This document shows positions 1-64,000 of a DNA stretch of 64,000 nt, piece after piece. The number at the start of each line of letters is the position of its first letter. Positions within the stretch are counted from its first letter, which is position 1. The stretch lies in assembly GCF_003752505.1 (NCBI RefSeq), contig NZ_RKHO01000001.1:1-64000 (forward strand), written 5' to 3'. Source of the DNA: Nocardioides aurantiacus. Its GTDB lineage: Bacteria > Actinomycetota > Actinomycetes > Propionibacteriales > Nocardioidaceae. Made by a program: the position numbers and the translations under genes. The notes under the pieces are model-generated. The model did no database searches. It was not told the DNA's origin and saw only the letters and a program-made list of their open reading frames with translations.

Positions 1-447
1 ATCACGCGGGAGTACGTCGACGTGATGCGCGCCAACGGCGCGGAGATCCGGACCCTCGACGAGTTCTTCAACCGGCTGATCGTCATCGACCGTCGGATGG
101 CGATGGTGCCGGGCGCGACGCCTGACTCGGCCGTGGTGGTCCACGACCCGCACCTGGTGTCCTACCTGGCCGACATCTTCGAGCGCTCCTGGGAGCGCGG
201 CCGCGACTACGTCGTGACCAGCAGCGTCACCGAGACCCAGATCGCCTCGGAGGTGCGACAGATGACGGTGCGCATGCTGACCGAGGGCCACTCCGACTCG
301 GCCAGCGCCAAGCGGGTGGGGGTCAGCACGCGCACCTATGCGTCGTACGTCGCCACGCTGAAGCAGGAGTACGGGGTGCAGACCCGCTTCCAGCTCGGCT
401 TGGCGATGGGACGTGAGCAGGATCCGGAGTCGGCCCCCGAGGCGTGA
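1..447 (+). CDS. LuxR-type HTH regulator, 5' end outside window
   Basis: The frame is open from base 1 (148 visible residues), so the true start lies upstream of the window. Visible residues about 15-75 (IVIDRRMAMVPG, VVVHDPHLVSYL) resemble the degenerate phospholipase-D-like effector region of actinobacterial TrmB/LuxR hybrid regulators. Residues about 85-138, including GVSTRTYASYVATLKQEYGV, form a C-terminal LuxR-type DNA-binding helix-turn-helix. The protein should be a cytoplasmic transcription regulator; its targets cannot be read from the sequence. The next gene converges from the other strand 62 bp away and encodes a very short secreted peptide, which may be its signal or target; that link is an inference. 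The HTH assignment is firm, the N-terminal assignment moderate. Confidence 0.8.
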   Translation: MTREYVDVMRANGAEIRTLDEFFNRLIVIDRRMAMVPGATPDSAVVVHDPHLVSYLADIFERSWERGRDYVVTSSVTETQIASEVRQMTVRMLTEGHSDSASAKRVGVSTRTYASYVATLKQEYGVQTRFQLGLAMGREQDPESAPEA

Positions 448-509
448 CCGGCTCATGACCTGCTCGACCCGCCGGCCCCCGAGGGCCGACGGGACGTGTC
501 AGGGGGAGG

Positions 510-647
510 TCACTCCCAGGCGGTGTCCGAGAGCTGCGACGCGGCGGCGGACTGGGGTGCGGCCTGCGCGGGGGCGACACCGACGGTGACGACACCGAGG
601 GTGAGCAGCGCGGCGGCGAGGGGCTTGGCGATCCTGGAGAGGTTCAT
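510..647 (-). CDS. Short secreted peptide (45 aa) ending in DTAWE
   Basis: The gene encodes 45 residues: a basic start (MNLSRIAKP), a hydrophobic stretch (LAAALLTLGVVTVGVA) and a signal-peptidase I site after AQA. Cleavage would release a mature peptide of about 16 residues, APQSAAASQLSDTAWE. An AGGAAG Shine-Dalgarno sequence at 655-660 is spaced 7 nt from the ATG, which supports real translation. The only neighbour downstream is the convergent LuxR-type regulator. The size, the cleavable signal and the Asp/Thr/Trp-rich tail fit a secreted signalling peptide, but no named family was recognised. It could also be a small exported protein of another kind. Confidence 0.6.
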   Translation of the reverse strand: MNLSRIAKPLAAALLTLGVVTVGVAPAQAAPQSAAASQLSDTAWE

Positions 648-795
648 GAGCTGACTTCCTTCGTCTCGGGGCATGGTGAGCCTGCCCCGAACCGGGTCGT
701 CCCAACAGTCTGCAGAACCGCATGAGTGTGCATTGCACGATCGTGCAGAAGTTCGGCCCCGTGCGACGGGGCGTCCGGACGTCCACAGAAGCAGG

Positions 796-827
796 ACCGC
801 CCCGGACCCGCAAGGGTCCGGGGCGGT
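796..827 (-). terminator. Rho-independent-type terminator after tRNA-Ser(GCU)
   Basis: A perfect 14-bp inverted repeat (796-809 with 814-827) encloses a 4-nt loop just downstream of the tRNA on the minus strand. There is no long U tract, as is usual in GC-rich actinobacteria. Confidence 0.75.
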
Positions 828-834
828 GAGCCGG

Positions 835-922
835 CGGAGGTGGCGGGATTTGAACCCGCGAGAGGGTTCAACCCTCAACCCGCTTAGCAGGCGGGCGCCA
901 TAGGCCACTAGGCGACACCTCC
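835..922 (-). tRNA. tRNA-Ser (anticodon GCU)
   Basis: The minus strand folds as a class II tRNA with a long variable arm. The acceptor arm is GGAGGTG (922-916) paired with CACCTCC (842-836), with discriminator G at 835. The anticodon loop CTGCTAA gives GCU, reading AGC and AGU serine codons. The T arm contains GGGTTCAAATCCC. No CCA is encoded. A second serine tRNA and serS lie within the next 9.5 kb. Confidence 0.95.
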
Positions 923-1008
923 CGACAGCAGGGCACAGGCTACCCATGCGGTCGGGCGCGCGGCGAATCGGGCCGGACGAGGGGGCCGCGGGGTGCTGCC
1001 GGGCGGGC

Positions 1009-1500
1009 TCAGCGCAGCCGGCGGTAGCCGTGGCTGCGGTCCAGGCAGGCCGAGAACAGCGCGGTCAGCTCCTCGGGATCGCCCTCGACGACGTCGACCG
1101 GCAGCGTCGTCGTACCCCCGTCGCGCAGGCGTACGACGAGGCACCGCACCCCGTCGAGCGTGGTGGTGCGCAGGTCGAGGACGTCGGTCCAGCGGGCCGA
1201 GCGGGTGCGGGCGCTGCGCAGCGCGCGGACGCGGTAGCCGTCGGCGTCGAGCCGCACCACCCAGTGGCGCGGGCCGAGGAGGAGGAGCAGCACCACGACG
1301 CCGGTCGTGGCGAGCGCGACCACCCCGGTGACCACGGCGGCCGGGAGCCCGACGACGCCGGCCAGGACGAGCAGCACCACGACCACGAGCCCGGTCGCCA
1401 GCAGCCCGGACCCGAGCAGCCGGGCCCGCAGCGCGGGCGCGAGGGCGCGGGTGACCGGGTGGTCGGGGGCGGTGACGGGGGCGGGCTGGTCGGACGACAC
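1009..1500 (-). CDS. Two-TM membrane protein with PH-like C-terminal domain
   Basis: The protein has 163 residues with a GTG start. After a short polar N-terminus, two hydrophobic helices occupy about residues 27-75 (LATGLVVVVLLVLAGVVGL and the stretch ending VVVLLLLLG). The C-terminal 85 residues (WVVRLDADGYRVRALRS, RSARWTDVLDLRTTTLDG) look like the bacterial PH-like domain of small membrane proteins, which is thought to sit on the cytoplasmic face. The function is unknown. It lies alone between a tRNA gene and a divergent unknown gene. The start is chosen because the frame upstream has no convincing signal. Confidence 0.6.
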   Translation of the reverse strand: MSSDQPAPVTAPDHPVTRALAPALRARLLGSGLLATGLVVVVLLVLAGVVGLPAAVVTGVVALATTGVVVLLLLLGPRHWVVRLDADGYRVRALRSARTRSARWTDVLDLRTTTLDGVRCLVVRLRDGGTTTLPVDVVEGDPEELTALFSACLDRSHGYRRLR

Positions 1501-1625
1501 CCGATGATTGAACCCGGCACGGGTGTCCACGTCGAATCCACCCTTGTCGAGCGCGGCGCCGCGGAGGGACACTCGGCACCCGGCCCCACCGCCCGAGGGG
1601 CCCGGCTCGCGGAAGGACGTGCGCG

Positions 1626-2021
1626 ATGGCCCCCCTGGACAACGCCGTGCGAGAGCTGCGGCAGATCCTCGCCTCCGACCCGTCGTCGCCCGAGTGGCGC
1701 TGGCACGTGCGGGTGCGGCTGCAGTCGGTGCAGCAGGCGCTGGCGCCGCTGGCCCCGCCCGCACCCCCCTCGCCCTCCTCACCGGCCGCCTGCGCCGACT
1801 CCGACGCCTGGCTCTCCCCACGCGTCGAGGGCGCCGACCGCCGGACCGTGCAGCTGCGCGCCCGCGTGGGCGTGGTCGCCTCGGGCGTCCTCGACCGGCT
1901 CGACGCCGCCACGATCGAGCGCGAGGTGCGGCGTCTGCTGCGCGACCTCGAGCACCTGCTCCAGCGCGACCACGACCTGGTCTACGACTCGGTCTCGCTC
2001 GACCTGGGCGGGTCGGAGTAG
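1626..2021 (+). CDS. Hypothetical protein, 131 aa
   Basis: The ATG is preceded by GGAAGGA (about 1610-1616), a good Shine-Dalgarno sequence. The 131 residues have an N-terminal amphipathic helical part (APLDNAVRELRQILASDPS), a proline/alanine-rich linker around residues 42-60, and a C-terminal charged helical segment (LDRLDAATIEREVRRLLRDL). There is no signal peptide or membrane helix, so it should be a soluble cytoplasmic protein. No family with known function was recognised. The codon pattern is typical coding sequence for this genome, and no overlapping frame is a better candidate. Confidence 0.65.
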   Translation: MAPLDNAVRELRQILASDPSSPEWRWHVRVRLQSVQQALAPLAPPAPPSPSSPAACADSDAWLSPRVEGADRRTVQLRARVGVVASGVLDRLDAATIEREVRRLLRDLEHLLQRDHDLVYDSVSLDLGGSE

Positions 2022-2043
2022 CGCCGGTCGTTCCGGCTGCTGC

Positions 2044-2131
2044 TGGCAGAGGGGGCGGGATTCGAACCCGCGGTAGGTCTCCCTACGACCGCTTTCAAGG
2101 CGGTTCCGATAGGCCACTCCGGCACCCCTCC
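2044..2131 (-). tRNA. tRNA-Ser (anticodon UGA) with encoded CCA
   Basis: This is a class II tRNA on the minus strand. Acceptor GGAGGGG (2131-2125) pairs with CCCCTCT (2054-2048), with a terminal G-U pair. The discriminator G is at 2047 and CCA is encoded at 2046-2044. The anticodon loop CTTGAAA gives UGA, for UCN codons. The T arm GCGGG-TTCGAAT-CCCGC is intact. Confidence 0.95.
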
Positions 2132-2177
2132 GCGGTCCCGGGGACCGCGCGGCGATCCTATGCGGCCCGGCGCCCGC

Positions 2178-2981
2178 TCACATCCGGCGGTTGGCGAGCG
2201 AGGGGTTGGTCCGGCGTACGTCGGCGACGGCCTCGCGCGTGAGCACCGCGTCGAGCTCGGTGTGCTCCTCCTCGCCCGCCTCGACCACCACGTCGCCGGT
2301 CGGCGCGACGACAAGGGAGTGGCCGGAGTAGCGCGGCCCGGGCTGGCCAACGCCGACGACCCAGACGGTGTTCTCGATGGCGCGGGCGCGCAGCAGGGTG
2401 CGCCAGTGCTCGACCTTGCGCTCGCCGGCGACCCAGGCCGCCGGCACGAGCAGCGCCTCGGCGCCGCGCTGGGCCAGGGTGCGCGCCAGCTCGGGGAACC
2501 GCAGGTCGTAGCAGGTCATCAGCCCCACCGGGAACCCCGCGACGTCGGTCACCGCGGGCTCGACCGGGCCCGGCGAGATGGTGCGTGACTCGGTGTAGCC
2601 GAAGGAGTCGTAGAGGTGGATCTTGCGGTACGCCGTCACCTCGGCGTCCGCGACCGCGCCGCTGAGCACCAGCGTGTTGAGCGGACGCTCCGGGTCGTCG
2701 GCCGCCTCGAACATGCCGGCCAGCACGGCGGTGCCCGACCCGGCCAGGTCGGCGACCGCGCTCGCGAAGGGGCCGGTCAGCGGCTCGGCGTACGGGCCCA
2801 GGGCGGAGCCTGCCTCGCCGAAGTCGCGGGCGAACGCCTCGGGCAGCACGACGAGGTCGGGGCGGGGGTCGGAGTCGGCGGCGCGGCGTACGACGTCGTG
2901 GAGGGTGGTCAGGTTGTCGGCCGGCTCCAGGGCCGAGGCGCGCTGCACGAGCCGGACCCGCAGCGTCTCTCCGGTGCTCAT
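2178..2981 (-). CDS. Carbon-nitrogen hydrolase (nitrilase superfamily amidase)
   Basis: The enzyme should hydrolyse a C-N bond of a small amide in the cytoplasm; the substrate is not deducible. Its 267 residues contain the complete catalytic triad of the nitrilase superfamily: Glu in VVLPEAFARDF, Lys in TAYRKIHLYDSFG and Cys in GLMTCYDLRFPELAR. This is close to the Nit1/Nit2-like group rather than to true nitrilases. The ATG at 2981 follows GGTGGGAG directly; a GTG 9 nt upstream is a less likely start. It is transcribed away from the divergent mobA gene 50 bp away, so the two probably share a promoter region. Confidence 0.85.
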   Translation of the reverse strand: MSTGETLRVRLVQRASALEPADNLTTLHDVVRRAADSDPRPDLVVLPEAFARDFGEAGSALGPYAEPLTGPFASAVADLAGSGTAVLAGMFEAADDPERPLNTLVLSGAVADAEVTAYRKIHLYDSFGYTESRTISPGPVEPAVTDVAGFPVGLMTCYDLRFPELARTLAQRGAEALLVPAAWVAGERKVEHWRTLLRARAIENTVWVVGVGQPGPRYSGHSLVVAPTGDVVVEAGEEEHTELDAVLTREAVADVRRTNPSLANRRM

Positions 2982-3031
2982 GGCTCCCACCCTGCCAGCC
3001 CCCGCCGTCGTCGGCGAGGCAGACTGCGCGG

Positions 3032-3640
3032 GTGCCTGCGCCGCGACCCCCCGCCGCCGCCTCCACCGGCGCCGCCGCCACGGCCACCGCCGCGGTCGTG
3101 CTGACCGGCGGCACGGGCGGGCGCCTGGGCGGGGCCGACAAGGCCGGTCTGGCCCTGGGCGGTCGCAGCTTCCTCTCCCGCGCGCTCGAGGCCGTCGCGG
3201 GGCTGCAGGTCGTGGTCGTCGGCGACCCGGTCGAGGCGGTCCGGACCGTCCGCGAGTCGCCTCCCGGCGGTGGGCCGGCGGCCGGGCTGCTGGCGGGGCT
3301 CGACGCGCTCGGGCCCGACGTGGCGTCGGTGGTGGTGCTCGCCGTGGACATGCCGCTGGTGACGGCCACGACGGTGGCGCGGCTGCGGGCGGCGTACGAG
3401 CGCGAGGGCGGGGACGGGGCGCTGCTGGTCGACGCCGACGGACGGGCGCAGTACCTCTGCGGCGTCTACCGCGTCGCCGCGCTCCGGGCCGCCGCGCCGC
3501 CGTCGGGCGAGCGGCACGGGCTGCCGGTGCGCCGGCTGCTGGCCCCCCTGGCGCTCGTCGAGCTGCCGGCCGAGGGCGGTGAGGCGCACGACGTCGACGA
3601 GTGGCCCGACCTCGACGGGCTCGACGGGCTCGACGGCTAG
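3032..3640 (+). CDS. mobA: Molybdenum cofactor guanylyltransferase
   Basis: MobA transfers GMP from GTP to molybdopterin, making the guanine dinucleotide cofactor of bacterial molybdoenzymes. The 202-residue protein starts with a low-complexity Ala/Pro stretch, then shows the nucleotidyltransferase signature VVLTGGTGGRLGGADKAGL (residues about 22-40), with the Lys that contacts nucleotide, and the metal-binding VLAVDMPLV. The start is GTG. The C-terminus ends in a short repeated LDGLDGLDG. No other Mo-cofactor biosynthesis gene is adjacent; a molybdopterin-oxidoreductase-like gene lies at 10501-11463. Confidence 0.85.
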   Translation: MPAPRPPAAASTGAAATATAAVVLTGGTGGRLGGADKAGLALGGRSFLSRALEAVAGLQVVVVGDPVEAVRTVRESPPGGGPAAGLLAGLDALGPDVASVVVLAVDMPLVTATTVARLRAAYEREGGDGALLVDADGRAQYLCGVYRVAALRAAAPPSGERHGLPVRRLLAPLALVELPAEGGEAHDVDEWPDLDGLDGLDG

Positions 3641-3679
3641 CGAGCCGACCGAGCGGGCGGACGGCCGGGGCTCGACGCC

Positions 3680-3685
3680 TAGGCT
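3680..3685 (+). promoter_or_regulatory. TAGGCT -10 of leaderless quinone oxidoreductase mRNA
   Basis: TAGGCT ends exactly 6 nt before the ATG at 3692, placing the transcription start at or near the start codon. Confidence 0.6.
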
Positions 3686-3691
3686 CGATCC

Positions 3692-4666
3692 ATGCGCGCA
3701 GTCACCGCCCCCGAGCCCGGAGGGCCCGACGCCCTCGTCGTCTCCGAGCACCCCGACCCGACGGCCGGTCCCGGCGAGGTCGTCATCGACGTCGTCGCCA
3801 CCGCGGTCAACCGCGCGGACACGTTGCAGCGGCAGGGGTTCTACCCGCCGCCGAAGGGGGCCTCCGACGTGCTGGGCCTGGAGTGCTCGGGCCGCATCAG
3901 CGAGGTCGGCGCCGGGGTCGAGGGGTTCGCCGTCGGCGACGAGGTGTGCGCGCTGCTCGCGGGCGGGGGGTACGCCGAGAAGGTCGCCGTCCCCGCCGGT
4001 CAGGTGATGCCCGTGCCGAGCGGGATCGACCTCGTGACCGCCGCCGCCATCCCCGAGGTGGCGTGCACGGTGTGGTCCAACGTCTTCATGGTCGCCCACC
4101 TCGGCCCCGACGAGACGCTGCTCGTCCACGGCGGCGCGGGCGGCATCGGCAACGTCGCGATCCAGCTGGCCAAGGCGCTGGGCGCCCGGGTGCTCACCAC
4201 CGCGGGCACGGCCGAGAAGCGGGCGTTCTGCGAGTCGATCGGCGCGGACCGGGCGATCGACTACCACGAGGAGGACTTCGTGGCGGTCGCCAAGGAGGAG
4301 GGCGGCGTCGACGTCATCCTCGACAACATGGGGGCCTCCTACCTCGACCGCAACGTCTCCGCGCTGGCCACCGAGGGCCGGCTCGTGGTGATCGGCATGC
4401 AGGGCGGCAGCAAGGGCGAGCTCGACCTCGGCAAGCTGCTCTCCAAGCGCGGCGCCGTCATCGCCACCTCGCTGCGCGCCCGCCCGACCGAGGAGAAGGC
4501 CGCGATCTGCGCCGCCGTCGTCGAGCACGTCTGGCCCCTGGTCAGCGAGGGCAAGGTGCGCACCACCGTCCACGAGACCGTCCCCCTCGACGAGGTCGCC
4601 CGCGCCCACGAGCTGATGGGCTCCGGCTCCCACACCGGCAAGATCGTGCTGCAGATCGGCTCGTGA
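3692..4666 (+). CDS. NADPH:quinone oxidoreductase, zinc-independent MDR family
   Basis: This 324-residue protein belongs to the zinc-free medium-chain dehydrogenase/reductases of the PIG3/QOR type, which reduce quinones with NAD(P)H in the cytosol. An N-terminal GroES-like domain contains AVNRADTLQRQGFYPPPKGA and LGLECSGRISEVGAGV. The Rossmann fold has LVHGGAGGIGNVAIQLAKALG near residues 143-163. The cysteines that bind structural zinc in alcohol dehydrogenases are absent. The physiological substrate is unknown. The gene stands alone with its own leaderless promoter and is followed by a repeat-rich gap of nearly 500 bp. Confidence 0.85.
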   Translation: MRAVTAPEPGGPDALVVSEHPDPTAGPGEVVIDVVATAVNRADTLQRQGFYPPPKGASDVLGLECSGRISEVGAGVEGFAVGDEVCALLAGGGYAEKVAVPAGQVMPVPSGIDLVTAAAIPEVACTVWSNVFMVAHLGPDETLLVHGGAGGIGNVAIQLAKALGARVLTTAGTAEKRAFCESIGADRAIDYHEEDFVAVAKEEGGVDVILDNMGASYLDRNVSALATEGRLVVIGMQGGSKGELDLGKLLSKRGAVIATSLRARPTEEKAAICAAVVEHVWPLVSEGKVRTTVHETVPLDEVARAHELMGSGSHTGKIVLQIGS

Positions 4667-4730
4667 GGGGCGGGCCGGCCGGGCGCGACGTGGGCGTGGG
4701 CGGCCGCGGCCGCGGCCGCGGGCTGAGGTG

Positions 4731-4804
4731 CATGTAACGCGGGGTTATTGCATGTGAGGGACCCACGGAACGGGTGTACGGCTGGTGCAACACCGCGTTA
4801 CATG
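4731..4804. repeat. Inverted repeat CATGTAACGCGG ... CCGCGTTACATG
   Basis: The left arm at 4731-4751 pairs with the right arm at 4786-4804; the outer 12 bp match perfectly and a TTATTGCA/TGCAACA part matches with gaps. It lies 64 bp after the quinone oxidoreductase stop and could act as its terminator. Confidence 0.55.
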
Positions 4805-4861
4805 GCGGGGTTGCGGTCTGGTGGCGGCGTCGGGGGCACGCCCGCGTGCGCCGGCGGGCTG

Positions 4862-5040
4862 CGTCATACGAGCTGGTCGTCGGGACGCGGGCTGCGTCGT
4901 ACGACGTGGTCGCCCCGACGACGAGGACGTATGACGGGACCCGGGACGTCATACGAGCTGGTCGCCCCGACGACGAGGACGTATGACGGGACCCGGGACG
5001 TCATACGAGCTGGTCGCCCCGACGACGAGGACGTATGACG
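4862..5040. repeat. Family A palindromic units, four copies
   Basis: Four 42-bp units occur at 4862-4903, 4895-4936, 4947-4988 and 4999-5040. Each begins with CGTCATACG or CGTCGTACG and ends with its near reverse complement (CGTATGACG or CGTCGTACG), around a conserved core containing GCTGGTCG and CGACGAGG. Units 1 and 2 share a 9-bp arm; units 3 and 4 repeat every 52 bp with a GGGACCCGGGA spacer. The same unit recurs at 46777-46880, so this is a dispersed element and not a local tandem repeat. Confidence 0.8.
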
Positions 5041-5058
5041 CACCAGGCGGCGGCGACC

Positions 5059-5098
5059 CACCAGCAGGCACCAGCAGGCACCAGGAGACACCAGCAGA
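5059..5098. repeat. 10-bp tandem repeat, about four copies
   Basis: CCAGCAGGCA and close variants repeat four times immediately before the bpa promoter. Confidence 0.7.
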
Positions 5099-5139
5099 CG
5101 TCTGCCAGCGCACCCGGGCGGCCTGTCGGACCCCCTCGG

Positions 5140-5145
5140 TACGCT
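5140..5145 (+). promoter_or_regulatory. TACGCT -10 of leaderless bpa mRNA
   Basis: TACGCT ends 7 nt before the ATG at 5153. Confidence 0.55.
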
Positions 5146-5152
5146 CGAGCGC

Positions 5153-5764
5153 ATGTCGACACAGGACTCCGAGCACGTGATGGTCATCGGTCCGGACGGG
5201 CAGCCGGTCGCGGTGCCGGCCTCCGCGCTGACCGAGCTCGGCGAGCCGGGGCACGACGGCGAGGCCCGGCACGACGGCGACGACCGGGACGACGCCGGGG
5301 AGCGCAACCTGACCGACCTGGTCGAGCAGCCCGCCAAGGTGATGCGGATCGGTCGCATGGTGCAGCAGCTGCTCGAGGAGGTGAAGGCCGCGCCGGTCGA
5401 CGAGCCGGGCCGCAAGCGCCTCGCGCAGGTCGTGCACACCTCGATCGCCGAGCTCAAGGACGGTCTCGCCCCGGAGCTCGACGCCGAGCTCGACCGGCTG
5501 ATCCAGCCCTTCGAGGGCGACACCCCCAGCGAGTCCGAGCTGCGCATCGCGCAGGCGCAGCTGGTGGGGTGGCTCGAGGGTCTGTTCCACGGCATCCAGA
5601 CCGCGATCTACGCCCAGCAGATGGCCGCGCGCGGCCAGCTGGAGCAGATGCGTCGCCAGCTGCCGCCCGGGTCGGTCGCGCAGGGCATGCCCGGCCAGCC
5701 GGGTCAGCCCGGGCCGCCGGGTGCTCCGGACGAGGAGCACGGCCGCGGGGGGATGTACCTCTAG
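5153..5764 (+). CDS. bpa: Bacterial proteasome activator Bpa/PafE
   Basis: Bpa forms a ring that docks on the actinobacterial 20S proteasome and opens its gate for ATP-independent degradation of unfolded proteins. The 203-residue protein has the family core NLTDLVEQPAKVMRIGRMVQ through RIAQAQLVGWLEGLFHGIQT and QQMAARGQLEQMRRQLPPG (residues about 50-180), a four-helix domain. The C-terminus ends in GGMYL, a hydrophobic-Tyr-X motif of the type that inserts into proteasome pockets; the mycobacterial form ends GQYL. A Gly/Pro-rich linker precedes the tail. An IS481 element begins one base after the stop codon without touching the reading frame. Confidence 0.92.
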   Translation: MSTQDSEHVMVIGPDGQPVAVPASALTELGEPGHDGEARHDGDDRDDAGERNLTDLVEQPAKVMRIGRMVQQLLEEVKAAPVDEPGRKRLAQVVHTSIAELKDGLAPELDAELDRLIQPFEGDTPSESELRIAQAQLVGWLEGLFHGIQTAIYAQQMAARGQLEQMRRQLPPGSVAQGMPGQPGQPGPPGAPDEEHGRGGMYL

Positions 5765-6762
5765 TTGTGATGCCCAGCCAGGTTGTCCAACCTGCTGATG
5801 GGTGAGCGTTTCCCGATGGCCGAGTGGGGCCTGTGGTGGTTGTACTCGTGGACCCAGCCTGGCAGGGCGGCGAGTCTGGCGGATTCTGAGTTGTAGAACT
5901 TCTTGAACGCCCACCCTTCGGCCAGGGTGCGGTGGAAGCGCTCTATCTTGCCGTTGGTCTGGGGCCGGTAAGGCCGGGTCTTCTTCGGCGTGATCCCCAG
6001 CTCGGCGCAGGTGTCGCGCCACAGGTGGGACTTGTAGCAGCTGCCGTTGTCGCTGAGGACCCGTTGCACGATGACACCGCGTTCGGCGAACCAGGCGACT
6101 GCGTTGCGCAGCACTTGGGTGGCCGTTTCCTTGGTCTCATCGTCGTGGGCCTCGACGTAGGCGACGCGGGAGTGGTCATCGATCACCGTATGCAGGTAGC
6201 AGGTCCCGATCAGCGGGCCGCGGTACTTGTTGCGCGGCTTCCCAGGCGTCGCAGCGCGGTTCTTCTCGCCCTGCTGACGTCCGACGTAGCGCCAGCCGCC
6301 GCCGTCGGGGACCTTGCCGAGCTTCTTGACGTCAACGTGCAGCAGGTCGCCTGGTCGCTCGTGCTCGTAGCGTCGGATCGGCTCACCGGTGGCGCGGTCG
6401 ATGTGGGTGAGCCGGTTGATCCGGCACCGCACCAGGACCGCGTGAACCGTCGAGGACGGCATCGCGAGCCGGTCACCGATCTCGACCGGCCCGAGCCGCT
6501 GCTTCCACCGAAGGTGCACGATCTTGCGCACCACCGGTGCCGGGGTCCGGTTTGGCTGACGATGCGGGGCCGAGGACCGATCGCTCATCCCGGCCGGCCC
6601 TTCGGCCCGATAGCGCTCAGCCCACTTCCTCGCGGTCTTCCACGACACGTCGTACCGCTCGGCTGCCCGCGCCGGCGGCCAACCGTGCTCGACGATCAGA
6701 CGCGCCAATCGCAGCCGGGCACGTGGCGTCAGAGCAGCATTGGCATGGGTAGCGTGAGACAC
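5761..6762 (-). CDS. IS481-family transposase
   Basis: The transposase has 333 residues and appears intact. An N-terminal helix-turn-helix covers about residues 10-110 (RLIVEHGWPPARAAERYDVS, WKTARKWAERYR). The DDE integrase core has D144 (LLHVDVKKL), D238 (VLSDNGSCYKS) and E274 (NGKIERFHRTL). The GTG start is preceded by AGGAGGT at normal spacing. The last sense codon straddles the element boundary and the TAG stop at 5763-5761 lies in the duplicated target DNA, so the host site supplies the stop codon. This is the only mobile element seen in the window. Confidence 0.92.
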   Translation of the reverse strand: MSHATHANAALTPRARLRLARLIVEHGWPPARAAERYDVSWKTARKWAERYRAEGPAGMSDRSSAPHRQPNRTPAPVVRKIVHLRWKQRLGPVEIGDRLAMPSSTVHAVLVRCRINRLTHIDRATGEPIRRYEHERPGDLLHVDVKKLGKVPDGGGWRYVGRQQGEKNRAATPGKPRNKYRGPLIGTCYLHTVIDDHSRVAYVEAHDDETKETATQVLRNAVAWFAERGVIVQRVLSDNGSCYKSHLWRDTCAELGITPKKTRPYRPQTNGKIERFHRTLAEGWAFKKFYNSESARLAALPGWVHEYNHHRPHSAIGKRSPISRLDNLAGHHN

Positions 6763-6884
6763 GAAGACCTCCTGGTCGTGGAGCGGTTCCTAGGTAGCTC
6801 CACTCCACACCGGGAGGTCTTCACTCATCCACGACATCAGACCGTGTCCTCACACGTCCTTGACCAACGTGCCTGGTCATCACA
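5766..6884 (-). mobile_element. IS481-family insertion sequence, 1119 bp
   Basis: The element starts TGTGATGCCCAG and ends, on the other strand, TGTGATGACCAG; about 25 bp of imperfect terminal inverted repeats can be aligned. The 6-bp direct repeat TCTAGT flanks it at 5760-5765 and 6885-6890, giving a clear target-site duplication. It carries one transposase gene. The insertion lies exactly between two convergent genes whose stop codons would abut without it. CTAG is itself a palindrome, so the exact boundary could shift by a few bases. Confidence 0.88.
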
Positions 6885-6889
6885 TCTAG

Positions 6890-7720
6890 TCAGCCGACCG
6901 CGACGTCGCCGGCCAGCAGCTGCTCGATCACGGTCGCGACGCCGTCCTCGTCGTTGGTCAGCGCGACCCGGTCGGCCGCCTCGAGAGCGGCCACGTGGGC
7001 GTTGGCCATGGCGTACGACGTGCCGGCCCACCGCAGCATCGCGAGGTCGTTCGGCATGTCGCCGAAGGCCACCACCTCGCTGCGGTCGACGCCCAGGTCG
7101 GCGCACAGCAGCTCGAGGGTCGAGGCCTTGGTGACGCCGGGGGCGCTGAGCTCCAGCAGCGAGCCGGTGCTCGACCAGGTGACGGTGGCCAGCCCGTCGG
7201 TGGCAGCCACGACGTCGGCGGCGTAGTCGTCGGCGACGGCGCCCTCGCGGCGTACGAGCAGCTTGAGGACGGGGGCGTCGACCAGCTCCTCGAACGCCCC
7301 GCGCCGGGCGCCCTCGGTCAGCGGGTGTCCGGGCAGGTAGTCGGGCTCGAGGCCGAACCCGTCGACCGTCTCGACCGCCAGCATCGTGCCGGGCACCGCG
7401 GCGCGGACCGAGCGGCCGACCTGCAGCGCGGCGTCGCGCTCGATCGCGCGGACGAGGCGGGCCCGGTCGGCGTCGACGTCCCAGAGCAGGGCGCCGTTGG
7501 CGGCGATGGCCAGGCCGTGGCCGCCGACGTGGTCGAAGAGCTGTGCTGCCCACCGCAGCGGCCGTCCGGTCACGAAGACCACGTCGAGGCCGGCCGCGCG
7601 GGCGTCGGCCAGGGCGGTGACGGTGCGCGGCGAGAGCGTGCCGTCGCTGCGCAGCAGGGTGCCGTCGAGGTCGGTGGCGACCAGCCGCACCCCCGCGGGC
7701 GCGAGTCGGGGGTCGCTCAC
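6890..7720 (-). CDS. HAD-superfamily Cof-type phosphatase
   Basis: This 276-residue protein is a Cof-type (class IIB) haloacid dehalogenase hydrolase, which dephosphorylates small cytoplasmic phosphates; the substrate is unknown. Motif I is VATDLDGTLL, motif II is FVTGRP, and motifs III/IV are LLCADLG with VVAFGDMPNDLAML. The GTG start overlaps the stop of the upstream GNAT gene by 4 nt. It is the last gene of an operon led by serS. Its TGA is immediately followed by the target-site duplication of the IS481 element, so the gene is complete. Confidence 0.85.
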   Translation of the reverse strand: MSDPRLAPAGVRLVATDLDGTLLRSDGTLSPRTVTALADARAAGLDVVFVTGRPLRWAAQLFDHVGGHGLAIAANGALLWDVDADRARLVRAIERDAALQVGRSVRAAVPGTMLAVETVDGFGLEPDYLPGHPLTEGARRGAFEELVDAPVLKLLVRREGAVADDYAADVVAATDGLATVTWSSTGSLLELSAPGVTKASTLELLCADLGVDRSEVVAFGDMPNDLAMLRWAGTSYAMANAHVAALEAADRVALTNDEDGVATVIEQLLAGDVAVG

Positions 7721-8229
7721 GCGAGCGGCCTGATCATGACGAGCGTGCCGTCCTCGCCGGCGCCGCGCAGCTGGGTGAAGCCGCAGCGGGCGAGGACCTT
7801 GAGGGCGGCGGAGTTCTCGGGGCGTACGCCGGCCCGCACCCGCACCCCCAACCGGTCGGTCTCGGCCAGCACCACGACGAGCGCCTCCGAGGCGGCACCG
7901 AACCCGCGGGCGTCGGCGACCAGGCCGAAGCCGACCTCGGCCTCGAGCACCTCGTCGTCGGCCGCGCTGGGCGCGCCGTAGAAGCCGACCGAGCCGATGG
8001 TGGTGCCGTCGCCGGCGCGGACCAGGTGGCGCGGCCCCCACGAGGCCGCCGGGTCGTCGGCCTTGACCATCGCGACGGCGTCCTGGTCGCGCGGCGTGGG
8101 GTAGTCGCGGTGCCAGGAGAGCCGCCGCTTGCCGGCGAGCATGCCGGCGGCGTCCTCGGCGGAGATCAACGGCAGTCGCAGGCGAGCGGTGGTGAGGGTG
8201 TCGGGGAGGGTGCCCGGCGGCTCGGTCAT
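7717..8229 (-). CDS. GNAT-family N-acetyltransferase
   Basis: The 170-residue protein fits the RimJ/RimL-like GNAT group: LTTARLRLPLISAEDAAGML at the N-terminus, the central strand TIGSVGFYGAP, the acetyl-CoA region VGFGLVADARGFGAASEALV and RPENSAALKVLARCGFTQL near the C-terminus. It should transfer an acyl group from acyl-CoA to an amine. The acceptor is unknown; RimL-type paralogues act on ribosomal proteins, and nearby serS hints at a translation link, but that is only context. It overlaps both neighbouring HAD genes by ATGA/GTGA, so it is translationally coupled to them. Confidence 0.82.
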   Translation of the reverse strand: MTEPPGTLPDTLTTARLRLPLISAEDAAGMLAGKRRLSWHRDYPTPRDQDAVAMVKADDPAASWGPRHLVRAGDGTTIGSVGFYGAPSAADDEVLEAEVGFGLVADARGFGAASEALVVVLAETDRLGVRVRAGVRPENSAALKVLARCGFTQLRGAGEDGTLVMIRPLA

Positions 8230-9077
8230 GCCGGGAACCAGCGGCGGATCTCGACGGCGGCGCCCTCGTCGTAGACCGAGGCGGTGGTGGCGTCGGCGGC
8301 CTCGTGGACCTCGTCCACGGCCTGCCCCATGGCCACCCCGCGGCGGGCCCAGCGCAGCATCTCGAGGTCGTTGCGGCCGTCGCCGATGGCCAGCACGTCG
8401 TCGGCGGTGAGCCCGAGGTGGCGGCAGACGTGGTCGAGGCCCGAGGCCTTGGAGACGCCGACCGGGCACAGGTCGAGCCAGGCGGTCCACCCGACGACGT
8501 AGTCGGTGCCGTGCAGGCCCAGGCGGGCGCCGAGCGCGACGAAGTCCTCGACCGAGGCGGAGGGGTCCCGGATGATGACGCGGCTGACCGGCTCGCCGAC
8601 GATGTCGTCGATCGGGGCCTCGATCATCTCGCCCGAGAGCTCCCCCTCGGGGAAGGGCCGGTTGACCTTGTAGCCGACACCGCGCTCCTCCACGGCGACC
8701 AGCGCCTCGGGGTGCTCGCGGAGCACGGCGGCGACGGCGTCGCTGGCGTCGAAGGTCTCCTCGTGGACGATGTCGAGCGGGGGGTAGCGGAACAGCACCG
8801 CGCCGTTGGAGGCCACCACCCAGGCGCGGTCGCTGCCCTCGCGGGGCAGGTCGAGCAGGTCGGCGATCAGCGTCATGCCGTGCGGCGAGCGTCCGGAGGC
8901 GAGCACGACGTGGGAGCCGGCGGCGAGGACGGCGGCGACGGCGTCGTAGACCTCGGCGGAGACCTGCTCGTAGTGCTGCCCCGTGCCCTCGACCCACTTC
9001 AGGAGGGTGCCGTCGATGTCGAGCGCGACCAGGCCGGGGACCCAGTCGTCGGCGGGGGGCCCCAGGGTGGCGCTCAC
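8226..9077 (-). CDS. HAD-superfamily Cof-type phosphatase (paralogue)
   Basis: The 283-residue protein is a second Cof-type HAD hydrolase. Motif I is [12 protein letters not shown], motif II is VVLASGRSP and motif IV is [17 protein letters not shown]. It is clearly related to the HAD protein two genes downstream (6890-7720) but not a recent copy. Its GTG start overlaps the serS stop by 4 nt and its stop overlaps the GNAT start by 4 nt. The substrate is unknown; a role in clearing phosphorylated metabolites is a family-level guess. Confidence 0.85.
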
Positions 9078-10381
9078 GCGTCGACCGGGTGCACGGGCGT
9101 GAGCACCTCGCGGCCCTGGAGGTAGGGCTGCAGCGCCGCCGGCACCCGCACCGAGCCGTCGGCCTGCTGGTGGGTCTCGAGCAGCGCCACGATGGTCCGC
9201 GGGATCGCGGTGAGCGTGCCGTTGAGCGTGGCGATCGGGGCGACCTGGGTGCCGCCCTCGCCGTCGCCCGCGGGGAACCGGCCGCGGATGTCGAGCCGGC
9301 GGGTCTGGAAGTCGGTGCAGTTCGACGTCGAGGTCAGCTCGCGGTAGCGGCCCTGGGTGGGGATCCACGCCTCGCAGTCGAACTTGCGCTGCGCCGACAG
9401 GCCGAGGTCGCCGGCCGCGACGTCGATCACGCGGTAGGCCAGCTCGAGCTTGTCGAGCCACTCCTTCTCCCAGCCGAGCAGCCGCTCGTGCTCGGCCTCG
9501 GACTCCTCGAGCGTGGTGTAGGTGAACATCTCGACCTTGTCGAACCAGTGCACCCGGAAGATGCCGCGGGTGTCCTTGCCGTGGGAGCCGGCCTCCTTGC
9601 GGAAGCAGGGGCTGAAGGCGACGTAGCGGCGGGGCAGCGTCTCGGCGTCGAGGATCTCGTCGGAGTGGTAGGCCGCGAGCGGCACCTCGGAGGTGCCGAC
9701 GAGGTAGGTGTCCTGGCCCTCGATGCGGTAGACGTCGTCGGCGGCCTGGCCGAGGAAGCCGGTGCCCTCCATGGCGCGCGGGCGCACCAGCGCGGGCGGG
9801 ATCATCGGGGTGAAGCCGGCCGCGCGGGCCTGGTCCATCGCCATGTTGACCAGCGCGAACTCGAGGTCGGCGCCGACGCCGGTGAGGTAGTAGAACCGCG
9901 AGCCCGAGACCTTGGCGCCGCGCTCGATGTCGATGGCGCCGAGGATCTTGCCGAGCTCGACGTGGTCGCGCGGGGCGAAGCCCTCGGCCTCGAAGTCGCG
10001 CTTGGTGCCGTGCTCGGAGAGCAGCACGAAGTCGTCCTCGCCGCCGGCGGGGGAGGCGTCGGCCGCGGGGTTGGGGATCGCGAGCAGCGACTCGCGCCAC
10101 TCCTCCTCGGCGCTGGCCTGGTCGGCCTCGGCGCTCTTGACGTCGACGGCCAGCCGCTTGGTGCGGGCCAGCAGGTCGGCCTTCTCCTCGCCCTGTGCCT
10201 TCGGGATCAGCTTGCCGAGCTGCTTCTGCTCGGCGCGCAGCTGCTCGTAGTCGGCGATCGCGGCGCGGCGCGCGGCGTCGGCGGCCAGCGCCCGGTCGAC
10301 GACGTCGCCGGACAGGCCGCGCTTGTCCTGGGCGGCTCGGATCCGGTCGGGGTGGTCGCGGAGCAGGCGTGGGTCGATCAC
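9074..10381 (-). CDS. serS: Seryl-tRNA synthetase
   Basis: SerRS charges tRNA-Ser with serine using ATP. The 435 residues start [17 protein letters not shown] and contain the N-terminal coiled-coil arm that grips the long variable arm of tRNA-Ser (residues about 30-105, rich in Ala/Glu/Lys). The class II core follows, with motif 2 [20 protein letters not shown] and motif 3 [16 protein letters not shown]. The GTG at 10381 is preferred over one at 10390 because it matches the family start and lies 7 nt after TATCGT. Three short genes follow by overlapping codons. Two serine tRNA genes lie upstream in the window. Confidence 0.95.
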
Positions 10382-10388
10382 GTGGTGC

Positions 10389-10394
10389 ACGATA
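10389..10394 (-). promoter_or_regulatory. TATCGT -10 of leaderless serS mRNA
   Basis: TATCGT on the minus strand ends 7 nt before the GTG at 10381 and helps to decide that start. Confidence 0.5.
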
Positions 10395-10500
10395 TCGGCC
10401 GCGCACGACGCGGGGCCCGGCGCGGCGGCCGGGCTGTGGACCGGGCTGTCGACCGGGCTCCCGGCCGACCACCGGGGCGACGGGAGCGGCGTACGCGCTG

Positions 10501-11463
10501 GTGATCGGGTTGGATGGGGCGGTGCCCCCCACCCCCGCGCCCGCCGGAGAGCCGTCCGACCGGCCGGACCTGCCGGACCGGCCCGGCCTGGTGCTGGTCG
10601 CCGGGGTCGAGGTCGACGCGCGTCGCGGGCTGCTGGCGGAGCTGCGCGCGGCCCGCCGCGCGGGGGCCCACGTCGTGGCGCTCGACCCGCTGGCGGCGTC
10701 CGGGTCGCTGCGGCCGCGGCCCCCGCGCTGGGCCGACGAGCTGGTGCAGGTCGCGCCCGGGGGCGACCAGGCCCTGCTGGCGCTGCTCTCCCGGTCGGTG
10801 GTGGAGGCCGGCGCCGTCGACGAGCTGTCCGTGGCGCGTCGTACGACCGGGGTGGAGGGGTTCCGGCGCCGGCTGGAGGCCCTCGACCCCGCGGCGCTGC
10901 TCCGCCGGTCCGGGGTGGGGCGCGAGCAGGTCGAGGGGCTGGCCCGGCGCTACCGCGGTGCCCGGCTGGTGCACGCCCACTGGGGGCGCGGCCTGACCGG
11001 TCAGCCCGACCCGGTGGCGGCCGTGGAGGAGCTGACCGGCCTGCTGCTGCTGCGCGGTCACCCGGCGCCGGCGTACGCCTTCCCGGAGCGGCCGGTCGAC
11101 CTCGACCCGCCGCCCGCCGGCAGGCTCGTGCTGCGCGGGCTGCGCAGCCACCACGCGCTGCGGCGGGCGTCCCGTCACGACGTGCGCGGTCGCCTCACCC
11201 CGACGGGGCCGGGCCGTCGGGTGCTGCTGGTGGAGGGCGTGGACCGCGAGACGCTCGGCATCGCCGAGGAGGAGGTGCTCGACGTCGTGGCCCTCGACGG
11301 CTCGGCACGGGTCGACGACCTCCAGGTGGTCGACACCGCACTGTCGCGCGGCGGCGTGGTCGCCCTGACCGACGTGGTGGCCGAGCTGCTCGGTGACGGG
11401 GCGGGACCGGCTCCCGGGGCGACCGCCCTGGTCCGGCTCGAGCGGCACCCCGACGCGACCTAG
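10501..11463 (+). CDS. Molybdopterin-oxidoreductase-like protein lacking the N-terminal half
   Basis: The protein has about 320 residues. Residues about 25-190 ([71 protein letters not shown]) follow the order of blocks seen in bis-MGD molybdenum oxidoreductases of the formate dehydrogenase type. Residues about 205-320 resemble the C-terminal dinucleotide-binding domain ([36 protein letters not shown]). The N-terminal iron-sulfur/cysteine part and the Mo ligand region are missing, so it is unlikely to be a complete enzyme. The start is uncertain (GTG 10501 or 10522). It is divergent from serS. The similarity was judged by eye. Confidence 0.45.
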
Positions 11464-11562
11464 GGGCGTAGCGGGCCCGGGCGTGGGCACCGGGGACGTC
11501 ATACTGGCGGCTGCCACGAGGGGCCCGCCAGGTCCCGGAGACGACGGACGGACGACCACCAC

Positions 11563-13155
11563 GTGACCGAGCACGCCCAGCTGCGCACCAGCCGGATCCT
11601 GTACGCCGCCGGCTGCTTCGCCCTCTTCGCGGTGCTGGCCGTGCTGGTCTCCACCCCCTGGTCGCCGCTGCCCGAGCTGGACACCGACTTCGGCCAGTGG
11701 CCCGAGTCCTTCACCCGGGATCACGCCTCGGTCGAGGCGTTCTGGAAGGCCGTCAGCGCCGCCTTCGGCACGCTGCCGCTGGCCGTCGCGACCCTGGTGA
11801 CGGCCGCGCTGCTGGCGTGGAAGTCCTACCACCGCGCCGCGCTGTGGACCCTCGGCGTGATGGGCACGGTCTCGCTCGCGACCTGGCTGCTGAAGAACCT
11901 GGTCGGTCGGGAGCGCCCGGTCTGGGACGAGCCGATCCTGGCGCTGTCGAGCTACTCCTTCCCCTCGGGCCACGCCACGGGCACCGCCGGGGCGGCCGGG
12001 GTGGCGATCGTGCTGGTGCACCTGCTGGTGCGCCGGGGCGGCGTACGCCGGATCGCGACCCTCGTCGCCGTGGGCGTGACCCTGCTGGTCTGCGCCGACC
12101 GGGTCTTCCTCGGCGTGCACAACCTCTCCGACGTGCTGGCCGGCTGCCTGCTCTCCGCCGGGATCGTGCTGGCCTGGCTGGCGGCCTTCGACCCGGCGCC
12201 GCGGATGATCCACCAGGGCGCGGCCGTGACCGTGCTGCCCGACGCGGTGCCGGTGGAGAAGCGCCGGCTGGCGGTGATCCTCAACCCGGTCAAGGTCGAC
12301 GACGTCGGGGCCTTCGAGGCGCTCGTGGAGTCCCTCGCCGAGGGGTCCGGCTTCTCGGCGGTGCGGTGGTGGCAGACCACGGTGGAGGACACCGGCTACG
12401 GGATGGCGCACGAGGCGGCGGTCAGCGGCAGCGACGTCGTGCTCGCCGTCGGCGGCGACGGCACCATCCGCGCGGTGTGCGAGGAGCTGGCCGGCACCGG
12501 CATCCCCGTCGGCATCGTGCCCGCCGGCACCGGCAACCTGCTGGCCCGCAACCTCGACATCCCGCTCTACCTGCGCTCGGCCGTCGACGTCGGGCTCAAC
12601 GGCCAGGACCGTGCCGTCGACATGGTGGAGGTCAGCGGCGACAAGATGGAGGACGCGACCTTCCTGGTGATGGCCGGCATGGGGTTCGACGCCGCGATCA
12701 TGGAGGGCGTCAACGAGGACATCAAGGCCAAGGTGGGCTGGCTGGCCTACGTCTGGTCGGCGCTGAAGTCGCTGATGTTCCCCGCCATCCGCGTCGAGGT
12801 CTCCGTCGACGGCGGTGAGTTCACCAGGCACCGGGCGCGCACGCTGGTGATCGGCAACGTCGGCCAGCTGCAGGGCGGCATGCCCCTCATCCCCGACGCC
12901 GCCATCGACGACGGGCAGCTCGACGTGGTGCTGCTCTACCCCCGGCGCTTCCTCTCGTGGGTCCCGCTCGCGGCGCGGGTGCTGACCAAGAGCGGGCGCA
13001 CCGACGAGCTGATCACCCGGATGACGGGCACCGAGGTCGTCGTACGTGCCAGCAGCGACGCGCCCCGCCAGCTCGACGGCGACCTCATCGCCGCCGGCAA
13101 GGAGCTCCGCGCCCGGTGCGTGCACGGGCGGTTGCTGGTCCGGGTGCCGCGGTAG
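11563..13155 (+). CDS. PAP2 phosphatase fused to diacylglycerol kinase domain
   Basis: This 530-residue protein joins two lipid enzymes. Residues about 15-215 are a membrane PAP2 domain with several hydrophobic helices and the three phosphatase motifs: KNLVGRERP, SFPSGHATG and RVFLGVHNLSDV. Residues about 230-530 are a DAGK/sphingosine-kinase-like catalytic domain with AVILNPVK, VLAVGGDGTIRAV and VPAGTGNLLARNL. It could phosphorylate one lipid and dephosphorylate another at the membrane, in phospholipid or lipid-carrier turnover; the order and substrates are unknown. The start is GTG. A TACTGG hexamer about 60 nt upstream may be its -10, giving a leader of roughly 50 nt. Confidence 0.88.
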   Translation: MTEHAQLRTSRILYAAGCFALFAVLAVLVSTPWSPLPELDTDFGQWPESFTRDHASVEAFWKAVSAAFGTLPLAVATLVTAALLAWKSYHRAALWTLGVMGTVSLATWLLKNLVGRERPVWDEPILALSSYSFPSGHATGTAGAAGVAIVLVHLLVRRGGVRRIATLVAVGVTLLVCADRVFLGVHNLSDVLAGCLLSAGIVLAWLAAFDPAPRMIHQGAAVTVLPDAVPVEKRRLAVILNPVKVDDVGAFEALVESLAEGSGFSAVRWWQTTVEDTGYGMAHEAAVSGSDVVLAVGGDGTIRAVCEELAGTGIPVGIVPAGTGNLLARNLDIPLYLRSAVDVGLNGQDRAVDMVEVSGDKMEDATFLVMAGMGFDAAIMEGVNEDIKAKVGWLAYVWSALKSLMFPAIRVEVSVDGGEFTRHRARTLVIGNVGQLQGGMPLIPDAAIDDGQLDVVLLYPRRFLSWVPLAARVLTKSGRTDELITRMTGTEVVVRASSDAPRQLDGDLIAAGKELRARCVHGRLLVRVPR

Positions 13156-13290
13156 GGGTCCGGCCGGCTGCGGTTCCACGAGGTCCCCTGGGGAACCTCG
13201 GCTTCCGGACGTGCGGCCACGCGACACGGCGTACGGGAGGGTCCGGGTGTCCGGGGTCCATGGTTTCCCAGGCACACCTGGGAACCGATC

Positions 13291-13314
13291 GGTCGTACGC
13301 CGCGGCGTACGACC
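13291..13314. repeat. Perfect 24-bp palindrome
   Basis: GGTCGTACGCCG is followed directly by its reverse complement. Its function is unknown; it is close to a transcription-termination cluster between convergent genes. Confidence 0.6.
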
Positions 13315-13356
13315 CCGGCAGACGCCCACACGGACAACTCGGGCGGTTGGTCGGGC

Positions 13357-13427
13357 GAAACTGCCCGCGCGCGCCCGCTATGTCTGGTTCCGCGGGCAGT
13401 TTCACCGGCTAGCCGGTGAAACTGCCC
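13357..13427. repeat. Three-armed inverted repeat based on GAAACTGCCC
   Basis: GAAACTGCCCGCG (13357-13369) pairs perfectly with 13391-13403. The right arm of that hairpin is also the left half of a perfect 34-bp palindrome at 13394-13427. The two hairpins cannot form together. It lies 38 bp from the DUF4446 stop and probably terminates transcription from one or both sides. Confidence 0.65.
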
Positions 13428-13464
13428 CAGCCCGTGCCCCAGCCCCTGCCCGTGCCCCGACCCC

Positions 13465-13866
13465 TCACCCCCGTGCGTGGGAGATCGCGTCCTCCTCCTC
13501 GGGGGAGAGCTGGGCGTCGGAGGTCCAGTCGGTGACGGACTTGGCGTAGGTGCGCGACTCGGCGCGGCCCTGGATCGAGGTGACCACGACGCCGCTGCCG
13601 CTGTCGTCGAGGAGGGCGAGGGACCAGGAGAGCTGGCCGCCGGTGTCGGTGAAGGCGTCGTAGCGCACGACGGCGAGGTGGCGCAGGGCCTGGCTGCTCT
13701 CGGCCTTGAGCGCGGCGACCTCCTGGCGCAGCGCGCGGGCGTCCTGCGGGAGCTCGCCGGGGTCGGTGTCGCGGGTGCGGCCCTGCGGCGCACGACGCCC
13801 GGACACCGCCACGGCCAGGGCGGCGAGGGCGACGAGCAGGGCGAGCACGGCGAGGACGGTGGGCAC
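13465..13866 (-). CDS. DUF4446 family membrane-anchored protein
   Basis: The 133-residue protein begins with one hydrophobic helix (VLAVLALLVALAALAVAVSG), then a coiled-coil-like stretch (ARALRQEVAALKAESSQALRH) and a compact domain (LAVVRYDAFTDTGGQLSWSL, VVVTSIQGRAESRTYAKSV) characteristic of DUF4446. The domain has no assigned activity; the sequence suggests a protein held at the membrane by its N-terminus with a soluble C-terminal domain. The GTG start lies 6 nt after TAGGCT. It is divergent from pheA, 80 bp away. Confidence 0.75.
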   Translation of the reverse strand: MPTVLAVLALLVALAALAVAVSGRRAPQGRTRDTDPGELPQDARALRQEVAALKAESSQALRHLAVVRYDAFTDTGGQLSWSLALLDDSGSGVVVTSIQGRAESRTYAKSVTDWTSDAQLSPEEEDAISHARG

Positions 13867-13872
13867 GCCCGA

Positions 13873-13878
13873 AGCCTA
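13873..13878 (-). promoter_or_regulatory. TAGGCT -10 of leaderless DUF4446 mRNA
   Basis: On the minus strand TAGGCT ends 6 nt before the GTG at 13866. Confidence 0.6.
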
Positions 13879-13946
13879 GGCAGGCCGCCGGGGGCGCCTG
13901 TGGACGACGCGCTGGCCCGGCGTACCGCCGTGGGAAACTACGCCGC

Positions 13947-14795
13947 GTGAGCCTCCCCACCCGCGGCCGGATCGCCTACCAGGGCGAGCCCGGGGCCAAC
14001 TCCCACATCGTCTGCAGGCAGCACTACCCCGAGTGGGAGTCGGTGCCGTGCGCGTCGTTCGAGGACGTGTTCGCCGCGGTCGAGGGCGGGGACGCCGACC
14101 TGGCGATGATCCCGATCGACAACTCGCTCGCGGGCCGGGTCGCCGACATCCACCACTTCCTGCCCGGGTCCTCGCTGCACATCGTGGCCGAGCACTTCCT
14201 GCGCATCCAGTTCTCGTTGATGGCGCTGCCCGGCGCCACGGCCGCGTCGCTGCGCACCGTCCACAGCCACGTCCACGCCCTCGGCCAGTGCCGCAAGGTG
14301 ATCCGGCGGCTCGGGCTCACGCCCGTCATCTCCGGCGACACCGCGGGGGCGGCGCGCGAGGTGGCGGAGTCGGGCGACCTGACCATGGCCGCGATCTCGC
14401 CGCCGCTGGCCGCGGAGACCTACGGCCTGGAGGTCCTGGCGGCCGACGTCGAGGACGAGGACCACAACACCACCCGGTTCGTGGTGCTCTCGCGCGACTA
14501 CGTCGAGGCCGAGCGCGGGTCCGGGCCGGTCGTGACCAGCTTCATCTTCAACGTGCGCAACCTCCCGGCCGCGCTCTACAAGGCCCTGGGCGGGTTCGCG
14601 ACCAACGGCGTCAACATGACCAAGCTGGAGAGCTACATGGTCGGCGGCCACTTCACCGCGACCCAGTTCCTCGCCGAGGTCGACGGCCACCCGCTCGACC
14701 TGCCCGTGGCCCGAGCGCTCGAGGAGCTCGCGTTCTTCACCACCGAGGTGAAGGTGCTCGGCGTCTATCCCGCCGACGCGTTCCGAGCCGGCTGA
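13947..14795 (+). CDS. pheA: Prephenate dehydratase with ACT domain
   Basis: PheA converts prephenate to phenylpyruvate in phenylalanine synthesis. In its 282 residues the catalytic domain spans about 8-185 (RIAYQGEPGANSHIVCRQ, MIPIDNSLAGRVADIHHFLP) with the Thr-Arg-Phe catalytic motif in HNTTRFVVLS. An ACT domain for feedback control by phenylalanine covers about 195-278 (ALGGFATNGVNMTKLESYMV). The ACT motif is ESYM, not the usual ESRP, and both domains read like the form I associate with alphaproteobacteria more than the mycobacterial enzyme. The start is GTG. larB follows 65 bp downstream. Confidence 0.9.
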   Translation: MSLPTRGRIAYQGEPGANSHIVCRQHYPEWESVPCASFEDVFAAVEGGDADLAMIPIDNSLAGRVADIHHFLPGSSLHIVAEHFLRIQFSLMALPGATAASLRTVHSHVHALGQCRKVIRRLGLTPVISGDTAGAAREVAESGDLTMAAISPPLAAETYGLEVLAADVEDEDHNTTRFVVLSRDYVEAERGSGPVVTSFIFNVRNLPAALYKALGGFATNGVNMTKLESYMVGGHFTATQFLAEVDGHPLDLPVARALEELAFFTTEVKVLGVYPADAFRAG

Positions 14796-14847
14796 TCCGT
14801 CCCGGTTCGCCCCCCGGCCTCGCGCCGCCCCTGCTGGCCGGCGGCGA

Positions 14848-14853
14848 TAGCGT
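14848..14853 (+). promoter_or_regulatory. TAGCGT -10 of leaderless larB mRNA
   Basis: TAGCGT ends 7 nt before the GTG at 14861. Confidence 0.5.
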
Positions 14854-14860
14854 GGCCCGC

Positions 14861-15565
14861 GTGACCGACCCCGAGCGCCCGGAGCCCGAGCGTCCCGCCA
14901 GCGTGGCCGACCTCGGCTACGCCCGGGTCGACCTCGACCGGGCCGCGCGCACCGGTGACCCCGAGGTCGTCTACGGCGCCGGCAAGACGCCCGCGCAGGT
15001 GCTCGGGATCCTGCGCACGCTGCACGAGCGCCACCCCGACCGGGCGGTGCTCGCGACCCGGCTCACCGGGGCGACCACCGAGCTGCTCGGGCGCGACCTG
15101 CCGGACGCCGTGCTCGACCCCGTGGCCCGCACCGCCGTGCTCGGGCCGCTGCCCGAGCCGCGCGGCCGGGTGCTGGTGGTCAGCGCCGGCACGTCCGACG
15201 CCCCCGTCGCCGCCGAGGTGGTCACCACCGCCCGCGTGCACGGCGCCGGCGTCGAGCAGGTCGAGGACGTCGGGGTCGCCGGGCTGCACCGGCTGCTCGC
15301 CGTCCGTGACCGGCTGGACGAGGCCGACTGCCTGGTCGTGGTGGCCGGCATGGAGGGCGCCCTGCCCAGCGTCGTCGGCGGGCTGACCGGAGTGCCCCTC
15401 GTGGCGGTACCGACCAGCGTCGGCTACGGCGCCTCGTTCGGCGGTCTGGCCGCGCTGCTCGGGATGCTGAACTCCTGCGCGCCGGGGGTGACGGTGGTCA
15501 ACATCGACAACGGCTACGGCGCCGGGGTCTTCGCCGCGCGCGTGGCCCGCGGGCGCGACCGATGA
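14861..15565 (+). CDS. larB: Nickel-pincer cofactor biosynthesis protein LarB
   Basis: LarB carboxylates the pyridinium ring of nicotinic acid adenine dinucleotide and cleaves its phosphoanhydride, the first step to the nickel-pincer nucleotide cofactor of lactate racemase and related enzymes. The 234-residue protein shows the family pattern EVVYGAGKTPAQVLGILRTL, the PurE-like core VLVVSAGTSDAPVAAEVVTT and VVAGMEGALPSVVGGLTGVP, and a C-terminal NIDNGYGAGVFAA. The GTG start follows a leaderless-type -10. It overlaps larC by 4 nt. LarE, which adds sulfur, and the LarA apo-enzyme are not in the window. Confidence 0.93.
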   Translation: MTDPERPEPERPASVADLGYARVDLDRAARTGDPEVVYGAGKTPAQVLGILRTLHERHPDRAVLATRLTGATTELLGRDLPDAVLDPVARTAVLGPLPEPRGRVLVVSAGTSDAPVAAEVVTTARVHGAGVEQVEDVGVAGLHRLLAVRDRLDEADCLVVVAGMEGALPSVVGGLTGVPLVAVPTSVGYGASFGGLAALLGMLNSCAPGVTVVNIDNGYGAGVFAARVARGRDR

Positions 15566-16803
15566 GCGGGGCGCCGGTGCTCTGGGTCGACGCCTCCTCG
15601 GGCGCGAGCGGCGACATGCTGCTCGGTGCCCTGGCCGGCCTGGGCGTCCCCGTCGGGGTGATGGCCGAGGCCGTCGACAAGGTCGCGCCGGGCCAGGTCG
15701 AGCTGCACGCCGAGGACGTACGCCGCGCCGGCTTCGCCGCCACCCGCTGCCACGTCGAGGTCGCCGACGACCAGCCCCACCGGACCTGGCGCGACGTCGA
15801 GCGGCTGCTCGCCGGGGCAGGCCTGCACGAGGACGTCCGGGCGCTGGCCCACGACGTGTTCTCCCGGCTCGCCGAGGCCGAGGGCGCGGTCCACGGCTGC
15901 GACCCCGCCGAGGTCCACTTCCACGAGGTCGGGGCGCTCGACGCCATCGCCGACGTCGTCGGGGTCTGCGCCGGCGTCGTCCACCTCGGCGGGCACGACG
16001 GCCTGCCCCGGGTGGTCGTCTCCGCGGTCGCGCTCGGCGGGGGCACCGTCCGCAGCGCTCACGGCACCCTCGGTGTCCCGCCGCCGGCGGTCGTCGAGCT
16101 GCTCCGCGGCGTCCCGTCGTACGGCGGGCCGGTCGACCTCGAGCTGTGCACCCCGACCGGCGCCGCCCTGCTCACCACGCTCGCCGACGCCTGGGGACCG
16201 CAGCCCGCGATGGCCGTGGACCGTGTCGGCGTCGGGGCCGGCGGCCGCGATCCCGAGGGGCACGCCAACGTGCTGCGGGTGCTGACCGGCCACGGGGTCC
16301 CGACGAGCTCGACCGGCGCGGACGCCGGGAGCAGCGCGCCGTACCTCCTCGAGACCAACGTCGACGACCTCGACCCGCGGCTGTGGCCCGGGGTGATCAC
16401 CGCGCTGCTCGAGGCCGGGGCCAGCGACGCCTGGCTGACGCCGATCCTGATGAAGAAGGGCCGGCCCGCCCACACCCTCGCGGTGCTGGTGCCGGCGCCG
16501 CTGCTCGAGGGGGTGCGGCGCGAGGTCTACCGCCACACCTCGACCATCGGGCTGCGTCAGCAGCGGGTCGGCAAGCACGCGCTCGACCGGTCGATGGGCG
16601 AGGTCGTGGTCGACGGCGAGCGGATCGCGGTCAAGGTCGCCCGGCTCGACGGCGAGGTGCTCAACGCCCAGCCGGAGTTCGAGGACGTCGCCGCCGCTGC
16701 CCGGGCGCTCGGCCGCCCCGCGACCCACGTGATGGCCGAGGCGGTCGCCCTCGCCGCGGGGGCCGGTGGGGATGTCCCGCGGCCCCCGGCCGGTAGTCCC
16801 TGA
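15562..16803 (+). CDS. larC: Nickel insertase LarC
   Basis: LarC inserts nickel into the pincer nucleotide using CTP. The 413-residue protein starts WVDASSGASGDMLLGALAGLG, followed by VHFHEVGALDAIADVVGVC with metal-binding His and Glu residues. The C-terminal half has LLETNVDDLDPRLWPGVITA and DAWLTPILMKKGRPAHTL. It is one uninterrupted frame; in Lactobacillus the same protein is made from two frames joined by programmed frameshifting. It is coupled to larB by an ATGA overlap. Confidence 0.93.
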   Translation: MSGAPVLWVDASSGASGDMLLGALAGLGVPVGVMAEAVDKVAPGQVELHAEDVRRAGFAATRCHVEVADDQPHRTWRDVERLLAGAGLHEDVRALAHDVFSRLAEAEGAVHGCDPAEVHFHEVGALDAIADVVGVCAGVVHLGGHDGLPRVVVSAVALGGGTVRSAHGTLGVPPPAVVELLRGVPSYGGPVDLELCTPTGAALLTTLADAWGPQPAMAVDRVGVGAGGRDPEGHANVLRVLTGHGVPTSSTGADAGSSAPYLLETNVDDLDPRLWPGVITALLEAGASDAWLTPILMKKGRPAHTLAVLVPAPLLEGVRREVYRHTSTIGLRQQRVGKHALDRSMGEVVVDGERIAVKVARLDGEVLNAQPEFEDVAAAARALGRPATHVMAEAVALAAGAGGDVPRPPAGSP

Positions 16804-16870
16804 CGATCTGGCCCCTCCCAGGCGCTGCGAAGGTCGAGAACGTCAGGGACCACCCATCCCGGAGAGGTCC

Positions 16871-16876
16871 TAGGCT
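16871..16876 (+). promoter_or_regulatory. TAGGCT -10 of leaderless arcA mRNA
   Basis: TAGGCT ends 6 nt before the ATG at 16883. Confidence 0.6.
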
Positions 16877-16882
16877 GCCGCC

Positions 16883-18115
16883 ATGAGCGACTCCTCCTCC
16901 CCGACCGCGACCCGGACCCCCGGCGTCTCCACCGAGGTCGGACGGCTGCGCACGGTGATGCTGCACCGGCCCGGGCCCGAGCTGCAGCGGCTGACCCCGC
17001 GCAACAACGACCAGCTGCTCTTCGACGGCATCCCGTGGGTCAGCCGGGCGCAGGAGGAGCACGACGCGTTCGCCGACGCGCTGCGCGCGCGGGACGTCGA
17101 GGTGCTCTACCTGACCGAGCTGCTGGTCGAGACGCTCGCCAGCGAGCAGGCGCGGGCGCGCGCCGTGGAGGGCGTGACCCGGTCGTTGCGGCTCGGCGAC
17201 ACGCTCCGCGACCACCTGCGGGGCTGGCTGGCCGGGCTCGCGCCCGAGGAGCTCAAGGACGTGCTGACCGCCGGGCTGCGCAACGACGAGGTGCGCGGCG
17301 GGTTCGGGCTGGTCACCAGCCTGCTCGCCCACGACGACTTCCTCATCGACCCGCTGCCCAACCTGCTGTTCACCCGCGACTCCAGCGTCTGGATCCGCGA
17401 CAAGGTGGCGGTGACCTCGCTGGCGATGCCGGCCCGTGACCGCGAGACCCAGCTGACCGAGCTGATCTACACCCTGCACCCGCGCTTCGAGGGCATCGAG
17501 ACCATCCACGGCTGGCACCGCGAGCACGTCGAGGGCGGCGACGTGCTGCTGCTCTCGCCGGGCGTGGTCGCCGTCGGCGTGGGCGAGCGCACCACCCCGG
17601 CCGGGGTCGAGCGCCTGGCCCGCCAGCTGTTCGCCGACGGGAGCGCCCACACCGTGCTGGCGGTCCCGATCGCCCAGGAGCGGGCCACGATGCACCTCGA
17701 CACCGTCTGCACGATGGTCGACGTCGACAAGATCGTGATGTACCCCAACGTCGCCGACCACCTCACCGCCCACACCGTCACCGCCGGTCAGGAGGGACCC
17801 CTCGAGGTCAGCGAGTCCGAGCCGTTCCTGGTGGCCGCGGCCAAGGCGATGCAGATCGACACGCTGCACCAGATCGACACCGGTCTCGACGCCGTCACCG
17901 CCGAGCGCGAGCAGTGGGACGACGGCAACAACACCCTCGCCGTCGCACCCCGGGTGGCCGTGGCCTACGAGCGCAACGTCGAGACCAACGCCCGCCTCGA
18001 GGAGGCCGGCATCGAGGTCATCGCGATCTCCGGCTCCGAGCTGGGATCGGGACGGGGTGGTCCGCGCTGCATGTCGTGCCCGGTGCAGCGCGACCCGGTG
18101 CCCGTCCACGTCTAG
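16883..18115 (+). CDS. arcA: Arginine deiminase
   Basis: ArcA hydrolyses arginine to citrulline and ammonia. The 410 residues include the guanidino-hydrolase motifs [32 protein letters not shown] and [11 protein letters not shown], and the catalytic cysteine C396 in [11 protein letters not shown] near the C-terminus. The length matches the family (about 410). The other genes of the arginine deiminase pathway (ornithine carbamoyltransferase, carbamate kinase, antiporter) are absent here, so this may serve nitrogen release or pH control without the full ATP-yielding pathway. The following gene's -10 overlaps the arcA stop codon. Confidence 0.95.
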
Positions 18116-18118
18116 GTT
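18113..18118 (+). promoter_or_regulatory. TAGGTT -10 overlapping the arcA stop codon
   Basis: The TAG of the hexamer is the arcA stop codon (18113-18115), and the hexamer ends 7 nt before the ATG at 18126. The downstream gene can therefore be transcribed separately as a leaderless mRNA. Confidence 0.55.
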
Positions 18119-18125
18119 GAGTCCC

Positions 18126-18680
18126 ATGACCGATGCCGAGAAGCTCCTGGCCGCCGTGCGGGCGAACACCGAGGACACGCCCTACGCCGTCACCGAGACG
18201 GCGAAGGGCTTCGACGTGACGATCGACGTCGCGGATGCCACCTGGTTCGCGCTGATGCACCAGAAGCACCTGTCCAAGTCGTTCACCTACCACGTGGTCG
18301 TGGACGAGGCGAACCACACGATCGCCATCACCGACGACCTCCGTGAGGTCACGTGGCGGCGTGGGGCGGAGATGCGCGACGGGATCCCGGTGCCCGTCCT
18401 CGGGGCGTCGCTCTCGCGGGACCTCGGGCGGATCGAGCAGAAGAGCTTCCAGAAGACCTTTGGCATCGACAGCTCGGGTCAGCCGGGCAAGGTCGTGGAC
18501 TACTCGTTCTCGAGCTCCGAGGGTCGCGACCTCATCCGAGGACCGGCCCGCGAGCTCGGCTGGACCGAGAAGCGCGGCACCGAGGAGAAGATCGGGCTGT
18601 ACGTCGGCCTCGCGACCATCGCGCTGCTCGTTCTGTCCGGCATCGTGGTCGGTCTGCTGTTCCTGCTCGGGGTGCTCTGA
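18126..18680 (+). CDS. Tail-anchored hypothetical protein, 184 aa
   Basis: The 184 residues form a soluble N-terminal domain (MTDAEKLLAAVRANTEDTPYAV to about residue 155) and one C-terminal transmembrane helix (YVGLATIALLVLSGIVVGLL, about residues 160-184) with almost nothing after it, so the protein is probably tail-anchored with its bulk in the cytoplasm. The domain has repeated aromatic beta-strand patterns (SFTYHVVVDEANHTIAITDD) but matches no family that I can name. It lies 10 bp after arcA and 43 bp before an EamA transporter on the same strand. Confidence 0.65.
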   Translation: MTDAEKLLAAVRANTEDTPYAVTETAKGFDVTIDVADATWFALMHQKHLSKSFTYHVVVDEANHTIAITDDLREVTWRRGAEMRDGIPVPVLGASLSRDLGRIEQKSFQKTFGIDSSGQPGKVVDYSFSSSEGRDLIRGPARELGWTEKRGTEEKIGLYVGLATIALLVLSGIVVGLLFLLGVL

Positions 18681-18723
18681 GGCCGAGCGCTGGTCGAGCT
18701 CCCGGTGACGGGATACTGCGGCG

Positions 18724-19665
18724 GTGTCGACGCGCGAGGTCCCGGGGTCAGGGTCGCTGTGGCGCGGGCTCGCGCTCGTCTCGCTGGCGGGTGTCGTGTG
18801 GGGCACGATCGGACCCGGCGCGCAGGTGCTCCACGACCGCTCCGGGCTGGGCTCGCTGACGGTCACGGCCTACCGGGCGGTCGCCGCCGTCGCGGTACTC
18901 GGTCTGGTCGTCGGGCTGACGGGGCGCCTCGCGACGGTGGTGCGGGCGGCGCGGGCCGAGTGGGGTCGCGTGGTCGTGGTCGGGGTGCTGACGGCGGCCT
19001 TCCAGGCGCTGTTCTTCGTCGCGGTGGCGCTCGCCGGCGTCTGCGTCGTCACGGTCGTGTGCCTGGGCTTCGCGCCGGTGCTGCTGCTGGCCGTCGACGG
19101 TGTCCGCGACCGCCGCCTGCCCAGCGGGGGTCGCGCCGTGTCGGTGGTGGTCGCGGTGGTGGGGCTGCTGCTCGTCACGTTCGCCGGAGGCGCGGGGGAG
19201 AACGCGCCCGGGCCGGGGCCGGGGATCCTGCTCGCGCTCGCGGCGGGAGCGGCGTACGCGTTGTCGACCGACGTCGCGGCACCGCTGTCGCAGGACCTGG
19301 ACACCCTCACCATCACCACGGCCACGGTCGGGGTGGCCGCCGCGGTCCTGGTCCCGCTCGGACTGGTGGCGACGGCCGTGCGCGGCGACCCGTTCACGAC
19401 CTCGGACGCGACGTCGTGGTGGCTGATCGCCTACCTCGGGGTGTTCACCCTGGCGATCGCCTACGCGCTGCTGTTCACCGGCCTGCGGACCACCCCGAGC
19501 GGGGCGGCCGTGGTCGCCACGCTGCTGGAGCCGGTGACCGCCGTGCTGATCGCGGTCCTGCTGCTCGGGGAGCACCTCACCGCAGCCGGGGTGGTCGGCT
19601 CGCTGCTCATCGTGCTCGCCATCGCCGGCATCGGCCGTGCCTCGGAGCCGCCGACGCCCCAGTAG
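18724..19665 (+). CDS. EamA/DMT-family transporter
   Basis: The 313-residue protein has ten hydrophobic helices arranged as two EamA repeats (LVSLAGVVWGTIGPGAQVL opening the first, GILLALAAGAAYALSTDVAA opening the second), typical of drug/metabolite transporters in the inner membrane. LEPVTAVLIAVLLLGEHLT near the C-terminus is the conserved end of the second repeat. The substrate is unknown; this family exports amino acids and other metabolites. The GTG start is 6 nt after GATACT, a weaker leaderless -10. A strong hairpin follows 49 bp after the stop. Confidence 0.85.
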   Translation: MSTREVPGSGSLWRGLALVSLAGVVWGTIGPGAQVLHDRSGLGSLTVTAYRAVAAVAVLGLVVGLTGRLATVVRAARAEWGRVVVVGVLTAAFQALFFVAVALAGVCVVTVVCLGFAPVLLLAVDGVRDRRLPSGGRAVSVVVAVVGLLLVTFAGGAGENAPGPGPGILLALAAGAAYALSTDVAAPLSQDLDTLTITTATVGVAAAVLVPLGLVATAVRGDPFTTSDATSWWLIAYLGVFTLAIAYALLFTGLRTTPSGAAVVATLLEPVTAVLIAVLLLGEHLTAAGVVGSLLIVLAIAGIGRASEPPTPQ

Positions 19666-19714
19666 CAGGGCATCGACCGCCCGACGGCTCGTTGCCGGGT
19701 CGGGGCATGAGAAA

Positions 19715-19752
19715 CCCGGCCGGTGTTGACGGGGGGGACAACATCGGCCGGG
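19715..19752. terminator. Hairpin terminator between convergent genes
   Basis: CCCGGCCGGTGTTG pairs with CAACATCGGCCGGG (19739-19752) over 14 bp with one G-U, around a 10-nt G-rich loop. It lies between the EamA gene and the DUF5926 gene and could serve both. Confidence 0.7.
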
Positions 19753-19850
19753 CAACTCGAATGTACGGCATCGGATTGGTGGTCACAACCGAGACCCGCG
19801 ATCCCGCGATCCGCCGCCGCAATGGTCTAGGAGGCGGTCGGGATCGTGGT

Positions 19851-20804
19851 CTAACGGATCGTCAGCTGGCGGCTGGCCAGACCCGCGCGGGAGGCCCGTT
19901 CGTCGCTGGTCAGCGCGTCGTCGCGGCCCAGGGCCTCCTCGAAGCGGGCCGAGAAGGCGTCGAGCGGCTCCTCCAGCGCCTCGGCGCCGGTGCCCACGGG
20001 AAGGTCCCAGACGGGGACGACGAGGCCGTGGGTGCGGAACATCCCGATCAACCGGTCGCCCTCGACGAGCGAGACGTCGCCCAGCACGCGCAGGCGCGCG
20101 AGCGCGTCGAGCACGCGGTCCTCGGAGTGCGGCAGCACCCAGCGGAGGTACTCGCGGTCGCCCATCGAGGTCCAGTACGCCGCCGGCACGGCCGTGATGC
20201 GCACCGTCGGCGCGGCCGCCTCGTTGGCCGCCTCGAGCGCCCCGGCCATGCTGCCGTCCGCGTCGTCGACGTCGGCGACCCAGTAGTCGAAGCCCTCGTG
20301 CACGGTCACCGTGACCGGGGCGTCGGCCAGCAGGTCCTGCAGCCGGGCGCCGTCACCGGGAGGGGCGGACAGTCCGACGAGGCTGCCCGGGTCGGCCTTC
20401 AGCGCCTCCTCGAGCACGGCACCGAGGTCGCGGCTGGGGTCGCCGTACCCGTGCTGCACCTGCAGCCCGAGCCAGATGCTGCCGTCCTGGCGGACCATCG
20501 CCGGGGTGGCGCCGGGGAGCAGCGAGCACAGCTGCACGCTGCGGCCCTCGGGGTTCTCCACCGAGGGGGCGAGCTCGACCGGCGCCGTGGCGGCCGGCAC
20601 GAACTCGCGCAGCGCCACCAGGTCGGCCTCGGCGGGCAGGCCCTCGAAGGGCCGGGCGACGTAGGGCGAGGACGAGTCCCTGCTGCCGTGGCAGGCCTTG
20701 TAGCGACGACCGGAACCGCAGGGACACGGCTGCCGGGCGCCCGGTCCGTCAGCGGCGGGACCCGGGTCCTCGGAGCGCTGACGCTGACGTGACTTCTTGC
20801 CCAT
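19851..20804 (-). CDS. DUF5926 family protein with SEC-C zinc motif
   Basis: The 317-residue protein begins MGKKSRQRQRSEDPG and carries an SEC-C type metal-binding motif CPCGSGRRYKACHGSRD at about residues 27-43, like the tail of SecA. The remainder (FEGLPAEADLVALREFVPAA through LRWVLPHSEDRVLDALARL) is the DUF5926 domain of actinobacteria, which has no known activity. The basic N-terminus and zinc motif suggest contact with ribosomes or nucleic acid, but this is an inference. TAGGCT lies 6 nt before the ATG, so the mRNA should be leaderless. Confidence 0.82.
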   Translation of the reverse strand: MGKKSRQRQRSEDPGPAADGPGARQPCPCGSGRRYKACHGSRDSSSPYVARPFEGLPAEADLVALREFVPAATAPVELAPSVENPEGRSVQLCSLLPGATPAMVRQDGSIWLGLQVQHGYGDPSRDLGAVLEEALKADPGSLVGLSAPPGDGARLQDLLADAPVTVTVHEGFDYWVADVDDADGSMAGALEAANEAAAPTVRITAVPAAYWTSMGDREYLRWVLPHSEDRVLDALARLRVLGDVSLVEGDRLIGMFRTHGLVVPVWDLPVGTGAEALEEPLDAFSARFEEALGRDDALTSDERASRAGLASRQLTIR

Positions 20805-20810
20805 CCCCGC

Positions 20811-20816
20811 AGCCTA
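20811..20816 (-). promoter_or_regulatory. TAGGCT -10 of leaderless DUF5926 mRNA
   Basis: On the minus strand TAGGCT ends 6 nt before the ATG at 20804. Confidence 0.6.
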
Positions 20817-20892
20817 GGTGGTCGCGACGTCCGCCGCGCCCGGCCGGGGGCCACCCTGGACAGGGCCTGCCGGCCCGCTCCGGGGGTCGGTG

Positions 20893-21312
20893 TCAGGACA
20901 GCTCGACGAGGGCGTGCACGGTGGTGCGCGACCGGGTGGCCTCGACCCACCAGCGCGAGGCCAGGGTGTCGACGATGGCCAGGCCGCGGCCCGCGAGGTC
21001 GGAGACGGCGGCGTCGAGGCGCTCGGGGCTGCTCACCGAGCCGCCGTCGGTGACGGCGATGTCGAGGCCGGCGTCGTGGTGGTCCCACTCCACCCGCAGG
21101 GTGTCGTCGGACAGCGGCCGGGCGTGGCGCACGGCGTTGCCGACGAGCTCGCTCAGGACCAGCCGGGCGTCGTCAAGGTGGTCGCCGCCGGCACCGTGAC
21201 CGTGCAGCCAGTCGCGCAGCCGGTGACGGGCGACGGCGGCGCTCTCGGCGCTGAAGGGAAGCGCCAGCGTCACCGGTTCGGAGGCCGGGGGCTGGGGGGA
21301 GAGGGTGGTCAT
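20893..21312 (-). CDS. RsbW-like ATP-binding regulatory protein
   Basis: This 139-residue protein is a stand-alone GHKL ATPase domain of the anti-sigma/serine kinase type. LVLSELVGNAVRHARP is the N box with the Asn that holds Mg-ATP, and AVTDGGS and GRGLAIVDTLASRWWVE are the later ATP-site motifs. Such proteins either hold a sigma factor or phosphorylate an anti-anti-sigma partner. Neither partner is adjacent, so the target is unknown. Confidence 0.8.
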   Translation of the reverse strand: MTTLSPQPPASEPVTLALPFSAESAAVARHRLRDWLHGHGAGGDHLDDARLVLSELVGNAVRHARPLSDDTLRVEWDHHDAGLDIAVTDGGSVSSPERLDAAVSDLAGRGLAIVDTLASRWWVEATRSRTTVHALVELS

Positions 21313-21391
21313 GTCGTCCTCCGCGTCGGGGGTGGTCGCGTCGCGGACGCGTGTCGAGGGTGATCGTGCCCTCGCGGGACCGGCGCGAAAC

Positions 21392-22186
21392 TCAGCTCTT
21401 CGTCAGGTGGGTCACGACCGCGCCCGGGCGGTCGGTGATCACGGCCTGGATGCCGAGGTCGGCGCAGCGGTCGACGTCCGCGAGGTCGTTGACGACCCAC
21501 ACGTGCACGCGGCGGCCGTGCACGTCGACCATGCGGCGTACGACGTCAGGGTGCTCGCGCACCATGTCCATGCCGGGACCGACGATCCAGTCACCGTCGA
21601 TGAAGGGCTTCACGCGGTACCACTGCTGGCGGGTCTCCACGAGCATCACCACGTCGAGGTCGGGCGCGAGGCGACGCACACGTCGCAGCGCCAGCCAGGA
21701 GAACGACATCACCCGCACCGGGGCGTCGGCGCCGGTCCAGCCGAACTCGTCGAGCAGCTCCACCAGCCGCTGCTCGACCAGGCCCGCGTAGCGCGTGGGG
21801 TGCTTGGTCTCGATGGCCAGCGAGACCGGACGGTCGTAGTCGGCCACCGTCTCGAGCAGTCGCCGCAGGGTCAGCACCTTGCCCAGCGCGGGGTCGCCCA
21901 TCGGGGCCTCGTCGTCGAGGTCGGCCCACGCCTCCTTCCACGAGGCCACGTCGAGCGCCTCCAGGTCGGCCAGCTCGGTCGCGGAGACGACCGAGGGGTC
22001 GTGGGAGATGCGGCGCAGGTCGCGGTCGTGGACGCACACGAGGTGGCCGTCGGCGGTCAGCCGGACGTCGCACTCCAGCGCCTCCGCACCGGCGTCGAGC
22101 GCCGCGACGTAGGCCCCCAGGGTGTGCTCGGCCTTGACGTCGCTGGCGCCACGGTGCGCGACCACCTGCGGCCGGGAGCGGAGCAT
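21392..22186 (-). CDS. Glycerophosphodiester phosphodiesterase
   Basis: The enzyme releases glycerol-3-phosphate from glycerophosphodiesters. The 264-residue TIM-barrel protein has the diagnostic VVAHRGASDVKAEHTLGAY at the N-terminus, the metal and catalytic residues in ALECDVRLTADGHLVCVHD, AIETKHPTRY, and WVVNDLADVDRCADLGIQAV near the end. There is no signal peptide, so it is a cytoplasmic (UgpQ-like) form. The ATG at 22186 has GGAG directly upstream and is preferred over the one at 22201. Confidence 0.9.
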   Translation of the reverse strand: MLRSRPQVVAHRGASDVKAEHTLGAYVAALDAGAEALECDVRLTADGHLVCVHDRDLRRISHDPSVVSATELADLEALDVASWKEAWADLDDEAPMGDPALGKVLTLRRLLETVADYDRPVSLAIETKHPTRYAGLVEQRLVELLDEFGWTGADAPVRVMSFSWLALRRVRRLAPDLDVVMLVETRQQWYRVKPFIDGDWIVGPGMDMVREHPDVVRRMVDVHGRRVHVWVVNDLADVDRCADLGIQAVITDRPGAVVTHLTKS

Positions 22187-22281
22187 GGCTCCATCCTGCA
22201 CCGGAGCGGTGGCCGCTGTCGGTCAGGGGGACCCGGACGCGCCGGTCCCGGTGGGGAACCGACGACCGACGAACGGTGCGC

Positions 22282-23427
22282 TCAGCCCTGCTCGCGGGTC
22301 ACGTCGAGGGCCGTGACCTCCACGGGGTAGGCCCGCTGCAGGTGCTCCAGCTGCTCCTCCACCTCGGCGCGACGCGGCCGGCGGGTGCCCGCGAACCACC
22401 GCACCTCGCACCGCCGCGCCCGGCCGCTGCCCGCGAGCCGCCACGCGCCGGTGAGCCGGCCGTCGAGGAGCAGCGGCGCGTCGACGAGGCCGTTGGCCTG
22501 GTGCCAGAGCCGGGCGAGGTGCTCGGGGGTGGCGAACCGCACCCGGGCCGACGGCTCGTAGCCACACATCAGCGCGTCGAACTCCGGCAGCAGGCGTACG
22601 CCGGGCAGCTCGACGGGCCCCGGGGCGTCGGTGAGGTCGTGGTAGGTCCGACCGTCCGGCCCCTGCGCCTGCTCGGTCGCGCCGGCCTCGCCGAGCCGGG
22701 CCAGGCAGGCGTCCACGCCCCGCAGCCCCACCCCGGCCCACCAGGCGAGGTCCTGGCGGCTGGCCGGGCCGTGGCGGGCGAGGTGGCGGCGCACGAGCTC
22801 GGCCAGGGTGGTCCCGGGGTCGCCGAGCGCGTCGTCGCGCGGCCCCAGCAGCGCCGTCGCGGTGCGGTAGACCGGCTTGCCCTGGCCCTCCCAGCCGCCG
22901 GTGAGCGGGCGGCGTACGAGACCGCCGTGACCGAACGCGAGGTAGCGCCCGAGGGTGTCCTCGAGCCGCGGGGTGGCGCCGGGGTCGTGCCGGGCGATCC
23001 AGGCGCGCAGGTGCTCGCCGAGCTCGGCCGGCGTCCGCCACTCCTCGCGGGCGTGGTCCTCCAGCGCGGCCCACACCTGCTCCAGCGAGGTCGCCTCCAG
23101 CCTCAGGGTGCGAGCCCACAGCGGCCGCTGGCCGGTGCGGGTGGCGACCTCGAGCAGGGCGTGGTCGGCGGCGGTCGAGGTGTGCACGGTGCCGCGCAGG
23201 TTGGAGCCGCGGACGACCAGGTGGGCGTCGTACGCCGCGGCGATCGCGCCGTGCTCGACCCCGGGCAGCCGGGCGGCCAGGCCGAGGAAGGGCGACCTGG
23301 CGGTCTGCGACTGCACCGGCCCGACCCGGGCGAGGGTGTCGGCCACCGCGGCGGCCTCACGTCCCTCGACTGCCGGGAACTGCCGGGCCAGCGCCCGTCC
23401 GGCCAGGTCCTCCCAGGTGAGCGGCAT
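22282..23427 (-). CDS. Winged-helix AlkZ-like DNA-repair protein
   Basis: The 381-residue protein belongs to the HTH_42 family of winged-helix proteins that includes the AlkZ glycosylases, which unhook interstrand crosslinks and bulky adducts. The family's short catalytic Gln-X-Gln motif is present in ARVGPVQSQTARSPFLGLA at about residues 38-41. Other conserved blocks are RGTVHTSTAADHALL, RRHLARHGPASRQDLAWWAG and LLPEFDALMCGYE. The ATG is preceded by AGGAGGAG. The actual lesion specificity cannot be read from sequence. Confidence 0.75.
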   Translation of the reverse strand: MPLTWEDLAGRALARQFPAVEGREAAAVADTLARVGPVQSQTARSPFLGLAARLPGVEHGAIAAAYDAHLVVRGSNLRGTVHTSTAADHALLEVATRTGQRPLWARTLRLEATSLEQVWAALEDHAREEWRTPAELGEHLRAWIARHDPGATPRLEDTLGRYLAFGHGGLVRRPLTGGWEGQGKPVYRTATALLGPRDDALGDPGTTLAELVRRHLARHGPASRQDLAWWAGVGLRGVDACLARLGEAGATEQAQGPDGRTYHDLTDAPGPVELPGVRLLPEFDALMCGYEPSARVRFATPEHLARLWHQANGLVDAPLLLDGRLTGAWRLAGSGRARRCEVRWFAGTRRPRRAEVEEQLEHLQRAYPVEVTALDVTREQG

Positions 23428-23529
23428 CGGGTCTCCTCCTGGGGATCTCGACGAGGTCCGTGGACGGTCTTGCGCCGGCAGGACCCGTGTGGAGCGTCCG
23501 TGACCCCGACGTACGTGGGCCCGGGCCGG

Positions 23530-24729
23530 TCAGCGCTGGGCGCGCAGGAACTTGCCGAAGTGCGGCACGGTGAAGGCCACGGTGCCGCGTTCGGCGGAGA
23601 AGACCAAGCCCTTCTTGATCAGGCCGTCGCGGGCGGGGGAGAGCGACTGCGGCTTGCGCTCGAGCAGCCGGGCGACGTCGGCGGTCGTCACGGCCGCGTC
23701 GCCGGTGCCCTCGCCGAGGTCGGCCATGGCGACCATGTAGTCGCGCTCGGCCGGGGTGGCGCGGTCGTAGCGGGCGCCGAAGAACCCGACGGCCAGCTCG
23801 GCCTCGGCCTCGGGGGCGGCCTGCATCACGTCGCTCCAGGTGATCGGGGAGTCGACCGCGACGTCCCAGGTGACCTTGCCGTAGGCCTGCACGAAGTAGG
23901 GGTAGCCGTCGGTGAGGCGGTAGAGCTCGGCCAGGGCCTGCGGTTCGTACGTCGCGTCCTCGGTCGCCGCGGGCAGCGTCCAGGCCCGCTCGGCCATGTC
24001 GCGGGGGAGCCGGTCGACGGCGACGTAGCGGAACAGCCGCTCGGCGTAGGACTTGGAGGCGGCGAGCGCCGCCGGCAGGTGGGGCAGGCCCGCGCCGACC
24101 ACGACGAGCGGGGCGCCCTGCTGGCTGATCTCGTGGCACGCGCCGCACAGCGCGGCGAGCTCGGGCACGGCGATGTCCTGCATCTCGTCGACGAAAAGCG
24201 CGATGCCGACGCCGAGGTCGCGGGCCAGCGAGGCGACGTCGGTGAACAGCTCGACCAGGTCGAGCTCGAGGTCGCCGGAGTCGGCGCGGCCGCGGGCGGC
24301 GACGACGTCGGTCGGCGGCTGCCAGCGCCCGGCGCCGGCGGCCTTGCGGTCCTTGAGCTCGGTGCGCAGGGCGAACGCCTTGAGCACCCCGGCGACCTCG
24401 TCGACCCGCTCGGGGTCGCGGTGGCGGTGCGCGACCTCACGGACCGCGGCGTGGACGGCCTGGGCCAGCGGCAGTCGCAGCGACTGGTCGGGCCGGGCCT
24501 CGATCTTGCCGGTGCCCCAGGCGCGCTTGACGGCCAGGCTGCGCAACGCGTTCAGCAGCACCGTCTTGCCGACGCCGCGCAGGCCGGAGAGCACCAGGCT
24601 GCGGTCGGGCCGGCCGGAGGCCACCCGCTCGAGCACCACCTCGAACTGCCGCAGCTCGCGGTCGCGACCGGCCAGCTCGGGCGGCCGCTGGCCGGCGCCG
24701 GGGGCGTAGGGGTTGCGCACGGGGTCCAT
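23530..24729 (-). CDS. AAA-type ATPase, STAND/ORC-like
   Basis: The 399-residue protein has Walker A LSGLRGVGKTVLLNAL at about residues 46-61, an extended Walker B IALFVDEMQDIAVPEL at about 172-187, sensor region PLVVVGAGLPHLPAAL and a C-terminal winged-helix-like domain (TTADVARLLERKPQSLSPAR, HFGKFLRAQR). This is the layout of ORC/STAND ATPases that act as nucleotide switches. It starts DPVRNPYAPGAGQRPPELAG, a conserved actinobacterial opening. The function is not established. TACCGT lies 6 nt before the ATG. Confidence 0.8.
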   Translation of the reverse strand: MDPVRNPYAPGAGQRPPELAGRDRELRQFEVVLERVASGRPDRSLVLSGLRGVGKTVLLNALRSLAVKRAWGTGKIEARPDQSLRLPLAQAVHAAVREVAHRHRDPERVDEVAGVLKAFALRTELKDRKAAGAGRWQPPTDVVAARGRADSGDLELDLVELFTDVASLARDLGVGIALFVDEMQDIAVPELAALCGACHEISQQGAPLVVVGAGLPHLPAALAASKSYAERLFRYVAVDRLPRDMAERAWTLPAATEDATYEPQALAELYRLTDGYPYFVQAYGKVTWDVAVDSPITWSDVMQAAPEAEAELAVGFFGARYDRATPAERDYMVAMADLGEGTGDAAVTTADVARLLERKPQSLSPARDGLIKKGLVFSAERGTVAFTVPHFGKFLRAQR

Positions 24730-24735
24730 GCTGCG

Positions 24736-24741
24736 ACGGTA
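24736..24741 (-). promoter_or_regulatory. TACCGT -10 of leaderless AAA ATPase mRNA
   Basis: On the minus strand TACCGT ends 6 nt before the ATG at 24729. Confidence 0.5.
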
Positions 24742-24844
24742 TCGGTGCGTCTAGTGATTTCCGTAGACATCGGTAGCGGGCAGTAGGCGTGTCGGGTCGT
24801 CGCGATTGTCCCTGACGTTCGCGCCCCGATCGACCCGTCGTGGG

Positions 24845-24973
24845 TCAGGCGCGCTGCTGCACGTCGTACGCCGCGTCGAGGCCGGCCTGGAGCGTGGCGA
24901 CGAGGGCGGGCACCTGGTGGGCGTCGAGCCGGAAGGTGGCCGTGCACTCCCGGCCGGGAGCAGCCTTGACCAG
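24845..24973 (-). other. Possible small ORF with no standard start codon
   Basis: A minus-strand frame ending at 24845 reads protein-like (LVKAAPGRECTATFRLDAHQ, VPALVATLQAGLDAAYDVQQ) but has no ATG, GTG or TTG for more than 60 codons; a CTG at 24973 or the ATC at 24990 are the only nearby candidates. It may be a small protein with a rare start, the remnant of one, or chance. The gap between the AAA ATPase gene and the glycosylase gene (24730-25030) otherwise holds only their promoters. Confidence 0.25.
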
Positions 24974-25018
24974 CCCTTTCGTCGCCGCGATGACCTCACG
25001 GACGGCGGCGGTGCTGCG

Positions 25019-25024
25019 TAGAGT
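25019..25024 (+). promoter_or_regulatory. TAGAGT -10 of leaderless glycosylase mRNA
   Basis: TAGAGT ends 6 nt before the GTG at 25031. Confidence 0.55.
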
Positions 25025-25030
25025 TGCCGC

Positions 25031-25915
25031 GTGCCCGAGCTGCCCGAGGTCGAAGCCCTCGCCGGTGACCTGTCGCGTCGCCTGGCGGGCCGCGCCGTGG
25101 TCCGTGTCGACATCGTCGCCTTCAGCTGCCTGAAGACCTACGACCCACCGGTGACCGCGTTGGCGGGCGGGATGGTCGACGGGGTGCGTCGCCACGGCAA
25201 GTTCCTCGACCTCGACGTCTCCGGCACCCACCTCGTGCTGCACCTCGCCAAGGCCGGCTGGGTCCGCTGGCGCGACGAGGTCCCGGCGACGCCGCCGCGA
25301 CCCAGCACCAAGTCGACGCTGGCGGCGCGCGTCGTGCTCAGCCCCGGTCCCGACGGGGGCGAGGAGGCCGCGCTCGACCTGACCGAGGCCGGCACCCGCA
25401 AGAGCCTGGCGCTGTACGTCGTCCGCGACCCCGCCGAGGTCGAGGGGATCGCCCGACTGGGACCCGACCCGCTGGTCGGCGACTTCGGCCTCGACACGTT
25501 GCGCGAGATCCTGCAGCGGGCCGGCCGGGCGCAGATCAAGGGCGTCCTGCGCCAGCAGAGCAACATCGCCGGCATCGGCAACGCCTACTCCGACGAGATC
25601 CTCCACGTCGCTCGGATGTCGCCGTTCAAGCCCGCCAGCAGCCTCGACGACGAGGAGCTGGAGGTGCTCCTCGCCGCGATCCGCTCCTCGCTGGGGGACG
25701 CGGTCGAGCGCTCCACCGGTCTGGAGGCCAGCAAGCTCAAGGGCGAGAAGAAGACCAACCTGCGGGTCCACGGTCGCGCCGGTGAGGCGTGCCCGGTCTG
25801 CGGCGACACGGTCCGCTCGGTCAGCTTCGCCGACTCCAGCCTGGAGTACTGCGCCACGTGCCAGACCGGCGGCAAGCCGCTCGCCGACCGCCGGATGTCG
25901 CGGCTGCTGAAGTAG
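25031..25915 (+). CDS. Fpg/Nei-family DNA glycosylase
   Basis: The enzyme removes oxidised bases and cuts the abasic site. The 294 residues start MPELPEVEAL, with the catalytic Pro-Glu at the N-terminus. The helix-two-turn-helix has LRQQSNIAGIGNAYSDEILH at about residues 176-195. A C-terminal zinc finger shows CPVCGDTVRSVSFADSSLEY followed by CATC, about residues 255-280, and the DNA-binding tail GGKPLADRRMSRLLK. The sequence favours the actinobacterial Nei-like branch over classical MutM, but the two cannot be separated with confidence by eye. Confidence 0.88.
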   Translation: MPELPEVEALAGDLSRRLAGRAVVRVDIVAFSCLKTYDPPVTALAGGMVDGVRRHGKFLDLDVSGTHLVLHLAKAGWVRWRDEVPATPPRPSTKSTLAARVVLSPGPDGGEEAALDLTEAGTRKSLALYVVRDPAEVEGIARLGPDPLVGDFGLDTLREILQRAGRAQIKGVLRQQSNIAGIGNAYSDEILHVARMSPFKPASSLDDEELEVLLAAIRSSLGDAVERSTGLEASKLKGEKKTNLRVHGRAGEACPVCGDTVRSVSFADSSLEYCATCQTGGKPLADRRMSRLLK

Positions 25916-25940
25916 GGGCCCTTACCTGGTACGTCGTACG

Positions 25941-26025
25941 CCGAACCGACGATCAGCTCGTCGGCCGCACCCGCGGTCCACGCGGGACGAGGGGCACGAG
26001 CCGCGCGAACTGATCGTTCGTTCGG
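25941..26025. repeat. 85-bp nested inverted repeat
   Basis: The outer arms 25941-25956 and 26010-26025 (CCGAACCGACGATCAG against CTGATCGTTCGTTCGG) match with two mismatches. Inside are CTCGT/ACGAG and CCCGCG/CGCGGG pairs. It sits between convergent genes (glycosylase and DUF4396), so a two-way terminator is likely. Confidence 0.65.
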
Positions 26026-26036
26026 TGCCCTCGACC

Positions 26037-26660
26037 TCAACCCAGCGACGCGGCGGCCGAGACGACCAGGCCGCCGACCATGAAGGCGGCGATCACCGCG
26101 ACGAGGGTGCCGGTCGCCGGGGCGGGGACCAGGCGGCGCCAGCCCGTCGGGGCGGGGGCGTCGTGGAAGCGGTGGGTCAGGGCGTGTCCGCGGCCGCGGG
26201 CGAGCAGGAAGGCGTTCACGGGGTACGCCGCGGCGAACGCCACGGCCAGCGCGACCGGCATCGAGACCCAGAAGACGACGTTGACCAGACCGGCGTCCAT
26301 CGCCCCCGGGATCAGCGCCATCACCAGGTTGTCGACGACCTCCATGGTCGCGATCGACAGGGTGTCGGCGGCGAGGACGACGCCCAGGGCGGCGCCGAGG
26401 CCCAGACCGGCGCGGAGCAGCGGCAGCGTGGAGAGGGTGTAGCCGAAGACGAACGCCAGGGCGACCGCGAGCAGCAGCGTCTGGCCGGTGCCCAGGCCGA
26501 CCGCGGTGCCGACCAGCAGCCCGGTCACCTCGCCGATCGCGCAGCCCGTGAGGCAGTGCAGGGTCGCGCTGGCGGCCATGGCCCGGCCGTTCCCCTGGGC
26601 GCGGCCGTGTGCGTGGCCGTGCGCGTGGACGTCTGGCTCGGAGGTGTGGGAGGTGCTCAT
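26037..26660 (-). CDS. DUF4396 integral membrane protein with His-rich N-terminus
   Basis: The 207-residue protein starts with a histidine-rich cytoplasmic stretch (DVHAHGHAHGRAQGNG). Membrane segments of the DUF4396 domain follow: LHCLTGCAIGEVTGLLVGTA, LLLAVALAFVFGYTLST, MPVALAVAFAAAYPVNAF and VAVIAAFMVGGLVVSA. The conserved HCLTGCAIGE with its His and two Cys residues, together with the His-rich tail, suggests metal handling, though no transport activity is established. A CsoR-like palindrome lies 15 bp upstream of its ATG and a rhodanese gene is divergent. Confidence 0.8.
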   Translation of the reverse strand: MSTSHTSEPDVHAHGHAHGRAQGNGRAMAASATLHCLTGCAIGEVTGLLVGTAVGLGTGQTLLLAVALAFVFGYTLSTLPLLRAGLGLGAALGVVLAADTLSIATMEVVDNLVMALIPGAMDAGLVNVVFWVSMPVALAVAFAAAYPVNAFLLARGRGHALTHRFHDAPAPTGWRRLVPAPATGTLVAVIAAFMVGGLVVSAAASLG

Positions 26661-26674
26661 GTCATCGCGAACGC

Positions 26675-26693
26675 ATACCCCCGGGGGGTGTAT
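26675..26693. promoter_or_regulatory. CsoR/CstR-type palindromic operator candidate
   Basis: ATACCCCCGGGGGGTGTAT is the kind of C-run/G-run palindrome bound by CsoR-family copper or persulfide sensors. It overlaps a TATGCG hexamer (26672-26677, minus strand) that could be the -10 of the DUF4396 gene. No CsoR-family gene is in the window. Confidence 0.5.
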
Positions 26694-26740
26694 TCCGCGG
26701 AGGGGGAGGCCTGGGAAACCGCCCGCCGACCCCCCTCGCC

Positions 26741-26746
26741 TAGGCT
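26741..26746 (+). promoter_or_regulatory. TAGGCT -10 upstream of rhodanese gene
   Basis: TAGGCT lies 44 nt before the ATG at 26791, so unlike most genes here the rhodanese mRNA would have a short leader; AGAGAGAG before the ATG may act as its ribosome-binding site. Confidence 0.45.
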
Positions 26747-26790
26747 GACCGGCGGCGTCGTCGGCGCCCACGACCAGAGAGAGCCAGCTG

Positions 26791-27129
26791 ATGACCGAGG
26801 TCCCGACCATCGAGGTCCCGCAGGTGCCCGACCCGCTGCCCGCGGGCGTCACCGTCCTCGACGTCCGCGAGCCCGTCGAGTGGCAGCACGGCCACATCGA
26901 CGGCGCGCTCCACGTCCCGCTCACCCAGGTGCCGGACCGGCTCGAGGAGCTGCCCGTCGACCAGCAGCTGCTGGTGGTCTGCAAGGTCGGCGGCCGCTCG
27001 GCCCAGGCCACGGCCTTCCTGCGCGAGAAGGGCTTCGAGGCGGTCAACCTCGCCGGCGGCATGCTCGACTGGGCCGACGCCGGCCGACCGATGGTGGCCG
27101 AGACCGGCCAGGACCCCGCGGTCGTCTGA
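26791..27129 (+). CDS. Single-domain rhodanese-like sulfurtransferase
   Basis: The 112-residue protein is one rhodanese domain: VTVLDVREPVEWQHGHIDGA at about residues 20-39 and the active-site loop VVCKVGGRSAQATAFL, whose cysteine (about residue 68) carries the persulfide. Such proteins move sulfane sulfur in the cytoplasm. It is divergent from the DUF4396 gene with a CsoR-like palindrome between them, which would fit persulfide or metal control. The convergent aat gene ends 9 bp after its stop. Confidence 0.88.
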   Translation: MTEVPTIEVPQVPDPLPAGVTVLDVREPVEWQHGHIDGALHVPLTQVPDRLEELPVDQQLLVVCKVGGRSAQATAFLREKGFEAVNLAGGMLDWADAGRPMVAETGQDPAVV

Positions 27130-27138
27130 GCCCGGGCC

Positions 27139-27810
27139 TCAGCCCGCGAAGGCCACCGGGAGCGGGAGCGCCAGCGCGCGCTCGAGCCGCTTGAGGTAGA
27201 CCCGGCGGTCGACCTCGACGACGCCGAGGGTGGCGAGGTGGTCGGTCTGCCACTGCGTGTCGAGCAGGCGGCGGTCGGCGTACTCGTCGCGCAGCAGGTC
27301 GACCAGGCCCATCAGCGCCACCTTGGAGGCGTCGCGGGCGCGGGAGAACATCGACTCGCCGGCGAACAGGCCGCCGACGGCGACGCCGTACAGCCCGCCC
27401 ACCAGCTCGCCGTCGCGCCAGGTCTCCACGGAGTGGGCCCAGCCGAGCTCGAACAGCCGGGTGTACGCCGAGGCGATGGCCTCGTCGATCCAGCCTCCTG
27501 GGCGCGACGGGTCGGCGCAGCCCGCGAGCACCTCGGCGAAGCTGGTGTCGACCCGCACCTCGAGGTGGGCCGCCGACTGCCGCAGCGACCGGCTGACGCG
27601 CAGGCCGTCGAGGGGCAGCACGCCGCGGTCGACCGGCGACCACCACGCCATCTGGTCGGGCAGCTCGTCGACGGCCATCGGGAACAGCCCGTGGCGGTAG
27701 GCGCTGAGCAGCGTGCCGGGCTCCAGGTCGGCCCCGACCGCGACCAGGTCGCTCTCCGCCGAGACCGGTGAGGGGAACGCCCACGGCGTGCTGGGGGGTT
27801 CGAGGGGCAC
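27139..27810 (-). CDS. aat: Leucyl/phenylalanyl-tRNA--protein transferase
   Basis: Aat adds Leu or Phe from charged tRNA to N-terminal Arg or Lys of proteins, making N-degrons that feed ClpS-ClpAP/ClpCP. The 223-residue protein shows the family pattern AYRHGLFPMAV, MAWWSPVDRGVLPLDGLRVS, GGWIDEAIASAYTRLFELGW, SVETWRDGELVGGLYGVAVG and GESMFSRARDASKVAL. The GTG start at 27810 has GGGG just upstream. It is divergent from the EcsC gene with 48 bp between. ClpS itself is not in the window. Confidence 0.93.
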   Translation of the reverse strand: MPLEPPSTPWAFPSPVSAESDLVAVGADLEPGTLLSAYRHGLFPMAVDELPDQMAWWSPVDRGVLPLDGLRVSRSLRQSAAHLEVRVDTSFAEVLAGCADPSRPGGWIDEAIASAYTRLFELGWAHSVETWRDGELVGGLYGVAVGGLFAGESMFSRARDASKVALMGLVDLLRDEYADRRLLDTQWQTDHLATLGVVEVDRRVYLKRLERALALPLPVAFAG

Positions 27811-27845
27811 GGCCCCATCGTCGCAAACGGCTGCGCGGGCCGCCG

Positions 27846-27851
27846 TACGCT
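27846..27851 (+). promoter_or_regulatory. TACGCT -10 of leaderless EcsC-family mRNA
   Basis: TACGCT ends 7 nt before the ATG at 27859. Confidence 0.5.
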
Positions 27852-27858
27852 GGCGGGC

Positions 27859-28551
27859 ATGAGCTTCGCCAGTCGTCTCGGCCGCCAGCTCGACCAGCAG
27901 CTCGGGCCGCGCCTGTCCGAGCGCGCCCCGCAGCTGGCGTCGGGCTTCGTGCAGCAGGCGCTGGACCGGGCGATCCGGGGCGCGGGCCCGCTCGACGGCG
28001 CCGCGATGGCGGCCGAGAAGGCGCTCGACGCCCACCGCGACGACCCGGACGGGGCGGTCTCCCAGCTGATCGAGGACCACGTGCGCCTCGCCGGCGCCCA
28101 GGGGTTCGTGACCAACATCGGGGGCCTGGTCACGATGACGGTGGCGGTGCCGGCCAACATCGCCGGGCTGGCGCTGGTCCAGTGCCGGCTGGTCGCGGCC
28201 GTCGCGCACCTGCGCGGCTACGACCTCGCCGACCCCCGCACCCGCAACGCCGTGCTGGCCACGCTGGTGGGCGAGGAGAAGCTGCTCTCGCTGGTCACCC
28301 AGCGCAAGCTGCCCGGCACCCCGATGGCGCTGGCCACCGCTCCCGTGCACGACCCGCACCTCGACGTCCTGGTCGCCAACGAGGTGGCCTCGGAGCTGAT
28401 GACGCGGGTCGCCGGCAAGCGGCTGGCCAGCACGGTCGGCCGCCGGGTGCCGGTCGTGGGCGGCCTCGTCGGAGCGGGCACCGACGGCTACGCGACCTGG
28501 CGGATCGGTCGCTACGTCGACCGCGAGCTGCTGCCGCGCAGGCGCCGGTAG
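27859..28551 (+). CDS. EcsC-family protein
   Basis: The 230-residue protein matches the EcsC family: LIEDHVRLAGAQGFVTNIGG, VTMTVAVPANIAGLALVQCR, AAVAHLRGYDLADPRTRNAV and a hydrophobic glycine-rich C-terminus (VGGLVGAGTDGYATWRIGR). EcsC proteins are membrane-associated and of unknown biochemical role; the name comes from an ABC-transporter operon in Bacillus, which is absent here. Its last 40 bp overlap, tail to tail, the end of the sulfotransferase gene on the other strand. Confidence 0.75.
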   Translation: MSFASRLGRQLDQQLGPRLSERAPQLASGFVQQALDRAIRGAGPLDGAAMAAEKALDAHRDDPDGAVSQLIEDHVRLAGAQGFVTNIGGLVTMTVAVPANIAGLALVQCRLVAAVAHLRGYDLADPRTRNAVLATLVGEEKLLSLVTQRKLPGTPMALATAPVHDPHLDVLVANEVASELMTRVAGKRLASTVGRRVPVVGGLVGAGTDGYATWRIGRYVDRELLPRRRR

Positions 28552-29717
28552 CCGGCGTACCCCACCCGTGCCACGGCGTTGTGCCGCGCCAGCGCGACCA
28601 GCTTCTCCTTGGCCCGGTAGGTGGGCGTGGCGTGCAGGGCGTCGATCTGGCCCATGAGGTCCTGGATCACCTCGTGGAGCTCGACCTCGACGTCGCGCAG
28701 CTTGGCGGCCTCGCCGGTCATGATGGCCAGCGCGTCGAGGGCCGCGTCGGCCACCGCGTGCTCGTCGGGGGCGTCGGGGTCCGCGAACGGCCGGGGCCCG
28801 TCGGGCAGCAGGTCGGCCAGGTCGCCCACCACGTCGTAGTCCCGGCGGCGCAGCTCCGCGACCCAGTCGGCGGCGAGCTGCGCGGCCCAGGCGTGCGCGT
28901 CGGGCGGCAGCCCCAGCCGGGCGGTGCCGGGCCGGCCGGCGAGGTTGCGGTGCACGACCATCTCGCGCACCAGCGAGCGGTAGTGCCGGTTGGGCAGCAC
29001 GTCGTTGAGGCGCTCGTTGAGCCGGCGCAGCATCGCCGACTCGGGCACGCCGAGGGAGGCGTTGGCCTTGGCGCCGGGGGTGAACTCCTCCGGGTCGATG
29101 CCGAACAGACCGGCGAAGCGCTCCCACAGCAGCGTCGGGGCGGCCCCGGGCCGGGGCACCGTGACGACGTGGACCTGCGCGGGCGGCAGCGTGGCACCCC
29201 AGCGGGCGAGCACGTCGGGCACCTCCTGGACACCCCAGAACCACTGCGCCACCTCGGAGGGTCGGGTCGGGTCGCGCAGCTCGGCGAGGAACCGGCCGTA
29301 GGTCTTGGAGCGCCGGTGCTTGACGTTCTCCTGCCACTCCGCGGGCACCTGGCGCACCAGGTCGCGGGCCGAGACCACCAGGTGCACCTCGGTGCCGGGG
29401 CCGGACAGGTCGGCGATGGCCTGCTCGGCCTGGACGCGCGAGGCGGTGCCGAGGATCTCGTGGCTGACCACGGCGTCCCCGGGCCAGGCGCGCACCTCGG
29501 CGGCGAGGGCGTCCCAGGCGCCGGCGGCCTCCCGCTCGAGCCCGCCCCACGGCAGCTGCATCAGGTCCAGCGCCGCCATGAAGTGGGCGTCGGGACGCTC
29601 GGCGGCGTAGAGCAGGCCGCGCTCGCGCAGGGCGTCGCCGTGGGTGAACAGGATGTCCTGCACGAACGAGGTGCCGGTCTTGGGCGTCCCGACGTGCAGC
29701 AGCACCCGGCGCGTCAC
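28512..29717 (-). CDS. Sulfotransferase-like P-loop protein (paralogue 1)
   Basis: The 401-residue protein starts with the sulfotransferase 5'-phosphosulfate-binding loop VLLHVGTPKTGTSFVQDIL (residues about 5-23). It continues with VVSHEILGTA, HLVVSARDLVRQVPAEWQEN, which contains the Arg/Ser-type 3'-phosphate contacts, and VHVVTVPRPGAAPTLLWERF. PAPS-dependent sulfation of a polymer or lipid is expected from the family, but the substrate is unknown. It is clearly related to the gene at 30999-32111. A C-terminal helical segment (VELHEVIQDLMGQIDALHA) follows the catalytic core. The GTG start is chosen at the family N-terminus. Confidence 0.75.
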   Translation of the reverse strand: MTRRVLLHVGTPKTGTSFVQDILFTHGDALRERGLLYAAERPDAHFMAALDLMQLPWGGLEREAAGAWDALAAEVRAWPGDAVVSHEILGTASRVQAEQAIADLSGPGTEVHLVVSARDLVRQVPAEWQENVKHRRSKTYGRFLAELRDPTRPSEVAQWFWGVQEVPDVLARWGATLPPAQVHVVTVPRPGAAPTLLWERFAGLFGIDPEEFTPGAKANASLGVPESAMLRRLNERLNDVLPNRHYRSLVREMVVHRNLAGRPGTARLGLPPDAHAWAAQLAADWVAELRRRDYDVVGDLADLLPDGPRPFADPDAPDEHAVADAALDALAIMTGEAAKLRDVEVELHEVIQDLMGQIDALHATPTYRAKEKLVALARHNAVARVGYAGYRRLRGSSSRST

Positions 29718-29793
29718 GGGGTCACGTCCACGCGGAGCCCACGCCCCGTGGGGCGACACGGCCGAGGGAGGGGGTCCTGGAGCGGGTGCTGGG

Positions 29794-31002
29794 TCAACGA
29801 CGAGGTCCTTCCTGGTGGCGCACGAGTCGCAGGCAGGCCGCGAGGGTGAGGTCGAGCGTCTGGGAGCGGTCGAAGGTGCCGCGCCGCGGCCGGCCCGTGC
29901 GGGGGGTCGGGTGCGCGAGCACCCCCGGATCGCCGTGGACAGGGTAACCAGCCTCGTCCACGCGGGCGGCGAGGTCGGCGGCCGCCCGCCTGGCCCAGTC
30001 GAGGTGGGGCTCCGGCACGGCCGCGGCCTCGGCCCCGGCGGCGGCCCCGGCGTCGGCCCCGGCGTCCGGGCGGTCGGCGGCCAGGCCGTCCAGGACGGGC
30101 ACCAGGCGGCGCGCGAGACGCTCGCCGGTCACCGGGCCGCGGGCGAGCGGCGCGAGCCGGTTGACCCGGCGCTGGAGGTCCCAGCGCGCCAGCTGCAGCG
30201 GTCGTACGCCGGGACGCCCGGCCCCGTCGCCGGCCCCGCCGCGACCCAGGACCTCGAGCGCACCGTCCTCCAGCGTGGCGGGGTCGCCCGCGACCACGAC
30301 GTGCACCCGGCCGGGGTGCTCGGCGGCGAGCCGCTCGGCGAGCCGGTCGACGTCGACGGGGTCGGGCAGCCGGTCCGCGGAGGCCGCCCGGCGCCAGACC
30401 GCGCGCCAGGTCAGGCTGCCGCCGCCGGCGACCCGGCCGGCCCAGTGCTCGGCCATGCCGAGCTCGAGCGGGAGCCCGAGCACGAGGTGGACGGGCCGCC
30501 GGCCGCCCTCCACCGCTCCCGCGGCGAGCAGCCGCTCCCGCACCGCGGCGGTGCGGGTGCGGGTGCCGTGCAGCCGGAAGCCGGTGCGCCAGGGCCAGGC
30601 GCGCCGGGCCGGCGGCGCCGGCGCGGGGACGGGGTCGGGGGCCTGGCCGAGCAGCCGCACCACGACACCGGCGGCCAGCCGCACCAGCAGCTCGGGCGGG
30701 ACGGTGGTGGGGTCGACGGCCGGCGACCCGAAGGGCCGCGCGTCGGGCCAGGGCAGCGGCGGGTCGACGGGGCCGCGGCCGGGGCGGGGCGTGCCCAGGA
30801 GCACCTCGGCCAGGCCGGCGGGTGCGGGGCCGTGACCGGCCAGGTTGAGGCGACGCAGCAGCTCGAGGTGGACCGCGCTGGGGGCGGCCGGCGCCGCGCG
30901 TCCGGGGTCGACGGCGAGCGACCAGCGGCCGGCGTCCCACGGGGTGGTGCCACCGGCGCGGAGGTGCGCGGCCCAGGCGTGCGCGGCGGCGTCGTAGCTC
31001 AT
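29794..31002 (-). CDS. Hypothetical protein between two sulfotransferase genes, 402 aa
   Basis: The 402 residues are very rich in Ala, Arg, Pro and Gly. The N-terminus has SYDAAAHAWAAHLRAGGTTP; the middle has LVLGLPLELGMAEHWAGRVA and VHVVVAGDPATLEDGALEVL; the C-terminus has WARRAAADLAARVDEAGYPV and FDRSQTLDLTLAACLRLVRH. No signal peptide, membrane helix or recognisable catalytic motif is visible. Its ATG overlaps the stop of the upstream sulfotransferase gene by 4 nt and the next sulfotransferase follows 76 bp later, so all three are probably one transcript and one pathway. Confidence 0.6.
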   Translation of the reverse strand: MSYDAAAHAWAAHLRAGGTTPWDAGRWSLAVDPGRAAPAAPSAVHLELLRRLNLAGHGPAPAGLAEVLLGTPRPGRGPVDPPLPWPDARPFGSPAVDPTTVPPELLVRLAAGVVVRLLGQAPDPVPAPAPPARRAWPWRTGFRLHGTRTRTAAVRERLLAAGAVEGGRRPVHLVLGLPLELGMAEHWAGRVAGGGSLTWRAVWRRAASADRLPDPVDVDRLAERLAAEHPGRVHVVVAGDPATLEDGALEVLGRGGAGDGAGRPGVRPLQLARWDLQRRVNRLAPLARGPVTGERLARRLVPVLDGLAADRPDAGADAGAAAGAEAAAVPEPHLDWARRAAADLAARVDEAGYPVHGDPGVLAHPTPRTGRPRRGTFDRSQTLDLTLAACLRLVRHQEGPRR

Positions 31003-32111
31003 CCGAGCCACCGGCGCGCCAGCCGCGTCATCCGCGGCGGCACGGGCAGCGCGGGTGCCGGCACCTCGTGGGGGCGCTCGGCCTGCTCGGCGAGCCAGGC
31101 GGCGGCCTCGGCCACCCGCTGGGCGACCAGCTGGGGGTCGGCGGAGTCGGGGTCGGACCACGGCGTCGTCGACTCGTCGGGCCAGACCGGACGGAGGTCC
31201 TCGAGGTCGCCGACGACGTGGGTGCAGGTCTGCCGCAGGTCGGCGAGCCACTCCTCCACGACGGCGTCGACCCGGGCGCGCGCGGTGGGCGGCACCGTCG
31301 CCGGAGGCGAGGTCGACCGGGCCGCGAGCACCTCCTTGACCAGCCCCTCGCGGACCCACCGGACGTAGGGGTCGCGCGGCAGCTCGCGCTCCTTGGTGGC
31401 CAGGTTGATCAGCCGCAGCGCGGTCACCTCGACGCCGCCGAGGGAGGCGTTGGTGCGGTCGCTCGCGGCGTACGACGCGGGGTCGGCCAGCCCCAGCACG
31501 TCGCTGAAGCGCCGCCACAGCAGGTCGCGCGGCGCGTCGGCGGGCGGCACCGTGACGAGGTGGACCCGCTCGGGCGGGAGGTCGTGGCCCCAGGTGGCGA
31601 GGATGCGCGGGAGGTGCTGCACCCGCCAGAACGGGGTGGGCTTGTCGCCGTAGTTGCGCTGCAGCGTCCGGAGGTACGACGCGTAGTCCTTGCGGCCGCG
31701 GTGCTTGACCCGCTCCTGCCACTCCGCCGGGATCTGGCGACCCAGGTCGCGGGCGGTCAGCACGACGTGGACCTCGTGGTCGGGGAAGGAGCCGCGCACG
31801 CGCTCGACCACCTCGGGACCGGCGCCGGCCAGGATCTCGTGGCTGACCAGCACGTCGCCGCGGCTGGTGCGGGCCGTGGCGACCAGCTCGTCCCACTGGC
31901 CGCGTGCCTGCTCCTCGGCCCCGGCCCACCGGGTGCCGAGCACGTCGAGGGCGGCCTCGAAGTGGTCGCCGGACCGGGTGGCGACGTAGTCCAGCCCGTC
32001 GGCCTCGAGCCGCTCGCGGTTGCGGGCCAGCCGGTCCTGGAGATAGCTGGTGCCGCTCTTGGGCGTCCCCACGTGGAGGAGGACCCGGCGGCGCGACATG
32101 GGGGTCATCAT
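30999..32111 (-). CDS. Sulfotransferase-like P-loop protein (paralogue 2)
   Basis: The 370-residue protein begins with VLLHVGTPKSGTSYLQDRLA, the PAPS-binding loop. It continues with VLVSHEILAGAGPEVVER, HVVLTARDLGRQIPAEWQER, KDYASYLRTLQRNYGD and a late HVVGDLEDLRPVW. It shares the order of blocks with the sulfotransferase at 28512-29717 and so is a paralogue. The substrate is unknown. Two alternative ATG codons (32111 and 32099) lie close together; the first is given. It begins 14 bp after the HMG-CoA lyase stop on the same strand, but nothing else ties it to leucine breakdown. Confidence 0.75.
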   Translation of the reverse strand: MMTPMSRRRVLLHVGTPKSGTSYLQDRLARNRERLEADGLDYVATRSGDHFEAALDVLGTRWAGAEEQARGQWDELVATARTSRGDVLVSHEILAGAGPEVVERVRGSFPDHEVHVVLTARDLGRQIPAEWQERVKHRGRKDYASYLRTLQRNYGDKPTPFWRVQHLPRILATWGHDLPPERVHLVTVPPADAPRDLLWRRFSDVLGLADPASYAASDRTNASLGGVEVTALRLINLATKERELPRDPYVRWVREGLVKEVLAARSTSPPATVPPTARARVDAVVEEWLADLRQTCTHVVGDLEDLRPVWPDESTTPWSDPDSADPQLVAQRVAEAAAWLAEQAERPHEVPAPALPVPPRMTRLARRWLG

Positions 32112-32124
32112 GCCGGGGCCGGGG

Positions 32125-33030
32125 TCAGGCGGGGGAGAGGGCCTGCACGACGCGCGAGGGGCTGGGGCGGCCGAGCACGCCCGCCATCCAGCGGCTGGTC
32201 TCCACGAGCGCCGCGAGGTCGACCCCGGTCTCGACGCCGAGCCCCTGGAGCAGCCAGACGAGGTCCTCGGTGGCGAGGTTGCCGGTGGCGCTCTCGGCGT
32301 ACGGGCAGCCACCCAGGCCGCCGGCGCTGGCGTCGAAGGTCGTGACGCCGTGCTCGAGCGCGGCGTGGGCGTTGGTGAGGGCCTGGCCGTAGGTGTCGTG
32401 GAAGTGGACCGCGAGCACGTCGTCGGGCAGGCCCGCCTCGTTGAAGGCGGTGAGCAGGCGGCGCACGTGCCCGGCGGTGCCGACACCGATGGTGTCGCCC
32501 AGCGAGAGCTGGCTGGCGCCGAGGTCGACCAGGCGCCGGCCCACGTCGACGACCTGGTCGATGGCGACGTCGCCCTCCCAGGGGTCGCCGAAGCACATGC
32601 TGACGTAGGCCCGGACGTCGAGCCCGTGCTCGCGCGCCCGGGCCACGGTCGGCTCGAACATCGCGAACTGCTCGTCGAGGCTGCGGTTGAGGTTGCGCTG
32701 CGCGAAGGTCTCGGTGGCGCTGCCGAAGATCGCCACGTGGCGGCAGCCCAGCTCCAGGGCGCGGTCGAGGCCGCGCTCGTTGGGCACCAGCACCGGCAGG
32801 TCGCGACCGGCCTCCCCCAGCTCGCCCAGCAGCTCGGCGGCGTCGGCCAGCTGCGGCACCCAGCGCGGGTGGACGAAGCTGGTGGCCTCGACGACCGGCA
32901 GGCCGGCGGCGAGCAGGCGGCGTACGAACTCGGCCTTGGTCGGCGTCGGCACCAGCGCCGACTCGTTCTGCAGCCCGTCGCGCGGGCCGACCTCGTAGAT
33001 CGTGACCCGGTCCGGCAGTGCGTCAGGCAT
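32125..33030 (-). CDS. mvaB: Hydroxymethylglutaryl-CoA lyase
   Basis: The lyase splits HMG-CoA into acetoacetate and acetyl-CoA, the last step of leucine degradation. The 301-residue TIM-barrel protein shows IYEVGPRDGLQNE with the catalytic Arg/Asp, VEATSFVHPRWVPQ, VHFHDTYGQALTNAHAAL with metal-binding histidines, and the active-site loop ASAGGLGGCPYAESATGNLA with its cysteine. The start overlaps the end of the carboxylase alpha gene by 8 nt. The enoyl-CoA hydratase that would link the carboxylase product to HMG-CoA is not in the window. Confidence 0.93.
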   Translation of the reverse strand: MPDALPDRVTIYEVGPRDGLQNESALVPTPTKAEFVRRLLAAGLPVVEATSFVHPRWVPQLADAAELLGELGEAGRDLPVLVPNERGLDRALELGCRHVAIFGSATETFAQRNLNRSLDEQFAMFEPTVARAREHGLDVRAYVSMCFGDPWEGDVAIDQVVDVGRRLVDLGASQLSLGDTIGVGTAGHVRRLLTAFNEAGLPDDVLAVHFHDTYGQALTNAHAALEHGVTTFDASAGGLGGCPYAESATGNLATEDLVWLLQGLGVETGVDLAALVETSRWMAGVLGRPSPSRVVQALSPA

Positions 33031-34951
33031 CGTCGGCCTCCACCTCGAAGAGCACCTCGCCCAGCGCCACGCGGCTGCCGACCGGGGCGCCGACGGTCGT
33101 CACCGTGCCGGCGAACGGCGCGGCCAGCGCGACCTCCATCTTCATCGCCTCCAGCACGCCCAGGCGGGCGCCCTCCTCGACGCGGTCGCCCTCGGCGACG
33201 TCGACGGCGAGCACGGTGCCGGGCATCGGAGCGGTGAGCGTGCCGGCACCGGCGGCCGGGCCGTGCTGGAGCGTCACGTCGGGCCGCTCGAAGACGAACC
33301 GCTGGCCGCGGTGGACCACCTCGACGCCGTGGCGGTCGGCGTCCACGACGGCCTGGTGGCGCCGACCGTCGAGGTCGAGACGCACGACGTGGTGCTCGGC
33401 GCGCAGCTGGCGCACGGGCGTGCCGTCGACGGTGCCGCTCGCCCCACCGGGGTCGCGGTGCACCCGGACGGTCCGGTCGAGGTGGACCAGGAAGGGCGCC
33501 GACGCCCCGGACAGCCGGAAGCCGTCGGCCCGGAACGGACCCGTGCGGCCGTGGTCGGCGGCCAGCATCGCGTCGGTCCAGGCGGCGAGCACCCGGGCGA
33601 CGTCCGGCTCCGGCTCGGGCACCTCGGCGGTGTCGAGCCAGGCGGTGTCGATGGTGGCGTCGCGGAACTCCTCGCTCGCCACCAGCGCCCGCAGGAAGCC
33701 GGCGTTGGTGGTCAGGCCGAGGATCGCGGTGTCGTCGAGCGCGGCGAGCAGCGCCGACCGGGCCGCCTCGCGGGTCGGTCCGTGGGCGACGACCTTGCCC
33801 AGCATCGGGTCGTAGGAGGTGCTCACCTCCTGGCCGCTCTCCAGGGCGTGGTCGACCCGGACGTCCTGGGGCCAGCGGACCAGGGTCGCCCGGCCGGCCT
33901 GGGGCAGGAAGCCGTGGAAGGAGTCCTCGGCGTAGACCCGGGCCTCGATGGCGTGCCCGCGCAGGTGGAGGTCCTCCTGCCGCAGCGCCAGCTCCTCGCC
34001 CGCCGCCACGCGCAGCATGTGCTCGACGAGGTCGATCCGCTCGCCGGTCGAGCCCGTCGAGACCACCGCCTCGGTGACCGGGTGCTCGACCTGGAGGCGG
34101 GTGTTCATCTCCAGGAAGTAGGCCTCGCCGGTGTCGACGTCGAGCAGGAACTCCACCGTCCCGGCGTTGCGGTAGCCGACCTCACGGGCGAGGTCGACGG
34201 CCGCGGTGGTGATCTGCTCGCGGACGGCCTCGTCGATGGTCGGCGCGGGCGCCTCCTCCAGCACCTTCTGGTGGCGGCGCTGCGTGGAGCAGTCGCGCTC
34301 GAAGAGGTGGACGACGTGGCCGTGGTGGTCGGCGAGCACCTGCACCTCGACGTGGCGACCGCGCTCGACGTACTTCTCCACCAGCAGGGTGTCGTCGCCG
34401 AAGGACGACTGCGCCTCGCGTCGGGCGGCGGCCACGGCGTCGGCGTACTCCCCGACGGTGCGGACCACGCGCATCCCCTTGCCGCCGCCTCCGGCCGCGG
34501 CCTTGACCAGCACGGGCAGTGCGAACCCGGCGGGGTCGTCGGTCACGGCGTACGACGGGACCACGGGCACGCCGGCCGCGACGGCGACCTCGCGGGCGTG
34601 GTCCTTGCGGCCCATCTGCTCCATCACCGCGGCCGTCGGGCCGACCAGCGCGATGCCGGCGTCCTCGAGGGCCTGCGCGAAGGCCGAGCGCTCGGAGAGG
34701 AAGCCGTAGCCGGGGTGGACCGCCTGCGCACCGGACGTCCGCGCCGCGGCGACGACCTCGTCGACGTCGAGGTAGGACCCGACGCGGACGGCCCGGGTGG
34801 CGGCACGGACGTGCGGCGCGGTGGCGTCGAGGTCGGTGTGGATCGCGACCGAGCGGATCCCCAGCCGGTCGCAGGTGCGGATCACGCGCAGCGCGATCTC
34901 GCCGCGGTTGGCGACCAGGACGGTGTCGAACATGCGGGTCACGTCGCTCAC
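33023..34951 (-). CDS. 3-methylcrotonyl-CoA carboxylase-type alpha subunit
   Basis: This 642-residue biotin-dependent subunit contains biotin carboxylase ([20 protein letters not shown], the ATP-grasp loop [30 protein letters not shown]) and a C-terminal biotinyl domain with the acceptor lysine in [10 protein letters not shown], about 38 residues from the end. It carboxylates biotin with ATP and bicarbonate for the beta subunit. Pairing with a carboxyltransferase gene and HMG-CoA lyase points to methylcrotonyl-CoA, but propionyl- or acetyl-CoA cannot be excluded by eye. The GTG start overlaps the beta-subunit stop by 4 nt. Confidence 0.88.
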
Positions 34952-36525
34952 ATCCGGAAGATGCCGTAGGAGGGCTCGGGGACCGGCGCGTGCGCCGCCG
35001 CCTCGAGGCCCATGCCGAGCACCCGGCGGGTGTCGACGGGGTCGATGACGCCGTCGTCCCAGAGCCGGGCGGTGGAGTAGTAGGGCGAGCCCTGGTGCTC
35101 GTACTGCGCGCGTACCGGCTCCTTGAACGACTCCTCGTCCTGCGCCGACCACTCCTCGCCGCGGCGCTCGAGGCCGTCGCGGCGCACCGTCGCCAGCACG
35201 CTCGCGGCCTGCTCACCCCCCATCACCGAGATCCGCGCGTTGGGCCACATCCACAGGAAGCGCGGGTCGTAGGCGCGGCCGCACATGCCGTAGTTGCCGG
35301 CACCGAACGAGCCGCCGATGACGACCGTGAACTTCGGGACCACCGAGCAGGCGACCGCGGTGACGAGCTTGGCGCCGTCGCGGGCGATGCCGCCGTTCTC
35401 GTACTCCTTGCCCACCATGAACCCGCTGATGTTCTGCAGGAAGACCAGCGGGATCCGGCGCTGGTTGCACAGCTCGATGAAGTGGGCGCCCTTGCGGGCC
35501 GACTCGGCGAACAGGATGCCGTTGTTGGCCACGATGCCGACGTCGTGGCCCCAGACCTTCGCGAAGCCGCAGACCAGGGTCTCGGCGTACAGCTGCTTGA
35601 ACTCCGCGAACCGGCTGCCGTCGACGATCCGGGTGATGACCTCGCGCACGTCGTACGGCGTGCGGGTGTCGGCCGGCACCACGTCGTAGAGGCCCTCGGG
35701 GTCCAGCGCCGGCTCCTCGACGGGCGCGGTCTCCGGCAGCCCGGGCACCGGCAGGGTCGCCACGATCGAGCGCACGATCGCGAGCGCGTGGGCGTCGTCC
35801 TCGGCGAGGTGGTCGACGACCCCGGAGAGCCGGGCGTGTACCTCGCCGCCGCCGAGCTCCTCCGCGGTGACCTCCTCGCCGGTCGCGGCCTTCACCAGCG
35901 GCGGACCGCCGAGGAAGATCGTGCCCTGGTCCCTGACGATGACCGACTCGTCCGACATCGCCGGGACGTAGGCGCCGCCGGCGGTGCACGATCCCATCAC
36001 CGCGGCCACCTGGGCGATGCCGTCGCGGGAGAGGTTGGCCTGGTTGAAGAAGATCCGGCCGAAGTGCTCACGGTCGGGGAAGACGTCGTCCTGCATCGGC
36101 AGGAACGCGCCGCCGGAGTCGACGAGGTAGACGCAGGGGAGCCGGTTGGCGCGGGCGACCTCCTGGGCGCGGAGGTGCTTCTTGACCGTCATCGGGTAGT
36201 AGGTGCCGCCCTTGACGGTGGCGTCGTTGGCCACCAGCACGCACAGCCGGCCCTCGATGGTGCCGATGCCGGTGACGATGCTGGCGCTGGGGACGGCGAG
36301 GAGGTCGTCCTCGCCGGTGCCGTACATGCCGTACGCCGCCAGCGCGCTCAGCTCCAGGAACGGGCTGCCCGGGTCGAGCAGGGCGTCGACGCGGTTGCGG
36401 ACCAGCAGCTTGCCGCGGTCGGTGTGCTTGCGGCGCGCGGCCTCGGAGCCGCCGCGGCGTACGGCCTCGGTGCGCTCGCGCAGGTCGTCGACGAGGGACC
36501 GCAGGCCACCGGGGGAGGATGTCAC
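34948..36525 (-). CDS. 3-methylcrotonyl-CoA carboxylase-type beta subunit
   Basis: The 525-residue carboxyltransferase has the two crotonase-like halves of acyl-CoA carboxylase beta subunits: [39 protein letters not shown] and [18 protein letters not shown] in the first, [20 protein letters not shown] and [20 protein letters not shown] in the second. [19 protein letters not shown] and [11 protein letters not shown] are typical of methylcrotonyl-CoA carboxylases. It is the first gene of an operon running into the alpha subunit and HMG-CoA lyase. The GTG start lies 6 nt after TAACCT, and a palindrome overlaps that -10. Confidence 0.9.
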
Positions 36526-36531
36526 CGGATC

Positions 36532-36537
36532 AGGTTA
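36532..36537 (-). promoter_or_regulatory. TAACCT -10 of leaderless leucine-degradation operon
   Basis: On the minus strand TAACCT ends 6 nt before the GTG at 36525. Its first four bases are shared with the palindrome at 36534-36549. Confidence 0.6.
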
Positions 36538-36549
36538 GCGATCGTTAAC
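36534..36549. promoter_or_regulatory. Probable TetR operator over the operon's -10
   Basis: GTTAGCGATCGTTAAC is a 16-bp palindrome with one mismatched pair. It covers the upstream edge of the -10 of the carboxylase operon and lies in the divergent region facing the TetR gene at 36677, so repression by that regulator is likely. The binding itself is inferred. Confidence 0.6.
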
Positions 36550-36566
36550 AGGTGGCGCCAGCGCCG

Positions 36567-36628
36567 GGTAGTCCGAGACGGACGGCACCACCACGGGCCT
36601 CTCCGAGGGTGCCGAACGTCTCGGAGTA
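36567..36628. repeat. Family B inverted repeat, copy 1
   Basis: The arms contain GTAGTCCGAGACG and CGTCTCGGAGTAC, each followed or preceded by a GGCACC/GGTGCC block. About 22 bp pair with three mismatches around an 18-nt loop. The same repeat, better preserved, is at 40909-40968. Confidence 0.75.
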
Positions 36629-36663
36629 CGCCGGGCGTCGCACGATCGAGCCTGAGCGGGCGA

Positions 36664-36669
36664 TAACCT
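36664..36669 (+). promoter_or_regulatory. TAACCT -10 of leaderless tetR mRNA
   Basis: TAACCT ends 7 nt before the GTG at 36677. Confidence 0.55.
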
Positions 36670-36676
36670 CGGTCGG

Positions 36677-37228
36677 GTGAGCGAGCGCCGGCAGCAGATC
36701 CTGGCCGTCGCGGCGGAGCTGTTCGCCGAGAAGGGCTTCCACGGCGTGTCGATCGCCGAGCTCGGCGCCGCGTGCGGCTTCTCGGGCCCGGCGCTCTATC
36801 GCCACTTCCGCTCCAAGGACGCCGTCCTGGCCGCGATGCTGGTCAACATCAGCGACGAGCTGCTGGCCGAGGGGCGCCGCCGCGTCGACGCCGCCACCTC
36901 GCCGCAGCAGGCCCTCGAGGGCCTCATCGACTGGCACGTCGCCTTCGCGCTCGAGCACAAGGCGCTGATCGTGGTGCAGGACCGCGACTGGTCGGCGCTC
37001 CCGCTCGAGGCGCGCGAGAAGGTCCGCGAGACCCAGCGCGCCTACGTCGACGTCTGGGCCGACCAGCTGCTCGCCCTCGACGCCGGGCTGACGCGCCAGC
37101 AGGCCCGTGCCCAGGTCCACGCCGGCTTCGGCCTGCTCAACTCCACCCCCCACAGCGCCTTCCTCGACCGCGCGGAGATGCACCGCCTGCTCTCGGACAT
37201 GGCCGCGCGAGCCCTCCTCCCCGCCTAG
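36677..37228 (+). CDS. TetR-family regulator of the leucine-degradation operon (probable)
   Basis: The 183-residue protein has a TetR HTH at about residues 5-50 (ILAVAAELFAEKGFHGVSIA, ELGAACGFSGPALYRHFRSK) and a helical ligand domain (ALEGLIDWHVAFALEHKALI, VVQDRDWSALPLEAREKVRE). This resembles the TetR regulators often divergent from acyl-CoA metabolism genes in actinobacteria. It is divergent from the methylcrotonyl-CoA carboxylase operon with a palindrome between them, so it most likely represses that operon and responds to an acyl-CoA; the ligand is inferred. The start is GTG. Confidence 0.85.
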   Translation: MSERRQQILAVAAELFAEKGFHGVSIAELGAACGFSGPALYRHFRSKDAVLAAMLVNISDELLAEGRRRVDAATSPQQALEGLIDWHVAFALEHKALIVVQDRDWSALPLEAREKVRETQRAYVDVWADQLLALDAGLTRQQARAQVHAGFGLLNSTPHSAFLDRAEMHRLLSDMAARALLPA

Positions 37229-37320
37229 TCGCGCGAGCGGTCGAGCACCCGGCGGCCGCCGACCGGGCAGTTGTGCGTACGCCGAGGCCGTCGACCGGGC
37301 GGTTGTGGCGCTGTGCGCCT

Positions 37321-37404
37321 GCAGAACTGCCCGCTCGGCGCGGCTGGGTCGAGCAGAGCTGCCCGCTCGGCGCTGCTGGGTCGAGCAGAGCTGCCCGGTC
37401 GGCG
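37321..37404. repeat. 32-bp tandem repeat, 2.6 copies, abutting a stop codon
   Basis: Units lie at 37321-37352, 37353-37384 and 37385-37404 (partial), each starting GCAGAGCTGCCCGCTCGGCG or a one- to two-base variant. The last copy ends exactly at the TAA of the SWIM gene (37405). GGGCAGTT-like motifs just upstream (37264-37272) resemble the three-armed repeat at 13357-13427. Confidence 0.75.
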
Positions 37405-38121
37405 TTAGAGGAGGCGGGTGACCGCTTCGTCGTACGCCGCCACGGTCGCGTCGGCGAGGCCGTGACCGGTGGGCGCGTCGGCGGCCAGCGCCAGGACCTG
37501 GGCGGCGCGGACGCGGGCGGCCTCGCGCTCGGCCGCGCCGGTGTCGTCGGCCTCGGCGGCGGCGAGGGCGTGGACCTCGCCCAGGAGCGCCTCGCGGGTG
37601 CGCCCCCGGAGCAGGAGCAGGACGTAGGGGTCGCGGTCGACGTGCCAGGCGAGGAGGTAGAGCAGCGCCAGGGCGTGGACGCACGGCTGCGCCCACGCGT
37701 CGCACTCGCAGGCGCTGTCGAGGTCGGGCGTGCCGGGCAGCACCTCGACACCGGCCTCGTCGGCGTGCTCGACGAGGTCGACCGGGAGCGTGCCCACCTC
37801 GAGCGCGGCGGTGAAGCCGCTCTCGCGGGCGGCCTCCCGGGCGAAGGTCGTCCAGTCGGCCGCGTCGAGCCGCTCCACCTTGAGCTGGCTCATCAGCGGC
37901 TGCTCGCTGCCGGGGTCGACCACGGCCGAGGCCATCGCCTCCAGCACCACGATCGCGCCGAACCGGCCCGAGCGGGCCAGCGAGCGGGCGGCGACGAGGT
38001 CGCCCACGTCGAGGGCCAGCTCCTCGAAGGAGCGGACGAACGCCCGGCCCCACCAGGTGTCGCTGCGGGCCACCGCGCCGCGACGGCGGGGGCTGCGGGG
38101 CAGGACCAGGGGGTCAGGCAT
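37405..38121 (-). CDS. SWIM zinc-finger protein
   Basis: The 238-residue protein carries a SWIM zinc finger, CECDAWAQPCVHALALLY (residues about 137-154, pattern CXC...CXH), a small metal-binding module that contacts DNA or protein. The N-terminal part has WWGRAFVRSFEELALDVGDL. Its start overlaps the end of the SNF2 helicase gene by 8 nt. SWIM proteins paired with SNF2 helicases are common in actinobacteria and are presumed to be one DNA-remodelling or repair unit; no mechanism is established. Confidence 0.85.
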   Translation of the reverse strand: MPDPLVLPRSPRRRGAVARSDTWWGRAFVRSFEELALDVGDLVAARSLARSGRFGAIVVLEAMASAVVDPGSEQPLMSQLKVERLDAADWTTFAREAARESGFTAALEVGTLPVDLVEHADEAGVEVLPGTPDLDSACECDAWAQPCVHALALLYLLAWHVDRDPYVLLLLRGRTREALLGEVHALAAAEADDTGAAEREAARVRAAQVLALAADAPTGHGLADATVAAYDEAVTRLL

Positions 38122-40849
38122 CGGGGTGCTGACCGGTCCGGCGCAGCGCGACGAGGTCGCGCAGCTCGGCGTCCGAGAGCTCGGTGAGCGCCGCCTCGCC
38201 GCGTCCGAGCACGGCGTCGGCGAGGCTGCGCTTGCGCTGCAGCAGCTCGGCGATGCGCTCCTCGATGGTGCCCTCGGTGACCAGCCGGTGCACCTGGACC
38301 GGCCGGGTCTGGCCGATCCGGTGCGCGCGGTCGGTGGCCTGGTCCTCGACGGCGGGGTTCCACCAGCGGTCGACGTGGACGACGTGGTCCGCGCGGGTCA
38401 GGTTGAGGCCGGTGCCGCCGGCCTTCAGCGAGAGCAGGAACACCGGTGCCTGCCCGTCCTGGAAGTCGCGCACCATCCGCTCGCGGGCAGCGACGGGGGT
38501 GCCGCCGTGGAGGAACAGCGTGGGGGTGCCGGCAGCGGCGAGGTGGCGCTCGAGCAGGCGGGCCATCTCGACGTACTGGGTGAACAGCAGCACCTGCCCG
38601 CCCTCGGCCAGGATCGTGGCCAGCAGCTCGTCGAGCAGCTCGAGCTTGCGGGAGCGCCCGCGCAGCCGCCCGCCGGGCTGGCGGAGGTAGTGGGCGGGGT
38701 GGTTGCAGATCTGCTTCAGCCCGGTCAGCAGCGCCAGCACCAGCCCGCGGCGGGTGTCCTCGTCGGCCTCCTCGATGCGGCGCATCGACTCGCGCACGAG
38801 CGTCTCGTAGAGCACGACCTGCTCGCGAGTCAGCCCGACGACGTGGTCGGTCTCGGTCTTGGCGGGCAGCTCCGGCGCGATGCCGGGGTCGGTCTTGCGG
38901 CGGCGCAGCAGGAACGGCTCGACCAGCTGCGCGAACCGGCGCGCCACCGACGGGTCGACGCCGCTCTCGATGGGGGCGGCCCACACCTTGCGGAAGGCGT
39001 TGCGCGAGCCCAGGAGGCCGGGCGTGGCCCAGTCGAGGATCGCCCACAGCTCGGTCAGGTCGTTCTCGACCGGGGTGCCGGTGAGCGCGACGCGGCAGCG
39101 CGAGCGCAGCGTGCGGAGGTTCTTGGCGGTGGTCGAGCGGGCGTTCTTGATGTGCTGCGCCTCGTCGGCGACCACGAGGTCCCAGGACACCGCGGCCAGG
39201 TCGCCGCCGGACTCGGCGGTGGTGTCGGCGCGCATCGTGCCGTACGTCGTGAGCACGAACCCCTCGCCGAGGTCGGCCAGCGAGCGGGAGCTGCCGTGGA
39301 AGCGGCGTACGTCGACCCCGGGGGCGAAGCGGCGGACCTCGGTCTCCCAGTTGCCCATCAGGCTGGCCGGGCAGACCACCAGCGTCGGCCCGACGAGCAG
39401 CCCGCGCGCGCGGCGATGCAGGTGGAGCGCGATCAGCGTGACGGTCTTGCCCAGGCCCATGTCGTCGGCCAGGCACGCGCCCAGCCCGGCGCCGGTCAGC
39501 TCGGCCAGCCAGGTGACGCCGTGACGCTGGTAGTCGCGCAGCGTGGCCTGCAGCCCCGGCGGGTCGGGCAGCGGGGAGACGGTCGCGGCGTCGACGATGC
39601 GCCTCCGGACCTGCTCGAGCGTGGCGCCGGGGTGCACCTGCATCGCTCCGCCGTCGAGGTAGAGCGTGCCGGTCAGGGCGGCCTGCAGCGCGGCCGCCGG
39701 GGCGATCACCCGGTCGGCCTGGTCGAGCCCGGCCTTGACCCGCTTGCGGGCGCGGCGGGCGACCCGGGGGTCGATGACGACCCAGTTGTCGCGCAGCCGG
39801 ATCACCGGGGTGGTGGCCTCGGCGAGCGCCACCATCTCCTCGTCGCTGAGCTGCTGCCCGGCCATCGCGAGCCGCCAGTCGAAGCCGAACAGCGAGTCGG
39901 GGCTGAACAGGCCCTCGTGGAGCGGTCCCTCGCGCGGGCCGGAGACCTCGACCCGGCCCTGCGGGACCAGCTCGCCGCGCAGCCCGCGCGGCCAGAAGAC
40001 GTCGACGCCGACCGCGTCGAGCGCCTCGAGGCCGTGGTCGAGCAGCCCGGTCAGCTCCTCGGCGTCGAGCACCATCTGCTCGGGCACCCGCTCGCGCAGC
40101 AGCCGGCCGAGCGGCTCCCAGGCCTCGGCGGCCTCGCCCAGGGCCACGCTGGCCGAGAGCCGCGCCCGGGCCGAGAAGCCGTGCGTCTCGGGCGCCTCGT
40201 GCCAGAGGCGGGCGACGTCGACGAAGACGGTCTCGTCGTCGAGGTCGTGGGCCTGGGGCACGACCACGACCCCGCCGCCGGCCAGCACCTCCTCGGGCGC
40301 CTCGACGCGCAGCGCGATGCGGACCCGGTCGGGCAGGCCGTCGGGCTCGGGCTCGGGCTCGACCGGCGCCTCCCGGGCGGCGAGCCGCTCGGACCAGTGC
40401 ACCCGTCGGGTGGTGCCGGTGGTGTCCTCGGCCGGCGGGAGGGCGGTGCCCGGCGGCTTGACCATGGTGTCGGCCACGGCGTCGAGCAGCTCGCGGATCA
40501 GCTGCTCGGCGTCGTCGACGGTGGTGCCGGCGTGGGCGCGGGAGCCGGCCAGCGCCCGGACCCGGTCGTCGTCGTCGGGCTGGAGGGGGCCGATGCGCCA
40601 CGCGTCGCCGGCCTCGGTGCGGCGTACGCGACCGGCGGCGACCAGTCGCATCGCCAGCAGGGTCGCGCCGCTCAGCAGACCGACCGAGGGGTGGGCGTCC
40701 TCGACGCGGACGGCGCGGGTGAGCACCGGGATGGCGCCCTTGAGCGGCATCCGGACGGTGCGTCGCGGCCCGGAGAACTCGACCTCGCTCAGCCGCGCCG
40801 GCTGCTGCGGCACCCAGGTCGCCTGACCCTGCAACGGCACGAAGCTCAC
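38114..40849 (-). CDS. SNF2-family DNA helicase/translocase
   Basis: The 911-residue protein is a bacterial SNF2 ATPase that tracks along double-stranded DNA. An N-terminal region of about 430 residues precedes the motor: motif I CLADDMGLGKTVTLIAL, motif II DLVVADEAQHIKNARSTT (DEAQ type), SRCRVALTGTPVENDLTELW, then motif V/VI LSLKAGGTGLNLTRADHVVH and WWNPAVEDQATDRAHRIGQT. Length and order match HepA/RapA-like bacterial SNF2 proteins with an SNF2-associated domain. The GTG start is 6 nt after TAGGTT. It forms an operon with the SWIM gene. No restriction or defence genes are adjacent. Confidence 0.92.
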   Translation of the reverse strand: MSFVPLQGQATWVPQQPARLSEVEFSGPRRTVRMPLKGAIPVLTRAVRVEDAHPSVGLLSGATLLAMRLVAAGRVRRTEAGDAWRIGPLQPDDDDRVRALAGSRAHAGTTVDDAEQLIRELLDAVADTMVKPPGTALPPAEDTTGTTRRVHWSERLAAREAPVEPEPEPDGLPDRVRIALRVEAPEEVLAGGGVVVVPQAHDLDDETVFVDVARLWHEAPETHGFSARARLSASVALGEAAEAWEPLGRLLRERVPEQMVLDAEELTGLLDHGLEALDAVGVDVFWPRGLRGELVPQGRVEVSGPREGPLHEGLFSPDSLFGFDWRLAMAGQQLSDEEMVALAEATTPVIRLRDNWVVIDPRVARRARKRVKAGLDQADRVIAPAAALQAALTGTLYLDGGAMQVHPGATLEQVRRRIVDAATVSPLPDPPGLQATLRDYQRHGVTWLAELTGAGLGACLADDMGLGKTVTLIALHLHRRARGLLVGPTLVVCPASLMGNWETEVRRFAPGVDVRRFHGSSRSLADLGEGFVLTTYGTMRADTTAESGGDLAAVSWDLVVADEAQHIKNARSTTAKNLRTLRSRCRVALTGTPVENDLTELWAILDWATPGLLGSRNAFRKVWAAPIESGVDPSVARRFAQLVEPFLLRRRKTDPGIAPELPAKTETDHVVGLTREQVVLYETLVRESMRRIEEADEDTRRGLVLALLTGLKQICNHPAHYLRQPGGRLRGRSRKLELLDELLATILAEGGQVLLFTQYVEMARLLERHLAAAGTPTLFLHGGTPVAARERMVRDFQDGQAPVFLLSLKAGGTGLNLTRADHVVHVDRWWNPAVEDQATDRAHRIGQTRPVQVHRLVTEGTIEERIAELLQRKRSLADAVLGRGEAALTELSDAELRDLVALRRTGQHPDA

Positions 40850-40855
40850 CGGAGG

Positions 40856-40861
40856 AACCTA
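40856..40861 (-). promoter_or_regulatory. TAGGTT -10 of leaderless SNF2 helicase mRNA
   Basis: On the minus strand TAGGTT ends 6 nt before the GTG at 40849. Confidence 0.6.
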
Positions 40862-40908
40862 GCCCGGCTCATCGACAGCCCCCGGGACCTGCGACCCCCC
40901 GTGAGGGG

Positions 40909-40968
40909 TAGTCCGAGACGTTTGGCACGCGCCAAGGGCGCAAGAGGGGTGCCGAACGTCTCGGACTA
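40909..40968. repeat. Family B inverted repeat, copy 2
   Basis: TAGTCCGAGACGTTTGGCAC at 40909-40928 pairs with 40949-40968 over 20 bp with a single G-U. The 20-nt loop contains a small GCGCC...GGCGC hairpin. It lies 15 bp after the malic enzyme stop and may serve as its terminator. Confidence 0.8.
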
Positions 40969-40982
40969 TCGCCCGGGCCCGG

Positions 40983-42377
<1,395 letters not shown>

Positions 42378-42526
42378 GGGTCGCATCCTGCCCGCCGGGG
42401 GTGGTTACCCGCGAGTCGTGAGGTGCGTCACGCCGAGAACACTACGAACACAAGGGTCCCGGTGGGCTCGACCGGCGGGCTAGAGAGGCGGGCACGAGAG
42501 GCGGGGCTCCCGACCGGTGGGTCCGG

Positions 42527-44326
42527 TCAGGCCGGGGTGGAGCGCACGCCGAGGTCGCCGGTCTGCACGGCCCACAGCTGGGCGTAGGCGCCACCGGCGG
42601 CGACCAGCTCGTCGTGGGTGCCGGACTCGGCGATCCGGCCGGCGTCGAGCACCCAGATCCGGTCGGCGTGCCGCACGGTGGAGAGACGGTGGGCCACCAC
42701 CAGGGCGGTCCGCTCGGCGGTGACCAGGCCCAGCGAGCGCTGGATCGCGGCCTCGGTCTCGTTGTCGACCGCCGAGGTCGCCTCGTCGAGCACGAGCACG
42801 GCGGGGTCGCGCAGCAGGGCGCGGGCCAGGGCGAGCCGCTGCCGCTGGCCCCCCGAGAGCGTCACGCCGCGCTCGCCGACCGGGGTGTCGTACCCCTGCG
42901 GCATCGCCTCGACGAAGGCCGAGGCCTCCGCCGCGCGGGCCGCCCGCTCGACCTCCTCGCGGGTGGCTTCGGGCCGGCCGTAGGCGATGTTGTCGGCGAC
43001 CGTGCCCGAGAAGAGGTAGACGTCCTGGGAGACGTAGCCCATCGCGCCGCGCACCGTGGCCCACTCCAGGTCGCGGGCGTCGACGTCGTCGAGCAGCACC
43101 GTGCCGGCGCGCGGGTCCTCGAAGCGCAGCACCAGCCGCAGCAGCGTCGACTTGCCCGACCCGGTCGGCCCGACCACGGCGTGGGTCTCGCCCGCGGGGA
43201 CGACGAGGTCGAGGTCGTGGATGACGTCGGGGCCGTCGGCGTACCCCGCCCGTACGCCGCGGAGCTCGATGCGCCCGGCGGGCTCGGCCAGCAGCACCTC
43301 GCCCGGCTGGACCGTCACCGGCACCGCCAGCAGGCCGAGGATGCGACCGGCCGACGCGCGTCCGCGCTGGTAGAGGTCGAGCACCTCGGCGACCGCGGTC
43401 AGCGGCCACAGCAGCCGCTGGGTCATGAACACCAGCACGGAGTAGAGGCCGACCTCGAGCGTGCCGTCGAGCACCTGGAAGCCGCCGATGAGCAGGGTGC
43501 AGGTGAAGCCGACGAGGATCGCGATCCGGACCAGCGGCACGAACGCCGCGGAGCTGCGGATCGCCGCCTCGTTGGCCTCGCGGTAGGCCAGCGAGGCCGA
43601 CGCCACCCGGTCGCGCTCGCGGCCCTCCGCGGTGAACGCCTTGATGGTGGTGATGCCGCCGAGGTTGGCCGACAGCGTCCCCGAGAGGTCGGCGACGGTC
43701 TCGCGCACCCGGGCGTAGAGCGGGTCGAGGCGACGCTGGAAGACCAGGCTGCCGGCCACGATGACCGGGATGGGGGCGAAGGCCAGCACCAGCAGGGTGG
43801 GCGAGGCGGCCGCGAAGACGAGGCCGACCAGGACCACGTTGAGCACGGTCTGCAGGATCGCCGCGGCACCGACGTCGAGGAAGCGCTCGAGCTGGTTGAC
43901 GTCGTCGTTGAGGGTGGCCAGCGTCGTCCCGGCCGGGCGGGTCTCGTGCCAGGCGACGTCGAGCTGCTGCACGTGGGCGTAGGCCTCGACGCGCAGGTCG
44001 TGCTCGATGGTCTGGGCGAGCCGGCGCCAGGTCAGGGCGGCGAGGTACTCGCTGACCGACTCCACGACCCACACCAGGGCGTTGACGACCGCCAGCCAGA
44101 CCAGCTGCTCGTAGCGCGAGTCCGCGCCGACGACGTCCGCCACGAAGGAGCGGTCGCCGCGCACGACCACGTCGACGGCGGCGCCGATGAGCAGCTCGGG
44201 CACCACGTCGGCGACCTTGTTGACCGTCGAGAGGACGACCGCGGCGACCAGGCGGGCGCGGTAGCCGGCGTACCTCCGGGAGAGCTCGCGCAGCGGGGAG
44301 GCGGGGACGGGAGCGGCAGCGGACAC
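42527..44326 (-). CDS. ABC exporter half-transporter (permease-ATPase fusion)
   Basis: The 599-residue protein joins an exporter-type transmembrane domain of about six helices (residues about 20-315, e.g. LVAAVVLSTVNKVADVVPEL, AFVPLVRIAILVGFTCTLLI) to an ATPase with Walker A VVGPTGSGKSTLLRL, Q-loop YVSQDVYLFSGT, signature VTLSGGQRQRLALARAL and Walker B VLVLDEATSAVD. It should work as a homodimer or with an unlinked partner in the inner membrane; lipids or drugs are the usual cargo. Two GTG codons adjoin; the second lies 6 nt after TAACCT and is chosen. Confidence 0.92.
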   Translation of the reverse strand: MSAAAPVPASPLRELSRRYAGYRARLVAAVVLSTVNKVADVVPELLIGAAVDVVVRGDRSFVADVVGADSRYEQLVWLAVVNALVWVVESVSEYLAALTWRRLAQTIEHDLRVEAYAHVQQLDVAWHETRPAGTTLATLNDDVNQLERFLDVGAAAILQTVLNVVLVGLVFAAASPTLLVLAFAPIPVIVAGSLVFQRRLDPLYARVRETVADLSGTLSANLGGITTIKAFTAEGRERDRVASASLAYREANEAAIRSSAAFVPLVRIAILVGFTCTLLIGGFQVLDGTLEVGLYSVLVFMTQRLLWPLTAVAEVLDLYQRGRASAGRILGLLAVPVTVQPGEVLLAEPAGRIELRGVRAGYADGPDVIHDLDLVVPAGETHAVVGPTGSGKSTLLRLVLRFEDPRAGTVLLDDVDARDLEWATVRGAMGYVSQDVYLFSGTVADNIAYGRPEATREEVERAARAAEASAFVEAMPQGYDTPVGERGVTLSGGQRQRLALARALLRDPAVLVLDEATSAVDNETEAAIQRSLGLVTAERTALVVAHRLSTVRHADRIWVLDAGRIAESGTHDELVAAGGAYAQLWAVQTGDLGVRSTPA

Positions 44327-44332
44327 CACGCC

Positions 44333-44338
44333 AGGTTA
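44333..44338 (-). promoter_or_regulatory. TAACCT -10 of leaderless ABC exporter mRNA
   Basis: On the minus strand TAACCT ends 6 nt before the GTG at 44326, favouring that start over the GTG at 44329. Confidence 0.55.
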
Positions 44339-44345
44339 GGTGGCC

Positions 44346-45074
44346 CTAAGTCGTGGTGGCACGACGGGCGCGGGCGTGCAGCGCGCCGACCAGCGTCACG
44401 AGCAGCACCAGCGCGGCCTCGACGAGCAGGCCCGGCGCCAGGCCCAGGCCGCCGTCCCAGCGCAGCAGCGCAGCGCCGGCGGCCGCGCCGAGCAGGATCA
44501 GCACGACGGCGGCCAGTCGCCGGCCGGTGCCACCGCCCTTGCCGCTGCCCAGCACCGAGTCGGCCGCGAGGCCGGTCAGGGTCGAGGTGACCACGACGGT
44601 CGTGACGTCCTTGACGGCCACGAACCGCGCGGTCGCGGCCTGCACGCCCATCGCCCCGCCCAGCACCCCGGTCACGGTCAGCAGCGCCGGCTCGCCCGGG
44701 TCGGGCAGCACCAGCAGCAGCACCGCCAGGGCGAGCACCAGCAGGCCGACGAGCGCCAGCAGGAGCGTCGTACGGCCGGTCCAGGCGTGCTCGGCGCCCC
44801 TGAGCACCCTCCCGCCCAGTGCCGCGCCGAGCACGAACCCGCCCAGCGCCACGACGGGGCCGACCACCGGCAGCCCGTTGCCGCCGACCAGCGCCATGCC
44901 GAGGATGACGACGTTGCCGGTCATGTTGCCGGTGAAGACCCGGTCGAGGCCGAGGTAGCCCACGGCGTCGACCAGGCCGGTGCCGAAGGTGAGGACGAGC
45001 ATCAGCACGAGGTGCATCCGGTCGTCCTCGACGCGGGCGAGCAGCGGTCGGCGTGAGGTCACCCGGCTGATCAT
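44346..45074 (-). CDS. DUF1275 (YoaK-like) membrane protein
   Basis: The protein has about 242 residues and six or seven hydrophobic segments. It shows the DUF1275 pattern LVLTFGTGLVDAVGYLGLDR, FTGNMTGNVVILGMAL, GGAMGVQAATARFVAVKDVT and TVVVTSTLTGLAADSV. The family is predicted to be integral membrane transporters but has no assigned substrate. The ATG at 45074 is chosen just before the first conserved segment; longer frames run into the divergent exporter promoter. It is divergent from the MFS exporter at 45140 and precedes the ABC exporter on its own strand. Confidence 0.8.
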   Translation of the reverse strand: MISRVTSRRPLLARVEDDRMHLVLMLVLTFGTGLVDAVGYLGLDRVFTGNMTGNVVILGMALVGGNGLPVVGPVVALGGFVLGAALGGRVLRGAEHAWTGRTTLLLALVGLLVLALAVLLLVLPDPGEPALLTVTGVLGGAMGVQAATARFVAVKDVTTVVVTSTLTGLAADSVLGSGKGGGTGRRLAAVVLILLGAAAGAALLRWDGGLGLAPGLLVEAALVLLVTLVGALHARARRATTT

Positions 45075-45127
45075 GACGGTGACCCAGACCACCAGGAAAC
45101 CGGTGCGACACAGGTGCCGTGCGCAAC

Positions 45128-45133
45128 TAACCT
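45128..45133 (+). promoter_or_regulatory. TAACCT -10 of leaderless MFS exporter mRNA
   Basis: TAACCT ends 6 nt before the GTG at 45140. Confidence 0.6.
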
Positions 45134-45139
45134 GGTGCG

Positions 45140-46747
45140 GTGAGCCAGGACCTCGAGACACCCCCGCAGCCCACCGGCCCGACCGGCCCCTCCGGCCCCT
45201 CCGGCACCGACAAGCTCGACCGGGACGTGCTGATGGTGGCCGGGGTTGTCGTGCTCGGCGCGATCATGTCGATCCTGGACATCACCGTCGTCTCGGTCGC
45301 GCTGCGCACCTTCCAGGAGGAGTTCGACGCCACCGCGGCGCAGGTCGCCTGGACGATGACGGGCTACACCCTCGCCCTGGCCAGCGTCATCCCGCTGACC
45401 GGCTGGGCCGCCGACCGCTTCGGCACCAAGCGGCTCTACCTGCTCGCGGTCACGCTGTTCACCGCCGGCTCGGTGCTCTGCGCGGCGGCGAACACGCTCG
45501 AGACGCTGGTCGCCTTCCGGGTGCTCCAGGGCCTCGGCGGCGGCATGCTGATGCCGCTCGGCATGACCATCCTGACCCGCGCGGCGGGCCCCGAGCGGAT
45601 CGGTCGCGTGATGGCCGTGCTCGGCGTACCGATGCTGCTCGGCCCCATCTTCGGCCCCATCCTCGGCGGCTGGATGATCGACGCGTTCTCGTGGCACTGG
45701 ATCTTCCTGATCAACCTGCCGATCGGCGCCGCCGCCCTGGCGTACGCCTGGATCGTGCTGCCCCGCGACGCCGTCGAGCCCTCGGAGTCCTTCGACTTCG
45801 TCGGGATGCTGCTGCTCTCGCCCGGCCTGGCCGCGTTCCTGTACGGCGTCTCCTCGATCCCCGAGACCGGCACCTTCTTCTCCGCCCGGGTGCTGGTGTG
45901 GACCCTCCTCGGCCTGGCCCTGATCGCGGCGTTCGTGCCGTGGGCGCTGCGCGAGGCCAACGTGCACCCGCTGATCGAGCTGCGGCTGCTGCAGAACAAG
46001 AACATGACCGTCGCCGTGCTGGCGATGATGCTGTTCGCGATCGCGTTCTTCGGGGCCAGCCTGCTCTTCCCGCTCTACTTCCAGCAGGTCCGCGGCGAGT
46101 CGGCGCTCAGCTCCGGGCTGCTGCTCGCTCCCCAGGGCATCGGCGCGATGATCACGATGCCGATCGCCGGCATGCTGGCCGACAGGATCGGGCCCGGCAA
46201 GATCGTGCTCGTCGGCATCGCCGTGATCACCGCCGGCATGGGCATGTTCGCGATGTTCGTCGGCGAGGGCTCGGGCTACGTCGCCCTGATCGTCGCGCTG
46301 TTCGTGATGGGTCTCGGCATGGGCGGCACGATGATGCCGATCATGACCGCCGCGCTCGCGACGCTGTCGCCGCGCAACGTCGCCCGTGGCTCGACCTTCC
46401 TCAACATCACCCAGCAGGTCGCCGCCTCGATTGGGACGGCGCTGTTCTCGGTGCTGCTGACCAACGGCTTCAAGGACAGCCCGACCGTCGCGCTCGGCAC
46501 AGCCGTGCAGGCGCTGCAGGACTCCCCGCAGCGGCTCGCCGCCTTCCTGGAGCAGCAGGGCCTGGACCCCTCCGACCTCGCCGGCCTCCAGGGCCGCGTG
46601 GTCGCGGAGATGGCCGACACCTTCGGCTTCGTCTTCTGGGTCGCCACCGGCCTGGTCGCGCTCTGCCTCGTCCCGGCGGCGTTCCTGCCGCGGCGCAAGG
46701 TCGAGCACCCCGCCGGCGAGCAGGCCCCGGTCCTCGTCGGTCACTGA
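45140..46747 (+). CDS. MFS drug exporter, DHA2 (14-TM) family
   Basis: The 535-residue protein matches the DHA2/EmrB group of proton-driven exporters: LMVAGVVVLGAIMSILDITV as helix 1 with the LDITVV motif, VAWTMTGYTLALASVIPLTG, WAADRFGTKRLYLL as motif A, and RVLQGLGGGMLMPLGMTIL. About 14 hydrophobic helices span residues 30-515. A Pro/Gly-rich N-terminal tail precedes them. It should expel lipophilic compounds across the inner membrane; the actual substrates are unknown. No TetR or MarR regulator is adjacent. Two family A repeat units follow the stop. Confidence 0.92.
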   Translation: MSQDLETPPQPTGPTGPSGPSGTDKLDRDVLMVAGVVVLGAIMSILDITVVSVALRTFQEEFDATAAQVAWTMTGYTLALASVIPLTGWAADRFGTKRLYLLAVTLFTAGSVLCAAANTLETLVAFRVLQGLGGGMLMPLGMTILTRAAGPERIGRVMAVLGVPMLLGPIFGPILGGWMIDAFSWHWIFLINLPIGAAALAYAWIVLPRDAVEPSESFDFVGMLLLSPGLAAFLYGVSSIPETGTFFSARVLVWTLLGLALIAAFVPWALREANVHPLIELRLLQNKNMTVAVLAMMLFAIAFFGASLLFPLYFQQVRGESALSSGLLLAPQGIGAMITMPIAGMLADRIGPGKIVLVGIAVITAGMGMFAMFVGEGSGYVALIVALFVMGLGMGGTMMPIMTAALATLSPRNVARGSTFLNITQQVAASIGTALFSVLLTNGFKDSPTVALGTAVQALQDSPQRLAAFLEQQGLDPSDLAGLQGRVVAEMADTFGFVFWVATGLVALCLVPAAFLPRRKVEHPAGEQAPVLVGH

Positions 46748-46776
46748 GGCGCCGCCGCCCGTCCTCGGCAGGGGGG

Positions 46777-46880
46777 CGTCATACGTGCTGGTCGTCGGGG
46801 CGACGGGGTCGTATGACGTCGCGTGCTCGGGCCCGGGACGTCATACGTGCTGGTCGTCGGGGCCACCGGGTCGTATGACG
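46777..46880. repeat. Family A palindromic units, two copies
   Basis: Units at 46777-46818 and 46839-46880 are each 42 bp, opening CGTCATACGTGCTGGTCG and closing CGTATGACG, separated by a spacer containing GGGCCCGGGA. They match the units at 4862-5040 in length, arms, core and spacer type. The rest of the gap to 47032 shows no gene. Confidence 0.8.
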
Positions 46881-47032
46881 TCCGGGGGCTCGCGGGTTGA
46901 CGAGGGGGGCGTACGCCGGCCCCCGCTCCCTCGACGTGCGGATGTCGCTGTCGAGCCCGGGGGGAGTCCGAGCGGGCCCGGGCGCCACAGGTGCCTGTCG
47001 AGCACCGTCGACCGGGCTGCACCCGGCAACGC

Positions 47033-47491
47033 TCAGCGAGTCGACCGCCCGTAGGCACGCAACCCGAGCGCGAGGGCGAGGCCCCACACCAGGAACAGCG
47101 GGTCCCAGAGCAGGGCGTGACCGATCATCGCCGCTCGGTCGTAGCCGTCCTCCGGGACGACGACACCGGTGAGCACGAGCCCGCCGACCACGGTGTTGAG
47201 CCCGCCCCAGAGCACCAGCACGGCGGCCCCCAGCCAGCACAGGGACCGCCAGCCTCGACCGAGTCCGCCGCCCCGGGCGAGGAGGACGGGCACCAGGGCA
47301 CCGCCGAGCTTCACCGCGGCGACCACGAGCAGCAGCCACCGGGCGTCGCGGAACTGCTCGACGATGCGCTCGCCGAGGGTCTCCAGCAGCGCGTCGCCGC
47401 CGAGGCCCCAGTAGGCGCTGACCGCGGCGTGCACCGTCCCCGCCACGGCCGCGACCAGGAGCCCCACGGGCACCGGCCGCGGACCGGTCAC
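47033..47491 (-). CDS. DUF3995 membrane protein
   Basis: The 152-residue protein has four hydrophobic helices (PVGLLVAAVAGTVHAAVSAY, WLLLVVAAVKLGGALVPVLL, LCWLGAAVLVLWGGLNTVV, ALLWDPLFLVWGLALALGL). With YWGLGGDALLETLGER between helices 1 and 2 it fits the DUF3995 family of small actinobacterial membrane proteins with unknown function. Its GTG start overlaps the RecQ stop by 4 nt, so it is translationally coupled to a helicase gene with no obvious functional link. Confidence 0.75.
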   Translation of the reverse strand: MTGPRPVPVGLLVAAVAGTVHAAVSAYWGLGGDALLETLGERIVEQFRDARWLLLVVAAVKLGGALVPVLLARGGGLGRGWRSLCWLGAAVLVLWGGLNTVVGGLVLTGVVVPEDGYDRAAMIGHALLWDPLFLVWGLALALGLRAYGRSTR

Positions 47492-49572
47492 GACTGGGTG
47501 GCCAGCGCCAGCGGTAGCACCGGGCCGGACCCGGCGGCCCGGAGCGCCTGGGCGGCCAGCGTGAGCGACCACCCGGTGGCGACGAGGTCGTCGACCAGCA
47601 GGACCGGCCCGCCGTCGAGGTCGCCGGTCACCTCGAGGGCGTGGCGGCGGCGTACGGCGGCCACGCGCTGCGCCGAGTTGGACGACCCGGCCAGCGGCGG
47701 GACGGAGTCGTCGGCCACGGCCCAGGTGGCGACCACGGGGATCCGCATGGTGCGGGCGATGCCCTGGGTGAGGTCGGCGACCAGCTGGGGTCGTCGTGCC
47801 GAGCCGACCTGGACCACGCCGGTCGGCCGGGCGGGCCAGTCGGGTGCCCACTCGCGCATCACCGCCATCACGGCGTCGACCAGCTGCGGGGGCACGGGGC
47901 CGTCGGGGGCGCCCTCGGCGAGCAGGGCGCGGAGCTGCTGGCCGTAGCCGAGGTCGGTCAGCCGGGCCACCGCCCGACCGGGCTCGGCGGGCTCCTTGAG
48001 CTTGCCGGTCAGGTCGATGCCCATGCCCGCGAGCGCGGTCGGCCACATCTTGCGCGGCGCGACCGTGACGCCCGGGCGGCGCAGCTGCTCGCCCGCGGCC
48101 TCGACGGCGGCGTCGCTGACCGAGCCGGCCAGGCTGAGCCCGCCGCAGTTGTCGCAGCGCCCGCAGTCGGTGGCGTCGGGGTCGTCGAGCTGCTCGCGCA
48201 GGTAGCGCATCCGGCAGCCGGTGGTCGCGACGTAGGCCAGCATCGCGTCCTGCTCCTGGCGGCGCGCCTCGGCGACCCGGTCGAAGCGCTCCTGGTCGTA
48301 GGCCCACTCCTGCCCGGTCGCGGTCCAGCCGCCACGCACCCGGTCGACCGCGCCGTCGACGTCGAGCACCTTGAGCATGGTCTCCAGGCGGGTGCGGCTG
48401 AGGTCGACGTGGGTCTCCAGCGCGGCGGTCGACAGTGGCGTGCCGGCGTCGGTGAGGGCGCGCAGCGTGCTGCGGACGTGCAGCTCGGGCGGGAAGGCCA
48501 GCGAGGCGAAGTAGCGCCAGATCTCGCGGTCCTCGAAGGCGGGCAGCAGCACCACGGTGGCGTCGTCGGTGCCGCGGCCGGCGCGGCCGACCTGCTGGTA
48601 GTAGGCCACCGGCGACGACGGCGCGCCGACGTTGACCACGAAGCCCAGCCGCGCGTCGAAGCCCATCCCGAGCGCGCTCGTCGCGACCAGGCACTTGAGC
48701 CGGCCCGCCAGCAGGTCCTGCTCGAGGGCGAGGCGCTCGGTGGCCTCGGTCTGCCCGGAGTACGCCGCGACGGCGTGGCCGCGTGAGCGGAGGTGCTCGG
48801 CGATCTCCTGGGTGGCGGCGACCGTGAGCGTGTAGACGATGCCGGAGCCCGGCAGCTCGTCGAGGTGGTCGGCCAGCCACGCCAGCCGGTGCTCGGGCCG
48901 CTCGAGCTCGACGACGCCGAGGTGGAGCGACTCGCGGTCGAGGGTGCCGCGGAGCACGAGGACGTCCTGCCCGAGCTGCTCGGCGACGTCGTGGGTGACC
49001 CGGCTGTTGGCGGTCGCGGTCGTGGCCAGCACCGGGATGCCCTCGGGCAGCGTCGCCAGCATCTGGCGGATCCGGCGGTAGTCGGGCCGGAAGTCGTGGC
49101 CCCAGTCGGAGATGCAGTGCGCCTCGTCCACGACCAGCAGGCCGACGGTCTCGGTCAGCTGGGGCAGCACCTGCTCGCGGAAGGACGGGTTGTTGAGCCG
49201 CTCGGGGCTGACCAGGAGCACGTCGACCTCGCCGGCGTCGACGCGGGCGCGCACCGACTCCCAGTCCTCGAGGTTGGTCGAGTTGATCGTCGCCGCGCGG
49301 ATGCCGGCGCGCTGGGCGGCCTCGATCTGGTTGCGCATCAGGGCCAGCAGGGGCGAGATGATCACCGTCGGGCCGGCCCCGAGCTCGCGCAGCAGCGCGG
49401 TGGCGACGAAGTAGACCGCGGACTTGCCCCAGCCGGTGCGCTGCACCACCAGGGAGCGCCGCTGGTGGACCACGAGCGCCTCGATCGCCGCCCACTGGTC
49501 GTCGTGGAGCGTCGCGTCGTCGGAGCCGACGAGGGCGCGCAGGTGACGTTCGGCCTCGTCGCGGGTGTCCAT
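47488..49572 (-). CDS. RecQ-family helicase fused to a phosphoribosyltransferase-like domain
   Basis: The 694-residue protein starts with a RecQ 3'-5' helicase: Walker A VVQRTGWGKSAVYFVA, VVDEAHCISDWGHDFRPDYR with the DEAH box, TSALGMGFDARLGFVVNVGA and VAYYQQVGRAGRGTDDATVV. The zinc-binding segment GCRMRYLREQLDDPDATDCG followed by RCDNCGG comes next. After about residue 560 there is a PRTase-type domain with the PRPP-binding loop VLLVDDLVATGWSLT about 40 residues from the C-terminus. Walker A reads TGWGKS where RecQ usually has TGxGKS with Gly or Ala. The role of the PRTase part is unknown. Confidence 0.9.
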   Translation of the reverse strand: MDTRDEAERHLRALVGSDDATLHDDQWAAIEALVVHQRRSLVVQRTGWGKSAVYFVATALLRELGAGPTVIISPLLALMRNQIEAAQRAGIRAATINSTNLEDWESVRARVDAGEVDVLLVSPERLNNPSFREQVLPQLTETVGLLVVDEAHCISDWGHDFRPDYRRIRQMLATLPEGIPVLATTATANSRVTHDVAEQLGQDVLVLRGTLDRESLHLGVVELERPEHRLAWLADHLDELPGSGIVYTLTVAATQEIAEHLRSRGHAVAAYSGQTEATERLALEQDLLAGRLKCLVATSALGMGFDARLGFVVNVGAPSSPVAYYQQVGRAGRGTDDATVVLLPAFEDREIWRYFASLAFPPELHVRSTLRALTDAGTPLSTAALETHVDLSRTRLETMLKVLDVDGAVDRVRGGWTATGQEWAYDQERFDRVAEARRQEQDAMLAYVATTGCRMRYLREQLDDPDATDCGRCDNCGGLSLAGSVSDAAVEAAGEQLRRPGVTVAPRKMWPTALAGMGIDLTGKLKEPAEPGRAVARLTDLGYGQQLRALLAEGAPDGPVPPQLVDAVMAVMREWAPDWPARPTGVVQVGSARRPQLVADLTQGIARTMRIPVVATWAVADDSVPPLAGSSNSAQRVAAVRRRHALEVTGDLDGGPVLLVDDLVATGWSLTLAAQALRAAGSGPVLPLALATQS

Positions 49573-49640
49573 GCCCCTGAGTGTGTCAACCGGGTCCGAC
49601 AGCCGCCCGGCGGCGTCCACAGGGGTGCCCGCGAGCCCTC

Positions 49641-50960
49641 CTAGGAGGCGTCGGCCAGGTCCGCCCGGCGGGCCACGACGGCCGCGGTGTTGGTGGCCAG
49701 CGCGACCAGCGAGGGGGAGAGCACCACGGCGTACGGCCAGAAGGTGGTGCTGACGCCGTCGGTGGGCAGCGGGGTCGACGTACGCCGCCCGGTGCGCAGG
49801 TCGAGCACGTGCAGGGCGTCGGTGCCGGCCACCAGCACGTGGTCCTCGTCGAGCAGCGGCACCGCGGCCAGCTCCGAGCCGTAGGGCAGGAACTGCGGGG
49901 TCGCGGGCACGGTGAAGGCCCACAGCCGCCGCCCGTCCGTCGCGTCGTACGCCGACCAGCGGGTGCCCGCCCGGACCAGCACCCGCCCGGCGCGCACCGT
50001 CGCGTCGTACGCCGTCCCGCGCGCGGGCACCACCGACCACGCCTCGCGCCCGTCGGCGTCGAGCGCGACCAGCCGCCCCTCGGCGTCCCCGGCGTCCCAC
50101 CGCGTCAGCACCGCCCGGTCCTCGGTGGTGCCCACCACCGAGACGCCCGCGCCGGCGGGCAGGTCGTCGGTCCACCGGGCCCGGCCGGTGTCCGCGTCCA
50201 GCAGTGCCAGCGCGGGTCCGGCCTCGCGGCGCTCGAGCGCCGACGGGTCGAGCAGGTCGGTCAGCGGGCTGCCGCCGACCAGCAGGCCACCGTCGAAGGA
50301 GCCGAGGAAGTCGGTGCCGGTCAGCGTGGCGTCGCGCTCCCAGCCCGGGCCGTCGGGACCCAGCCGGCTCAGCCGGTCGTCGGCCAGCACCACGATCCCC
50401 TCGTCGAGGAGCTGCGTGGAGACCACCGACTCGCGCGACAGGGGACCGCCGTCGAGCCGGGCGCACCACCGCTGCCGGCCGCTGTCGGCGTCGAGGGCGA
50501 CGACGTCGGGGGCGCGGTCCGCGGGCAGGGTGAGCACGACGTAGCGGGAGTGGTCCGCGTCGTACGTCGAGCGCTGGGTGCCGACCGCGACGCTCCACCG
50601 GGGCTCCAGCGTCTCGTCGTCGAGCATCGTGAAGTCGGGGTCGTCGCGGGTGCGGACGCCGATCCCCTGCGCGTAGCCCCCGACCTGCGCCCACTGCTGG
50701 TAGTCGTAGCCGACCGCCCCGAGCACCTCGCCGAGCGGCCCGCCGTCGTCCTGGAGCACCTCGACCAGCCGGTCGCGCCGCTCGTCGGGGTCGGCCGCGC
50801 GGGCGTCGGCGTCGAGGAACGGGCTGGCGGAGTCGGCCGCGGCGTACGACGTGACCTCGGCGCCGCAGCCGGGAGCGGCCTCGCGCCGGGTCAGCCAGGT
50901 GCCGGCCCCCGCCGCGAGGACCGCGACGACGAGCGCCACCACCAGCCATCTCCCGCGCAC
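49641..50960 (-). CDS. Membrane-anchored PQQ-type beta-propeller protein
   Basis: The 439-residue protein has one N-terminal membrane anchor (WLVVALVVAVLAAGAGTWL), so the bulk should lie outside the membrane. Repeated propeller blades follow, each with the pattern VVALDADSGRQRWCARL, LALLDADTGRARWTDDL, LVALDADGREAWSVV and LHVLDLRTGRRTS. Such propellers act as binding scaffolds; without the cofactor-site residues of true quinoproteins, enzymatic activity is not suggested. The GTG start is 7 nt after TACGCT. Confidence 0.8.
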   Translation of the reverse strand: MRGRWLVVALVVAVLAAGAGTWLTRREAAPGCGAEVTSYAAADSASPFLDADARAADPDERRDRLVEVLQDDGGPLGEVLGAVGYDYQQWAQVGGYAQGIGVRTRDDPDFTMLDDETLEPRWSVAVGTQRSTYDADHSRYVVLTLPADRAPDVVALDADSGRQRWCARLDGGPLSRESVVSTQLLDEGIVVLADDRLSRLGPDGPGWERDATLTGTDFLGSFDGGLLVGGSPLTDLLDPSALERREAGPALALLDADTGRARWTDDLPAGAGVSVVGTTEDRAVLTRWDAGDAEGRLVALDADGREAWSVVPARGTAYDATVRAGRVLVRAGTRWSAYDATDGRRLWAFTVPATPQFLPYGSELAAVPLLDEDHVLVAGTDALHVLDLRTGRRTSTPLPTDGVSTTFWPYAVVLSPSLVALATNTAAVVARRADLADAS

Positions 50961-50967
50961 GCCGGTC

Positions 50968-50973
50968 AGCGTA
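50968..50973 (-). promoter_or_regulatory. TACGCT -10 of leaderless beta-propeller mRNA
   Basis: On the minus strand TACGCT ends 7 nt before the GTG at 50960. Confidence 0.5.
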
Positions 50974-51070
50974 GGCGGGAGAGCAGCCCCGGGCAGCAGG
51001 ACCGACCGGTTCGGTGGGCTACTGCGCCGGAGCGCTGGTCGCTGTGCCGGGGTTGTTCCTCCGGACCGGT

Positions 51071-51102
51071 GGCGGTTTCCCCGGCGACCTTGGGAATCCG
51101 CC
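51071..51102 (-). terminator. Hairpin terminator after etfA
   Basis: GGCGGTTTCCC (51071-51081) pairs with GGGAATCCGCC (51092-51102) with one mismatch, 8 bp after the etfA stop on the minus strand. Confidence 0.65.
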
Positions 51103-51110
51103 GCCGCCGC

Positions 51111-52088
51111 TCACCCCCGGCGCCGCCGGATCTCCTCGTTGACGGCGGGGACGACCTCGTGCATGTCGCCCACCACGGCGTACGTCGCCTTGGTCATCAT
51201 CGGCGCGTCGGCGTCGGTGTTGACCGCGAGGATCACCTTGGAGCTGGCGCAGCCGGCCCAGTGCTGGATCGCGCCGGAGATGCCGCAGGGGATGTAGACC
51301 TCGGGCGAGATCCGGCTGCCGGTCTGGCCCACCTGCTCGTGGTGCGGCCGCCAGCCGAGCGAGGTCACCACGCGGGAGACCCCGAGCTGGCCGCCGAGCA
51401 GCTCCGCGAGCTCGAGCGCGTCGCCGAACCCCTCGGGTCCGCCGGCGCCGCGACCGGCGCCGACGACGACGCGGGCCGACTTCAGGTTGCCGGCCGCCTC
51501 GGTGTCGACGGCCTCGACCGAGACGGCCCGGACCGTGAGGTCGCCGGGCTCGAGGGTGACGGCGAGCGGGGTGAGCGTGGCCGGACCGGCGGTCTCGGCG
51601 GGCGTGGCCTCGACGGCGTGGCCGGCGACGCTGAACACGGCCGGCCGCGAGCCGAGCCGCACCTCCTCCAGCGCCGCGCCGCCGACGACCTGGCGGGTGA
51701 CGGTGAAGGGGGAGAGGCCCTCGAAGGCGACGACGTTGGCGGCCATCGCGACGTCGAGCTCGGTGGCGACCCGCGCCATCACGTCGTTGCCGCGGTTGGT
51801 GCCGCCGCCCATCAGCACCACCGCCCGGGTCTGCTCGCGCGCCGCGAGCACGGCGCGGGCGTGGGCGGCGCCGGAGAAGACGTCGAACTCGCCCGCGTCG
51901 GCGTGCAGCACGGTGCGCACGCCGGCCTCGGCGAGCTCCTTGGGCCCGGCGTCGCCCAGCGGTCCGCAGACCACGGCGTCGACGGGGATGCCGCCTCCGG
52001 CGGCGGCCAGGGTGCGGGCGAAGGCGACCGCCTCCAGGGACACCTCGGCGACGACGCCACCCACCGTCTCGACGTACACCACGATCAT
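51111..52088 (-). CDS. etfA: Electron transfer flavoprotein alpha subunit
   Basis: EtfA binds FAD and, with EtfB, passes electrons from flavin dehydrogenases to the quinone pool through ETF:quinone oxidoreductase. The 325-residue protein has the N-terminal AMP-free domain (MIVVYVETVGGVVAEVSLEA) and the C-terminal FAD domain with SARVVVGAGRGAGGPEGFGD, EQVGQTGSRISPEVYIPCGI and SGAIQHWAGCASSKVILAVN. It overlaps etfB by 4 nt and is the last gene of the dimethylglycine-dehydrogenase unit, so it is probably a dedicated acceptor for that enzyme and not the fatty-acid ETF. Confidence 0.95.
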   Translation of the reverse strand: MIVVYVETVGGVVAEVSLEAVAFARTLAAAGGGIPVDAVVCGPLGDAGPKELAEAGVRTVLHADAGEFDVFSGAAHARAVLAAREQTRAVVLMGGGTNRGNDVMARVATELDVAMAANVVAFEGLSPFTVTRQVVGGAALEEVRLGSRPAVFSVAGHAVEATPAETAGPATLTPLAVTLEPGDLTVRAVSVEAVDTEAAGNLKSARVVVGAGRGAGGPEGFGDALELAELLGGQLGVSRVVTSLGWRPHHEQVGQTGSRISPEVYIPCGISGAIQHWAGCASSKVILAVNTDADAPMMTKATYAVVGDMHEVVPAVNEEIRRRRG

Positions 52089-52858
52089 CGGGCCACCCCC
52101 AGCTGCTGCAGCAGGTCGACGACGGCGGGCGCCGCCTCGGGTCCCTCGCCGAGCAGCGTCGAGGTCGACGACTGCGGGGCGGGCACGCGCAGCCGCACCC
52201 GGCCGCTCCCCACCGGCTCGGCGCTGAGCGCGCGCTCCTCGACGGGGATCTTCTTGGCCTTCATGCGGCCGGTGATGGTGGGGTAGCGCGGCTCGACGCC
52301 GCCCTCCAGGACCGTCACCACCGCGGGCGTGGGGAGGCGGTAGGTCTCGCGTCCCTCGGCCACGTCGCTGACCAGCGTCACCCGGTCGCCGTCGAGCGTG
52401 ACCGTCTGCACCCCCGTCACGACCGGCCGGTCGAGCAGCCTGGCCAGCCGGATGCCGACCTGGAAGTCGCCGGAGTCGGCGGCGTCGTTGCCCAGCAGCA
52501 CCAGGTCGTACGCCGCCCCGCGCGACGCCTCGTGGTCGGCCACCACCGCGGCGACCTCCCGAGCGACGTCGGCCGGGCCGAGCGTGACCGGGTCGGCCTC
52601 GACGAGCACCGCCGCCGTGCACCCGACGCCGAGCGCCGTGCGCAGCTGCTCGACCGCGTCGGCCGAGCCGACGGTCAGCACCGTCGCCGACCCGCCGGTC
52701 GCCGCCGCGAGCTGCACGGCCGTCTCGACGGCGCACAGGTCGTGGTTGGACAGGGTGTGGCCGACGTAGCGGGCGTCGGCGGACTGTGCGTCGTCGCTGA
52801 GCAGCACCTCGCCGGAGAAGTCCGGGACGCGCTTGACGCAGACCAGCACGTCGGCCAT
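52085..52858 (-). CDS. etfB: Electron transfer flavoprotein beta subunit
   Basis: The 257-residue protein shows the EtfB pattern: VLVCVKRVPDFSGEVLLSDD, LSNHDLCAVETAVQLA, YDLVLLGNDAADSGDFQVGI and the C-terminal recognition region PRYPTITGRMKAKKIPVEER. It binds AMP and pairs with EtfA. Its ATG overlaps the stop of the upstream flavoprotein gene by one base (TGATG), so the dehydrogenase, EtfB and EtfA are translated from one message. Confidence 0.95.
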   Translation of the reverse strand: MADVLVCVKRVPDFSGEVLLSDDAQSADARYVGHTLSNHDLCAVETAVQLAAATGGSATVLTVGSADAVEQLRTALGVGCTAAVLVEADPVTLGPADVAREVAAVVADHEASRGAAYDLVLLGNDAADSGDFQVGIRLARLLDRPVVTGVQTVTLDGDRVTLVSDVAEGRETYRLPTPAVVTVLEGGVEPRYPTITGRMKAKKIPVEERALSAEPVGSGRVRLRVPAPQSSTSTLLGEGPEAAPAVVDLLQQLGVAR

Positions 52859-55380
52859 CAGCGGAGCCGCTCGTTCTCGGGGTCGAGCAGCGGCGTCGCG
52901 TCGACCGAGCCGACCGTGACCGGGTAGAGCTCCTCCATGTAGGACACGGCGAGACGGTTGCCGATCGTGGCCTCCTCGGGCGGCAGGAACGCCAGCAGCA
53001 CGTGCGTGCCGAGCGAGGGCGCCGAGCCGGCGCTGGTGACGTAGGGATGGTGGCCGTGGCCGTCGGTCAGCAGCCCACCGTCGGCGCTCAGGATCGGCTC
53101 GCCGCCGAGCATGTAGCGCTTCACGCCGCTGGCCGAGGTGTGGTCGTCGACGGTCAGCGTGCACAGCACCGTCGCCGGCGCCCCCTCCCGCTGGGCGAGG
53201 TAGGCCTCCTTGCCGAGGAAGTCGGCCGCCTTGACCTTGGGCCGCTGCATCCCGGTCTCCACGATGGTCCGCTCGGCGTCGAGCTCGGCGCCGAAGGCGC
53301 GGTAGCCCTTCTCGATGCGGCCGGTGGTGCCGTAGACCCCGATGCCCACCGGTCGTACGCCGTGCTCCTTGCCGGCCGTGAGCAGCGCGTCCCACAGTGA
53401 CGCGGCCGCCGAGAACGGCACGTAGAGCTCCCAGCCCAGGTCGCCGACGTAGGAGATCCGCGAGGCCAGGACCGGGGCGTCCACGCCCTTGACGTCGATC
53501 TCGCGGGAGGTCAGGAAGCCGAAGCCGCCGTCGCTGAGGTCGTCGGAGGAGAGCGAGGCGAGCACCTCGCGGGCCTTCGGGCCCCAGATGCCGATCGTCG
53601 AGACCTCCTCGGTGACGTCGGCCAGCTCGGCCCCGTCGACCAGCCGGTCGGTGAAGTGCTTGCGGTCGGCCATGCCGTGGGCGCCGCCGGTGACGACCCG
53701 GAAGCGGTCCTCGCCCAGCCGCATCACGGTCAGGTCGGAGAGGAACCCGCCCTTGGCGTCGAGCACGGGCGTGTAGACGACCTTGCCGACCGCCACGTCG
53801 CACTGCGCGACGCAGGTCCGCTGCACCGAGGCGAGCGCACCGGGCCCGGTGATGTCGAGCACCTGGAACGCGGTGAGGTCGACGACGCCGGCGTGCTCGC
53901 GCATCGCGAGGTGCTCGGCGTTGATGATCGGGCTCCACCAGCGGCTGTCCCACTCGTGCTCGCGGGGCATCACGGCCTCGCCGTAGGTCTCCAGCAGGTC
54001 GGCGTTGGACTCGTACCACCACGGCCGCTCCCAGCCGACGGTCTCGTGGAAGACCGCGCCGAGCGCCTTCTGCGAGTCGGCCATGGGCGAGAACCGGATG
54101 TCGCGGTCCGAGCCCCACTGCTCGCCGGGGTGGACGATGCCGTAGGTCTTGTTGAACGCCTCGCTGGTGCGCGCCCGGACGTGCTCGCGGGTGGTCTCGT
54201 GGGGGTGGAAGCGCGCGATGTCGCTGTGGTGCAGGTCGATCTCGGAGTGGCCGTGGGTCATCCACTCCGCCACCGCGCGTCCGACGCCCGGACCCTCCTT
54301 GATCCAGACCGCGGCCGAGACCCACAGGCCCTCGACCTCGCTCTCGCCCAGGATCGGGTTGCCGTCGGCGGTCAGCGAGAGCAGACCGTTGATGGCGTAG
54401 CGGATCTCCGCCCCCTCGGCGCCGAGCAGCTCCGGCATCAGCTCCAGGGCCTCCTCGAGCTGCTGGTCGAAGTCGTCCTCGGTGAACGGCATCTCGGTGG
54501 GGGACAGCCGCGCCTGCTCGATCGAGGGGATCTCCTCGGGCTCGTGCAGGATCGGCCGGTGGGCGTAGGAGCCGACCTCCATGTCGGCGCCGTGCTGGCG
54601 CTCGTAGCAGAAGGTGTCCATGTCGCGGATGATCGGGAAGGAGATCTCGCCCTCCTTCTCGGCCAGCTGCGGGCACGGACCGACCGAGATCATCTGGTGC
54701 ACCGCCGGGGTCAGCGCGATCCGGATGCCCGCCATGTCGCCGAGCTTGGGGCTCCAGACGCCGGCGGCGATCACGACGTACGACGCCTCGATGGTGCCCT
54801 GGTCGGTGACGACGCTGCGGATGCGCCGCCCGTGCTCGCCCTCCTCGACGACGAGGTCCTCGACCTCGGCGCCCGCGACGACGGTCAGCTCGCCGGTGGC
54901 CAGCGCCTGCTCGCGCATGATCGTGCCCGCGCGCAGGGAGTCGACGACGCCGACGGTGGGGGTCCAGAACGCGCCGATGATCTGGTCGGGGTCCAGGAAC
55001 GGCACCTTCTCGACGACCTGGGCCGGGGTGACCAGCTCGGAGTCGATGCCCCACGCCTTGGCACTGGACATGCGCCGCCGCAGCTCCTCCATCCGCTCCT
55101 CGGTGCGGGCCACCTCGAAGCCGCCGGACTGGGTGAAGACGCCCATCTCCTGGTACTGCCGGACCGAGTCCATCGTCAGGTCCGTGATCTCCCGGGAGTG
55201 GTCCACCGGGAAGATGAAGTTGGAGGCGTGACCGGTCGAGCCGCCCGGGTTGGGCAGCGCTCCCTTGTCGAGCTGGACGACGTCCTTCCACCCCAGTCGG
55301 GTGAGGTGGTGGACCAGGCTGTTGCCGACGATGCCGGCGCCGATCACGACGACGTTGGCGGTGCTGGGGACGGTGGCCAC
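52858..55380 (-). CDS. Dimethylglycine-dehydrogenase-like FAD/folate enzyme
   Basis: The 840-residue protein joins a DAO-type FAD oxidoreductase (residues about 1-390; dinucleotide fold NVVVIGAGIVGNSLVHHL) to GcvT-type folate domains (about 440-840; EHAGVVDLTAFQVLDITGPG, YVGDLGWELYVPFSAAASLW). This is the plan of dimethylglycine and sarcosine dehydrogenases, which demethylate N-methylglycines and load the methyl carbon onto tetrahydrofolate. H51 in GGSTGHASNF sits where the covalent-FAD histidine is found in the family. The adjacent etfBA genes suggest a dehydrogenase rather than an oxidase. The GTG start has GGGAGG upstream. The exact N-methyl substrate is not proven. Confidence 0.85.
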   Translation of the reverse strand: MATVPSTANVVVIGAGIVGNSLVHHLTRLGWKDVVQLDKGALPNPGGSTGHASNFIFPVDHSREITDLTMDSVRQYQEMGVFTQSGGFEVARTEERMEELRRRMSSAKAWGIDSELVTPAQVVEKVPFLDPDQIIGAFWTPTVGVVDSLRAGTIMREQALATGELTVVAGAEVEDLVVEEGEHGRRIRSVVTDQGTIEASYVVIAAGVWSPKLGDMAGIRIALTPAVHQMISVGPCPQLAEKEGEISFPIIRDMDTFCYERQHGADMEVGSYAHRPILHEPEEIPSIEQARLSPTEMPFTEDDFDQQLEEALELMPELLGAEGAEIRYAINGLLSLTADGNPILGESEVEGLWVSAAVWIKEGPGVGRAVAEWMTHGHSEIDLHHSDIARFHPHETTREHVRARTSEAFNKTYGIVHPGEQWGSDRDIRFSPMADSQKALGAVFHETVGWERPWWYESNADLLETYGEAVMPREHEWDSRWWSPIINAEHLAMREHAGVVDLTAFQVLDITGPGALASVQRTCVAQCDVAVGKVVYTPVLDAKGGFLSDLTVMRLGEDRFRVVTGGAHGMADRKHFTDRLVDGAELADVTEEVSTIGIWGPKAREVLASLSSDDLSDGGFGFLTSREIDVKGVDAPVLASRISYVGDLGWELYVPFSAAASLWDALLTAGKEHGVRPVGIGVYGTTGRIEKGYRAFGAELDAERTIVETGMQRPKVKAADFLGKEAYLAQREGAPATVLCTLTVDDHTSASGVKRYMLGGEPILSADGGLLTDGHGHHPYVTSAGSAPSLGTHVLLAFLPPEEATIGNRLAVSYMEELYPVTVGSVDATPLLDPENERLR

Positions 55381-55404
55381 GGGCCCTCCCGGGAGTTCGC
55401 TGGT

Positions 55405-55440
55405 GTTGCGTCATGTGCAACGCATTGCGCTATGCGGAAC
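55405..55440. promoter_or_regulatory. Two tandem IclR-type operator sites
   Basis: Site 1, GTTGCGTCATGTGCAAC (55405-55421), is a 17-bp inverted repeat with arms GTTGC/GCAAC. Site 2, ATTGCGCTATGCGGAAC (55424-55440), has the same spacing with a weaker match. They start 25 bp upstream of the flavoprotein GTG. The same pattern precedes betB at 63124-63140. Confidence 0.65.
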
Positions 55441-55524
55441 GCACTCCCATCGTCACCCGGCGGTTCGGGGGTGTCAAGGAGGCGGGGCGGGTGTCCCACC
55501 GGCCCGGGCGTGCACCCGGAGACG

Positions 55525-55561
55525 CCGACGGCCCACCCCGCGGTGCGAGGTGGGCCGTCGG
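55525..55561 (-). terminator. Hairpin terminator after the betaine-uptake operon
   Basis: CCGACGGCCCACC (55525-55537) pairs perfectly with GGTGGGCCGTCGG (55549-55561), 13 bp, 16 bp past the stop of the binding-protein gene. Confidence 0.8.
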
Positions 55562-55576
55562 TCCTACGACGTCGGG

Positions 55577-56563
55577 TCAGCCGAGCCAGGCGTCGACCTT
55601 GTCGGGGTTGTCCTCGATCCACTGCTGGGCGGCGGCGTCGGGGTCCATGCCGTCCTTGGCGATCATCTTGGCGACCTCGTTCTGGTCGTCGTTGGTCCAC
55701 TCGAAGTTCTTGACCAGGTCGACGGCGGGGCCGCCCTCCTCGGCCCAGGACGTCGAGACGATCTTCTTCAGGGTCGTGACGGGGTAGTCGCAGGCGACCT
55801 CGGCCGGGTCGTCCTGGCAGCCGTCCTCGAACTCGGGGAGCTCGACCTTGGCCAGCGGGACCTCGGCGAAGAGCCACTGCGGCTCGTAGAAGTAGCCGAT
55901 CAGGAACTCCTTGTTCTTCTCGGCCTTCTCGAACGCCTGGATGCTGGCGGCCTCGGAGCCGGAGAAGACGACCTTGAAGTTCAGGTCCAGGTTGCTGACG
56001 ATCGCCTCGTCGAACTGGACGTAGGACGGGTCGGCGCCGAGGAACTGGCCCTTGCCGCCGGACTCCGAGGTCTTGAACTGCTCGGCGTACTTGTTGAGGT
56101 TCTCGTGGTCCAGGATGTCGGGGTACTTCTCGGCCAGCCACGGCGGGACGTACCACCCGATGATGCCCTCGTTGCCGGTCGGGCCCATGTCCTGGGCGCT
56201 GCCGTCGCCCTCGCCCTCGAAGAACTTCTTCTCCAGGTCGGGGTGGCCCCAGTCCTCGATCACCACGTCGACGTCGCCGGTGCCGAAGCCCTGCCAGGAG
56301 ACGTCCTCCTTGAGGTCCTTGTAGTTGACCGTGCAGCCGAACCTCTCCTTGGCCAGCTCGCCGACGACGTAGGCGTCGGCCTGGTAGCCGACCCACGGGT
56401 TGACGGCCATGTTGAGCTCGCCGCAGTCGCCGCTCTCGGCGGCGTTCTCCTCGTTGGCCTGGGTCTGCTCGTCGATCGAGCCCCCGCTGCCGCAGCCCGC
56501 CAGCGCCAGTGCGGCGCACGCCGCCAGGGCAGCCAGGCGCCCCGTCCTCCGGTAGGTCCTCAT
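55577..56563 (-). CDS. Glycine-betaine-type substrate-binding lipoprotein
   Basis: The 328-residue protein has a lipoprotein signal (LAALAACAALALAGCGSGG, lipobox Cys at about residue 24), so it is tethered to the outer face of the membrane. The mature part is OpuAC/ProX-like: LNMAVNPWVGYQADAYVVGE, DVDVVIEDWGHPDLEKKFFE and GIIGWYVPPWLAEKYPDIL, with the several tryptophans and tyrosines expected of a quaternary-ammonium cage. The ligand is most likely glycine betaine or choline. It follows the permease gene by 79 nt with its own GGAG ribosome-binding site, and a strong terminator follows. Confidence 0.9.
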   Translation of the reverse strand: MRTYRRTGRLAALAACAALALAGCGSGGSIDEQTQANEENAAESGDCGELNMAVNPWVGYQADAYVVGELAKERFGCTVNYKDLKEDVSWQGFGTGDVDVVIEDWGHPDLEKKFFEGEGDGSAQDMGPTGNEGIIGWYVPPWLAEKYPDILDHENLNKYAEQFKTSESGGKGQFLGADPSYVQFDEAIVSNLDLNFKVVFSGSEAASIQAFEKAEKNKEFLIGYFYEPQWLFAEVPLAKVELPEFEDGCQDDPAEVACDYPVTTLKKIVSTSWAEEGGPAVDLVKNFEWTNDDQNEVAKMIAKDGMDPDAAAQQWIEDNPDKVDAWLG

Positions 56564-56642
56564 CGGTTCTCCGTCTCTGGTCGTCTCGACCGACTGGTGT
56601 GGTGCGACTGTGCGGCGAGGGGCGCCGCGCCCGAGTAGCTGG

Positions 56643-58691
56643 TCATCGCGCGGCCGCGCCCGACGTGCCGCGCCTGAGCGGGACCTTGACGCCCTCGCCC
56701 GTCCGGGCCGCGGCCCGTTGGCCGATCCGGTCGAGCATGATGCCGAGCAGGACGATGGTGATGCCCGCCGCCGCGCCCTTGCCCCACTCCTCGCTGCGCG
56801 AGAAGCCGAGCACGACGTCGTAGCCGAGGGCGCCGGCGCCGACCAGGCCGCCGATCACGACCATGGCGAGCACGTAGAGCAGCCCCTGGTTGGCGGCCAG
56901 CACCAGCGAGCCGCGCGCCATCGGCAGCTGCACCTGGGTGATCTCCTGCCACGACGTCGTGCCCGTCGACCGGGAGGCCTCGAGGGTGGTCTCGGGCACC
57001 GCCTTGACGCCGTCGGCCACGAGCTTGATGGCCGCGGGGGCGGCGTACACCAGGGCGGCGACGATGGCGGTGAACCGCGTCGACCCGAACAGGGCCAGCA
57101 CGGGGATCAGGTAGACGAAGGCCGGGATGGTCTGGCCGGCGTCGAGCAGCGGTCGCAGCGTGACGTCGATCCGGCGGCTGCGGGCCATCAGGACGCCGAA
57201 GACGGTGGCGACGACCATCACCAGGATGGTGGCGACGAGCACCATGTTGAGGGTGACCATGGTGTCGTTCCACAGGTCGAAGAACCAGATGCCGGCCAGG
57301 CACACCACCGCCGGCAGCAGCGCGCGTACGCCGCCCAGGGCTGCGGCGATGCCGGCGATGGCCACGGCGGCCAGCCACCACGGCGACTCCGCCAGCAGCG
57401 ACTGCATCGGGTTGAGCAGGCCGTAGGTCACGGCGTTCTTGAACACCTCGCCGGGCCCGTCGAGCGCCCCCACGACCGACCCGACGACCGAGTCGAGGCC
57501 GTCGGCCAGGCTCCGGCCCCACCCGGTCTCCGGGAAGGTCGCGAGGTCGAGCACGGTGCGGGAGAGGTAGACGCAGGCCAGGGCGACGACCGCGCCGACG
57601 CCCAGCAGCAGCTGTCGGGGACGGCCCACCAGGCCGCGGCCGCGGGCGGCGAGGTCGGCCCGCTCGCTGGCCGCCGTGGTGGTGCGGTCGAGCATGATCG
57701 CGGTCAGCACGATGAGCAGCCCGGGCACCAGCGAGGACCCGACGTCGTTGCGGATCAGGCCCTGGAGGACCGGCTTGCCCAGCCCGGGGCCGTTGACGTA
57801 GGAGGCGATGATCGCCATCGACAGCGCGGCCATCGTGGTCTGGTTGAGGCCGACGATGATCGTCTTGCGTGCCATCGGCAGCTGCACCTTGCGCAGCCGC
57901 TGCCACCGGGTCTGCCCGAAGGAGTCGGTGGCCTCGAGCGTGGCGGTCGAGACCGCGCTGATGCCGTAGCCGCCGATCCGGATCAGCGGCGGGAGGGCGT
58001 AGATCAGGGTGCAGGCCACCGCGCCGGCGACGCCGATCCCGAAGAACAGCACGACGGGGATCAGGTAGACGAACGTCGGCATGGTCTGCATCGCGTCGAG
58101 CACCGGCGTGATCACCGCCTTGGCGCGGCGGCTGGTGCCGACCGCGACAGCCAGGGGCATGCCGATCAGCACGGTCATGACCACCGCGAGGCCGGTGACG
58201 AGCAGCAGGTCGAGGGAGTCGGACCAGAAGCCGAGCAGGCCGTAGGCCAGGAAGGTGCCGGTCACCAGCAGCGAGATCCGCCAGCTGGCCACCGCCAGGG
58301 CCACCCACGCGGCCAGCGCCGTCACGCCGAGCCAGCCGACCTGCGGGACCGGCCGCGGGAAGGCCGGCACCGAGACCAGCCGCTGCAGGAAGTCGAACAC
58401 GGCGCGAAAGCCCTCGGCGATGGCGGTGGTCAGCCCGATCACGGGGTTGGTGTCGCGGCTGGCCAGCACGCCGTCGCGGAACGCGGTGAGGTCGTCGTGC
58501 AGCGGCGTGGAGTCGCGGCCGCGCAGGACCAGCGTGTCCTGGCCGCGGAGGACCGACCACAGCACCACCCAGGCGACCACGATGCCGATCACGAGCACCC
58601 AGCGCGGGACCCCGCCGCCGGAGCCGGAGTCGGCCGCGGCCCGGTCCTCCCGCTCCTGGGCGCGTACGGCGGTGCCCGCGGTCGTGCTCAC
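56643..58691 (-). CDS. Betaine-type ABC permease, two permease domains fused
   Basis: The 682-residue inner-membrane protein contains two complete binding-protein-dependent permease domains. The first (about residues 150-340) has the ATPase-contact loop [20 protein letters not shown]. The second (about 450-660) has [20 protein letters not shown]. The order of segments around each loop is the same, so the protein arose by duplication and fusion of a ProW/OpuAB-like permease and may supply both halves of the channel by itself. The start overlaps the ATPase stop by 4 nt. A long first periplasmic or linker segment (about residues 50-110) separates helix 1 from the first domain. Confidence 0.9.
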
Positions 58692-59794
58692 CGGTGACCA
58701 CCCGCTCCCGGGCCGGTCCCCGGCGGCGCCTGCTCGGCCACCACGACCCGCAGGATCGCGTCGTCGTCGACGATGCCGACGAGCTCGCCGTCGTCGACGA
58801 CCCGGACGGGGTGGTCGGAGGCCAGCGCCGCCTGGGCGGCCTCGCGCACGATCGTGGAGGAGCTCATCACCGGGCCCTCGGAGGAGTCGTCGGGGCGCGG
58901 GGGCCGCATCACCCACTTCAGCGTCAGCACGTGGGAGCGCGGGACGTCGGAGGTGAAGTCCGCGACGTAGTCGTCGGCCGGGGCGCCCACCACCTCGTCG
59001 GGCGTGCCGATCTGCACCACCTCGCCGTCGCGCAGGATCATGATCCGGTCGCCCAGCTTGAGCGCCTCGGCGAGGTCGTGGGTGATGAAGACCATCGTCT
59101 TGCCGACCTCGCGGTGCAGCCGGATGACCTCGTTCTGCATGTCGCGGCGGATCAGGGGGTCCAGCGCCGAGAACGGCTCGTCGAAGAGCAGCATCGACGG
59201 GTCGCCGGCCAGGGCGCGGGCCAGGCCGACGCGCTGCTGCATGCCGCCGGAGAGCTGGTCGGGATAGCTGGTCTCGTAGCCCGAGAGCCCGACCAGGTCG
59301 ACGACCTCGCCGGCCTTGGCCCGCCGCTCCTTCTTGCTCATGCCGCGGACCTCGAGGCCGTAGGCGACGTTGTCGATGACCTGCTTGTGGGGCAGCAGCC
59401 CGAAGTGCTGGAAGACCATCGAGACCTGGTGGCGGCGCAGCTCGCGCAGCTGGGACTCCGAGCAGCTGGTCACCTCGTCGTCGCCGATCCGCACGGTGCC
59501 GTGCGTGGGCTCGATCAGCCGGGTCAGGCAGCGCACCAGGGTGGACTTGCCCGAGCCGGAGAGGCCCATCACGACGAACACCTCACCGGGGGCCACGTCG
59601 AAGGAGACGTCCTTGACGCCCACCACGCAGCCGGTCTTGGCCTTGAGGTCGGCACGGGAGAGCTCGGCGTCCGGCGTACCGATGATCTTGTCGGCCCTGG
59701 GGCCGAAGATCTTCCACAGGTCGCGGACCTCGAGCCCCGCTCCGCCGGCGCGGCCGGTGGCGTCGGGGGTGGTCCGGGCATCGGTGGCGGTCAT
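58688..59794 (-). CDS. Glycine betaine/proline ABC transporter ATPase (ProV/OpuAA-like)
   Basis: The 368-residue ATPase drives betaine uptake. It has the ProV-type opening [18 protein letters not shown], Walker [21 protein letters not shown], signature [19 protein letters not shown] and Walker [20 protein letters not shown]. The C-terminus carries CBS-like sequence ([37 protein letters not shown]), which in OpuA senses ionic strength; only part of the usual tandem CBS pair is evident. It overlaps betA upstream and the permease downstream by 4 nt each. Confidence 0.93.
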
Positions 59795-61622
59795 GGCGTG
59801 TCCTCACCTGTCGCGGGGATGGGCGCCAGGTCGTCCTGGCGGGCGGCGCCGGGGTGGTGGTGCGGGTGGATCGAGGGGCCGTACGCCGCGGCGACGCGCG
59901 GCGGCACCGGGTCGCTGTTGCGGGGGTCACCGGGAGGGTAGAGCGGGGAGCCGCCGCGGTGGCGGTAGTACGGCGTCTGCGCAGGTGCGAGCGGGGTGTT
60001 GCCGAGGACCAGGTCGGCCGCCTTCTCGGCCACCATCATCACCGGCGCGTAGATGTTGCCGTTGGTGACGTAGGGGAAGACGCTGGCGTCCACCACCCGC
60101 AGCCCGTCGACCCCGTGGACCCGCAGCGAGTCGGGGTGGGTGACCGAGGCGGCGTCCAGGCCCATCTTGGCGGTGCACGACGGGTGCAGCGCCGTCTCGG
60201 CGTCGCGGCGCACCCAGTCGAGGATCTCCTCGTCGGTCTCCACGTCCGCCCCGGGGGACAGCTCGCCGCCGCTGAAGGGCGCGAACGCCGGCTGGCCGAG
60301 GATCTCGCGCGCGACCCGGACCGCCTCGACCCACTCGCGGCGGTCGTTGGGCGTGGTGAGGTAGTTGAAGAGCAGCTTCGGCTTGCGCCGCGGGTCGGTG
60401 CTGTCGATGCGGACCCAGCCGCGGGTGTCGGCGTACATCGGGCCGACGTGCACCTGGTAGCCGTGGGCGTAGCGGTCCTGGCCGGCCGGCGGCGACCCGT
60501 CGTAGCGGATCGCGATGGGCAGGAAGTGGAACATCAGGTTGGGCCAGTCGACGTCGTCGTTGCTGCGGGCGAAGCCCCCGCCCTCGAAGTGGTTGGACGC
60601 GGCGGTGCCGGTGCGCTTGAGCAGCCACTCCAGGCCGACGAGCGGCCGGTTGCGCCACTTCAGGCCCTCCACGATGGAGACCGGCTGCAGCGAGGAGTGC
60701 TGGATGTAGACCTCGAGGTGGTCCTGGAGGTTCTCGCCGACGCCGGGCAGGTCGTGGACCACCTCGACCCCCAGGGGCCGCAGGTGGTCGGGATCGCCGA
60801 CGCCGGAGAGCTGGAGCAGCTGCGGCGTGCCGATGGCGCCGCCGCACAGCAGGACCTCGCCCGCGGCGGCGTGGCGCCGGACGCGGCCGCCGCGCAGGTA
60901 GTCCACGCCGACGGCGCGCGTGCCCTCGAAGCGCACCCGGGTGGCCTGGGCGAAGGTCTCGACGGTGAGGTTGGGCCGGTGCATCACCGGGTGGAGGTAG
61001 GCCCGGGCGGCCGACATCCGCACGCCCTTGACGATGTTGCGGTCGAAGCGTCCGAACCCCTCCTGGCGGTAGCCGTTGACGTCGTCGGAGCGCGGGTAGC
61101 CCGCCTGCTCCGCGGCCTCGAAGAAGGCGCTGAACAGCGGGTTGGTCGCGGGGCTGCGCTCGAGGACGAGCGGGCCGGAGCCGCCGCGCCAGGCGTCGGC
61201 GCCGACCTGGCCGTCGGGCAGGACGAGCGACTCCATGCGTCGGAAGTAGGGCAGGCAGTGGCGGTAGTCCCAGCGCTCCAGCCCGGGGTCGGCGGCCCAG
61301 CGCTCGTAGTCCATCGGGTTGCCGCGCTGGAAGATCATCCCGTTGATCGAGCTCGAGCCCCCGAGGACCTTGCCGCGGGCGTGGTAGACCCGCCGGCCGC
61401 CCATGCCCGGCTCCGGCTCGGACTCGTAGCGCCAGTCGTAGAGCGGGTTGCCGATCGGGAACGGCAGCGCCGCCGGCGCGTGCACGAGCGGGTCCCACCG
61501 GTCGGTGCGCCCCGCCTCCAGCACGAGCACGGTGGTCGCGGGGTCGGCGCTGAGGCGGTTGGCCAGGGCGCACCCGGCCGACCCGCCGCCGACGATGACG
61601 AAGTCGTAGCGGTCGCGGCGGC

Positions 61623-61626
<4 letters not shown>
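59791..61626 (-). CDS. betA: Choline dehydrogenase (GMC oxidoreductase)
   Basis: BetA oxidises choline to betaine aldehyde with FAD. The 611-residue protein has the GMC N-terminus [40 protein letters not shown] (signature 1), [20 protein letters not shown] (signature 2) and the catalytic-site region [11 protein letters not shown] with [20 protein letters not shown]. The family normally ends near LGNTPL; here about 65 further Pro- and His-rich residues follow ([32 protein letters not shown]), of unknown role. Its position after a betaine-aldehyde dehydrogenase gene and before a betaine transporter supports choline as substrate. Confidence 0.9.
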
Positions 61627-63101
<1,475 letters not shown>

Positions 63102-63123
63102 CTGCTCATCCGTCCTTGCCGGC

Positions 63124-63140
63124 GTTGCGCGTCACGCAAC
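63124..63140. promoter_or_regulatory. IclR-type operator upstream of betB
   Basis: GTTGCGCGTCACGCAAC is a 17-bp inverted repeat with perfect 6-bp arms and a 5-bp spacer. It matches the two sites at 55405-55440 in length and half-site, and lies in the gap between the IclR gene and betB. Confidence 0.7.
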
Positions 63141-63250
63141 CAACCGGCGTCATCCGAAACACACTGGGGCGACGGCGGAGTCCCGTCAAGGTTCGACGTC
63201 GGACCGGTGCAGACCGCGTCGCCGCCGTGACCGCCGCGGTCGCCGGCGAC

Positions 63251-64000
63251 TCACCGGGCGCCCCAGCCCAGCCGGTGGGAGAGCTCGTCGGACGCCTCGA
63301 CCAGCAGGGGGAGCACCCGCTGCATCCGCTCGTCGGTCAGCCGGAAGGTCGGCCCGGAGACGCTGACGGAGCAGACCACGTCGCCGTGGGCGTTGCGCAC
63401 CGGCGCCGCGGCGGCGGCGAGGCCGACCTCCAGCTCGTCGACGGCCAGGGCGTACCCCTGCTCGCGGACCAGCTCCAGCTCCTTGCGCAGCGCGGCCCGC
63501 GAGGTGATGGTCAGCCCGGTGTACGACGGCAGCCGGCCCAGCAGCTGCTTGAGCTCGTCGTCCTCCAGCCAGGCCATCAGCACCTTGCCGTTGCTCGTCG
63601 CGTGCAGCGGGATGTGCTGGCCCACCCAGTTGTGCGGCTGCAGCGCGCTCGGCCCGGCCACCTGGTCGAGGTAGAGCGCCGACCCGCCGCTGAGGGTGGC
63701 CAGGTTGACCGTCTCGCCGGTGGCGGTGGCCAGCTGCTTGCACAGCGGTCGGGCCTCCTGCACCACGTCGAGCCGGGCGCTGGTGGCCCCGGCGAGGCGG
63801 AGCAGGCCGACGCCGAGGCGGTACTTGCCACGACCCTCGACCTGCTCGACCAGCCCGTGCTGCTCCAGCGTCGCCACCAGCCGGAAGGCCGTGCTCTTGT
63901 GCACCTCGAGTGCGGCGGCCACCTCGGTCACGCCCGACTCGCCCGAGCGTGCCAGGATCTCGAGGATGCGCAGCGCCCGGTCGACCGACTGCACGCCGCC
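63251..64000 (-). CDS. IclR-family regulator, 5' end probably outside window
   Basis: At least 247 residues are visible. The N-terminal winged HTH has VQSVDRALRILEILARSGES, VTEVAAALEVHKSTAFRLVA and HGLVEQVEGRGKYRLG (residues about 1-60); an IclR effector domain follows (LHATSNGKVLMAWLEDDELK, GYALAVDELEVGLAAAAAPV, VVCSVSVSGPTFRLTDERM). A GTG at 63994 could be the start, but the frame stays open to the window edge with two glycines before VQSVDRA, which is the usual wording inside longer IclR proteins, so the start is probably outside. It likely senses choline, betaine or a derivative and controls the genes downstream. Confidence 0.88.
   Translation of the reverse strand, partial: GGVQSVDRALRILEILARSGESGVTEVAAALEVHKSTAFRLVATLEQHGLVEQVEGRGKYRLGVGLLRLAGATSARLDVVQEARPLCKQLATATGETVNLATLSGGSALYLDQVAGPSALQPHNWVGQHIPLHATSNGKVLMAWLEDDELKQLLGRLPSYTGLTITSRAALRKELELVREQGYALAVDELEVGLAAAAAPVRNAHGDVVCSVSVSGPTFRLTDERMQRVLPLLVEASDELSHRLGWGAR

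Follow-up and report, generated by a model that had tools for sequence, protein, structure and literature searches.

Dispersed palindromic units in Nocardioides aurantiacus and a candidate cognate nuclease with AbiEi-type and Vsr-type folds

According to the accessible text of PMC2817692, every RAYT gene lies between two REPs in inverted orientation, and the REP and RAYT trees agree. This arrangement (REPtrons, REPINs) is the nearest system in architecture to the one described here. Both comprise short, dispersed and clustered extragenic palindromes at gene 3′ ends, and the likeness extends to a bracketed helper gene, several repeat–helper pairs and a helper and repeat that change together, as far as the accessible part of PMC2817692 describes them. 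The helper there is a HUH tyrosine transposase, whereas the candidate helper here is an AbiEi-Vsr/EDxHD-type nuclease; the units here are near-symmetric, 42–46 bp long (36–52 bp in relatives), with specific arms of 9–12 bp, and neither the units nor their consensus carry an unpaired GTAG tag. A further group, the CGTC-tagged REPs (Di Nocera 2013), ends in CGTC and reportedly has no dedicated transposase; the available text of PMC3733652 describes an unpaired CGTC tag, a stem of 8–9 bp and a loop of 4–5 nt, mainly in Alphaproteobacteria. In the present units, by contrast, CGTC pairs with GACG inside the long arms of a 42-bp element, and we claim no relation.

Two protein families are pertinent to the nuclease. 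The homing endonuclease I-Bth0305I forms dimers on targets that measure nearly 60 bp, as stated in the accessible portion of PMC3943268. EDxHD homing endonucleases and Vsr resemble the nuclease described here in catalytic fold (Z 12.3 and 10.3); the latter differs in its N-terminal AbiEi-type domain and in the many genomic palindromes that bracket its gene and are co-distributed with it. AbiEi, the antitoxin of the type IV toxin–antitoxin system AbiE, binds an inverted repeat whose 11-bp arms stand 27 bp apart, 49 bp in total, according to the part of PMC3985639 that was accessible. It resembles approximately the first 200 residues of the nuclease by fold and profile, and the operator geometry outlined in that text resembles the unit (arms of 9–11 bp, N24). 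The present protein differs in that the AbiEi-type part is fused to a nuclease-type domain and no AbiEii gene adjoins it in four loci. In fungal mitochondria, palindromic GC clusters are dispersed in genomes that also hold homing endonuclease genes; we know of no one-to-one cognate pairing of these clusters with nucleases, and the genomes are those of organelles. At the level of titles and opening lines of abstracts, in a literature search whose scope left most subscription papers and bioRxiv preprints outside, no link of DUF559/AbiEi-type nucleases to palindromic repeats was found, and the terms sought for nuclease–palindrome pairs gave nothing in the accessible text of RepRanger (PMC12306157) or of a Caulobacter Vsr-like study (PMC12907096).

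The window, that is, the whole 64-kb stretch of N. aurantiacus DNA that was analysed, contains five full units of one palindrome family, termed family A, and one truncated unit. They form two clusters and carry no assigned strand:

4862-4894, truncated family-A unit; left arm and core exact, right arm missing, joins the unit at 4895
4895-4936, family-A unit by pattern match; left arm variant CGTCGTACG
4947-4988, family-A unit with exact arms; 10-bp spacer on each side, 52-bp period
4999-5040, family-A unit by pattern match, with exact arms
46777-46818, family-A unit with exact arms; between convergent genes
46839-46880, family-A unit with exact arms; 20 bp after the unit at 46777-46818

An earlier note on this DNA had counted six units sharing 9-bp arms. 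Five of them are full units, and the copy at 4862, which scored as a full unit at 3 mismatches, is a truncated left half running into the unit at 4895; the shared arms are exact in four full units, while the left arm at 4895 reads CGTCGTACG. The note's placement of both clusters after gene 3′ ends was borne out, the first unit lying approximately 195 bp from the stop codon at 4666 and the second cluster approximately 30 bp past the stop codon at 46747. A half-unit pattern (up to 3 mismatches) matched 13 times in the window against 1.43 expected (100 shuffles, maximum 5), including matches with 3 mismatches each at 54768 and 56011, outside both clusters. At the Rfam gathering threshold, only tRNAs were matched in the window and in 16 unit-bearing loci; in the window, these are two tRNA genes on the minus strand, at 835-922 and 2047-2131. 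The window also contains a 52-bp palindrome at 40913-40964 (CCGAGACGTTTGGCAC..GTGCCGAACGTCTCGG, 19 of 26 pairs), which does not belong to family A.

Across the 4.06-Mb genome, the family-A pattern (CGTCATACG-N24-CGTATGACG, nearly always 42 bp in length) was found at 39 places with up to 3 mismatches, compared with 0 for a reversed-pattern control; at least two of the 3-mismatch places, 2013841 and 3166855, have no inner core and probably match by chance. The earlier note would have been refuted by an absence of further copies in the genome or by mere duplications of one larger segment. The 39 places contradict the former. As for the latter, the units are not copies of a larger segment, because conservation, read from loci in other species, ends a few bases beyond the unit and because the genes next to them differ. 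The gap between the arms was 24 bp in 26 of 27 arm pairs from loci of this genome when gaps of 5–45 bp were searched, although most of these loci had been fetched by the N24 pattern itself. In loci L179–L224, many of which had been retrieved through the nuclease rather than through the unit, units with CGTCATA-like arms were 42 bp long, with one exception of 43 bp, when the length was left free between 36 and 49 bp. With the outer bases included, the element is a 46-bp palindrome, GACGTCATACG-N24-CGTATGACGTC, in 58 of 58 cases from loci that were mostly N24-derived.

Placement was judged with our own gene caller for 18 clusters outside the nuclease locus, a set that leaves out the half-site locus L270 (without a full unit), 2013841, 3166855 and other half-site matches. 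Twelve clusters lie between convergent genes, five between tandem genes and one between divergent genes, and two clusters of this set run into the 5′ end of a gene as called. Within arrays, 38 of the 51 spacers of at most 70 bp between neighbouring units measure 10 or 20–22 bp. The resultant of the spacers at a 10.5-bp period is 0.76, with a nominal p that is optimistic because units of one array may be duplicates. Spacers of 7–8 bp also occur in this genome, and periods other than 10.5 bp fit slightly better in two of three spacer sets, the best-fitting period being 13.6 bp in this genome and 11.8 bp over all units. A second dispersed palindrome of 46 bp, family B (GACGTCATC..GATCGTGG..CCACGATC..GATGACGTC, 46 bp in 5 of 5), adjoins or stands near family-A units in this genome and in its close relative G089:

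L268:1605-1650, family-B unit
L275:1596-1641, family-B unit
L281:456-501, family-B unit
L294:516-561, family-B unit
L295:337-382, family-B unit

Eight pairs of units lying 1.0–2.4 kb apart were inspected. Five of them, in different genomes, enclose the same gene (loci L064, L080, L089, L113 and L167), while three enclose other genes (L051, L057 and L173). A profile made from four of the enclosed proteins was run over 120 genomes of the family, and its scores fell into two separate groups: approximately 250 bits and up in 28 genomes, counting G117 with its split copy, and paralogs at 170 bits or below. A profile of the nuclease had no match in the 64-kb window. In N. aurantiacus, the gene lies elsewhere in the genome, with units on both sides (no strand assigned to the units):

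G000:C1:3258003-3258902, minus strand, nuclease gene; 405 bits, outside the window
3257793-3257834, unit by pattern match, one side of the nuclease
3257872-3257913, unit by pattern match, same side
3257924-3257965, unit by pattern match, same side
3259030-3259071, unit by pattern match, other side of the nuclease

The genome also encodes a second nuclease paralog (locus L248, G000:C1:517503-518372), which is bracketed by a palindrome of its own, GTCGTGAGGCTGAGAGG.., in a fixed-coordinate flank test and failed a stricter one.

The protein of approximately 315 residues is a fusion of an AbiEi-type antitoxin fold and a Vsr/EDxHD-type nuclease fold. In the AlphaFold2 model (mean pLDDT 90.8), residues 6–202 superpose on AbiEi (6y8q; Z 11.3, 186 aligned, 4.2 Å), residues 207–309 on I-Bth0305I (3r3p; Z 12.3, 95 aligned, 2.5 Å), residues 204–308 on Vsr (1cw0; Z 10.3, 100 aligned, 2.5 Å) and residues 205–309 on an endonuclease-like protein (3hrl; Z 12.4). 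AbiEi was the only Foldseek match with E below 0.001, and PADLOC assigned the N. aurantiacus protein to AbiEi (E 1.2e-16), which means only that an AbiEi-like domain is present. With a limit of E 0.01, DUF559 matched 23 of 49 members and AbiEi_4 matched 10. RAP-type domains of mitoribosomal proteins and of FASTKD4 scored Z 8–10 on the nuclease fold; because the fold is common to RAP-domain proteins of mitochondria and mitoribosomes, it is not by itself proof of cutting. G204, E210, D241, E252, G255, H258 and R270 are invariant in the 49 nucleases and include residues of catalytic type, and catalysis is therefore probably retained.

In G084 and G104, the nuclease gene has a fumarase gene on one side and a spermidine-synthase-like gene on the other; in N. 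aurantiacus (G000), G089, G066 and G095, it lies beside one of these genes or near both. Its occurrence at related places in six genomes of the genus indicates mostly vertical inheritance there. In G078, which has no nuclease, the fumarase and spermidine-synthase-like genes are approximately 53 bp apart, with flanks too diverged for cassette junctions to be read. The nine neighbour proteins in four loci are all ordinary proteins, with no AbiEii toxin or known defence gene among them by Pfam. A plasmid or phage origin was also considered and rejected: no plasmid match for the nuclease was found, and the single phage record, an unannotated contig from human stool (MT837139.1:3673-4449), encodes a relative 41% identical over 83% of the nuclease.

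When GTDB genomes were scanned with the exact pattern, at least 120 stretches matched, and among the matches listed, 79 of 80 loci belong to Nocardioides, Marmoricola, Mumia or Aeromicrobium, the remaining one to an unplaced actinomycete MAG. Of the 120 genomes of the family, 54 have at least one unit match with up to 2 mismatches, at 0–64 copies per genome. The distribution is patchy even among the 24 genomes of the genus, 14 of which lack a match and 3 more of which have one only. Units follow the nuclease in this sample: at least three were present in 25 of the 28 genomes with the nuclease versus 11 of the 92 without it (Fisher p 3e-14, a value that overstates independence because the sampled genomes are related by descent). 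Within the genus, all seven nuclease-bearing genomes have 14–52 units each, and 3 of 17 nuclease-free genomes have at least three.

Exceptions occur in both directions. Six genomes (G013, G035, G043, G044, G113 and G116) hold 10–26 CGTCATACG units without the cognate nuclease subfamily; these units may be relics, their helper may have been lost or left unassembled, or another helper may serve them. Conversely, G062 has the nuclease and no unit, and G090 has the nuclease and two units. G054 has the nuclease without CGTCATACG units, and carries four exact CGTGTGACG-N24-CGTCACACG units, of which one pair flanks the nuclease while the other two lie elsewhere; no exact copy of this type was found in the other 119 genomes of the family.

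To quantify bracketing, a strict flank test was applied (9-bp arms with at least 8 of 9 paired in each unit, equal length, an arm match of at least 16 of 18, within 400 bp), the outcome of which is affected by the choice of start codon. Of the 31 subfamily loci, 26 came out as bracketed and 5 failed; of the 39 paralog loci, 19 were bracketed and 20 failed. Under identical criteria, 5 of 184 called genes of 700–1300 bp, from 80 unit-bearing loci and the window, were bracketed; four of these five are the nuclease itself (L064, L080, L089 and L119, the last encoding a protein 59% identical to that of N. aurantiacus), and the fifth lies in L073. With fixed coordinates and wider overlap, 29 of 40 loci (3 of the 40 belonging to the specific subfamily) were bracketed, versus 2 of 204 pseudo-gene windows placed in the window. 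All flank controls come from Nocardioidaceae loci, and as thresholds differ slightly among the fixed-coordinate, strict and class-wide tests, only the 184-gene control matches the strict test exactly. Class-wide, the protein family was found in 151 of 246 genomes and 62 of 95 genera at E 1e-15 or better; among the matches listed (30 loci), 25 are bracketed, including 13 of 18 outside the family.

The arms differ between nucleases (CGTCATACG, CGTCATGCG, CGTCCTACG, CGTCATGGC, CGTGTGACG, GTTGTCAG, CGTCCGGCTG and GTCGTGTGC were observed), and protein identity correlates with arm similarity (Mantel r 0.65, p 0.0002) for 45 of the 49 nucleases, which were picked mostly for having flanks. A single genome, G096, encodes three subfamily nucleases, two bracketed with different arms and a third that failed the flank test. 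Moreover, three other nuclease palindromes were checked, and each proved to be dispersed in its own genomes, in up to 59 copies. Among 12 genomes searched, CGTCCGAAGA-N22-TCTTCGGACG numbers 59, 19, 29 and 18 copies in four that belong to family f14 and 0 in the other 8, one of which is also f14. For GTCGTGTGCT-N26-AGCACACGAC, the count is 16 in G043, where one pair flanks the nuclease of that genome, and 9 in G028, where one pair flanks a paralog; any match to it was found in 20 of the 120 genomes of the family and none in the other 100.

Collectively, the co-distribution and the flanks give good sequence support to a pairing of nuclease lineages with private dispersed palindromes. Recognition of the units by the cognate nuclease is very likely on these comparative grounds, and mobilisation by it is likely. 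For the units of N. aurantiacus, we consider it probable that they are dispersed recognition elements of a cognate nuclease whose gene stands at another place in that genome. The best reading is thus of a REP-like repeat that is recognised, and probably spread, by a nuclease unrelated to RAYTs, and nuclease and units together resemble a compact selfish element whose helper is an enzyme of unfamiliar kind. The helper-mobilised repeat suggested in the earlier note stands in that a helper gene flanked by units exists; its kind is that of an AbiEi-Vsr/EDxHD-type nuclease and not that of a RAYT.

A possible mechanism can be proposed by analogy with AbiEi. The AbiEi-type winged-helix half would bind the 9–11 bp arms as a dimer, whereby two Vsr/EDxHD-type nuclease domains would sit over the 24-bp middle. 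A nick or break at the unit, or at a unit-less allele, would then be repaired from another unit, and units would therefore multiply, form regular arrays and homogenise. The nuclease with two flanking units would constitute the master element, from which the single units and arrays would derive as non-autonomous copies. Units would persist where they are least harmful, between convergent gene ends, possibly serving as terminators there.

In the close relative G089, matched gene ends are 82–99% identical to those of N. aurantiacus, seven of them at 98–99%. At the L279 site, N. aurantiacus has 2 units versus 4 units and one family-B unit in G089, with none in G084, G104, G075 or G081. At 46837-46882, a family-A unit occupies the position where G089 aligns a 46-bp family-B unit with the same outer eight bases, and in G084, the units at the L272 site have CGTCATGCG-type arms, as do the units bracketing its nuclease. 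No unit is visible at the L267 site in G084 or G066, but these were not counted as empty sites because the downstream flank is not orthologous. Neither a target-site duplication nor a clean single-unit empty site was found at the orthologous sites compared, where intergenic DNA is too diverged for junctions to be read. Differing unit numbers and types at orthologous sites are what turnover by breaking and copying would be expected to produce, with junctions not clean enough for proof.

Several other explanations of the units were weighed. They could be sites of host regulation, in which a domesticated regulator or nucleoid protein would use the units as operators or architecture sites and bracketing would reflect autoregulation, with no mobility. 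AbiEi does autoregulate through an inverted repeat in its own promoter, according to the accessible text of PMC3985639, the nuclease occupies related places in the genus, and the regular spacers (38 of 51 at 10 or 20–22 bp; 0.76 at 10.5 bp) would suit protein binding on one face. Yet an operator does little between convergent genes, where 12 of 18 clusters lie as against 1 between divergent genes, and the units stand on both sides of the nuclease gene. Furthermore, their number differs between N. aurantiacus and G089, four other species lack units at L279, the distribution is patchy inside one genus, and the catalytic-type residues are invariant in 49 sequences; we therefore regard a purely regulatory role as unlikely. 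Convergent intergenic placement near stop codons and a stable hairpin would equally fit bidirectional transcription terminators, or mRNA-stabilising hairpins, that share their sequence by chance. Such structures require no particular arm sequence and no nuclease gene enclosed by a pair of them, whereas arm sequence and gap are constant here (24 bp between the arms for 26 of 27 pairs in this genome) and common to other genera, and matches are lacking in 14 of the 24 genomes of the genus and limited to one in 3 more. This makes the terminator explanation quite improbable.

The AbiEi-type N-terminus, together with a nuclease fold common to Vsr and restriction enzymes, might instead indicate a defence or toxin–antitoxin module, whose effector would be antiviral or toxic and whose genomic units would act as decoys or self-marks. 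We hold this to be very improbable, as the Pfam search of nine neighbour proteins at four loci revealed neither an AbiEii partner nor a defence gene, and the PADLOC match denotes an AbiEi-like domain only. Classical REP/BIME elements moved by a RAYT, the guess of the earlier note, look similar, being short clustered extragenic palindromes at gene 3′ ends with a flanked helper, as the accessible text of PMC2817692 describes. This option is scarcely credible here: no Y1_Tnp was detected in the N. aurantiacus genome, the only 2 of 120 family genomes with Y1_Tnp (G003 and G010) are free of units, and the units have no unpaired GTAG or CGTC tag, CGTC lying inside the stem. The Pfam search for Y1_Tnp itself worked, with matches in 5 of 14 control genomes, and RAYT was rejected as the helper.

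Recognition by a cognate nuclease thus remains the preferred reading, and it could tentatively be extended to a new class of selfish element widespread in actinomycetes. Each would comprise an AbiEi-Vsr nuclease and a private palindrome of approximately 36–52 bp that brackets its own nuclease gene, would spread in the manner of homing and not by transposase chemistry, and would belong to one of dozens of orthogonal pairs, several of them in some genomes; we consider a class of this breadth possible, though somewhat doubtful. RAYTs are the one type of helper studied in depth for REP-type palindromes; the nuclease described here is a candidate helper unrelated to them for a set of actinomycete repeats. 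With it, the barely annotated DUF559-like family becomes open to experiment, as a target can be predicted for many of its members, and it would provide many orthogonal sequence-specific nuclease–site pairs.

Finally, the units were examined as hairpin or duplex. Single-strand DNA folds gave z −2.6 to −4.9 in four folds, as for any palindrome; for the unit at 4999-5040, z was −4.6 on the plus strand and −3.9 on the minus strand. The earlier note had proposed selection on a hairpin, which covariation in N. aurantiacus does not favour: 29 units (of the 39 places) have 173 inner pairs, fewer than the 193.4 found in shuffled halves, because positions 10/33, 11/32, 19/24 and 21/22 are usually mismatched. 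In G131 and G149, 40 distinct units among the matches listed, of 78 places, have 323 inner pairs versus 340.9 expected, with mismatches at 16/27, 17/26 and 20/23. The G163 units (11 of 29, hand-picked) are neutral (75 vs 70.4, p 0.24), and those of G043 (16 of 16) show positive covariation (161 vs 133.7, p 0.0005), the sole positive of the four sets. The pairing deficit implies that units are oriented, with usual mismatches, and such units fit either an asymmetric duplex site or a bulged hairpin. Palindrome families that differ in their arms have the half-sites GGTCGC and GGCTGC in common. At positions 16/27 and 17/26 of the G131 and G149 units, these half-sites are joined as mismatched pairs more often than in shuffled halves, as if a fixed bulge were favoured. 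The single genome G163 holds units of two subtypes, CGTCCGAAGA.. and CGTCCGACGA.., whose centre is CTATAG or CTAGAG, a finding that suggests two nucleases or a recent split.
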